Below, piece after piece: positions 1 to 37,831 of a DNA stretch of 37,831 nucleotides. Source of the stretch: Candidatus Saccharicenans sp. Its GTDB lineage: Bacteria > Acidobacteriota > Aminicenantia > Aminicenantales > Saccharicenantaceae. The notes beneath the pieces were generated by a model. The model saw nothing but the letters and a program-made list of their open reading frames with translations, had not been told where the DNA came from and searched no databases. Within the stretch, counting starts at the first letter, position 1. The number at the start of each line of letters is the position of its first letter. The position numbers were made by a program, and so were the translations under genes. The DNA is taken from positions 1-37,831 of the forward strand of contig JAGOPD010000012.1 in assembly GCA_017992175.1 (NCBI GenBank). The letters are read 5' to 3'.

Positions 1-141
1 GTCGCATAAGTTATATTATGTAAACTAATATCAAAACTTACAGTCAATGGCCAGCCATAGAGTTCAAGCTAACCAACTTAGGATGCAGCCTGGATCCCGA
101 ATTTTGGTTTATCGAAAACGCCTTTAAACAAACAGCAGATA
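1..141. other. Gene-free left edge of the window
   Basis: These bases lie downstream of parB. I see no convincing coding frame, tRNA or intrinsic terminator. The stretch is AT-rich, and any gene ending here would have most of its length outside the window. Confidence 0.5.
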
Positions 142-1002
142 TTATGGGAATTTTAAAACTGGTGACTTAAGTTTTTTGATGACATCTTCCAGTATTGAAA
201 TCAGTTCCTGCCTGGTAACGACTTGTTTTTTGAATTCAATCCTTAGTTTATAGGTTTTGCTGTCCGGTGGAATATAGTTAAAAACATAGGGCTTGCTTTT
301 CGTCTGTTCTCCCTGGTCTCTGTCTTTGATGAGTTTATTCAGGTCCCGGGTATCTGATCTGGTCAATTTTCTTTCTATTATGGTTTCGACGGCCTTAGCC
401 ATTGTAACCTGGTCATCAATCTTGGCAATCTCTATAATAGTGCTTCGGCTGGTAATTCCGGCTGATTTAATCTTCTGGCGAAGTTCAGAAGGAATTCTGG
501 AGACAGAGATAATTTCGGTAATAGTCGACCTTGATTTGCCAATTCTCTCCGCTATCTCCTGGTGACTATAATCATAAAGATTAATCAAAGCCTTGAGGCC
601 ATCGGCCTCCTCAAAAATATCAAGATCTTTCCTCTGAAGGTTCTCAATAAGCGAAATCTCCATTGCTTCCTGGTCATTTACGTCCATCTGGATACATGGA
701 ATATCCTCTAAGCCGAGATTTTTTGAAGCGAAATAGCGCCTTTCTCCCGCGATAATCTCGAACCGGGCCCCTTTTGATCTGATAAGAATGGGCTCAAGGA
801 CGCCTTTTGTCTTAATGGATTCCATTAATTCCTGAATGTCCCCCAGTTCGTTTCTGGGCTGCTTCGGATTCGGATCAATCCTGTCTATAGGAATTAATCT
901 CACCATTTGACCTGAAGATCTCTGGGAGATAAGCTCCACAAAATGAGGATCATGCCTCATGCTTAATGAATCAGGTAAGCCGCTTTTTTTAGTTTTGTCC
1001 AC
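142..1002 (-). CDS. parB: ParB/Spo0J-family partition protein
   Basis: DNA-binding CTPase-type partner of ParA in chromosome or replicon partition. Seen: an N-terminal ParB domain with the signature GERR at residues 86-89, the box IENLQRKDLDIFEEA at about 118-132, and a helix-turn-helix at about 146-170 (SHQEIAERIGKSRSTI). The last 45 residues are lysine-rich and probably the dimerisation region. The frame stays open to an ATG at 1062, but I chose GTG at 1002 (286 aa). An AGGAG lies 10 bases before it, and this start leaves a 14-base overlap with parA in place of 74. The overlap implies translational coupling. AT-rich codons (many ATA, AGA, TTA) contrast with the CTG/GCC-rich genes that follow. 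A plasmid-type ParB is possible. Family call is firm; replicon type is not. Confidence 0.9.
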   Translation of the reverse strand: MDKTKKSGLPDSLSMRHDPHFVELISQRSSGQMVRLIPIDRIDPNPKQPRNELGDIQELMESIKTKGVLEPILIRSKGARFEIIAGERRYFASKNLGLEDIPCIQMDVNDQEAMEISLIENLQRKDLDIFEEADGLKALINLYDYSHQEIAERIGKSRSTITEIISVSRIPSELRQKIKSAGITSRSTIIEIAKIDDQVTMAKAVETIIERKLTRSDTRDLNKLIKDRDQGEQTKSKPYVFNYIPPDSKTYKLRIEFKKQVVTRQELISILEDVIKKLKSPVLKFP

Positions 1003-1753
1003 GTTCCAGCAACTCCTCGGCAATTTGTTTATATTGATTTGCTCCAATCGATTCAGGAGCAAAAGTAAATATACTTTCTTTATAGGCAGGGCTCTCCTCT
1101 AGTTTTACGCTTTTGGATATATAGGTTTTAAAGACCTTATCACCAAAGACCTCAATTATCCTCGAGACCACGTCCCTGGAAAGGTTTGTTCGCTTATCAT
1201 GAAGGGTAATTATCACGCCAACTATATCCAGAGCTGGATTAGCAATCCTTTTAACCTTATCTATGGTCTCGAGCAGGTCATCCGTTCCTTCAAGACACAA
1301 ATAAGAGGACTGTATAGGGATTAAAATATGAGTCGCTGCCACCAGGGCATTTAAGGTTATCAAGCCAAGTGTAGGAGGTGTATCAATGAAGATATAATCG
1401 TAGTTATCACCAACCTCGCTAAGCGCATCCCGCAGACGGTAATGGCCATCGAACTCACCTATTAGAGAAGGCTCGAGTTTGGCCATAGATATTCTTGATA
1501 TGGCGACGTCAAGCCCGGGCACAGTTGATCTAACGATGACCTCAGACATTTTAGTGTTCTTATCCATCAGAACGTCATAAAGTGTCTTTTCAAAGTCAGC
1601 AGGGTTTTTAACAATTGAAATCGTACTGTGGGCCTGAGGGTCCATATCAACCAGGAGAATCTTTTTTCCCATGAAGGCCAGAGCAGCAGCCAAATTAATG
1701 CAGGTAGTTGTCTTGCCGACACCTCCCTTCTGGTTAGTTACAGCAATTATCAA
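989..1753 (-). CDS. parA: ParA/Soj-family partition ATPase
   Basis: Walker-type ATPase that binds nucleoid DNA and moves ParB-parS complexes. Seen: the deviant Walker A KGGVGKTT at residues 9-16 with the ParA signature lysine, a Walker A-prime region around DMDPQAHST, and a typical C-terminal end (PAYKESIFTFAPESIGANQY). The frame can begin at TTG 1765, but GGAGGG lies 7 bases ahead of TTG 1753. That start gives a 254-aa protein beginning LIIAVTNQKGG, as is normal for Soj. It overlaps parB by 14 bases. A promoter candidate lies at 1786-1813. No gidA/gidB/dnaA neighbours are present, so chromosomal Soj and a secondary-replicon ParA are both possible. Confidence 0.93.
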   Translation of the reverse strand: MIIAVTNQKGGVGKTTTCINLAAALAFMGKKILLVDMDPQAHSTISIVKNPADFEKTLYDVLMDKNTKMSEVIVRSTVPGLDVAISRISMAKLEPSLIGEFDGHYRLRDALSEVGDNYDYIFIDTPPTLGLITLNALVAATHILIPIQSSYLCLEGTDDLLETIDKVKRIANPALDIVGVIITLHDKRTNLSRDVVSRIIEVFGDKVFKTYISKSVKLEESPAYKESIFTFAPESIGANQYKQIAEELLERGQN

Positions 1754-1785
1754 TCTGCCCTCCAAAGGTTATTATATCAATAAAT

Positions 1786-1813
1786 TTTATACATAAAATG
1801 AATAAAAAAACAA
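1786..1813 (-). promoter_or_regulatory. Candidate promoter for parAB
   Basis: Read on the minus strand: TTGTTT (1808-1813), a 16-base spacer, then TATAAA (1786-1791). It lies about 35 bases ahead of the TTG start of parA in a very AT-rich stretch, so chance matches are likely. Confidence 0.35.
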
Positions 1814-1822
1814 GTGGTAGAT

Positions 1823-1856
1823 AAAAAAAATTAGAAGCCGGAGTCGGCCGGCCGAC
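1823..1856 (-). terminator. Possible intrinsic terminator and palindrome between tldE and parA
   Basis: A perfect 14-base palindrome, GTCGGCCGGCCGAC, lies at 1843-1856. On the minus strand an alternative stem GCCGG/CCGGC (1848-1852 with 1837-1841, six-base loop) is followed six bases later by eight Ts (1830-1823). This could end transcripts coming from tldE. It could instead be an operator upstream of parA. The rest of the 314-base gap 1766-2079 holds no gene I can support. Confidence 0.4.
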
Positions 1857-2033
1857 ATAGGTATAAATAGTTGATAATAAATAAGATATGGCAATGATGG
1901 ATAATTTGTTGGGCGGACAATTAGATTTTAGGCTTTGGTCTGGTCTGGGCAGTTGAAACAGCCTGGAAATTTATGGTTTTATTGGGGTTAAAATGAAACT
2001 GGTGGCAATTCAAAGAGTAGTTTGGCTGAAATA

Positions 2034-2068
2034 AAAGGCATTAAAAGCAATCAGGCTGAGTTGCCTTT
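2034..2068 (-). terminator. Weak hairpin just after tldE
   Basis: Arms AAAGGCA (2034-2040) and TGCCTTT (2062-2068) form a perfect 7-base stem with a 21-base loop. On the minus strand the stem is followed by TATTT. It sits 11 bases past the tldE stop. The long loop and short T tract make it a weak terminator. Confidence 0.3.
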
Positions 2069-2079
2069 CGGATATCTGC

Positions 2080-3414
2080 TTATTCACCGCCAATCTGCAA
2101 GCTCTTGATCCTGATGGTCGGAGCTGTTAATGACCGGTTGAGGTCAAGATCATTGCCTATCAGGTCTATTCCATTAAATATTTCATCAGCAGTGCCGGCA
2201 ATAGTGATTCCTTTAACCGGAAAAATTATTTTTCCATTCTCGATGAAAAAGCCAGAAGCTCCCCCACTGAAGTTTCCGTTGACAGGGTTTATCCCATAGC
2301 CGGTGACCTCTTTTACCAGTACTCCCCTGCTGGTATTCTGGATTATGTCTTCAGGCCTGACCTGGCCAGCAGCTAAATAAAAATTATGCGGCCCAATGCC
2401 TGGCAAATCGGCAAAACCTCCCCGGCTGGCATTACCTGTACTTTTGGCACCCGCTCTGCGGCCAGCATAGGTATTATATAAGAAGCCCTTAAGAACTCCA
2501 TTTTCGACGATGATTCTATTCTGGGTAGGTACACCTTCACCATCAAAAGGTGCACTGGCCAGGCCTTTTTCCCTTGTTCCGTCATCAATAATAGTGATCA
2601 GCTCAGAACCAATTTTTTGTCCTGCTTTTTTCCCGAGAAAACTGGCCCCCTGTAAGACGCTCTGGCCATTAATCGCTTGAATAAACCCGCCTAAAATGGC
2701 GTAAGCTACGTCCGGGTCAAGGATGATAGCCGCTCTCTGCGTCTTTAGTGGCTTGGGGTCGAGCATCTCAACCGCCTTCCTGGCAGCTACCCCAGCCAGG
2801 TCCGTAGCCGGCTTAAGATCGGCAAAAAAGCGGCGGCTGGCTGATTCATAGCCAGCTGATTTTTGCTGGCCCTTTTCAGCAATTACCCCCAGTCCATAAC
2901 CGCAGCCAGTAGATTTATAGCTTTTTACCCAGTTAAAAGAATTGGCGATTATGATCTGGCTTTCACTTTCACCGTAACTGGCACCGGCACTTTTGGTTAC
3001 TCCTGGAATATTTAACGCCAGTTTTTCGACCTCCTGGATTAAAGAGATTTTACGGTCAATAGAAATGGCGGAAAGTTCCGGGTCATAAATGGCCTTGATC
3101 TCGGTCAGGGCCGGATCGGCCGGCAACTGATTGTTTTCATCTGGACTTACTGCCCGGGCAAATTCGACTGCCCGGTCTATACTCTTCTTCAAGCTTTCCG
3201 GTTTAAAATCGTTGACAAAAGCGAATCCCAGTCTTTTCCCGGCAATTACCCTGATTCCAAGGCCATAGCTCTGAGCCTCCTGGACGCTTTCTACCTGTCC
3301 GTTTCTTACCTCCAGACTAAGCTGGCGATTATCTTCAAGATAAACCTCGGCCTGCTCAGCTCCTTTTTTCTGGCAATCCTTTATAACCTGTTCAGCCAAG
3401 TCTTTATAATCCAT
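2080..3414 (-). CDS. tldE: TldE/PmbA-family metalloprotease subunit
   Basis: Partner of TldD in the TldD/TldE heteromeric protease, known to trim unfolded or modified peptides such as microcin B17 and CcdA. Seen: 444 aa, the PmbA/TldE N-terminal layout (AEVYLEDNRQLSLEVRNGQV near residue 22) and the C-terminal glycine-rich segment (NPVNGNFSGGASGFFIENG). No HExxxH motif is present, as expected for the non-catalytic subunit. There is no signal peptide. The start ATG has AGGAGG five bases upstream and lies 9 bases after tldD, so the two are one operon. Odd point: its partner has a Tat signal and this subunit has none. Confidence 0.92.
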   Translation of the reverse strand: MDYKDLAEQVIKDCQKKGAEQAEVYLEDNRQLSLEVRNGQVESVQEAQSYGLGIRVIAGKRLGFAFVNDFKPESLKKSIDRAVEFARAVSPDENNQLPADPALTEIKAIYDPELSAISIDRKISLIQEVEKLALNIPGVTKSAGASYGESESQIIIANSFNWVKSYKSTGCGYGLGVIAEKGQQKSAGYESASRRFFADLKPATDLAGVAARKAVEMLDPKPLKTQRAAIILDPDVAYAILGGFIQAINGQSVLQGASFLGKKAGQKIGSELITIIDDGTREKGLASAPFDGEGVPTQNRIIVENGVLKGFLYNTYAGRRAGAKSTGNASRGGFADLPGIGPHNFYLAAGQVRPEDIIQNTSRGVLVKEVTGYGINPVNGNFSGGASGFFIENGKIIFPVKGITIAGTADEIFNGIDLIGNDLDLNRSLTAPTIRIKSLQIGGE

Positions 3415-3423
3415 GATTTCCTC

Positions 3424-4950
3424 CTAATCTCTCGCCCGTGTTCCACCGACATTAATTCCCCTGATTCTAACTGTTGGCTGGCCAGCGGTGACCTCGGCCG
3501 ACTGCCCTTTACCGCAGATCCCGGGGCCAAAAGCCAGGTCGTTTCCTATGGCGTCAATTCTGGTGATTATATCGAGGCAGCTGCCAATCAAGGTTGCACC
3601 TTTGACAGCTGCGGTCTTCCGGCCATTCTCAATGAGATAAGCTTCCCGGCAGGTAAAATTGAACATCCCGGTTGTTGGGTCGACACTGCCTCCGCTCAAA
3701 CTCTGGACATAAAGGCCGCTTTTAGTAGAGGCGATAATATCCTCCGGCTTATCCTTGCCTTGCTCAATAAAAGTATTGGTCATCCTCGGTACAGGATAGT
3801 AACGGAAGTTCTCCCGCCGTCCGTTACCTGTTCTCTCCATTTTAAGCTGCCGGGCTGACAGGATATCGGTCATAAACCTGACTACCACTCCCCTTTCAAT
3901 CAGCACGTTTCTCTTCATCTGGGTGCCCTCATCATCAAAATCAGTTGTTCCGCGGAAACCGGTCAGGCTGCCGTCATCAACCATGGTAAAAATATCTGCT
4001 GCCACTTTCTGACCCAATTTGCCTACAAAGGCTCCGGTTTGCTTGGCGATATTGTCCGCCTCCAGCGGGTGACCGACTGCTTCATGTACCAGCACTCCGC
4101 CCCAACCGTTTTGGATGACCACATCCATCTTGCCAGCTGGCGCCTCCTTAGCTTCCAGCATGGCGATCGATTCTCGGGCGGCTTCTTTAGCTGCTTTTTC
4201 CGGTGTATCCTGGTCAAACATCTCCAGGCCGGCATGGCGGCTGAGCCTTTCCCTTCCCAGGTGAGAGGTATTGTTGCCAGTGGCCAGCGTTTGAACAATG
4301 AAGAAAATGAGAGGCAGGCTGCTTTTCAGCAGCAAGCCTTCACTATTCGCTATTATCCGGTCTCTGGTCTCATCATAATAATCAATCGAGGCCATTTTAA
4401 TTCTGGAATCGTAGCTGAGAGCTGCCTCCTCGGCCCGCTTCATAATTTCCATCCTTTTGGTCTCAGCCACTTCTTCCAGATGAATCTTGACGGTGACGTA
4501 TGATGGCCGTCTTTGTTCTTTGATGCTTACAGCTTGAGTTTTTTTACCGGAGGAAGCAATAAAAGAAGCTACTTCAGCTGCCCGTTGAAGTTTTTCCTCA
4601 GTCAATTCATCGCTATAGGCATAGCCGGTTTTATCACCATCAATCACCCTGACCCCCGCTCCCCTGATCAGGCCGAAAACTGCGCTTTTAAATTGCCCTT
4701 CTTCCAAAATAATTGAACGGGAAACCCGGTTTTCAACATAGACCTCAGCCAGATTCCCGCCTCTTTTTAAGGCAGTAGCGATAGTTTTCTGAAGGAGCCC
4801 TGGGCTGATTTCCAGCCGTGACCGGTCCTCACCAGCCAGAAGATTTTTGACCATAGCGGGGCTAACGGCCAGGGCCACCGCCCCCTGAAGGCTCAGGCTC
4901 ATAAACCTCCGGCGAGCCATCGGTTTTAATTCTGGCCAAAGATTAGTCAT
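3424..4950 (-). CDS. tldD: TldD-family metalloprotease with twin-arginine signal
   Basis: Catalytic subunit of the TldD/TldE protease. Seen: the zinc motif HEAVGH at residues 289-294, and the C-terminal segment FNFTCREAYLIENG whose cysteine is the third zinc ligand in the family. The start is ATG 4950 (508 aa), because GGAGGT stands five bases before it; an ATG at 4962 lacks a site. Residues 12-33 read ARRRFMSLSLQGAVALAVSP, a good twin-arginine motif (RRRFM) followed by a hydrophobic stretch. This predicts export of the folded protein, unlike the cytosolic E. coli enzyme. First gene of the tldD-tldE pair, divergent from the ArsR-type gene at 5182. Export is inferred from the motif only. Confidence 0.92.
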   Translation of the reverse strand: MTNLWPELKPMARRRFMSLSLQGAVALAVSPAMVKNLLAGEDRSRLEISPGLLQKTIATALKRGGNLAEVYVENRVSRSIILEEGQFKSAVFGLIRGAGVRVIDGDKTGYAYSDELTEEKLQRAAEVASFIASSGKKTQAVSIKEQRRPSYVTVKIHLEEVAETKRMEIMKRAEEAALSYDSRIKMASIDYYDETRDRIIANSEGLLLKSSLPLIFFIVQTLATGNNTSHLGRERLSRHAGLEMFDQDTPEKAAKEAARESIAMLEAKEAPAGKMDVVIQNGWGGVLVHEAVGHPLEADNIAKQTGAFVGKLGQKVAADIFTMVDDGSLTGFRGTTDFDDEGTQMKRNVLIERGVVVRFMTDILSARQLKMERTGNGRRENFRYYPVPRMTNTFIEQGKDKPEDIIASTKSGLYVQSLSGGSVDPTTGMFNFTCREAYLIENGRKTAAVKGATLIGSCLDIITRIDAIGNDLAFGPGICGKGQSAEVTAGQPTVRIRGINVGGTRARD

Positions 4951-5054
4951 GGGGACCTCCATCTTTCATTTCCATTGTTTTTATTCAAGTTTTTTGGCGA
5001 TAATTTCTTTCAGACTTATTTCTTTAGCTTCAGCCGAGATCTTCTGTCTCTTAA

Positions 5055-5083
5055 CTTCTATCCTATCTTCAACTCAGGGTCAA
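5055..5083 (-). promoter_or_regulatory. Candidate promoter for tldDE
   Basis: Minus strand: TTGACC (5078-5083), a 17-base spacer, TAGAAG (5055-5060). It would give a leader of roughly 100 bases. The -10 is imperfect, so this is tentative. Confidence 0.33.
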
Positions 5084-5131
5084 GCTCAAAAATTTAATCT
5101 TCAGCCCAATTCAGCTCTGACCTCATTTATC

Positions 5132-5160
5132 TTGACAGCCTATTTGTCTCCGGATAAATT
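5132..5160 (+). promoter_or_regulatory. Promoter for the ArsR-type regulator
   Basis: A perfect TTGACA (5132-5137), a 17-base spacer and TAAATT (5155-5160). Predicted transcription start is near 5167, leaving a leader of about 15 bases with no Shine-Dalgarno-like sequence before ATG 5182. Confidence 0.6.
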
Positions 5161-5181
5161 ATCATTAGCTTATTTGGCAAA

Positions 5182-5577
5182 ATGATAAAACAAGGATTAA
5201 AATCAACCGAAAAATTACTGTCGGCTCTGGCCGAGCCCGGCCGTCTTCGTATTTTAATGATGCTCAAAACCAGGGAGCTGACGGTAAGTGACATCCGGGA
5301 AATTCTCGGGCTTTCTTTTTCAACTGTTTCCAGACACCTTTTTCTTCTCCGGGAAGCAGGCCTGGTTAATTCGGTCAAAATCGGAAAATGGGTTAAGTAC
5401 AGTTTCAATCCAGAATGGCCAGAAGCTGTTCAGGGCTGCCTGGCTCTGATCCTGGAAGAGCTTTCATCCGATCCTGTAATTCAACAGGATAAAAAGAAGG
5501 TGGCTAAACTTAGTAAACATAAAACTGGTCAGAAGATCAGAAAGCCAGAGATTAAAATCAGATACTGGTTGGCCTGA
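5182..5577 (+). CDS. ArsR-family winged-helix regulator
   Basis: Small DNA-binding repressor-type protein, 131 aa. Seen: a winged helix at about residues 14-75 with the recognition region LGLSFSTVSRHLFLLREAGLV and the wing segment VKIGKWVKYSFNP. The usual ArsR metal box (CxC in the recognition helix) is absent. The protein has a single cysteine, so it is probably not an arsenic or cadmium sensor of the classic type; the ligand is unknown. The last 35 residues are lysine-rich. It is transcribed alone, divergently from tldDE and convergent with the beta-CASP RNase gene. It could control tldDE through the 231-base shared upstream region, but nothing in the sequence proves it. Confidence 0.85.
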   Translation: MIKQGLKSTEKLLSALAEPGRLRILMMLKTRELTVSDIREILGLSFSTVSRHLFLLREAGLVNSVKIGKWVKYSFNPEWPEAVQGCLALILEELSSDPVIQQDKKKVAKLSKHKTGQKIRKPEIKIRYWLA

Positions 5578-5610
5578 AAGCAAAAGGCAGCTAAACAGCT
5601 TTATTCAGAC

Positions 5611-7017
5611 CTAATCTAAATCAGCTTCGTCGAGATAGCCAGGCGTCCTGGTAGACCAGCCGGTTTTTGCTCCAATCTCTTTTGAAAAGGTCTCCAGAAC
5701 TTCTTTTTCACCGTGAACCAGAAAAAGCTGGCGCGGCGGCTGGTCAACAAAATAGCTCAGCCATTTGATCAGCTGTTTATGATCGGCATGGGCAGAAAAA
5801 CCCTGGATCTGTTCGATATTAGCTTTAACCGGATAATTCTGGCCATAGATCCGGACCGGCGACTGACCTTCCAGTATTTGCCGTCCGAGGGTTCCCTTAG
5901 CCTGATAACCGACGAACAAAATAGTTGATTCCCGCCGGTTAATATTATTAACCAGATGCTGTTTAATGCGGCCTCCGGTACACATCCCTGAACCAGCCAT
6001 GATAATTGCTGGTGTTTTCATCTTGGCTATGGCCTGTGAATCCCGGAAGTCACGGATTAACTTGAGACCCGGGAACTCAAAAGGATTTTGGCCGGAAGTA
6101 AAAAGATGTCTGGCCTCGGCATCGAGACTGTCGAGATGATGGCTGAAAACATCAGTGACATTGACAGCCATCGGGCTGTCCAGAAAAACCGGTACAGCCG
6201 GTATCTTGCCTTTTCTTACCAGGTTGTTCAAATGGTACATGAGTTCCTGAGCTCGTTCGATAGCAAAGGTCGGGATAATCAGATTGCCCTTCTGCCTGAT
6301 CGTCCGGTTTATAATTTCAGCCAGCCTGTCCGGGATCCTGCCTGTTTCTTCATGGTCGCGGTCGCCATAAGTTGATTCGAGAAAGATGTAATCTGCCTGA
6401 GGAAAGATTTCAGGGTCACGCACCAGGGGTTTTTCCCATTGCCCCAGATCGCCCGAGAAGATCAGACGACGCGACGAGCCATGGCTGCTGGCTATAATCT
6501 CTATTATGGCCGAGCCAATTATGTGGCCGGCTTCATGGAAGATAACTTTTATCCCCGATCCCAGGTCAACCTCTTGATGATAATCGACAGCCTCCACTAA
6601 GGGCAAAGCTCTATCAACTTCAGCGGCGGTGTAGAGAGGCTCTTCCGGATGAGGGCCGGTCCGCCCTTCCCTTTCATGCCGTTTTCTTTTTAACTCAGCG
6701 TCTTCTTCCTGTAATTTAGCAGTGTCATAAAGAACAATGGGCAAAAGCTCGGCAGTTGGCAGCGTACAGAGGATTTTTCCCCGGAAGCCGTCTTTAACCA
6801 GTTTGGGAATGAGGCCGCTATGATCGAGGTGGCCATGAGTTAAAAGCAGATAATCAATTTTATCCAGAGGAAGCGGGAAGGGCTGCCAGTTGCGGTTGAG
6901 GAACTCTCTTTCCTGGTAAAGACCGCCATCAACTAAAAAATTCAAACCATTAGAAGATAGATGATAGCAGGAGCCGGTGACCTGAGAAGCGGCTCCAAGG
7001 AATTTAATTTTAACCAT
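5611..7017 (-). CDS. Beta-CASP metallo-beta-lactamase RNase
   Basis: Predicted zinc-dependent RNA-processing nuclease of the CPSF73/YSH1-like branch. Seen: metallo-beta-lactamase motif HGHLDH at residues 61-66, HEAGHIIGS, the aspartate in FSGDLG, and beta-CASP motifs STYGDRDHE, GSGMCTGGRIKQHL and FSAHADH, followed by HGEKE near the end. Length (468 aa) fits full-length bacterial members of this group. The start ATG overlaps the stop of the upstream membrane-protein gene by one base (TGATG) with GGAG ahead, so the two are translationally coupled. No KH domain or signal peptide is seen. Substrate in this organism is unknown. Confidence 0.9.
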   Translation of the reverse strand: MVKIKFLGAASQVTGSCYHLSSNGLNFLVDGGLYQEREFLNRNWQPFPLPLDKIDYLLLTHGHLDHSGLIPKLVKDGFRGKILCTLPTAELLPIVLYDTAKLQEEDAELKRKRHEREGRTGPHPEEPLYTAAEVDRALPLVEAVDYHQEVDLGSGIKVIFHEAGHIIGSAIIEIIASSHGSSRRLIFSGDLGQWEKPLVRDPEIFPQADYIFLESTYGDRDHEETGRIPDRLAEIINRTIRQKGNLIIPTFAIERAQELMYHLNNLVRKGKIPAVPVFLDSPMAVNVTDVFSHHLDSLDAEARHLFTSGQNPFEFPGLKLIRDFRDSQAIAKMKTPAIIMAGSGMCTGGRIKQHLVNNINRRESTILFVGYQAKGTLGRQILEGQSPVRIYGQNYPVKANIEQIQGFSAHADHKQLIKWLSYFVDQPPRQLFLVHGEKEVLETFSKEIGAKTGWSTRTPGYLDEADLD

Positions 7018-7880
7018 CAGGTCTCCTTTCTGACTGAAAAGTAACTATATTCCACTCCGATCAAGACCTGCCTGGCCAGCAACCGGAATAAAATATAAGC
7101 CTGGTACAGAATAAGTATAATCATCAGACCAGCCGGGCTGGCCGGAGATAATAGCCTGACCAGCAGCAGCCAGCCAGCCGAAATCAGAATAACGGCCAGA
7201 GCGATAAGCAGATAGAGGCCCCAGAGGCGGAAAAAATGACGGCTGAGAAAACGTAGCGCCGAAAGGTAAGCAGCTATTACCTTTTTTGACTCAGCTACGA
7301 CCAGGATTCTGGCCAGATCGAGCACCAGTCTGAAGGCCGTCCAGAGAAGGGCCAGCAACAGGACAGACAGCCAGCTGGCCAGAAGGACCGGCCATTCAGT
7401 TACCGCCCGGGCCGACCACTGCTCTAACGGGGCTGAAAGTAATCTGAAGATCAGAAATAATACCAACAAAAAGGGAATAAAAATAATAAGAGACAGAAGA
7501 AATTGCCAGAAATGCCGGCAGCCAGCTAGCAGAAAATTCCTGAATGAAACTCCGGTTTCAGGACTGAGCATTTGGCCAAAAAGCCCGCCATTAAGAAAAA
7601 CAGACAGCAAGGCTGACAACAAAAGCATGGTGATGATAAAAACCAAATAGGAAGCTAAGAGATTCTGGTTAGCCAGGAGTATCTCGATCAGGTTCAGCTC
7701 AAAAGGCATTAAAGGCTTTTCTGTCCAGGCCAGGTGGCCCAGGTTGGCCCTGAGCTCAAAACTGACCGGCACGATGATGATCAGGGAGATGATGAACATT
7801 ATCAGCCAGAGATAAAGGGATAACCTAAATTTGGAGACAGCCCGATTAAATCCAGATTTAAGGAAATTAGCCGACATCAT
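7017..7880 (-). CDS. Polytopic membrane protein of unknown function
   Basis: I do not recognise this 287-aa protein. It has about six hydrophobic segments: near residues 22-42, 75-97, 120-147, 163-190, 219-245 and 248-268. The N-terminus is short and basic, and a loop at about 43-70 separates segments 1 and 2. No enzymatic motif is visible. Overall layout resembles membrane proteins of the glycerophosphoryl-diester-phosphodiesterase-membrane-domain or DUF4013 kind, but this is only an impression. AGGAGA precedes tandem ATGs at 7880 and 7877. It lies between the M1 peptidase (16-base gap) and the RNase (1-base overlap), so all three are likely co-transcribed. Confidence 0.75.
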   Translation of the reverse strand: MMSANFLKSGFNRAVSKFRLSLYLWLIMFIISLIIIVPVSFELRANLGHLAWTEKPLMPFELNLIEILLANQNLLASYLVFIITMLLLSALLSVFLNGGLFGQMLSPETGVSFRNFLLAGCRHFWQFLLSLIIFIPFLLVLFLIFRLLSAPLEQWSARAVTEWPVLLASWLSVLLLALLWTAFRLVLDLARILVVAESKKVIAAYLSALRFLSRHFFRLWGLYLLIALAVILISAGWLLLVRLLSPASPAGLMIILILYQAYILFRLLARQVLIGVEYSYFSVRKET

Positions 7881-7896
7881 CCGACTCTCCTTTCCA

Positions 7897-10011
7897 TCAT
7901 AACCAGCTAAAACAGGTTACCAGGACATCCTGGACCAGCCAGAGTAAGTTAGCAGTTACGCCCAGAATTCTGGTCCCCGGCCCCTGGCGGGAATAACTGT
8001 TATTGGACAGATTAGTATCTATGAGCCACAGGCCTTCAGGATCGAGCCAGGCCCGTTTGACCTTTACCGGTTTCTCAAAATAGATGCGGTGCCAGCGGCT
8101 CTGGCCGTCCCATTCCCTCCACTCAGTACTGCCATCTTCAAATTCAACTTTCAATTTAAGACTGAAACCGGGTCCAAGCTGAATTTCACCATAACGTCTA
8201 AGAGTGATAGCGGTTTCGTATATTTTCTGCTTAGAACTGCCTTTTTTTTGCCCGGCAGCTGGACTGATAGCTTCTCTCCCCTTTTGGGCAGTTCTGGCTG
8301 GCAGCTGATCGCTTAGACCCTGATCTTGCTCAGGTTTGAGTTTTGTCTCGACAGAGCTGATGGCATAATCAAAATCCTTGGCCTGATAGAAAAATTCCTG
8401 GAAAAACCAATTTAAATCCTGTCCTGAGACCTCGTTTACCACCTGGATAAAATCTTCAGTCCGCGGATGTCGAAAGCGATATCGCTGGTGATAGGTGCGC
8501 ATTACCCTGGCCCAGATTTTGTCACCTAAAACGCTTTCCAGAGTGTAGAGAGAAGCGGCTGCCCGGTAATAGACATTGAGCGAATAACTGCCTGAATTAT
8601 AAAATTTCCAGGAAGGGGTGATGATTGGATCGAGTTTAGTCACCGGAACAGAAATAGTTCTGGCTAATTGCCAGTCATAAACTGCTGGCGTCTTAATCAA
8701 CCAGCCCAAAGGCAGGCCATTTATTTTCAAGGGAAGCCTGCCTGCCCCGTAAGCAATTGCCGAGACCTTTGAAGTCGAATAGGTATTAATCCCTTCATCC
8801 AGCCAGGCTTCTTCAAACTCATTACTGGCCACCAGCCCATACCAGTAATTGTGGCCGAATTCATGGATAATTACCCCTTCAGGAGACAGAACGTCCTTTT
8901 GCAGGATAACCGAAGTCCCGGCCGTAAAAAGAGTTGGATATTCCATGCCTCCGCTGCCGGTCCGGAAGGGCGGATCAACCAGGGTGATTGTCTGGTAAGG
9001 ATAAGGACCATACCAGAGGCCATAATACTTCATAGCCGCTCTTAAAGCCCGGAAATGACGCTCGACCTGATTTTTATGCTGCTTTTCAATGAGAAGGATC
9101 ATCCGGACATCAGGCAGCTTGATATCTTGAACAGTCAGTCCGAGAAGCGCGGCTATCTGCTGATATTCCTCTGGAGTAACCTCCTCTTCCCCTTTGAACC
9201 AGCGCTCGATTTTGATAAACCGTGGAGAAGCTGTCCAGGCAAAATCGTGAATGTTTTCCTGAGCATAGGTGTAGGTGGCCCGGCCGGCGGCCAGATCTTC
9301 GGTCTTCTCAACCTCCTGCCCGCAGGCTCCAACCACGAAATCTTTCGGAACGGTAATTTTCACCAGGAAATCTGCAAAATCTGCATAAAATTCAGAATTA
9401 AGGTGGTATTCATGGCAATTCCAGCCACGCCCGTCTTCATAAACACCTGGTTTGGGAAACCACTGGGAGATAAAAAATCCATTCTGGAAGTAACCGGTCC
9501 GCAGCCCGTTTTTCGGCACCTTGGCTTGAAAGTCAATATTCAGGGTCAGTGATTGCCCTGGAGCCACCGGCTGGGGCAAAACTACCCGCAAGACGGTTTG
9601 ATCATCAGGGTTAGGCGGCTCATCGGGACTGATAAAAACCGCCGCCGGCAGCAGATCCTGACCGTCAGAGGTTGTCAGCGAAGTTATTTTTATCCAGCCC
9701 CATTCGCCCTTTTCTGCCTTGAATCTTCTAAATAATTTTTCCTGGCTGGCTTCCTTAGCTAAAGTTGAGAGTTCATTTTTAAAGGCATTCCAGTATAGAT
9801 GAAGATGAATGTCGGGCACATAGTCATGGCTAAGATTTGTCCAGATAATAGTTCCTTTAGCTTGCAGGCTGGCGGTTTCAGGCAGAAGCTCAACCGCCAG
9901 GTTATAGATTACCGGGCGTTCCTGGGCCAGGCCGGGAATCAGGCCCGGAAATAAGAGTATGGAGATAAATAAACAGGCCGGTATCGTTTTTGACTTGTTT
10001 CTTTTTTTCAT
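7897..10011 (-). CDS. Secreted M1-family (gluzincin) aminopeptidase-like protein
   Basis: Zinc metallopeptidase that should cleave peptides outside the cytoplasm. Seen: a signal peptide (residues 1-29, ending GLIPGLA), the exopeptidase-type motif GGMEYP, HEFGH at 383-387 and the third zinc ligand E406 in NEFEEAWLDEG. An M1 beta-rich N-terminal domain precedes the catalytic domain. After about residue 545 there is a low-complexity, lysine/glutamine-rich linker, then a beta-rich tail. The last 20 residues are hydrophobic (LLWLVQDVLVTCFSWL) and could anchor the C-terminus in a membrane. GAGGT lies five bases before the ATG. First gene of the M1 peptidase, membrane protein and RNase run. Activity is likely; specificity cannot be read. 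Confidence 0.9.
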   Translation of the reverse strand: MKKRNKSKTIPACLFISILLFPGLIPGLAQERPVIYNLAVELLPETASLQAKGTIIWTNLSHDYVPDIHLHLYWNAFKNELSTLAKEASQEKLFRRFKAEKGEWGWIKITSLTTSDGQDLLPAAVFISPDEPPNPDDQTVLRVVLPQPVAPGQSLTLNIDFQAKVPKNGLRTGYFQNGFFISQWFPKPGVYEDGRGWNCHEYHLNSEFYADFADFLVKITVPKDFVVGACGQEVEKTEDLAAGRATYTYAQENIHDFAWTASPRFIKIERWFKGEEEVTPEEYQQIAALLGLTVQDIKLPDVRMILLIEKQHKNQVERHFRALRAAMKYYGLWYGPYPYQTITLVDPPFRTGSGGMEYPTLFTAGTSVILQKDVLSPEGVIIHEFGHNYWYGLVASNEFEEAWLDEGINTYSTSKVSAIAYGAGRLPLKINGLPLGWLIKTPAVYDWQLARTISVPVTKLDPIITPSWKFYNSGSYSLNVYYRAAASLYTLESVLGDKIWARVMRTYHQRYRFRHPRTEDFIQVVNEVSGQDLNWFFQEFFYQAKDFDYAISSVETKLKPEQDQGLSDQLPARTAQKGREAISPAAGQKKGSSKQKIYETAITLRRYGEIQLGPGFSLKLKVEFEDGSTEWREWDGQSRWHRIYFEKPVKVKRAWLDPEGLWLIDTNLSNNSYSRQGPGTRILGVTANLLWLVQDVLVTCFSWL

Positions 10012-10039
10012 CTAAACCTCACTTCAAGGCCTGACTATT

Positions 10040-10077
10040 CTATCAAAGCTGGTATAAAATCAGGCCCGGCTTGATAG
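10040..10077. repeat. Inverted repeat ahead of the M1 peptidase gene
   Basis: CTATCAA (10040-10046) and TTGATAG (10071-10077) are perfect 7-base arms 24 bases apart, with TATACC (minus strand) between them. It may be an operator, or chance. Confidence 0.25.
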
Positions 10078-10127
10078 CTAAAACTTAATAATTCGGGGAC
10101 TCTCGACAAAGACTGGCCTTTCGTAAT

Positions 10128-10586
10128 TCACCTTTGAGTTGATATCCATTCTTCCCAGTTGTGGCGTCGCGGGAAAAAAATAAACAGGACAGCCACTGAT
10201 ATAATTAAAAGAACATAAAAATCACGGTTAAGCCCGGCTATTAAAAACAGGAAAAGGCCAAATAAAGCCGGCAGCTCGCTCATGATAATCATAATAATTG
10301 AGGTCCGGTGAAGTTTATTTAACAGGGTTTCAGGCGTATCTCCGGGCTTCTCTTTGAGCAGAAATGATTGCAGCCATCTGGCCAGAATGATTGAGATAGC
10401 TGCTAAGCCATAAAAAATATATCTTAGTGTCTGGCGATTGGCTGACGGCGAAAAACCGGAAAAAGGGGCCAATTCGTTTCTGATCAATTCTTCCAGGACA
10501 AAATATAAAACCAGGGCACCAAAAACCGAATAGCCAATGGTGGCGGCAATCCGGTGTGTTTTTTTTATAACCTCTTCGAAGTCCAT
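10128..10586 (-). CDS. Small four-helix membrane protein of unknown function
   Basis: 152 aa, not recognised. Hydrophobic segments lie near residues 14-32, 50-66, 96-114 and 118-136. The polar loop between segments 2 and 3 (KEKPGDTPETLLNKLHRT) and the end FFPRRHNWEEW are probably cytoplasmic. No catalytic motif is seen. It lies 116 bases ahead of the M1 peptidase gene, on the same strand, and has its own strong promoter at 10604-10632. Start chosen at ATG 10586 with AGGAGA six bases ahead. Confidence 0.7.
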   Translation of the reverse strand: MDFEEVIKKTHRIAATIGYSVFGALVLYFVLEELIRNELAPFSGFSPSANRQTLRYIFYGLAAISIILARWLQSFLLKEKPGDTPETLLNKLHRTSIIMIIMSELPALFGLFLFLIAGLNRDFYVLLIISVAVLFIFFPRRHNWEEWISTQR

Positions 10587-10603
10587 CTCTGTCTCCTGCT
10601 GTG

Positions 10604-10632
10604 ATTATATGGTTTTTACTTTAGCGGGGCAA
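10604..10632 (-). promoter_or_regulatory. Strong promoter for the 152-aa membrane protein gene
   Basis: Minus strand: TTGCCC (10627-10632), a 17-base spacer, perfect TATAAT (10604-10609). The expected start is near 10597, so the mRNA would begin almost exactly at the Shine-Dalgarno AGGAG and have a leader of about 11 bases. Confidence 0.6.
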
Positions 10633-10743
10633 ATACTATTTAGGCTCGGGCCGTTACCTTAACATCTTCAGGACAATTTATTAGCGGTTACTGGCTTTAT
10701 TTTTTGGCCATGATCTGGACAGCCAGTTAACCCTCCGCCCTGA

Positions 10744-11952
10744 TCAGCTGACATAAAGCCATAAACCCTTTAAATAATCACTTTCCGGGTGAAAGACACT
10801 GACCGGATGATCATAAGACTGGCGGTGAGCAGTTAAAATTTTTACCCGACGGCCAGCCTCCAGAGCAGCTTGAAAAATTATCTTCTGAAACAATTCACGG
10901 CTAATATAATAAGAGCAGGAAAAGGTCAGGAGAAAACTATCTCTTTTCATCCTGGCCAGGGCCAGATAATTTAACCGTTGATAAGCCCGCCCGGCCTGTT
11001 TTTCATCTGCTTTTTTTTTGGCAAAAGCAGGCGGGTCAAGAATCACCAGATCATAAGCCAGTGATGATTGTTCAGTCAGGAAGTCAAACATATCCTGATT
11101 GATCAGCCTGAAGGAGGAGTTTCCAAAACCATTGGTCATCATATTTTCTTTAGCCACTTCGAGGGCCTGAGAAGAATAATCTACCAGCGTCACCGCGGCC
11201 GCCTGACCTTTCAAGGCTGATAGGGCAAAACCGCCAGAATAGCTAAAGCCGTCCAGAACCTTTTTCCCGGCAGCTATTTCCCGGACCAGCTTTCTCATTT
11301 CCCGCTGGTCGAGAAAAAGACCGGTTTTTTGAGCTCCAGTCAGATAAACTTTGAACTTTATTCCCTCTTCATCTATTAAGATTGGTTCAGACAGTCGTCC
11401 GGTTGACAATCCTTCCCGTTCCTTTAAGCCCTCTTCTTTTCTGGCTGGACTTAGAGACTTTTCATAAATAAACTGGGGCTGGACCAGTTCAGATAAAAGT
11501 TGAATGATCAAAGGCTTGAGCTTCTCCATCCCCAGAGTAGAAATTTGAATGACCAGACCAGGACCATAACGGTCCACGATAAGCCCGGGCAAGGAGTCAC
11601 TTTCACCGTTAACCAGGCGGCAGGCTTCTGCCTGGCTATAAACCCTTTTTCTCAGCTGAAGAGCTTCAGTCAGATTTCTTCGGATAGCTTCTTCCGGTCT
11701 GGCCTGGCCAAAGCTCACCAGCCGGCCGCTCAATGAACACTTGCGATTAAAATACCCATAGCCCAGAAGCCGGCCTTCGGCTGAATAGACTGGATAAAGG
11801 TTACCATCAGTAAAACCAGGAGGAAAAGATTGAATAGCTCCAGAAAATAACCATTGATGGCGGTTGGCAACGGATTTTTCCCGCCCGGGCTTGAGGATTA
11901 CCCCGGGGGTTTCCAATGGTTTCCCCGCTAGCTGGCTGTCTGGCTTTTTCAT
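10744..11952 (-). CDS. rlmI: RlmI-family 23S rRNA (cytosine-C5) methyltransferase
   Basis: SAM-dependent methyltransferase; the family methylates C1962 of 23S rRNA. Seen: an N-terminal PUA domain (about residues 16-85, with VILKPGREKSVANRHQWLFSGAI), a central domain, and a Rossmann methyltransferase with DGFSYSGGFAL (SAM site), DPPAFAK (motif IV) and the catalytic-cysteine segment TFSCSYY. Length 402 aa agrees with the family (about 395). A charged insertion (SPARKEEGLKEREGLSTG) lies ahead of the catalytic domain. ATG 11952 lacks a clear Shine-Dalgarno, but a strong promoter lies only about 15 bases upstream, which suits a nearly leaderless mRNA. Transcribed alone. Confidence 0.9.
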   Translation of the reverse strand: MKKPDSQLAGKPLETPGVILKPGREKSVANRHQWLFSGAIQSFPPGFTDGNLYPVYSAEGRLLGYGYFNRKCSLSGRLVSFGQARPEEAIRRNLTEALQLRKRVYSQAEACRLVNGESDSLPGLIVDRYGPGLVIQISTLGMEKLKPLIIQLLSELVQPQFIYEKSLSPARKEEGLKEREGLSTGRLSEPILIDEEGIKFKVYLTGAQKTGLFLDQREMRKLVREIAAGKKVLDGFSYSGGFALSALKGQAAAVTLVDYSSQALEVAKENMMTNGFGNSSFRLINQDMFDFLTEQSSLAYDLVILDPPAFAKKKADEKQAGRAYQRLNYLALARMKRDSFLLTFSCSYYISRELFQKIIFQAALEAGRRVKILTAHRQSYDHPVSVFHPESDYLKGLWLYVS

Positions 11953-11966
11953 GTCACTTTTAACTA

Positions 11967-11995
11967 ATTCTGCTCCAGGCAGTTCTACCTGTCAA
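11967..11995 (-). promoter_or_regulatory. Promoter for rlmI
   Basis: Minus strand: perfect TTGACA (11990-11995), a 17-base spacer, CAGAAT (11967-11972). Expected start near 11960, about 8 bases before the ATG. Confidence 0.55.
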
Positions 11996-12122
11996 CTTGA
12001 ATCTCTGCCATGTTATTTACAGTTGAAAGGTGAACCGGGGGTGAGACAGTCTATTTAGAAGAAGATTGGCCTGAATAACCTGACAGGCATTAGTCTAATG
12101 GTTAAACAAGTTTTGCTGGCGG

Positions 12123-12151
12123 TTGTCAATCCAGCTGAATGCTGATAGAAT
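12123..12151 (+). promoter_or_regulatory. Promoter for the CBM9-like/glgA operon
   Basis: TTGTCA (12123-12128), a 17-base spacer, TAGAAT (12146-12151): one mismatch in each box. Expected start near 12158, inside a tandem repeat that is listed separately. Leader about 37 bases. Confidence 0.6.
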
Positions 12152-12165
12152 TAACGGATTAACGG
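12150..12165 (+). repeat. Tandem 8-base repeat at the predicted transcription start
   Basis: Two exact head-to-tail copies of ATTAACGG (12150-12157 and 12158-12165) overlap the end of the -10 box and the expected start site. The placement suits a repressor site, although two copies of an 8-mer can also arise by slippage. Confidence 0.5.
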
Positions 12166-12194
12166 TCTAAAAGTTTTTTAATTAAAGAAGAAAG

Positions 12195-13016
12195 ATGGCA
12201 GACATGGGATCCGGCCTGATAAAACCTGAGACATATTACTGTTACCAGACTCCGTCACACCTTGAGATTAATGGCGACCTGGACAAACCAGCCTGGAAAA
12301 AGGCCAGGAAGTCCCGGAGATTTGTAGATCTGGTTACCGGCCAGCCGGCTTTTTTTGAGACCAGGATAGCTGCCCTGGCCGATAGCCATTATTTTTATTT
12401 AGCTTTCTGGCTGGAAGAACCTGACCTTCAGGCTCATTTAACCGAGAGGGATTCATTCCTCTGGCTGGAAAATGATGTCGAAGTCTTCATCGCCGGTCCT
12501 AACTGTTATTATGAGCTTCAGGTCAACGCGCTGGGAACTATCTATGAAGTTTTTTATATCTGGCAGGACGCTCTTAAACCGGGTAGCTTTTTTGACCGGC
12601 CCGAGTTTGATTTGACCGGCCGGAAAGTCGATGTCCTGGGCGGCTTTCAGGATAGCAGCCGATATGGACGTCATCCGCGAGGCCGCCGCTGGGCTTTTAT
12701 GGACTGGGATCTTCCCGGCTTAAAATGGGCGGTAAAACTTGATGGTAGTCTTAATAATTCAGCTGATGTTGACCGGGGCTGGACAGTCGAACTGGCTTTT
12801 CCCTGGTCAGGTCTGGAGCTGCTGGCTGAGGACCGTCTCCTCCCGCCAGATAATGGTCAGACCTGGCTGATGAACTTTTTCCGGTTTGAAACTCTGGAAG
12901 TTAATGGCCGGAAGATTGAGCCTTCGTTTGGCTGGTCACTGAGTCCTCATGGAGTTTATGACTCCCACCGGCCCGAGTTGTTTTCAAAAATAGTTTTTCT
13001 GGAAGACTCTATTTAA
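12195..13016 (+). CDS. Cytosolic CBM9-like carbohydrate-binding protein
   Basis: 273 aa, matching the family-9-like carbohydrate-binding fold. Seen: an opening INGDLDKPAWKKA, the strand YFYLAFWLEEPDL and the conserved NDVEVFIAGPNCYYELQVNALGT region at about residues 92-114, with many aromatic residues and WTVELAFPWSGL near 200. Unlike most CBM9-like modules it is not fused to an enzyme and has no signal peptide or lipobox, so it should be cytosolic. It lies 34 bases ahead of glgA on the same strand, under one promoter. A role in binding glycogen or another intracellular glucan is my inference from that linkage. The start ATG has only a weak purine-rich site (AAGAAAG). Confidence 0.78.
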   Translation: MADMGSGLIKPETYYCYQTPSHLEINGDLDKPAWKKARKSRRFVDLVTGQPAFFETRIAALADSHYFYLAFWLEEPDLQAHLTERDSFLWLENDVEVFIAGPNCYYELQVNALGTIYEVFYIWQDALKPGSFFDRPEFDLTGRKVDVLGGFQDSSRYGRHPRGRRWAFMDWDLPGLKWAVKLDGSLNNSADVDRGWTVELAFPWSGLELLAEDRLLPPDNGQTWLMNFFRFETLEVNGRKIEPSFGWSLSPHGVYDSHRPELFSKIVFLEDSI

Positions 13017-13050
13017 TTTTTTTTTAAATCTTTAATTCCGAGGTCAAGTC

Positions 13051-14517
13051 ATGGATCAAGCTGAATGTTTAAAAGTTGCTTTTATAACTCCGGAGATGGC
13101 TCCCCTGGCCAAGACAGGTGGCCTGGCCGATGTGACCGGAGCTTTGCCCAAATATCTCAGTCGCCTGGGCCAGCTGGAGGTTACGGTCTGGCTGCCATTT
13201 TACCGGGAAATAAAAAATAAAAATCTTGAACTGAAAACAGTTGCTTCTAACCTGAAGCTGAACGTTTTTCCAGCTGAAAAAACCTTTTCAATTCTCGAGT
13301 ATCAGGCGGAAGGCTTTAAAGTTTATCTGATAGAGAACGACTTTTATTTCGGCCGTGACTATCTTTACGGCACTCCCGAGGGTGATTACCCTGATAATGG
13401 CCAGCGTTTTGCTTTTTTTAGCCTGGCAGTTTTAACCGGGTTTAAAGTAATCAACTGGCCTCCTGATTTAATCCACGCTCACGACTGGCAAGCGGCCCTG
13501 ACTTTAGCCTATCTAAAGCATTCTCTGGCTGGGGACAGCTTTTACCAGAAAACCAGGTCGCTTTTTACCATTCATAACCTGGCCTATCAGGGACTTTTCC
13601 CGCCCGACATTCTGAATCAGGCCGGCCTGCCTGGCTATCTTTTTAATCCGGAGGATCTGGAATTCTATGGTCGGGTTAACTTTTTAAAAGCCGGGCTGCT
13701 TTATTCACAAGCCATCAGCACAGTCAGCCCGACTTACAGCCGGGAGATTCAATCAGCCGAATTTGGCTTCGGTCTGGATGGAGTCTTAAGAAAAAGATCT
13801 GACCGCTTGTTTGGAATTTTGAATGGCATCGACTATCAGGAATGGGACCCGGCGACTGATCCAGCCCTGCCGGCCCATTACTCGTCCCGGGCTCCAGCTG
13901 GAAAATTCCTCTGCCGCCAGGAACTTCTCCGCTCATTCAATTTTGAAGCGGAGAGCCAACGGCCGGTGGTCGGACTGGTTTCGCGTTTGGCCGGGCAAAA
14001 AGGATTCGATCTCCTGGTCAAAAGCCTGGATGAAATATTAAAAAGGGACCTCTACTTGATTATCCTGGGAACGGGTGAAAAACCAATTCAGGAGATGCTG
14101 AGTCAGGCTGCCAGGAAATATCCGGAGAGATTCGGCCTGAAAATTGCTTTTGATGACCGGCTGGCCAGGCTAATTTATGCCGGTAGCGATTTTTTCCTTA
14201 TTCCCTCCCGCTATGAGCCCTGCGGGCTGACCCAGATGTATAGCCTGAGGTACGGAACTATTCCTGTAGTTCGAAGCACTGGCGGTTTAAAAGATAGCAT
14301 CCAGGAATTTGATCCAGACCGGCTGGAAGGCAATGGCTTCAAGTTTGAAGACTATGAGACCCAGGCTTTACTGGCTGCTCTTGACCGGGCTCTCAGTTTT
14401 TACCAACGAAAACCTTTCTGGTCAAGACTGAAGAATAATGCTTTTAAGAGTGATTTTTCCTGGGAAAAAGCGGCTGCCAATTACTATGAGCTTTATTTAA
14501 AGATACTCAGCTTTTAG
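13051..14517 (+). CDS. glgA: Glycogen synthase (ADP-glucose type, GT5)
   Basis: Transfers glucose from ADP-glucose to the non-reducing end of alpha-1,4-glucan. Seen: the KTGGL substrate loop at residues 21-25, HAHDWQ in the N-terminal Rossmann domain, LNGID at the domain junction, and the C-terminal signature SRYEPCGLTQMYSLRYGTIP with STGGL. Length (488 aa) is typical of GlgA. GAGGT lies 7 bases before the ATG. Co-transcribed with the CBM9-like gene. Its 3-prime end overlaps galT by 11 bases in convergent orientation, so the two transcripts are antisense there and no terminator fits between them. Its substrate is supplied by glgC at 17287-18471. Confidence 0.95.
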   Translation: MDQAECLKVAFITPEMAPLAKTGGLADVTGALPKYLSRLGQLEVTVWLPFYREIKNKNLELKTVASNLKLNVFPAEKTFSILEYQAEGFKVYLIENDFYFGRDYLYGTPEGDYPDNGQRFAFFSLAVLTGFKVINWPPDLIHAHDWQAALTLAYLKHSLAGDSFYQKTRSLFTIHNLAYQGLFPPDILNQAGLPGYLFNPEDLEFYGRVNFLKAGLLYSQAISTVSPTYSREIQSAEFGFGLDGVLRKRSDRLFGILNGIDYQEWDPATDPALPAHYSSRAPAGKFLCRQELLRSFNFEAESQRPVVGLVSRLAGQKGFDLLVKSLDEILKRDLYLIILGTGEKPIQEMLSQAARKYPERFGLKIAFDDRLARLIYAGSDFFLIPSRYEPCGLTQMYSLRYGTIPVVRSTGGLKDSIQEFDPDRLEGNGFKFEDYETQALLAALDRALSFYQRKPFWSRLKNNAFKSDFSWEKAAANYYELYLKILSF

Positions 14518-15550
14518 GTTGTTCGTTTTTTCTGAGGTAGTCAGCAGCTGATTCTGGCGGGACAGGGTTGATATAGAAACCGGTCCCCAGTTCAAACCCG
14601 GCCACCTTGGTCAGGATCGGTAAGATTTCTAAATGCCAGTGATAATAATAATCGATTCCCGGCCAGGCCTTTTCAGCCACCTGGGGATTAGGAGCCTGGT
14701 GAAAGACCAGATTGAAGGGCGGGTCAGACAGTTGAGCTTTTAACCGGCTGAGAGCCTGCTTTAGAGCTTCAACTAAGGAAGTGATTTCTTCGTCAGCTAT
14801 CTGACGGAAAAAGGCAGAGTGCCTTTTAGGCATAATGGCCATCTCAAAGGGAAACCTGGAAGCAAAAGGTGTCATAACCACGAAAGACTCATTCTCAAAA
14901 ACCAGTCTTTCGCCTGATTGCAGCTCTTCCCGCAACTGGCGGCAGATAGCACATTCCCGGAAGGAATTCCGGAACAATCTTTCAGCACCATAAACTTCTT
15001 CTTTGATCCTCTTGGGTACAATGGGGGTAGCAATGACCTGAGAATGCGGGTGGGAAAGTGAAGCCCCGGCTTCCTGGCCTTTGTTTTTGAAAATCTGGAC
15101 ATATTGATAATGTAACTGCTGCTCAATGACGATGGTCCGCTGGCGGTAAACCTTAATGATTTCGGCTAAATGATCAAGAGGCAAATCAACCATCTCCACG
15201 TTATGATCCGGGTTTTCAATTATTACCTCATGGATACCAACCCCGGCCATCCATTGATAGCTGCCTCTGGTTTTTCTGGGAGGAAGCGAACCAGGAGTCA
15301 GAGCCGGAAATTTATTGGGAACTACTCTGGTCTTCCAGCCTGGCTGATCTGGCTTAGAGTCATTATCTCTGATCGAATAGACTTCGGGTGGCGTTTTGGC
15401 TTCATTCCCCGGACAGAAAGGACAAAAAGCCAGATTTTCTCTTCTGATTTCAGCCTGGGCTGAGGGCCGGAAGTCATCCGGCCGGCGGCTCCTTTCAGTC
15501 GAAATAATTACCCACCTTCCGGTTAACATATCTTTTCTTAATTCTGGCAT
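14507..15550 (-). CDS. galT: Galactose-1-phosphate uridylyltransferase
   Basis: Leloir-pathway enzyme exchanging UDP between glucose-1-P and galactose-1-P. Seen: zinc cysteines CPFC at residues 43-46, NPDHNVEM, the active-site HPHSQ at 167-171 (nucleophile H169, as in the family HPH) and the C-terminal YHWHLEILP. I chose ATG 15550 (347 aa), because GGAAG stands 7 bases before it. The frame also opens at TTG 15580, without a site. It follows the response-regulator gene by 43 bases and probably closes the glucan operon, feeding galactose carbon into glucose-1-P, the substrate of GlgC. Confidence 0.93.
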   Translation of the reverse strand: MPELRKDMLTGRWVIISTERSRRPDDFRPSAQAEIRRENLAFCPFCPGNEAKTPPEVYSIRDNDSKPDQPGWKTRVVPNKFPALTPGSLPPRKTRGSYQWMAGVGIHEVIIENPDHNVEMVDLPLDHLAEIIKVYRQRTIVIEQQLHYQYVQIFKNKGQEAGASLSHPHSQVIATPIVPKRIKEEVYGAERLFRNSFRECAICRQLREELQSGERLVFENESFVVMTPFASRFPFEMAIMPKRHSAFFRQIADEEITSLVEALKQALSRLKAQLSDPPFNLVFHQAPNPQVAEKAWPGIDYYYHWHLEILPILTKVAGFELGTGFYINPVPPESAADYLRKNEQPKS

Positions 15551-15593
15551 GACTTTACTTCCTTTTAGAATAATAACCAAAGATAACTGAGCT

Positions 15594-15947
15594 TTAGCTG
15601 CCGATTAGTTCTTTGATCTTAGCCTTTAATTCCTCAAGAGATGAAGATTTGATAACGTAAGCATCGGCTGCCCAGGTCATAAAATCATCTTTATAACTCT
15701 GATAAGCGGTATTGATGATAATTGGAATGTCCTTGCGCAGACCCATAACGTTAGCAATAAGTTCTATACCGTCTTTTCCTGGCATTCTGATATCAGTGAT
15801 AATAAGATCAAACTCTTCCTTCTGGACCAGTTCCAGAGCTGAATCGGCATCATGGGCTACTACCATCGTATAGCCTTCATTTTTTAATTCTTCCTCATAA
15901 AGCAAGCTTAAAGCCAGATCATCTTCAATCAGGAGTATTTTTTTCAT
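15594..15947 (-). CDS. Receiver-only response regulator
   Basis: 117 aa, a single CheY-like receiver domain with no output domain. Seen: acidic pair E8-D9-D10, phosphoacceptor D52 (ITDIRMPG), T80 and K100. All catalytic residues are present, so it should be phosphorylated. It overlaps the upstream histidine-kinase gene by the four bases ATGA, which implies translational coupling and a cognate pair. Without a DNA-binding domain it must act by protein contact or in a phosphorelay. The target is unknown; its position between glgC/kinase and galT makes a glucan-metabolism partner plausible. Confidence 0.9.
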   Translation of the reverse strand: MKKILLIEDDLALSLLYEEELKNEGYTMVVAHDADSALELVQKEEFDLIITDIRMPGKDGIELIANVMGLRKDIPIIINTAYQSYKDDFMTWAADAYVIKSSSLEELKAKIKELIGS

Positions 15948-17290
15948 GACTGTCCCCTTTCCCGGACTTTGAAATATAGCTTAAACATGGTCCCGCGGCC
16001 GGGCTTGCTCTGAACTTCCAGTTTTCCGTCGCAGGTATCAATGATCCGCTTGACAAAAAGCAGCCCCAGCCCGATGCCATTTTCTTTAGTCGTATAAAAA
16101 GGAGTGAACATTTTATCCTGGCTTTTCTCATCCAGGCCGGGCCCGGAATCTTTGATAATGATCAAAACATATTTATTGTTATATGGCCTGGCTCGCAAAT
16201 AAACCTTGCCTCCTTCCGGTGTAAAATCAAGGGCATTATCCAGCAAATTGACCACCGCCTCTTCAAAATAGACCGGGTCACACTGAATTAAGGGCAGCTC
16301 CGGAGCCAATTTCAAGGAGATAGCCTTCCTGGCTGCTTTAAGTTTTATGTCCGGTCTTTCCACCAAATTCAACAGAATCGGTTTGACATCGACCGGCTGA
16401 AGTTCCCGGATAGTTATTTTTAAAAAATGACTTAATTTATAAATTATATCTTCGAGGTGCTTAACCTGTTCCTGGATGATATTCAGATTGCGGCGGCAAC
16501 GGTCGGGCTGACAGGGGCTGGCCAGCATTTGCTGGGTAAAACCGCCGATTGCCACGATCGGATTCCTGAGCTGGTGAGAAACGAAAGCAGCCATCTCACC
16601 CAGGGCAGCCATCTTTTCCATTTCAACCACTTTTTTGTAGAGGTTGGTGGTATAAATATAGTTGCCGGCCAGGAGGGCACACAACCTGGCCAGTTCGATA
16701 TCATTAAGGTCAATTGGAGCGTGGGTAATTCCTTTGTCCACCACAATCTCTCCCAGAACCTCATCCTGAGCAACCAGGGGCAAACAAAGGAAACTGTCAA
16801 CCTGAATAAAGTTCATAAAATTTGGATCTACCGCCGGCTCTTTTCCGGCTTCATTAACCAGGATGATTTCCTTGTTCAGAGCAGCTAAAGCCGGCAAGGG
16901 CAAAGACTGATCTTCCAGATCATAAATGAAGTGCTTGAGTTTAGGCTGGACATCTTTGACCATCCTGGTGACCAGGTCACGGTTATAGGCTACTATTTCT
17001 GCATAACCAATGCCAGGTGAAGACAGCATAGTCCAGATAGCCTCAGCTTCTTCCGGGGATCTCGGTCCTAACCAGGTAGTGGCTTTTAACCTCATTCCAT
17101 CTTTCAAGAATAACATAGCCCGGTTAAATCCAATCCCTGAACCTGCAGTTAAAGCAGTCAGAATGACCAGGAGGTTATCTTCCAGTGAAAAAGGCTGGAA
17201 AAAGCTTTGAGCTATGATTGACAGCAAGACAAATTCTTTGGGAGTATCAGGATTAAAATTATTCGGCTGCAAGCTGTATCTTTCGATCAT
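15944..17290 (-). CDS. Soluble GAF-domain sensor histidine kinase
   Basis: 448-aa kinase without membrane segments or signal peptide, so it senses a cytosolic cue. Seen: a GAF-like sensor at about residues 38-210, the dimerisation helix with H-box phospho-acceptor H239 (AAFVSHQLRNPI), N-box N352 (NLLDNALDF), G1 box DSGPGL at 381-386 and G2 region NGIGLGLLFVKRII. Its start overlaps the glgC stop by four bases (ATGA), and its stop overlaps the response-regulator start in the same way. glgC, kinase and regulator should therefore be made together in fixed ratio. Ligand unknown. GAF cysteines are few, with no haem motif that I can see. Confidence 0.92.
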   Translation of the reverse strand: MIERYSLQPNNFNPDTPKEFVLLSIIAQSFFQPFSLEDNLLVILTALTAGSGIGFNRAMLFLKDGMRLKATTWLGPRSPEEAEAIWTMLSSPGIGYAEIVAYNRDLVTRMVKDVQPKLKHFIYDLEDQSLPLPALAALNKEIILVNEAGKEPAVDPNFMNFIQVDSFLCLPLVAQDEVLGEIVVDKGITHAPIDLNDIELARLCALLAGNYIYTTNLYKKVVEMEKMAALGEMAAFVSHQLRNPIVAIGGFTQQMLASPCQPDRCRRNLNIIQEQVKHLEDIIYKLSHFLKITIRELQPVDVKPILLNLVERPDIKLKAARKAISLKLAPELPLIQCDPVYFEEAVVNLLDNALDFTPEGGKVYLRARPYNNKYVLIIIKDSGPGLDEKSQDKMFTPFYTTKENGIGLGLLFVKRIIDTCDGKLEVQSKPGRGTMFKLYFKVRERGQS

Positions 17291-18471
17291 TCGAGCCTCC
17301 AGCCTTTAGGAATAACCCTTATGCCACCCGGGCTGACTTTGAAATTACTTCTGTCTTTTTCGAGTTCAAAGCCAACTTCAAAAGCTTCCGGGATGATCAC
17401 CTGTTTATCAATTATTGACTGGCGGACCCTGGCTCCTTTTTTAATGACCGTTCCCTCAAGGATTATTGAATTCTCTACCTCTACCTCATCTTCTATCCTG
17501 ACTCCTGGAGATAGAATAGAATTCTTAATCTGGCCGCCAAGAACCTGACAGCCCGAGCCAATAATCGAACTGGAAATTCCTCCAGCCAGAAAAAAAGATG
17601 ATGGATACTGTGGTTTATACGTCCGGATAGGCCAGTCAGCCTCATTCAGGCGGAAAGGAGGTTCAGGAGCTAAAAAATCCAGGTTAGCCTGCCAGTAGGC
17701 ATCTATGGTTCCGATATCCTGCCAGTAATCTTCATAGATACAGGCATAAGTTTTATGACGCCTGATCAGCTCTGGAATGACGTCGTGTCCAAAATCATGG
17801 GTTGATTTGGGGTTTTTGGCATCAGCAATTAAAGATCTGACCAGGACCGGAGTCTCGAACATGTAGACTCCCATCGAAATAAGTGAAACCCGGGGAGACC
17901 AGGGCAGGCCAGAGGGTTTTTTGGGTTTTTCGCTGAAGCCGGTAATCAGCTGGTTATCATCTACGCTAATCACCCCGAAGCGGCTGGCTTCCTCTACCGG
18001 ACAGGTGTGGGCCATAACTACCGCTTCTGCCTGTTTGTCAAGGAAAAACTTTAGCAATTGGCGGTAATCAGCCCGATAAACGTGATCCCCGGAAAGAACC
18101 AGAATGATATCCGGGTTTTCCTGCTGAATGGTGTAAATATTCTGAAAAACAGCATCGGCTGTTCCTTCGTACCAATGCTCGCTTAACCGTCCCTGGGCTG
18201 GCAGGGAGATTATAAATTCGTTACTTTCTGGATGGAAAATGCTCCAGCCCTGACGGATATGCCTTTCGAGGGAAAGTGACTTATATTGAGTTAACAGGGC
18301 TATTTTTCTAAAACCGGAATTCAGGGAGTTAGACAGGCTGAAGTCAATTATCCGGTAACTCCCGGCAAAAGGAACAGAGGGCTTGGCCCGGTCTTTGGTC
18401 AGAGGATAAAGCCTCTCCCCTTTTCCTCCGCATAAGATCATGACCAGAATTTTTTTATATGATGTTTCCAT
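17287..18471 (-). CDS. glgC: Glucose-1-phosphate adenylyltransferase
   Basis: Makes ADP-glucose from glucose-1-P and ATP, the committed step of bacterial glycogen synthesis. Seen: the nucleotide loop GGKGERLYPLT (about residues 15-25), KPSVPFAGSYRIIDF, FSEKPKKP, YWQDIGTIDAYW and a C-terminal left-handed beta-helix with hexapeptide repeats. Start ATG 18471 (394 aa) has GGGAGGT 11 bases upstream. It overlaps the branching-enzyme gene by 17 bases. A longer frame to 18513 lies inside that gene and has no site. Its 4-base overlap with the histidine-kinase gene is unusual for glg operons. Confidence 0.95.
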   Translation of the reverse strand: METSYKKILVMILCGGKGERLYPLTKDRAKPSVPFAGSYRIIDFSLSNSLNSGFRKIALLTQYKSLSLERHIRQGWSIFHPESNEFIISLPAQGRLSEHWYEGTADAVFQNIYTIQQENPDIILVLSGDHVYRADYRQLLKFFLDKQAEAVVMAHTCPVEEASRFGVISVDDNQLITGFSEKPKKPSGLPWSPRVSLISMGVYMFETPVLVRSLIADAKNPKSTHDFGHDVIPELIRRHKTYACIYEDYWQDIGTIDAYWQANLDFLAPEPPFRLNEADWPIRTYKPQYPSSFFLAGGISSSIIGSGCQVLGGQIKNSILSPGVRIEDEVEVENSIILEGTVIKKGARVRQSIIDKQVIIPEAFEVGFELEKDRSNFKVSPGGIRVIPKGWRLE

Positions 18472-20140
18472 TGGGAAGCAAGACCTCCCTGAACAAAGAA
18501 TCTTCTGACTCAATTTCTTCTAGCCAGAAAAAATCTTCAGGAGTTAAATTACCGGTCCTGGACAACCAGTTAAGTAATTTCATAGACCGTTCAAAATGGA
18601 GACTGGCCCTGGTCTCAGCATAATCCCCGGCGGTCATGGTAGAAATCAAAAAAGGCCAATCCGAACTTTCCAGTAGAAATTTTTCCTGACATAAAAGCTT
18701 CAGCAGCCTCAAATCTAAACTCCGGCCCGATGCTCCATTTTCCCAGAGCGGCCAGAATTTCTTTTCCAGTTCATAAATTCTCGACCAGATCCAGGCGGTC
18801 TTATCATTTAACCAGATCCAGTGGAACCCGCCTTCACCCCAGGAACCCTCAGGCAGGGAGACTAAAATCCCGGGCGGTACAGCCTCAAGGCAGCTGGAGG
18901 CTGTGGCCAGTTTAATGTTCGATTCCGGAGCCGACAGCTTTTTTATGACCTGGTATAACCATTCAGGTCCTTCAAACCACCAGTGCCCGAATAGTTCAGT
19001 ATCATATAGCGAAGTGATTATTCCCTGTTCTTGGTCCTTTAAAACTTCGGCCAGGAGCCAGACAAAATGACGGGCATGCTCTTCGACTCTGGCCGCAGCT
19101 ATCTCTGTTTCGTAAGGCAGCTTATCAGCCAGATCTGAGGAGGAAGAGGTTATCCGCCAGTAGCGCAATCCTCCCGGAAAATGCTTTTTATGAAATTCCA
19201 GATAGTAACTGTCTCCCGGGTAGCCGGAATGCCGGCTCCAGACTTGCTGGCCGGTAATTTCATCCCTGGCCATGAAGGCTACTCCCGCCGGATAGGTCAG
19301 ATAAGGCAAATAAGGAGTCTGTGGCCTGACTGGACCCGATTCATAATTTTCTTTATACCTGTCCCACAAATGCTGGAGAGCCGGAAATCTTTCTAAATAT
19401 ACTCCTCTGGCTTCTCCACCCCGCAATAAGTGATTATCAACAAAGAAATAGTTAAGATTTTCCTGACTTAAAATCTGGTCAAGGCCAAGCCGGTCATAAG
19501 GTCCAGAGCTGCCCAGAGGCGGCTGCCAGCCATAGGCTGGACGGTAAGCACATTCCGGCAGCCAGAAACCAGCCGGTTTTCTCCCGAAATATTTTTCATA
19601 AATGAACCTGCCCTGCTGGACCTGATGTCTGACACTCTGATCGCTGGCCAGCAGGGGCAGATAACCATGAGTAGCGGCTGAAGTTATAATTTCAATTGAA
19701 CCGGTTTCTTGAAAATGACCAAAAGCTGAAATCAGATCAGAATGGAACTCATCAAGAAACAGATGGTAAATATTTTCGTACCACTTCCGCCAGTACAGAG
19801 CCAGATTCATTAACTGCTTTTCGCCCGTCCGCTGGAAATAAAGATAATCACTGGCCGAAGCTTCCAGTTTCATGGTCAAATAATCGAGGAAACTTTGTCT
19901 GAAAGCCTGGCTGCTGAGCTGCTCTACCAGCACCGGGGTTAAACTGATGGTCAGTCCCGCCCGGAGGCCCTCTGTTTCGAGGCGAAGCAGAACTTCGAGT
20001 AGCGGCACATAAGTTTCAGCCGCTGCCTCAAATAGCCAGTCCGTACCATGGGGCCAGGTACCGTGGCCCATCACATAAGGAATGTGGCTGTGCAGGACAA
20101 AACAAAGCAATTTGTTATTCTTATTCAGTTTTTCAGCCAT
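18455..20140 (-). CDS. GH57 1,4-alpha-glucan branching enzyme
   Basis: Makes alpha-1,6 branches in glucan, replacing the GH13 GlgB that is absent from this window. Seen: HSHIPYV at the N-terminus followed by GTWPHGTDWLFEAAAETY, the nucleophile E196 in WLPECAYRP, acid/base D380 in YDTELFGHWW, and a C-terminal helical DUF1957-type domain. These positions fit characterised archaeal and Thermus GH57 branching enzymes (near 183 and 354) with small insertions. No signal peptide. I prefer ATG 20140 (561 aa); AGAAGG lies very close to it and TTG 20155 is the alternative. Heads the branching-enzyme, glgC, kinase, regulator and galT operon. Confidence 0.92.
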   Translation of the reverse strand: MAEKLNKNNKLLCFVLHSHIPYVMGHGTWPHGTDWLFEAAAETYVPLLEVLLRLETEGLRAGLTISLTPVLVEQLSSQAFRQSFLDYLTMKLEASASDYLYFQRTGEKQLMNLALYWRKWYENIYHLFLDEFHSDLISAFGHFQETGSIEIITSAATHGYLPLLASDQSVRHQVQQGRFIYEKYFGRKPAGFWLPECAYRPAYGWQPPLGSSGPYDRLGLDQILSQENLNYFFVDNHLLRGGEARGVYLERFPALQHLWDRYKENYESGPVRPQTPYLPYLTYPAGVAFMARDEITGQQVWSRHSGYPGDSYYLEFHKKHFPGGLRYWRITSSSSDLADKLPYETEIAAARVEEHARHFVWLLAEVLKDQEQGIITSLYDTELFGHWWFEGPEWLYQVIKKLSAPESNIKLATASSCLEAVPPGILVSLPEGSWGEGGFHWIWLNDKTAWIWSRIYELEKKFWPLWENGASGRSLDLRLLKLLCQEKFLLESSDWPFLISTMTAGDYAETRASLHFERSMKLLNWLSRTGNLTPEDFFWLEEIESEDSLFREVLLPNGNII

Positions 20141-20166
20141 ACCTTCTCTGAGCAATATTTTTTTTT

Positions 20167-20175
20167 ATTATAGCA
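20167..20175 (-). promoter_or_regulatory. Extended -10 promoter for the glucan operon
   Basis: Minus strand: TGCTATAAT (TATAAT at 20167-20172 with TG one base upstream), but no good -35 box. Expected start near 20160, giving a short A-rich leader of about 20 bases. It lies in the 91-base gap separating this operon from the GH57 gene upstream. Confidence 0.45.
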
Positions 20176-20231
20176 TATAAACTTCAGTTGAGTATCATTT
20201 CTTTAAAGTTCAGCTCACAGCTGGAGGCCGG

Positions 20232-22199
20232 TCAGTCTTCAGATAGCCCTTGGTTAAGAGTCAAGTAGAGTAAACTGGTTTGCCTGGAAGCCAGTTTTAA
20301 CCTCCAGAGAAAATGGAAACTAATTCCCTGAGTGATGATTTCAAACTCCTTTTCTGATTGAGACACCGTTTTGACCGGAAAATCCCAGATTTCAGCTGAA
20401 GCCACCGCCGCCAGGTTTAACTGCCAGCCGGGAATCTCCAGCCTGTTGGGTTTGATCTGATATTGATCCTCAAACAGGGCCAGATTCCATTCTGAACTAA
20501 AAGAAAAACTCAGGTCAGCTTCTCCTCTGTTTTCTATTTCCCAGGCGAAAAGAATTGAATTGCGGCCAGGTCTGATGATCTTTTTAATTTTAATTCTGGC
20601 CTGACTGCCTTTCAGATTGACTTCATCTTCTCTTTCCAGGACCAGACTGTCTTCTTCCAGCCTGGCCTGATATTGCCTGCCGATAAAATTTTCAGCCTCC
20701 TGGTAATAAGTCTTTTCATACTCTTCCCGGTTAATATCAACCGGAAAAATCCTGTCCAGAAAAGAATGGCGCTGGTAGCTATCAAAAATCAGCCAGCGCT
20801 GAGCTTCAGCCGGTAAAACCCGGTTAACCTCATGAATTGACTTAGCTTCACCGGCCTGTCCCCCGCTGGTTGAATACAGATGATAAAATTCCTGTCGCCT
20901 GGTGAGGACATCAGTCAGATTAACACCTTCAAAACGGTCATCAATTTCAATTACCGAACCGCCAGCGGCAGGTTTTACCCAGACAAAAAAGGCCGGTGTC
21001 CTAAGTTCATATTCGTCCTGGCCGTCCAGGTCAAAATCTGACTTTTCCCAGCCGCTTTCAAATGGCAATTTGAGCTCAGCAGAAATAAGCTGGCTGGAGA
21101 CTGCCCGCCTCAGATGAGGCAGGTATAATCCGCCGAAGACTCCGTGCCAGTAAGCATCATTACATTGAGCCCGGTAAAGGTCCTGGCTGGCCTCTTCCGC
21201 CTGGTTCTTATCAATTTCAGCGGCCACCTGAAGTGCCCGGCAGCGCAGTTGATGGCTTTCAGGATATTTCAGGTCAAAATCCCGGAATTGTCCTCCTCTT
21301 AGAAAAAGCCGGCTGTCTTCGGGCAAACTGGTTTTTAACCGGATGAATTCAGCCTGCCTGGCTGGCGGCAGAACCCATTCCATCATCTCCTCATAAGAGG
21401 CTGGCGGCAGGTAACCCCGCCCCAGGGCCGGAGTCTGGTTCATAAAAGCTGAAAAGGACAACATCTCCACCTGGTTTGATTCAAGATACTCCAGGAAAGT
21501 CTTCAACCAGCCCTGTTCATAAACCCATTTATTGGTTCCGGGCCACAGTCCGAACTTCTCCCCATCATCGCCAATAATGGCCACTTTTCCGCCCTGGTTA
21601 TCTATTTTCCGGAAATAAGAATCAATCTCTTCCAGACTTCGAAATGGGATCAAATAACGCAATTTTTTATCAATGGGGAAAATACCCAGACTCAGGCCTT
21701 CATCCTCAGTCAGATAATAGCCATAAATATTTTCCAGGCCAGCATAGTGAAAATGTTCTTCATCGAGAAGCGTATAACTGAAACCGGCCCGGTGGAGGAA
21801 GCTGGCCAGCTGAGGCTCCCAGACCCTTTCTGCCAGCCAGAGTCCTGCTGGCCTCACGCCAAATTGCTCCTGTAAGAAGTCGTTCATCAACCTTATCTGA
21901 GCCTGGCGGTCTTTTTCGGGAATCTGGGTCAGGACCGGCTCATAAAACCCGCCGCCCAGAAGCTCAACCTGGCCGGATTTAACCAGCTGCCTGACCAGTT
22001 CCAGTCCTTCCGGGTGTTTATCAAGCATAAACTCCCATAAAAAGCCGGTGAAGTGGAGGGCAAATTTAAAACCGGGGTACTGGCTGGCCAGTTGCAGGAA
22101 AGGCCAATAGGCCTGGGAAAAAGCCTGCTCAAACACATGGGTAAAGTTCCCGAGAGGCTGATGATTATGAACAGCGAAAAGAAATTTAACTTTATCCAT
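20232..22199 (-). CDS. GH57 4-alpha-glucanotransferase / alpha-amylase-like enzyme
   Basis: Retaining GH57 enzyme that moves or hydrolyses alpha-1,4-glucan segments. Seen: AVHNHQPLGNF at the N-terminus, nucleophile E124 in WLAERVWEP and acid/base aspartate in GDDGEKFGLWP (D211/D212). The positions match the Thermococcus litoralis glucanotransferase (E123, D214). The C-terminal half is a beta-rich DUF1925/DUF1926-type region. 655 aa, no signal peptide. The open frame runs to 22388, but residues before MDKVKFLF lie inside the neighbouring gene; ATG 22199 has GAGGGG three bases ahead. It overlaps the upstream GH57 gene by 8 bases. Confidence 0.92.
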   Translation of the reverse strand: MDKVKFLFAVHNHQPLGNFTHVFEQAFSQAYWPFLQLASQYPGFKFALHFTGFLWEFMLDKHPEGLELVRQLVKSGQVELLGGGFYEPVLTQIPEKDRQAQIRLMNDFLQEQFGVRPAGLWLAERVWEPQLASFLHRAGFSYTLLDEEHFHYAGLENIYGYYLTEDEGLSLGIFPIDKKLRYLIPFRSLEEIDSYFRKIDNQGGKVAIIGDDGEKFGLWPGTNKWVYEQGWLKTFLEYLESNQVEMLSFSAFMNQTPALGRGYLPPASYEEMMEWVLPPARQAEFIRLKTSLPEDSRLFLRGGQFRDFDLKYPESHQLRCRALQVAAEIDKNQAEEASQDLYRAQCNDAYWHGVFGGLYLPHLRRAVSSQLISAELKLPFESGWEKSDFDLDGQDEYELRTPAFFVWVKPAAGGSVIEIDDRFEGVNLTDVLTRRQEFYHLYSTSGGQAGEAKSIHEVNRVLPAEAQRWLIFDSYQRHSFLDRIFPVDINREEYEKTYYQEAENFIGRQYQARLEEDSLVLEREDEVNLKGSQARIKIKKIIRPGRNSILFAWEIENRGEADLSFSFSSEWNLALFEDQYQIKPNRLEIPGWQLNLAAVASAEIWDFPVKTVSQSEKEFEIITQGISFHFLWRLKLASRQTSLLYLTLNQGLSED

Positions 22200-23523
22200 T
22201 TTCCCCTCTTTGCTCACTGGCTTGCTGAAGATAAGCCAGAAACAAAGTCTCAAATTCTCTTTCTTCTGTTTCTCCTGCCCACCAGAACCAGTCAGAGCCC
22301 TCAGCCACGGCCAATGGTCTGGAAAATCCGTATTTGGCCCTGGATTCAGATAAAAGTTCCCAGGCCTTGACTTTATCTGGATGGCCAACCCATTTAAAAA
22401 AATCTCCCATCCAGCTGCCAGCCGGCAGGTTGAGACTCTTTTTTATTCTGTCTCGGGCCAGATAGTCAGAAGGCAGGCCGGGCTGAACCAATGGACTGGC
22501 TTTTATCCTGGTAAAGAGCAGCCGTAAAAAGTCAACTCCATTGTTGGCGTAAGCGCCCCAGGGATTTTCTCCATCAAGAATAATGGAACAAATGGCCTCC
22601 TCTCCGGCAATTCTGGCTCTGGCTTCCAGTCTTCTCAGGAAGTCAGCAACTGCCAGTTCGGCTGGCCAGCGCTGATACTCAAACCCAATTAAATCTGACA
22701 GCTCCCGGTCTCTGAAAAGAATAGCCGTTCCTCCGCACTGATATGGGTGATAAAGAAGACCCGGATCAGGTCCAGCCTTGAGGCTCTTCCATAAAATATG
22801 CTCATCGGTGAAGGTCAGGCTAAAACCGGCCGAAGCTATTTCTTGACAGGCCGCCTGGCTTAAAGCTCCTTCAGAAGGCCAGAGCCCGGCCGGAGCAAAA
22901 CCAAAAAGCTGATGGAAATATTCCCTGGCTTCCTGAAGCTGCCAGCGGGCATCTTCCCTGTATTTAAAATCAGGCAAGCCAGAGGCTTCAGGGCTGGCCT
23001 GGTTCAGGTCGATTAGCAATGGCAAAAGAGGATGATAATAGGGAGAAACCGTGAGCTCGATGATTTTTTTCCGGTAGAGACGCTGGAAATAGTTAAACAG
23101 GTCAGAAAGGATTTGTTGCCTCAGGTTAAGCAGCTCTCTTTTATCCTTTTTATCAGGCAGGAGCAAAGGTGAAAAGAAACTGCGCAATACTTTATCCTGA
23201 AGCTCTCGCCCCGAAGCTCCCTGCGCCTCTTTGGGGAAAAATCTTTTTAATCTCAAGATGTCTTCTTCCGATAAATCATCAGCTGATCGGGTCAGGGAAG
23301 CAAGAACCGGATCGGAGGCCAGCTGATTCTGGTAATCTTTAATCTGCTCAAGCAAACAAGGAACCAGGTTGATGGTGCAGGGGAATTCATTCTCCTCAAT
23401 CAATTTAAGCATCTGCCAGTAATTTTTGGTCGTGTGATAATTCACCCAGGGCAAAATAGTTTGCCCCGACTTGGGAAGGCGGTAAATTGGCTGATGAAAA
23501 TGCCAGAGAAAGTTAACTAACAT
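22192..23523 (-). CDS. GH57 amylopullulanase-like hydrolase
   Basis: Third GH57 enzyme, of the amylopullulanase-like/alpha-amylase branch. Seen: N-terminal WHFHQPIY, nucleophile E218 in LWPSEGAL, acid/base D317 in LDGENPWGAY, and the conserved tail AEGSDWFWWAGE. 443 aa means it is just the catalytic module, without the SLH or other extracellular modules of secreted amylopullulanases. There is no signal peptide, so it likely debranches or hydrolyses intracellular glucan. AAGGA lies 8 bases before ATG 23523. Only two bases separate it from the M28 peptidase gene upstream. Confidence 0.88.
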   Translation of the reverse strand: MLVNFLWHFHQPIYRLPKSGQTILPWVNYHTTKNYWQMLKLIEENEFPCTINLVPCLLEQIKDYQNQLASDPVLASLTRSADDLSEEDILRLKRFFPKEAQGASGRELQDKVLRSFFSPLLLPDKKDKRELLNLRQQILSDLFNYFQRLYRKKIIELTVSPYYHPLLPLLIDLNQASPEASGLPDFKYREDARWQLQEAREYFHQLFGFAPAGLWPSEGALSQAACQEIASAGFSLTFTDEHILWKSLKAGPDPGLLYHPYQCGGTAILFRDRELSDLIGFEYQRWPAELAVADFLRRLEARARIAGEEAICSIILDGENPWGAYANNGVDFLRLLFTRIKASPLVQPGLPSDYLARDRIKKSLNLPAGSWMGDFFKWVGHPDKVKAWELLSESRAKYGFSRPLAVAEGSDWFWWAGETEEREFETLFLAYLQQASEQRGENG

Positions 23524-23525
23524 TT

Positions 23526-24926
23526 TTAAATTCCTTCTTGAGAAAAATACAAGCTGGCAATCGCCAGAACTATAGCCTGAAGCTCTAATTCCCGGGGATG
23601 GACAGCTGATACCTGATCAAGAGAAGAATGATGGAAATCAAAATAGCGTTGTGATTCAGGCACCACACTCCCGGCGGCGACTCCGCTTTGAATTAATGGA
23701 CCGATATCTACTCCCCCGCCTCCAGTCCTTATCCAGTTAATTCCCAGAGGGGCTAAAATCTCTTTTAGGTTATTCGCTTTTTCAATGATTTTTTCACCTC
23801 CCCTGAGTCCCAGGCCCACGGGAGCTCCGCCACCGCTGTCCTGTTCAAAGGCCAGCAGATGTTTTTCAAGCTGTCTGCTGTCTGAAGCGGCATAGGCCAG
23901 TCCGCCTGTCCCGCCAAATTCTTCATCCATAAACAGGACGGCTCTAATTGTCCTTTTAGGCCGCAGGCCCGATTCTTGGATCAAGCGCAAAGCTTCAATG
24001 GCCACTGCACAACCGGCAGCATCATCGTTGGCTCCAGGGCTCAGGTCCCAGCTGTCCAGATGGCCGCCAATAAGAATAACCTCATCTGGTTTCTCGAGAC
24101 CGGTTAACTGGCCCAAAACGTTAGCTGAGATAACTGGGGCCAGCTGCTGGCAATTCATTTTCAGGTAAAGTCTTAGACGCGGTTCTTCTTTTAACCACTG
24201 GCTGAGCTGATCAGCCTGGCTGGTAGCGACGGCTGCCGCCGGGATCCTAGGGAGTTTTTCATCATAGGTCATCAGACCGGTATGGGGATGATCATCCAGC
24301 CGGAAAGTGACTGATCTAATCAGAACAGCCCTGGCTCCATATTTAGCAGCAGCTGAAGCTCCATTCACCCTGAACTGAGCTGCCCGCCCATAAGCGGCGA
24401 AGGAGTTAAGCTCGCCTCTGTCCATTGGAACATTAAAGAATACAATTTTGCCCTTGACGTTCTCTCCGAACTCTTCCAGCTCTTGAAAAGAATGGATTTC
24501 AATGGCTTCAGCTTCGAGGCCAGCGGGCGGGGTGCCGACACTATTACCCAGCGCACAGATATTTAGCTTTAGCTCGCCCTTTTTCTGACTTTTAACTAAG
24601 GCTTTTTCAGCTGAACCGCGCACCCAGCGGTTAACCTGGACAGGCTCTTGTCTAACCTGATCAAAACCAAGACTGGTCATTAAATCCATGGCCTGAACAA
24701 CAGCTCTGGCCGCTTCTGGACTGCCTGTCAGCCGTCCGCCAGCCGAAGCCAGAATCTTTAAGAACTCGTAAGCCTTTTCCCCCTTTAAGCCGGTCTCAGA
24801 CATCTTTTTGGCCACCAGGTTAAATTCCTGCTGGTCAACCTCACTGCCTTCGCCCGGGAAAGGAAAAATTAAAAACCATAAAAGACAGAAGATTAACCGG
24901 TTTCTCCATAGGAATGTTTTTATCAC
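23526..24926 (-). CDS. Secreted M28-family zinc peptidase with PA domain
   Basis: Carboxypeptidase-Q/aminopeptidase-like enzyme acting outside the cytoplasm. Seen: a signal peptide (FCLLWFLIFPFPGEG) in the first 27 residues, an inserted PA-type region at about 130-235, and the co-catalytic zinc set H289 (GGHLDSWDL), D301 (GANDDAAG), E335-E336 (MDEEFGG) and a late HHS. The start is GTG 24926 (466 aa), since AAGG lies 8 bases before it; GTG 24935 has no site. It lies 18 bases after the LigD-phosphoesterase gene and 2 bases before a GH57 gene, an unexpected position for a secreted peptidase. Confidence 0.88.
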   Translation of the reverse strand: MIKTFLWRNRLIFCLLWFLIFPFPGEGSEVDQQEFNLVAKKMSETGLKGEKAYEFLKILASAGGRLTGSPEAARAVVQAMDLMTSLGFDQVRQEPVQVNRWVRGSAEKALVKSQKKGELKLNICALGNSVGTPPAGLEAEAIEIHSFQELEEFGENVKGKIVFFNVPMDRGELNSFAAYGRAAQFRVNGASAAAKYGARAVLIRSVTFRLDDHPHTGLMTYDEKLPRIPAAAVATSQADQLSQWLKEEPRLRLYLKMNCQQLAPVISANVLGQLTGLEKPDEVILIGGHLDSWDLSPGANDDAAGCAVAIEALRLIQESGLRPKRTIRAVLFMDEEFGGTGGLAYAASDSRQLEKHLLAFEQDSGGGAPVGLGLRGGEKIIEKANNLKEILAPLGINWIRTGGGGVDIGPLIQSGVAAGSVVPESQRYFDFHHSSLDQVSAVHPRELELQAIVLAIASLYFSQEGI

Positions 24927-24944
24927 AGGTTGCACCTTAAATAT

Positions 24945-25400
24945 TCAATTCCCGATATCATTTTTGGGGTCAGATTCTTTCTTCTGGTCTTTATTCTTAA
25001 AAAAGAGCCACAAATTCTTTCCTTCCTGATTCCTGTCCTTCAAGCGGATCAAGCTGTATATTCCATTTAGTTTTTGGCCGGACAGGTAAATTTCCAGCTT
25101 ATTTTCAGTTTTGTTCAGCAGTTGATAAAAACCTTTGTCCCAGGTTTCGACTCGGCCGGCCCCATACTGCCCTTCAGGAATCAGACCTTCGAATTTTTCA
25201 TAACCGAGGGGATGGTCTTCGACTTCAATGGCCAGCCTTTTCTCCCCGGACCTGGCCGGCGGCTCTTTGGGCACAGCCCAGCTTCTTAAGACGCCATTAT
25301 CTTCAAGCCTTAAATCGTAATGAAGATGGGAAGCCGAGTGCTTTTGAATGACATAGATAAATTTTTTATTCTTACCTGGTTTAGACTGATTAGACAACAT
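24945..25400 (-). CDS. Stand-alone LigD 3-prime-phosphoesterase domain protein
   Basis: Small Mn-dependent end-healing domain, normally the N-terminal part of the NHEJ ligase LigD, here a free 151-aa protein. Seen: QKHSASHLHYDLRLE at residues 19-33 giving H21, H27, D29 and R31, then WAVPKEPP and EDHPLGYEKFEG (H63), GQYGAG and WDKG. These are the known active-site positions of the family. No polymerase or ligase domain and no ku gene lie in the window. ATG 25400 has no clear Shine-Dalgarno. It sits 28 bases after the AICAR-transformylase gene. Free copies may act in repair of 3-prime-phosphate or ribonucleotide ends; this is inferred from the family. Confidence 0.9.
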   Translation of the reverse strand: MLSNQSKPGKNKKFIYVIQKHSASHLHYDLRLEDNGVLRSWAVPKEPPARSGEKRLAIEVEDHPLGYEKFEGLIPEGQYGAGRVETWDKGFYQLLNKTENKLEIYLSGQKLNGIYSLIRLKDRNQEGKNLWLFFKNKDQKKESDPKNDIGN

Positions 25401-25428
25401 AAACTAAGAAAGTCCAGAAATTTTCGAC

Positions 25429-26511
25429 TTAACGGTGAAGGAAGCATCTTTCACAATCTATCTCACCCGGTCTTCTCGTAACCATCATGACCAGGCCAAG
25501 TTCATCAGCCCGGTTGATGACTTCCTGATCTTTTATAGAACCGAGAGGATAAATTATGCCCGTAATGCCGCTTCGGGCCGCTAATTCCACTACATCCGGG
25601 AAAGGCATATAGGCATCTGAAGCCATAACGCAACCCTCAGAACCGTAACCGCGAGCTGACAGCCGAATGGCATCCTCAGCCGCATCAATCCGGCTTCTCT
25701 GCCCCGAGCCTATTCCATGAATCTTATCTTCGGTGCCGATAATGATAGCATTTGATCTGGTAAAACAGGCCACTGCCCAGGTTAATAAGGCGGCTTTGAG
25801 CTGGCTGCCGGTAGGCTTCTTTTTAGAAACCACATCAATAAAGTCAGGGGAAACTATTCTTGAATCAAATCTCTTCTGGATAAGCAATCCTCCTGCCACC
25901 CGTTTAAACTCCAGCCCGTTGTCTAAGGCAGGTTCCTGGAGCGCCGCTCCCATCCTGACCACCCTAAGGACTTTTCTACTGCTCAGGATATTTAAGGCTT
26001 CAGGAGTGAAATCCGGGGCATAGACCACCTCGATATTTCTAGCGCTTTCCACTAACAAAGTAGCCAGCTCCTGGCCAATAATCGTATTAAAAACATCAAC
26101 GCTGCCAAAATTGGATAGAGGATCTGTCTGCCAGGCTTTCTGGAAAGCCTCAAGACTGTCTTCACCAATGGCTACTCCGCTTGGCATTTCATGTTTGATA
26201 ATGACGGCTATTGATTTTCCAGGAAAAATGCTGGCCAGCTTTCTGGCCAGTCTCTGGCCGAGATCCATATCGCCTACATTGATGTAGCTCAGGCCCTTTG
26301 TTCCCTCCTGAATGACCTCCAGGCTGGCCAGATTGGGGCCGGAAGCACCTTCTTCTTGATAAAAAGCGGCTGGATAACCAGGGTTTTCTCCATAACGCAT
26401 TGACAGTTTTTTGATAAAATGACTGTCACCGAAGGTTAAGGTTTCCGGAAAATCTTCACTGGTTTTTGTCTGATATTGGCTTCGGGCAGTTCTTTCTTTT
26501 TTTTGTTCCAT
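25429..26511 (-). CDS. Stand-alone AICAR transformylase (PurH2-type)
   Basis: Formylates AICAR to FAICAR with 10-formyl-THF, step nine of purine synthesis. It contains only the C-terminal half of bifunctional PurH. Seen: RYGENPGYPAAFY at about 39-51, catalytic K106-H107 in IIKHEMPSGVA (usual form KHANPCGVA), DPLSNFGSV, SDAYMPFPDVVE and the final HR. The N-terminal IMP cyclohydrolase (MGS-like) domain is absent. That activity is supplied by the purO gene just upstream, two bases away. The tail before the final HR has an insertion with two cysteines (CERC). GGAGG stands 10 bases before ATG 26511, within the end of purO. A minor homologue with altered substrate use cannot be ruled out. Confidence 0.87.
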   Translation of the reverse strand: MEQKKERTARSQYQTKTSEDFPETLTFGDSHFIKKLSMRYGENPGYPAAFYQEEGASGPNLASLEVIQEGTKGLSYINVGDMDLGQRLARKLASIFPGKSIAVIIKHEMPSGVAIGEDSLEAFQKAWQTDPLSNFGSVDVFNTIIGQELATLLVESARNIEVVYAPDFTPEALNILSSRKVLRVVRMGAALQEPALDNGLEFKRVAGGLLIQKRFDSRIVSPDFIDVVSKKKPTGSQLKAALLTWAVACFTRSNAIIIGTEDKIHGIGSGQRSRIDAAEDAIRLSARGYGSEGCVMASDAYMPFPDVVELAARSGITGIIYPLGSIKDQEVINRADELGLVMMVTRRPGEIDCERCFLHR

Positions 26512-26513
26512 AA

Positions 26514-27248
26514 CTAAGCATCCTCCCGGTTGATAATTTTGACCTGCTGAAGCTCCAGGCTGCCAGCCGAAGCTGTTAGCCCGGCTACAGACACCCGTAA
26601 GTCCTTCTTACCGGTTTCAGGTTTTAATGATTCATAGATGCTGCTGACTAGCTCATCAGCCCCGCCATCAGGAAATTCGAGAGAAGCAGGTTCGCCAAAA
26701 AATGAGGGGACAGGGTCAGTGTTTATACCCATATAAGTCATAATCAGCCAGCCTTTTCCGGGGACCAGCGGCAACTCAAAAAATTCTCTTAATACCTGGC
26801 CAAACTCGCCCCTCTTAATCAGACTGAGTCCGAGATTAAATCCGCCGGCGAAAGCCAGGCTGATTCTCGGGGTGTAAATAGGTTCATCAGGTTCATACTT
26901 CCAGTCTTTGAGAGCATGGACCAGAGCTAAAACCGGTTCTTTGGCGGTATCCATTGCCCTGAGGACATCCAGGGTTTGCTTGCCATTAGAGGCAGCCAGT
27001 CCACGCTGACTGAACAAAATAGCCGGGTAAATCAGCAGATCGGGATTGCCCATAACTATCAATTGAGGGTCGGTTGGCTCAACCCAGATGCCATTTTCTC
27101 TTTTAACCATCCGCCTGGCCTGACTGGCCGGTGAACGCCCGGTAATGCCATAGGCCAGGAAAACATCATCGGAGTCTCGTGACTGACCGCCGATGATAAA
27201 CCTGCCTGGATATTCCAGGCCAGAAAGAAAGTTTCTGGCAGTTTCCAT
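26514..27248 (-). CDS. purO: PurO-type IMP cyclohydrolase
   Basis: Closes FAICAR to IMP, the last step of purine synthesis. Seen: the archaeal IMP-cyclohydrolase pattern with YPGRFIIGG, GITGRSPASQARR at about residues 36-48 (ATG numbering), and the conserved middle and C-terminal blocks (YTPRISLAF, PGKGWLIMTYMG). I chose ATG 27248 (244 aa), as AAGGTG precedes it; the longer frame from 27287 has no site. PurO is best known from archaea. Pairing with a one-domain AICAR transformylase replaces bifunctional PurH. First gene of the run, with its own promoter. Confidence 0.85.
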   Translation of the reverse strand: METARNFLSGLEYPGRFIIGGQSRDSDDVFLAYGITGRSPASQARRMVKRENGIWVEPTDPQLIVMGNPDLLIYPAILFSQRGLAASNGKQTLDVLRAMDTAKEPVLALVHALKDWKYEPDEPIYTPRISLAFAGGFNLGLSLIKRGEFGQVLREFFELPLVPGKGWLIMTYMGINTDPVPSFFGEPASLEFPDGGADELVSSIYESLKPETGKKDLRVSVAGLTASAGSLELQQVKIINREDA

Positions 27249-27266
27249 GTGACACCTTTGATTTTT

Positions 27267-27294
27267 ACTATAGCAGAAAGTTAGCAACAGTTAA
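27267..27294 (-). promoter_or_regulatory. Promoter for purO
   Basis: Minus strand: TTAACT (27289-27294), a 16-base spacer, TATAGT (27267-27272). The -35 overlaps the left arm of the inverted repeat at 27285-27308. Leader about 12-15 bases including the AAGGTG site. Confidence 0.45.
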
Positions 27295-27308
27295 AGAAAA
27301 AACTGTTG
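27285..27308. promoter_or_regulatory. Inverted-repeat operator candidate between purO and the VanZ gene
   Basis: CAACAGTT (27285-27292), eight A-rich bases, AACTGTTG (27301-27308): perfect 8-base arms. It covers the -35 box of the purO promoter and lies just upstream of the divergent VanZ-gene promoter. The symmetry suits a dimeric repressor. It does not resemble the B. subtilis PurBox or the E. coli PurR site. Confidence 0.5.
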
Positions 27309-27315
27309 ATCAGGC

Positions 27316-27343
27316 TTGTTTTTAATCTTAAGGCTGCTACAAT
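27316..27343 (+). promoter_or_regulatory. Promoter for the VanZ-like gene
   Basis: TTGTTT (27316-27321), a 16-base spacer, TACAAT (27338-27343). Expected start near 27350. Confidence 0.4.
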
Positions 27344-27373
27344 ATCGCCTATATTTGATTAGGATTGGTACCG

Positions 27374-27769
27374 TTGGGATCGCAGAAAAAACTAATCTAT
27401 TTTCTACCTGTCATTGCTTATTGTACTTTAATCTTCTTTCTTTCGGCCCGCTCTTTAAAACCAAAATTCCATTTTATTTACTGGGATAAAGGAGCTCATT
27501 GGGCTGAGTTTACGGTTCTTGGTTTTCTCCTGGCCTTTGCTTTTTATCATTACCTTTCCCGGCGGTCGTTTCTGACCTTTTATTTGAGCCTGATGACCGG
27601 TTTGTTTATCGGTCTGTCTGACGAAATTCACCAGCTATTTATCCGGGGCCGGCAATGCGACTGGACAGATTGGCTGGCTGATACAGCCGGCATCCTGACT
27701 GGCTGGCTGCTGTTCAGTCTGGTTTTCAGACAGAAGAAGAAGGCTAAAGAAGCAGTTAAATTAGCTTGA
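27374..27769 (+). CDS. VanZ-family membrane protein
   Basis: 131-aa integral membrane protein. Seen: four hydrophobic segments and the VanZ pattern, with WDKGAHWAEFTVLGFLLA after helix 1, SDEIHQLFIRGRQCDWTDWLADTAG before helix 4, and a basic C-terminus. Function of the family is not settled; VanZ itself gives low-level teicoplanin resistance. I chose TTG 27374, with AGGA nine bases ahead. TTG 27365 in the same frame touches that AGGA and is less likely. Convergent with the LOG-family gene with no gap. Confidence 0.85.
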   Translation: MGSQKKLIYFLPVIAYCTLIFFLSARSLKPKFHFIYWDKGAHWAEFTVLGFLLAFAFYHYLSRRSFLTFYLSLMTGLFIGLSDEIHQLFIRGRQCDWTDWLADTAGILTGWLLFSLVFRQKKKAKEAVKLA

Positions 27770-28537
27770 TTATCTATCAGCACATCCACCTATTTCGGGC
27801 AGCATCTTTTTCAGGTATTTAAAGGTCTCTTCTGGCGATGAAAAGACTGTAAAAATCTGAGCATCTTCGGCTGAAATGGCCTTCATTTCAACCAGTTTCT
27901 CAAAATTAAGTATTTTAGCCCAGTAATCTTTTCCATACAGGATTAACAGCACTTCTTTCCTCGAGACTTTGCCAGTCTGCAAAAGAGTGACAATCTCAAA
28001 AAATTCGTCCAGGGTCCCAAAACCGCCGGGAAAAGCGATAACGGCTTTAGCCTTGTACATCAACCAGAATTTACGCATGAAAAAATAATGAAAGGTAAAA
28101 CTGAGATCGGGGGTAATATAGGGATTAGGCAGCTGAGGTTGAGGCAACAAAATATTCATCCCGATACTTTTAGCTCCAGCTCTGGTTGCCCCCCGGTTAG
28201 CTGCTTCCATTATACCTGGGCCGCCGCCGGTGCAGATGACATACCTTCTGCCCTTGGGTTTTAAATTCATGCCCCATTTTGAAATCTGATAGGCCAGTTC
28301 TTCGGCCTGCCAGTAATACTTATGCAGGGGACTGTCGGCATCTGAACCCCCTGGATTGGCTTTAGCTGAGCCAAGAAACAGAATAGTGCTTTCTACTTTG
28401 CATTTTTGTAGCCTGGCCATTGGCCAGGCATACTCGCTTAGAATTCTCAGCGTTCGTCCTTCTAATGATTCCAAAAATTCAAGATCGCGGTAAGGTGATT
28501 CTGGCAATTCAATTTTTCGCGGCTTATTGCTTTTCAT
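27770..28537 (-). CDS. LOG-family (TIGR00730-type) Rossmann-fold protein
   Basis: Nucleotide-binding fold related to LOG cytokinin-activating phosphoribohydrolases and often misnamed lysine decarboxylase. Seen: GGGPGIMEAANRGA at about 104-117, FMRKFWLMYKAKA at 153-165, and the signature PGGFGTLDEFFE at 170-181 with the active arginine (FMRK) and glutamate. 255 aa is the longer bacterial form, with an N-terminal extension of about 45 residues. Likely hydrolyses a nucleoside 5-prime-monophosphate to base plus ribose-5-P. GGGAG lies 6 bases before ATG 28537. Shares a divergent promoter region with rlpA. Confidence 0.88.
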   Translation of the reverse strand: MKSNKPRKIELPESPYRDLEFLESLEGRTLRILSEYAWPMARLQKCKVESTILFLGSAKANPGGSDADSPLHKYYWQAEELAYQISKWGMNLKPKGRRYVICTGGGPGIMEAANRGATRAGAKSIGMNILLPQPQLPNPYITPDLSFTFHYFFMRKFWLMYKAKAVIAFPGGFGTLDEFFEIVTLLQTGKVSRKEVLLILYGKDYWAKILNFEKLVEMKAISAEDAQIFTVFSSPEETFKYLKKMLPEIGGCADR

Positions 28538-28580
28538 TTTTTGCTCCCGTTGATTGAACTTTCAGGCAGATTATTTATTA

Positions 28581-28610
28581 TTTCTAGCTGAAAAACAAGC
28601 TTGATGTCAA
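28581..28610 (-). promoter_or_regulatory. Promoter for the LOG-family gene
   Basis: Minus strand: perfect TTGACA (28605-28610), an 18-base spacer, TAGAAA (28581-28586). Its -35 shares two bases with the -35 of the divergent rlpA promoter. Confidence 0.5.
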
Positions 28611-28629
28611 ATAAATTGAACTTTATAAT
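28601..28629 (+). promoter_or_regulatory. Promoter for rlpA
   Basis: TTGATG (28601-28606), a 17-base spacer, perfect TATAAT (28624-28629). Expected start near 28636, leader about 18 bases with AGGT before ATG 28654. Confidence 0.65.
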
Positions 28630-28653
28630 CTGACCTGGCAGGTAAAAGCAATC

Positions 28654-29301
28654 ATGAAAAATAGGCGTCTTCTTCTGGTTCTGATCAGCCTGCCCTTAAT
28701 AATATATTCCTGTCACAAGTCAGAAAAGCCAAAGACAGTGCCAGCCTCAGGCTATGTAGAAGTTGGCGAAGCTTCCTGGTACGGTCCTGGCTTTCATGGT
28801 CAGCCGACCTCCAGCCGGGAGATTTTTAATATGGAAGATTTAACAGCAGCCCATCCGACTCTTCCTTTCGGGACCATGGTTCAGGTGACCAACCTGGAAA
28901 ATTCGCGGACTGTTATGGTTAGAATCAATGACCGGGGTCCATTTGTGAAAAACAGAATTATTGACCTTTCTTATGCTTCGGCCAGAATGCTTGGATTGAT
29001 TGGACCCGGGACAGCCAAAGTCAGGCTGGAAGTCATTGGCTTTAAGACTCCTGATTCTGAGTCAGGAGAAAAGGGAAAGGTCATCCTTCAACTTGGCTCT
29101 TTTTTGGACCCGGAACGGGCCAGGGCCCTCTATCGTCAACTCAAACCAAAATTTCCAGCTGTCTTCATTTCTCCCTATCAAGCGGCTTCGGGCCAGGTTT
29201 TTTACCGTGTCCGCCTGGGAGAAGTCAGCCAGCAGCAAGCTGACCAGCTGTCCAGAGAACTTTCTGCCTCCGGTTATCCGGTTTTATGCCTGAAACAATA
29301 A
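28654..29301 (+). CDS. rlpA: RlpA-like lipoprotein with SPOR domain
   Basis: Cell-wall protein of the RlpA family, some members of which are lytic transglycosylases acting on denuded glycan at the division septum. Seen: a lipoprotein signal (residues 1-20) ending in lipobox-like IIYSC; a double-psi beta-barrel at about 35-130 with GEASWYGPGFHGQPT, TAAHPTLPFGT and the NDRGPF box holding the catalytic-type aspartate; and a C-terminal SPOR domain at about 140-215 beginning KVILQLGSF for septal glycan binding. 215 aa is short but complete. An outer membrane or diderm envelope is implied. Convergent with the GH63-like gene. Confidence 0.93.
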   Translation: MKNRRLLLVLISLPLIIYSCHKSEKPKTVPASGYVEVGEASWYGPGFHGQPTSSREIFNMEDLTAAHPTLPFGTMVQVTNLENSRTVMVRINDRGPFVKNRIIDLSYASARMLGLIGPGTAKVRLEVIGFKTPDSESGEKGKVILQLGSFLDPERARALYRQLKPKFPAVFISPYQAASGQVFYRVRLGEVSQQQADQLSRELSASGYPVLCLKQ

Positions 29302-29334
29302 TTATGCCGGTCAGATAAATCCTGACAGGAGTCC

Positions 29335-31704
29335 TCAGTCAGAGACGATAATTACCAGGCGGTGCTCCCCCTCTGGCACCTGAGTCTTGAACCGGCTACC
29401 GGAAAATTTGCCCGCTTCCTTGCCGTCAAGCAATAACTGCCCCTGCCTTTCCCGGCCGAGAAAAATATCTATCTTTCTTTTTTTCAGGCTTTTTATTTCA
29501 AAGGAGATTTCGCGGTCAGAGTAAAGAAAATGGCGGAAAACTGCTGGTCCATCAGTTTTGATTAGCTCTTTTTTTTCTTCGACCAGTCTTATTCTGTCTG
29601 GAGAAATTTCAACCTCATAATTTCTTCCCAGAATACTCATTCTTCGCAGCGAGCCTTCAGCTTTGGGCTGCAACTGGCCAAACCTAAATCCATCCCAGGG
29701 GGTCACGTCGAGGTATTCCTGGACAGCCATCAGGGTAAAAAGTGGCCCCCAGCTTTGATAGCGCTGCCCTCCCGGCTCACCAGTCCTCGAATCAAAATTT
29801 TCAGGGCAAAGAGCATAATTCTTCCAGATTCTAAGCAAGAGCTCAGAGCTTTTCTGGGCTAAATCAGAGGCTATTTGATCATAGCCATAAGCCTTTAACC
29901 CCTCATAGACCAGATAATTGGTTGGAGGCCAGATTGTTCCCCGCCAGTATTGCTGGTCTTTATAAGCCAGATCGTCCCTGGAGATGGTCGGTATTATATA
30001 ATCTCCCCAGAACTCACGGGGATTAAGCAGGTGCTTGAGCATTTTTAAAGCCTGCTCTTCGTCAGGAATTCTGGCGATTAATGGGAAAAAATTAGAAGCT
30101 GCCCGCCGGCTGGAAAAGCGGCCATTCCAGTGGCGGTCAAAATAGAAGCCCTCTTTTTCATTCCAGAGGAGGTCATTCATCAGCTTTTTCGTTCTTTGGT
30201 ACTCATTCAAAAACTGGTTCTGATCTCGTTCCTGGCCAAGAAAACCAGCCAGCTGGGACAGGCAGTAGCAGTCAAGAGCATACAGGCTGTTGAGATCAAC
30301 ACAGTCCATTTCTAAAGTGCCTGTCGCGTCATTGAACGTTGCTTCGTCCCAGTTAGGGAGATCATCCTGGCCTGATTCCCACTTGGCTTTCTGCTGGCCG
30401 CTGGCCTCCTTTTCCCAGGCAGGGACTTCCTTGGCGGTCAAATGAAGGTCGCTCCCCCATTCTAATAACCCATTGCCATTTCCATCGCGACGAGCCTGAC
30501 CACTGGCTAAAGGCCAGGTCCAGAATTCATGCCACTTGACAAGATAAGGATAAGCTTCCTTTAAAAAATCCATCTGGCCGGTTCTAAGAAATAATTTTAA
30601 AACCACATAACTGCCAACTGGCGGCTGTGACCGGTCAGGAGTTCCCCCGTAACGGCTGCGCCAGTTAGGTATATTCCCGTTTTCATATTGAGTTTCTAAA
30701 ACTGATCTAACAATATCAAAAGCCAGATGAGTGTTTTCAACTGCCACTTCCAGGGAATTAAAAAATGAATCCCACTCAAAAATAGTCCAGTCATCCGGCT
30801 GGCCATCCGGTCTGGGAAAAATCCAACCCCGTCCGGCCGGGGTATAAAACCGGTGGTAACCATTTTGATAAAGAGTCAGCCAGAAAAGATTGTTGGTGAT
30901 AGACTGAAGACTGCCTTCCAGGGGGCCGGTCAGCTGGACTCTTTTTTTCTCATAACCTGATTTTTCTTTAGCCAGAATTCTACTGACTGTCCGGCTCTGG
31001 CGAAAACGCTGGAGGTGCTCACTGATTGCTCCATACTCCTGGCCAGCCGAGGCCGCCAGATAAAGTTCAGATTTTTTTCTGGAATCAAAAACCAAATGCA
31101 ACTCAGAGCCAACCGTCAGGACTTCCTGAGGCGGCTGACTAAGCCAGCAAAGATAATGGCTGCCTGGCTGGCTGCTACTCTGGCCATAGACACAGGCGGT
31201 CTCAGGGTGATAAACATAAGACCCCTTAAAATTCCAGGGAAAATAAAAAATCAGAATAACTTTATCTGCCAGGCGCGGGAAATGATATTTGCCCAGTATT
31301 GTATTTTCATCCTGACGGCTCCATTCAACGGACATTTCATTTTCAGCCAGGGCTGGCTTTAAATAAACAGGAGTTTCCCCGCGTTTTTTAAAAGGCAGAT
31401 GGAGATCAAATTTCATGGAAGCATAGGAACCATCAGGTGAATGGCTGCCAACCTCAGACACCAAATAAAAAAAATCATGAAATTCCGCTTTGGCTTCACT
31501 GCGAAGGACAGTCGGGCTAAAGGCAAAGGCTGAATCTGGACTGGTTATAATCATCAGACCAGGCCAGCTCTTCGGATCAAGGGCACCGATAAAAGTACTT
31601 TTCCAGGGATAATAAACTTCGCTCTTTAATCCTGGCCCTGAGGCTAAAGCCAAAAAAATCAGCAGGCTAACAGCTTTGAGCTTTATCTTTTTATCTCTCA
31701 CCAT
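29335..31704 (-). CDS. Secreted GH63/trehalase-like (alpha/alpha)6-barrel glycoside hydrolase
   Basis: 789 aa. Seen: a signal peptide (residues 1-28), a beta-sandwich N-terminal domain up to about 255, then an (alpha/alpha)6 barrel with IFEWDSFFNS (E310, D312), YWRGTIWPPTNYLVY at 586-600, PENFDSRTGE and YQSWGPLF, which are the MGH1/GH63 signatures. A small beta-rich C-terminal region follows. Likely an inverting exo-enzyme acting on an alpha-linked di- or oligosaccharide (mannosylglycerate/glucosylglycerate hydrolase, trehalase and processing glucosidase are relatives). Export suggests an external substrate. No Shine-Dalgarno precedes ATG 31704, and a 20-base palindrome lies 12 bases upstream. 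Confidence 0.85.
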   Translation of the reverse strand: MVRDKKIKLKAVSLLIFLALASGPGLKSEVYYPWKSTFIGALDPKSWPGLMIITSPDSAFAFSPTVLRSEAKAEFHDFFYLVSEVGSHSPDGSYASMKFDLHLPFKKRGETPVYLKPALAENEMSVEWSRQDENTILGKYHFPRLADKVILIFYFPWNFKGSYVYHPETACVYGQSSSQPGSHYLCWLSQPPQEVLTVGSELHLVFDSRKKSELYLAASAGQEYGAISEHLQRFRQSRTVSRILAKEKSGYEKKRVQLTGPLEGSLQSITNNLFWLTLYQNGYHRFYTPAGRGWIFPRPDGQPDDWTIFEWDSFFNSLEVAVENTHLAFDIVRSVLETQYENGNIPNWRSRYGGTPDRSQPPVGSYVVLKLFLRTGQMDFLKEAYPYLVKWHEFWTWPLASGQARRDGNGNGLLEWGSDLHLTAKEVPAWEKEASGQQKAKWESGQDDLPNWDEATFNDATGTLEMDCVDLNSLYALDCYCLSQLAGFLGQERDQNQFLNEYQRTKKLMNDLLWNEKEGFYFDRHWNGRFSSRRAASNFFPLIARIPDEEQALKMLKHLLNPREFWGDYIIPTISRDDLAYKDQQYWRGTIWPPTNYLVYEGLKAYGYDQIASDLAQKSSELLLRIWKNYALCPENFDSRTGEPGGQRYQSWGPLFTLMAVQEYLDVTPWDGFRFGQLQPKAEGSLRRMSILGRNYEVEISPDRIRLVEEKKELIKTDGPAVFRHFLYSDREISFEIKSLKKRKIDIFLGRERQGQLLLDGKEAGKFSGSRFKTQVPEGEHRLVIIVSD

Positions 31705-31715
31705 GTTAATTTAAA

Positions 31716-31735
31716 TGATTTGAGTCTTCAAATCA
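31716..31735. promoter_or_regulatory. Perfect palindrome upstream of the GH63-like gene
   Basis: TGATTTGAGTCTTCAAATCA: 8-base perfect arms and a 4-base centre. It could be a dimeric repressor site or an RNA hairpin in the leader, 12 bases from the start codon. No T tract follows, so it is not a terminator. Confidence 0.55.
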
Positions 31736-31820
31736 ATATCAAGGGCCAGAAGCAGATTAATAACAAAATCTATTCTTTTTTTCTATCTTAAATCTTATTT
31801 TAAAAAATCTCTAAAATTAT

Positions 31821-31826
31821 TATAAT
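31821..31826 (+). promoter_or_regulatory. -10 box candidate for the M20 peptidase gene
   Basis: Perfect TATAAT in an AT-rich stretch with a poor -35 (TTTTAA at 31798-31803, 17-base spacer). The leader would contain the palindrome AGGCCGGCCT (31840-31849). Confidence 0.35.
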
Positions 31827-31892
31827 AAAAAAAACACAAAGGCCGGCCTGAGCTTTCAGCGGACAAAAATCGGCCTGGGAACAGGAGGTAAA

Positions 31893-33023
31893 ATGGATTT
31901 TTTGCGATATTTCAAATCCCGACAGGGAGAAATGGTCAGCCGGCTTAAAACTCTGGTTCAACTCGAATCGCCAACTTCTGATAAGAAGGCAGTGGATAAG
32001 TGTTCAGCTGCTATTATTTCTGAACTCAGTCAAGCGGGCGTCAAAATCAAGAAGATTCCACAAAATGATATTGGTGATCTCTTCCTGGCCGAATATCCAG
32101 CTGGAAACCTGAAGGAAAGCGACCAGCCAATTTTGATTTTAACTCATACTGACACCGTCTGGCCCGTTGGCACTCTTGAGCGGATGCCGTTTTACCTGGC
32201 TGGAGACCGGCTGTATGGGCCAGGTGCGCTTGATATGAAAGCTGGAGTCACTTCAGCGGTCATGGCTTTAAAGACCATTAACAGCCTGGGACTGGAGCTA
32301 AAAAGAAAGGTCTGGCTGTTTATCAATTCGGCTGAAGAAACCGGTCATGAGGAAGCTCACCGTCAGATTGTTTCGCTGGCCAAAAAAGCAGGAGCTGTTC
32401 TGTGTTTGGAGCCGGCCCTACCTGGCGGAGCTTTAAAAATGGAAAGGAAAGGACGCCTGGTAGTAAAACTCGAGGCCAGCGGCCGCCCGGCTCATGCCAG
32501 TACCCCGGAAAAAGGAGTCAATGCCATTGAAGAACTAATCGCTCAGTGGCTCAAGGTAAAAAAATTAAAAATTAATGGCCTGACGGCCAATCTTGGTTTG
32601 ATAGGAGGCGGGGAAAAAGCCAATGTTGTTCCGGAAAAAGCCTGGGCGATAATTGATTTCAGGTTCTGGACCAGCCGGGATTTAACTCAAATAAAATCCT
32701 TCTTACGGGAACTAAAAGCTGCTAACCGCCAGGCCAGAGTAAAAACCTCGATTGTCAGTTTTACTCCGCCAATGGAGTTCAGTCCGGCTTCCAGGCAACT
32801 ATTTGCCCGGGCCACAGCTCTGGCCTCCTCACTTGGATTAAAGCTTGAAGCCGGGCGTAGCGGAGGCGGATCGGATGCTTCCCTTGCTTCTCAGGCTGGT
32901 GTCCCGGTTCTTGATGGACTTGGCCCAGACGGTGAAGGAATTCATGCCGTGGATGAACATCTCCTGCTTCCTTCTTTCATCGAACGAACTGCTTTGCTTA
33001 CTAAGCTCCTGATTGAATTATAA
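31893..33023 (+). CDS. M20-family metallopeptidase (carboxypeptidase G2-like)
   Basis: Cytosolic di-zinc peptidase. Seen: H85 (THTDTVWP), bridging D114 (GPGALDMKAG), general base E148 and E149 (NSAEETG), E173 (CLEPAL), dimerisation-domain H201 (GRPAHAS) and C-terminal H351 (GIHAVDEH): the complete M20 active site. 376 aa matches the glutamate-carboxypeptidase subgroup. No signal peptide. A strong AGGAGGT stands three bases before the ATG. It lies 81 bases ahead of the aminotransferase gene, which has its own promoter. Likely releases C-terminal amino acids from peptides or N-acyl amino acids. Confidence 0.9.
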   Translation: MDFLRYFKSRQGEMVSRLKTLVQLESPTSDKKAVDKCSAAIISELSQAGVKIKKIPQNDIGDLFLAEYPAGNLKESDQPILILTHTDTVWPVGTLERMPFYLAGDRLYGPGALDMKAGVTSAVMALKTINSLGLELKRKVWLFINSAEETGHEEAHRQIVSLAKKAGAVLCLEPALPGGALKMERKGRLVVKLEASGRPAHASTPEKGVNAIEELIAQWLKVKKLKINGLTANLGLIGGGEKANVVPEKAWAIIDFRFWTSRDLTQIKSFLRELKAANRQARVKTSIVSFTPPMEFSPASRQLFARATALASSLGLKLEAGRSGGGSDASLASQAGVPVLDGLGPDGEGIHAVDEHLLLPSFIERTALLTKLLIEL

Positions 33024-33038
33024 CCTGCCTTTTAAAGG

Positions 33039-33069
33039 TTGACTTCAGAATTATTTTAGGTTTTACTAT
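33039..33069 (+). promoter_or_regulatory. Promoter for the aminotransferase-serA-desulfurase operon
   Basis: TTGACT (33039-33044) and TACTAT (33064-33069) with a long 19-base spacer. Shifting to TTTACT gives 17. Leader about 30 bases with AAAGGAGGA. Confidence 0.45.
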
Positions 33070-33104
33070 GATCTTGGCCTAAAAATTCAAAAGGAGGAAT
33101 TGTT

Positions 33105-34253
33105 ATGATAAAAAAATATTACCTTCTGTCTCCTGGTCCGACACCGGTTCCGGAGAAAGTCCTGGCTGCAGCTGCCGAGCCGATTATTCATCACCGGACA
33201 GCTGAGTTCAGCCAGATTTTTATGGAAGTGTCGGAAGGCTTGAAATATGTTTTTCAAACCACGGAAGATGTCTACATTCTAGCCTCATCGGGGACAGGAG
33301 CCATGGAAACGGCAGTCGTTAATACTCTGTCTCCAGGTGATAAAGTTCTGACCATTAATGGTGGAAAATTTGGAGAAAGATGGGGTAATATCTGCCGGGC
33401 CTTCGGACTCGAGACCAAAGAAATAGTCATAGCCTGGGGTGAAGATTATTCGCCAGCCGAACTGGCTGAAGACATCAAGAAAAATCCAGGTATCAAGGCT
33501 GTTTTTGCTACCCTGTCTGAAACTTCAACTGGAGCTATTTTTGATATCAAAGGATTTGGCGAAGTGGTTTCAAAAACAGATGCGATCCTGGTGGTGGATG
33601 GGATTTCCGGACTGGGCGCCACTCCCTGCCAGATGGATGACTGGAAGATAGATGTCCTGGTGACCGGTTCTCAAAAATCATTTATGATCCCGCCGGGTCT
33701 GGCTTATATTGCCTTTAGCCCTAAGGCCTGGAAATTGGTTGAAAGCTCCAAGCTGCCCAAGTTTTATTATGATATTAAAAAGTACCGCAAGAATCTTGAG
33801 AAGCAGACGACACCCTGGACTCCGGCTGTTTCTTTAATCATTCAACAAAACAAGGCTCTTGACCTGATTAAAGGCCTTGGACTGGAAAAGCTCCTGAAAC
33901 ATCATGCTATTCTGGGCGAGGCTACCAGAGCCGGGGCCAAGGCTATTGGCCTTGAACTTCTGCCCAAAAAGCCAGGCAACATCCTGACCGCCATTAAAAC
34001 TCCGGCCGGCGTTGATGGCAACAAGCTGGTCAAAACCATGCAGAACAAGTATATGGCCTATATTTCCAATGCCCAGGACCCTCATAAAGGAGAGTTTTTT
34101 AGAATTGCCCACTTAGGCTATATGGGCGGGTTTGATATCACCACTGCCCTGACTGCGCTGGAAATGACCCTGCTTGACCTGGGTTATAACCAATTTCAGC
34201 CTGGAGCCTCAGTAGCTGCCGCCGAAAAAATTCTAAGGGAGGGATGGGAATGA
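33105..34253 (+). CDS. Class V aminotransferase (phosphoserine/serine-glyoxylate type)
   Basis: PLP enzyme of fold type I. Seen: SPGPTPVPEKVL at the N-terminus, SSGTGAMET for cofactor phosphate, D165 (VVDGISG) and the Schiff-base lysine K191 (TGSQKSFMIPPG). Family members act as serine-glyoxylate, alanine-glyoxylate or, in some thermophiles and archaea, phosphoserine aminotransferases. The 4-base ATGA overlap with serA argues for phosphoserine formation from 3-phosphohydroxypyruvate. AAAGGAGGA stands 6 bases before the ATG. The specific substrate is inferred from context. Confidence 0.88.
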   Translation: MIKKYYLLSPGPTPVPEKVLAAAAEPIIHHRTAEFSQIFMEVSEGLKYVFQTTEDVYILASSGTGAMETAVVNTLSPGDKVLTINGGKFGERWGNICRAFGLETKEIVIAWGEDYSPAELAEDIKKNPGIKAVFATLSETSTGAIFDIKGFGEVVSKTDAILVVDGISGLGATPCQMDDWKIDVLVTGSQKSFMIPPGLAYIAFSPKAWKLVESSKLPKFYYDIKKYRKNLEKQTTPWTPAVSLIIQQNKALDLIKGLGLEKLLKHHAILGEATRAGAKAIGLELLPKKPGNILTAIKTPAGVDGNKLVKTMQNKYMAYISNAQDPHKGEFFRIAHLGYMGGFDITTALTALEMTLLDLGYNQFQPGASVAAAEKILREGWE

Positions 34254-35161
34254 CCACCAGAATCTTAATTGCCGATCATTTTGATGAAGAAGCTGCCAAT
34301 GAGCTTCGGACTGTGCCGGGCTTTGAAGTCACCGTAAAAACTGGCTTGAATGAAGCCGAGCTGGCTAAAATAATTCCTGATTTTGAGGTAGTGGTGGTCA
34401 GAAGCGCGACGAAAATCACCAGGCCAGTCATTGAAGCCGGCCAGAATTTGAAGTTAATTGTTCGAGCCGGGATCGGGCTTGATACAATTGATGTCCAGGC
34501 AGCCAAGGAGAAAGGCGTAGCAGTGGCCAATACTCCTGCTGCCACCTCTATTTCTGTGGCCGAACATGTTCTTGGCCTAATGATTGGAGCTGTCAGGTAT
34601 CACGGGCCGGCCAATCTATCTATGAAACAGCATAAATGGGAAAAGAAGTTATTTACCGGTACCGAATTATATGGCAAGACTCTGGGCATTATTGGTTTTG
34701 GCCGGATTGGACTAGAAGTTGCCCGTCGGGGGTTAGCCTTTGGCCTGAATATCCTGGCCTATGATGTTATTCCGATTAAAACTGATCTGGCTATCAGACA
34801 GGTCAGTCTGGATGAACTCCTGACTCAGGCCGATATCATCACTCTCCATGTGCCTAAGACCCCTCAGCCGGTTCTGGGCGAAAAAGAATTTCAAAAGATG
34901 AAAAAAGGTGTGGTCATAGTCAATGCCGCTCGCGGCGGAGTGGTTGATGAAAAAGCCCTGCTGGAGGCTCTTAATTCCGGGCAGGTTAAAGCTGCTGCTC
35001 TTGATGTCTTCAGTCAGGAGCCCCCTCAGGACTTCAGCCTGATTGATCATCCCCGGGTGACTGCTACCCCGCATCTTGGTGCGGCCTCCGAAGAAGGACA
35101 GAAAAGAGCCGGGTTCGAAGTGGTCAAAATCATAAAAGAAAAATTTGCCGGAAAAAATTAA
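34250..35161 (+). CDS. serA: D-3-phosphoglycerate dehydrogenase, short form
   Basis: Oxidises 3-phosphoglycerate to 3-phosphohydroxypyruvate, the first step of serine synthesis. Seen: RAGIGLDTID, NAD loop GFGRIG at 149-154, and catalytic R228 (AARGG), E257 (SQEP) and H275 (TPHLGAAS). 303 aa means the C-terminal ACT and intervening domains are missing, so no direct serine feedback is expected. I chose ATG 34250, since GGGAGG lies 7 bases ahead; ATG 34244 abuts that site. Overlaps the aminotransferase stop by 4 bases. Another 2-hydroxyacid dehydrogenase activity is possible. Confidence 0.88.
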   Translation: MTTRILIADHFDEEAANELRTVPGFEVTVKTGLNEAELAKIIPDFEVVVVRSATKITRPVIEAGQNLKLIVRAGIGLDTIDVQAAKEKGVAVANTPAATSISVAEHVLGLMIGAVRYHGPANLSMKQHKWEKKLFTGTELYGKTLGIIGFGRIGLEVARRGLAFGLNILAYDVIPIKTDLAIRQVSLDELLTQADIITLHVPKTPQPVLGEKEFQKMKKGVVIVNAARGGVVDEKALLEALNSGQVKAAALDVFSQEPPQDFSLIDHPRVTATPHLGAASEEGQKRAGFEVVKIIKEKFAGKN

Positions 35162-35182
35162 ATTTAATTAAGCTGGCTCTGA

Positions 35183-36325
35183 ATGGTCTATCTTGATAAT
35201 AATGCCACTACGCCTCTTGACCCCCGGGTGGCTGAGAAAATAGCCTGGTTTATCAGGGAACACTTTGGCAATCCCTCCTCGCTTTATCCGCCTGGCCGGG
35301 AGGTTAAAAGCTTGATGACTGAAGCCAGAGAGGAGATAGCCGGGGCTTTAGGAGCCAGTCGCTCCGAGATTATATTTACCAGTTCAGGCACCGAAGCTGA
35401 CAATCTGGCAATTCTCGGCTGGCTTGAAACTCAGGCTGAAAAGAGGGAATTTATCACCTCTTCCTTAGAGCATCCAGCTGTCCTTCAAACGGCTCGCTAT
35501 CTTGAAGGCCAGGGCTATACCGTTCATTATTTGCCTTGCGATCAAACCGGAATAGTTGATCTTGATTGCTTAAGATCAGTCATCTCGCCTAACACAGCTC
35601 TGGTCTCGGTCATGCTGGCCAATAATGAAATTGGCACCATTCAGCCCATAGAGGAAGTGGTTAAAGTTGCTCATCGTTATGGAGTTCCAGTTCATACTGA
35701 TGCTGTTCAGGCTTTTGGCAAAATAGAGGTGAAAGTTGAGGCGCTGGGTGTTGATCTTTTAAGCCTGTCGGCCCATAAAATCTACGGGCCAAAAGGAGCA
35801 GGAGCTCTTTATATCAGGAAAGGAATCGACCTTAAGCCTGTTCTGCATGGCGGACACCAGGAATTCGGGCTTCGGCCCGGGACGGAAAATACAGCCGGGA
35901 TTATCGGTTTTGGAGAGGCCGTTAAGATTTTAGGAGAACGGTGGCGTCAGGATAAAGACCGGATAGAAAAATTAAGTGACCGGCTGAAAGCTGGCTTTGA
36001 AAAAAAGATAAGGGGAATAAAATTCAATGGCCATCCAGAAAAAAGAGTAAAAAATACATTAAACTATATTTTCCCTGGCCTGGCGGCCGAAGCTATCCTG
36101 CTAGCTCTGGCCACTAAGGAGATTTACGTCTCGAGCGGTTCAGCTTGCTCAGAAGGTTCGGGCGAAATATCTCACGTCCTTCTGGCCATAGGCCTTAGTC
36201 CCGAAGACGCCAGTTCAGCCCTCAGGTTTTCCCTGGGCCGGTTTAATACTGAGGAAGATATTGACCGGGCTCTGACTGAAGTCCCCGAGATCATTAATGA
36301 GCTGAGGAAAAATTCCGCTGAATAG
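35183..36325 (+). CDS. Cysteine desulfurase (NifS/IscS-like)
   Basis: PLP enzyme that takes sulfur from cysteine for Fe-S clusters or tRNA thiolation. Seen: YLDNNATTPLDP at the N-terminus, FTSSGTEADN, H171-T-D (PVHTDAVQ), Schiff-base K199 (SAHKIYGPKG), GGHQEFGLRPGTEN and the catalytic cysteine C322 in SSGSACSEGS. The extended loop before C322 and 380-aa length fit group I (NifS/IscS). It follows serA by 21 bases without a strong ribosome site. No iscU or mnmA lies next to it within the window, so the acceptor is unknown. Confidence 0.93.
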   Translation: MVYLDNNATTPLDPRVAEKIAWFIREHFGNPSSLYPPGREVKSLMTEAREEIAGALGASRSEIIFTSSGTEADNLAILGWLETQAEKREFITSSLEHPAVLQTARYLEGQGYTVHYLPCDQTGIVDLDCLRSVISPNTALVSVMLANNEIGTIQPIEEVVKVAHRYGVPVHTDAVQAFGKIEVKVEALGVDLLSLSAHKIYGPKGAGALYIRKGIDLKPVLHGGHQEFGLRPGTENTAGIIGFGEAVKILGERWRQDKDRIEKLSDRLKAGFEKKIRGIKFNGHPEKRVKNTLNYIFPGLAAEAILLALATKEIYVSSGSACSEGSGEISHVLLAIGLSPEDASSALRFSLGRFNTEEDIDRALTEVPEIINELRKNSAE

Positions 36326-36326
36326 A

Positions 36327-36881
36327 CTAAGTTGACTGCCCGGCTTTCAGTTTTTTTAGCTGGCTCAAATAGCTTTTTCTAACCTGTAAGAAAAAATCCT
36401 GATAGCCAGCCTGATAGAAATCAGGATAAGTCCAGCTGAGGGTCCGGGCCTGTTGTCTGGTAAATAAAAGTTCAAGATGGGCATAGATGCCGGCGGTTAG
36501 CGGGATGCGGTGAGCAAAATCTTTGGTGGTGGCCATAATCAGAGCTGAGGCTTTGAGATAGCCAGGGTCAAGATTAACAGGCCGGTTAACCCCGGGCAAA
36601 AGCAACCTGAAATCCTCTTCCATTACGTTAGTTTGATGTTTAATAACTGGCAGGTTCTGGGGATCTATCAGAGATTCAAAACTCATAAAACATCTTTTGA
36701 GATTCTGCCCCATGTCCTGGTCATAATAATGGCTAAAGTTAAAGGGAAAGGACTCACTCTGGGCATCAGCCAGACCAAACTTTTCGATCAGCCTGGCCCT
36801 GGCCTCTTCTCTTATGAGATCATCTGAGAAAATTAATCCACAGATTAATTTAACCGGCGTAAACTTTTTTATTTCACCCAT
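36327..36881 (-). CDS. DUF4416 family protein
   Basis: 184-aa cytosolic protein of unknown function. Seen: the family's conserved blocks PVKLICGLIF at the start, ESFPFNFSHYYDQDMG, IKHQTNVMEE, NLDPGYLKASALIMATTKDFAHRIPL and WTYPDFY near the C-terminus. No known catalytic motif. It ends one base from the convergent desulfurase gene and is divergent from asnS. ATG 36881 lacks a clear Shine-Dalgarno. Confidence 0.85.
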   Translation of the reverse strand: MGEIKKFTPVKLICGLIFSDDLIREEARARLIEKFGLADAQSESFPFNFSHYYDQDMGQNLKRCFMSFESLIDPQNLPVIKHQTNVMEEDFRLLLPGVNRPVNLDPGYLKASALIMATTKDFAHRIPLTAGIYAHLELLFTRQQARTLSWTYPDFYQAGYQDFFLQVRKSYLSQLKKLKAGQST

Positions 36882-37004
36882 GGCTAATAGATTCTAACTT
36901 AAACCAGACTGATTAATTTTTCAACTGGCCAGCCAGCTTGATTCTGTCTGGCTCTGGCCCCGGTGGTCCTGAAGCTATCTCCAGTAGCCGCGGTCAAGAT
37001 TCAA

Positions 37005-37016
37005 AACCGGCCGGTT
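37005..37016. repeat. GC-rich palindrome ahead of the asnS promoter
   Basis: AACCGGCCGGTT, a perfect 12-base palindrome ending 13 bases before the -35 box at 37030. Possible activator or repressor site. Confidence 0.3.
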
Positions 37017-37029
37017 GGCCTGCTCGGGA

Positions 37030-37057
37030 TTGAATTAAAAGTCTAATTTGGTATAAT
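37030..37057 (+). promoter_or_regulatory. Promoter for asnS (leaderless)
   Basis: TTGAAT (37030-37035), a 16-base spacer, perfect TATAAT (37052-37057). Expected start near 37064, only about three bases before ATG 37067, with no Shine-Dalgarno. Confidence 0.65.
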
Positions 37058-37066
37058 TTCAGCACT

Positions 37067-37831
37067 ATGAAATGGGTCTATATCGAAGATATAAGTCAAT
37101 ATGATGGACAGGAAGTCGAAATTCGCGGCTGGGTTTATAACAAGAGATCAAGCGGTAAAGTCCGCTTCCTGCTAATCCGGGATGGTACCGGCCTGATTCA
37201 AGGAACAATTTTCAGTCAGGATAAAGACTTTCCTCTTTTCCGGGTCTTTGACGAGTTGACTCAGGAGTCATCAGTTGTGGTCCGCGGCCTGGTCAGGCCA
37301 GATAAGCGGGCTCCGGGTGGATATGAGCTGGGAATCAAAGAAATTGAAGTTATTCAAATTGCCAAAGACTATCCCATCACTCCCAAGGAGCACTCGGTTG
37401 CTTTTTTGATGGAACACCGGCATCTGTGGCTGAGATCTCAAAAACAGCATGCAGTTTTACAGGTCAGGGCAGAGACGGTCAGAGCCATCAGGGATTTTTT
37501 TAATGACCGCGGGTTCCGCTTGATGGATACTCCGATACTGACTCCAAGCGCCTGCGAGGGCACCACTACCCTGTTTGAAACTTCTTATTTTGATCAAAAA
37601 GCTTATCTCAGTCAAAGCGGCCAGCTTTATAATGAAGCTACAGCGGCCGCCTTTGGCAAGGTCTATTGCTTTGGGCCGACCTTCCGGGCAGAAAAATCCA
37701 AAACGAGGCGACATCTTATTGAATTCTGGATGGTTGAACCTGAAGTGGCTTTTGCTACTCTTCAGGATATTATCGAACTCGGCCAGGATTTAATCATGTT
37801 TATCCTGGAAAGAGTTCTGAGAAAATGCCGG
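37067..37831 (+). CDS. asnS: Asparaginyl-tRNA synthetase, N-terminal part (cut by window end)
   Basis: Class IIb aminoacyl-tRNA synthetase charging tRNA-Asn. The frame has no stop before the window end (255 codons visible of about 430). Seen: an OB-fold anticodon-binding domain at about residues 15-105 ([22 protein letters not shown]), the start of the catalytic core with EHRHLWLRS, then FYEVHT-like motif 1 ([18 protein letters not shown]), [10 protein letters not shown] and the motif 2 region [28 protein letters not shown] and the lack of AspRS-type insertions favour Asn over Asp, though an archaeal-type AspRS is the alternative. The start is ATG 37067, right behind a strong promoter. Confidence 0.9.

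Follow-up and report, generated by a model that had tools for sequence, protein, structure and literature searches.

A soluble GAF-type sensor kinase and a stand-alone receiver linked by gene order to glucan synthesis in Aminicenantes and beyond

Results

Gene organisation of the locus

The window, by which we mean the whole stretch of 37,831 nucleotides analysed here (Candidatus Saccharicenans sp., contig JAGOPD010000012.1), carries on its minus strand a run of genes read in one direction: two GH57 genes, a branching enzyme gene, glgC, a histidine kinase gene (HK), a receiver gene (REC) and galT. The first GH57 gene (22192-23523; PF03065) is followed by one of the alpha-amylase/4-alpha-glucanotransferase type (20232-22199; PF03065, PF09094 and PF09095), the start of which, inferred from the sequence, is probably 22199 (MDKVKF), giving the two genes a probable 8-base overlap (22192-22199). 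Next come the GH57 1,4-alpha-glucan branching enzyme (18455-20155; PF03065 and PF09210) and glgC, encoding glucose-1-phosphate adenylyltransferase (17287-18471, with its ATG at 18471 and its stop at 17287), the product of which passes the TIGR02091 equivalog cut-off (435.7 vs 424.9 bits). HK (15944-17290) encodes a protein of 448 aa and REC (15594-15947) one of 117 aa. Downstream of REC lies a galT-like gene (14507-15580; TIGR00209 over cut-off), a frequent neighbour of HK and REC, and convergent with it is glgA on the plus strand (13051-14517; TIGR02095, over the NCBIfam cut-off).

The initial annotation had described glgC, HK and REC as joined by two ATGA overlaps, and glgC as overlapping the branching enzyme gene by 17 bases; the coordinates bear this out, with four shared bases at the glgC/HK junction (17287-17290) and four at the HK/REC junction (15944-15947). 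It had also suggested that the two regulatory proteins are made in stoichiometry with GlgC, which such overlaps cannot show. Shine-Dalgarno-like sequences (GGAGG and AAGGGG, one each) lie just upstream of HK and REC, with GGAGG preceding the HK start, so coupled translation is allowed by the overlaps but not required, and stoichiometry cannot be read from them. No chemotaxis genes were seen among the predicted genes of the window, as judged from their sequences and, for part of them, from Pfam, in agreement with the kinase not being part of a chemotaxis module.

Elsewhere on the minus strand, a gene for an AICARFT domain protein (25429-26511; PF01808) adjoins one for an IMP cyclohydrolase-like protein (26514-27287; PF07826), so that the last two purine steps are apparently split into separate genes, and a stand-alone LigD 3'-phosphoesterase domain (PF13298) is encoded at 24945-25400.

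A cytosolic sensor and an output-less receiver

Pfam places GAF, HisKA and HATPase_c domains in HK, all over their cut-offs, and Response_reg alone over cut-off in REC (PF00072, 6.7e-22). No membrane segment was found in HK, the highest 19-residue Kyte-Doolittle mean being 1.41, and the earlier description of a soluble sensor paired with an output-less receiver is thus upheld. In the AlphaFold model, residues 1-218 of HK form a GAF fold (mean pLDDT 86) that matches known GAF folds such as 3ci6 (TM 0.74 by target), at an identity so low that no ligand can be read from the fold search; the full-length protein gave chiefly kinase-core matches among the 50 best.

In sequence comparison with the PDB, HK and REC alike matched the ThkA/TrrA complex of Thermotoga maritima best (3A0R; 1.8e-25 for REC against 3a0r_B). 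As the ThkA/TrrA pairing requires, a stand-alone receiver, here with the motif WAADxYVxKSxxxxELK, adjoins a HisKA kinase, and the WAADxYVxKS part of this motif also occurs in TrrA. The likeness has its bounds: the match spans only residues 215-430 of HK, and the ThkA sensor is a PAS domain, whereas that of HK is GAF by Pfam and by the folds that its model matches.

REC carries E8, D9, D52, T80 and K100. The codon of the phospho-acceptor D52 lies at 15792-15794 (minus strand); D52 is invariant in the orthologue alignment, and E8/D8, D9, D52, S/T80 and K100 are kept in the orthologues and relatives examined. In HK, the phospho-accepting H239 and the ATP-binding boxes are invariant among orthologues, as is N243, which occupies the Thr/Asn phosphatase position at +4 from H239.

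A fixed glutamine beside the phospho-accepting histidine

The claim that HK has all its catalytic boxes holds for H239 and the ATP-binding boxes but fails at the residue after the histidine. The core of the H box (16571-16576, minus strand) consists of H239 (16574-16576) and Q240 (CAG, 16571-16573), where Glu or Asp would be usual. Glutamine occupies this position in all 39 aligned HK orthologues and in 23/23 distinct H-box contexts; being common to one clade, it counts as a single event. Glu or Asp was found there in 57 of 61 other kinases of the fetched loci, in all six further HisKA kinases detected in the genome to which the window belongs, and, as Glu, in ThkA. With no acidic residue after the phospho-accepting histidine, we file HK as a kinase homologue with putative kinase activity.

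Laboratory mutants offer a guide to what the substitution might mean. In Myxococcus CrdS, replacement of E372 by A, D, G or Q abolished kinase activity and left phosphatase activity intact, N375 at +4 was required for the latter, and NtrB E140Q had phenotypes like those of the CrdS mutants (Willett and Kirby, PMC3510030). CrdS E372Q and NtrB E140Q share with HK a Gln after the phospho-accepting histidine and an Asn at +4; they differ in being made in the laboratory, as opposed to a natural fixed state, and their homology to HK lies in the HisKA domain. The change from Glu to Asp inactivated CrdS although Asp is common at this position, so the effect of the residue depends on its context.

Conservation within the Aminicenantes

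HK is present in all 19 genomes of the genus, the other 18 copies being 67-96% identical to that of the window. Across the class, orthologues of HK were found in 48 of 142 genomes, distributed over six families (f1 and f3 to f7) of one order, and orthologues of REC in 46 of 142, every one of them HK-positive; in the two HK-positive genomes lacking REC the HK match is incomplete. A chance or single-genome arrangement is rejected by this spread. The adjacency of GlgC, kinase and receiver, when searched for across genomes, recurred widely: a close glgC adjoins HK in 44 of the 48 HK-positive genomes, that is, in all positive genomes of f1, f5, f6 and f7. The 4-base overlap of glgC with HK, conserved in these four families, is present in all examined loci but one, the branching enzyme gene overlaps glgC by 17 bases wherever both are present, and HK overlaps REC by 4 bases in most loci. 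Overlaps that recur across families in this way point to more than chance.

Families f3 and f4 show a different order (GH57 genes, branching enzyme, HK, REC, galT), with no glgC in between; their genomes hold a distant GlgC-like gene elsewhere, the sole glgC-type match found there. In the kinase tree f3 is nested in f7 (100/99) and f4 is joined to f5 (91/96), from which the simplest reading is that glgC was probably lost while the HK-REC pair was kept. HK is missing from two genomes with a close glgC, G099 and G105. Relatives of glgC at 46-48% identity occur without the pair at L150 (f11) and L151 (f9).

Relatives linked to glucan genes in other lineages

Beyond the Aminicenantes, GAF-type kinases with TrrA-like receivers lie beside glucan genes in four other Acidobacteriota families, in the orders GH57-galT-glgA-HK-REC-glgC, galT-HK-REC-glgC, glgA-HK-REC-glgC and HK-REC-GH57-galT; at L146-L148 glgC directly follows REC. 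An apparent GlgA-HK fusion in L146 (a 1209-aa frame) was rejected, the two matches being in different frames.

In a second phylum (that of genome G491), glucan genes occur in 12 of 20 GAF-HK neighbourhoods, typically as galT-glgA-HK-REC, as against none of 19 control neighbourhoods, around kinases with a match in the core alone (Fisher P = 4.5e-5). One locus drawn as a control, L194, proved to be GAF-type and was moved to the GAF-HK set, raising the count to 13/21 (P = 1.9e-5); for both P values the loci are phylogenetically non-independent. No glucan gene was seen at eight of the 20 GAF-HK loci, some of which lie at contig ends, and five glucan-linked loci had no TrrA-like receiver within the fetched stretch. 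All 13 linked loci contain galT, 10 contain glgA and one contains glgC. The conserved link is with glucan synthesis as a whole, and specificity for GlgC is not supported.

Discussion

Our preferred reading, held with moderate confidence, is that HK and REC form a cytosolic two-component switch for the glycogen/glucan pathway, distantly related to ThkA/TrrA and, in the Aminicenantes, with a sensor biased towards phosphatase activity. A metabolite or redox cue would bind the GAF domain and set the phosphorylation of REC. Having no output domain, REC may act through protein contact on an enzyme encoded alongside it, be it GlgA, GlgC or GalT, and not on GlgC alone. The face of the receiver is conserved in loci with and without glgC, which suggests a partner besides or instead of GlgC.

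In the Aminicenantes, the invariant change from Glu/Asp to Gln beside the phospho-accepting histidine suggests that the sensor is chiefly a receiver phosphatase. REC would then be phosphorylated by acetyl phosphate or by another kinase, with the GAF domain governing removal of the phosphate, and glucan storage would thereby be tied to carbon overflow. Of the 19 genomes of the genus, 18 encode acetate kinase, which makes acetyl phosphate a possible donor. Against a phosphatase bias, a kinase-dead sensor need not keep H239 and the ATP-binding boxes, although phosphatase activity may use both. The stricter version, in which the Aminicenantes have a natural, fixed, kinase-deficient sensor serving solely as a GAF-gated phosphatase, and REC phosphorylated by acetyl phosphate directly regulates glucan-synthesis enzymes, seems to us improbable.

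The alternative that survives best, though we consider it rather unlikely, is that REC is a phosphorelay intermediate or acts on a transcription factor encoded elsewhere, the glucan genes being controlled at transcription. Spo0F and similar receiver-only proteins work as relay intermediates, and Spo0F is among the PDB matches of REC. DNA-binding two-component regulators of glgC expression also exist, Francisella BfpR counting glgC among its regulated genes (PMC7082314). However, the gene run contains neither a phosphotransfer protein nor a second regulator, so a relay would need one elsewhere. BfpR resembles the present case in placing glycogen synthesis under two-component control and differs from it in binding DNA and in having no output-less receiver within the glgC operon (PMC7082314).

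The initial annotation favoured a circuit specific to GlgC and made in a fixed ratio with it, which we now regard as unlikely. The glgC/HK overlap conserved in f1, f5, f6 and f7, together with the placement of glgC directly after REC at L146-L148, would fit such a circuit, but the pair is kept in f3 and f4 without a close glgC, its neighbours in the second phylum are mostly galT and glgA, with glgC nearby in a single linked locus, and G099 and G105 keep a close glgC without HK. ATGA overlaps being a frequent feature of bacterial operons, HK and REC might also be mere passengers serving an unrelated process; this is very unlikely, as their linkage reappears across phyla with the genes reordered, none of the control kinases shows it, and the pair outlives the loss of the neighbouring glgC.

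Two-component systems are mostly known for acting on DNA or motors. If REC does regulate glucan-synthesis enzymes directly, the switch would be one that addresses a metabolic enzyme instead of DNA or motility. A pair whose gene order binds it to glycogen synthesis in two or more phyla, and that persists where the neighbouring glgC is gone, is a tangible candidate for regulating a storage pathway directly. Among the open-access papers searched, no such system combining glgC or glycogen with receivers was described. The fixed glutamine, in turn, offers a natural test of a rule on kinase and phosphatase residues drawn from laboratory mutants. As a separate observation, the glucan-linked HK of another Acidobacteriota family (L149:5596-7269, minus strand) has Met after the histidine (HMIKNP), a further case in which the acidic residue is gone.
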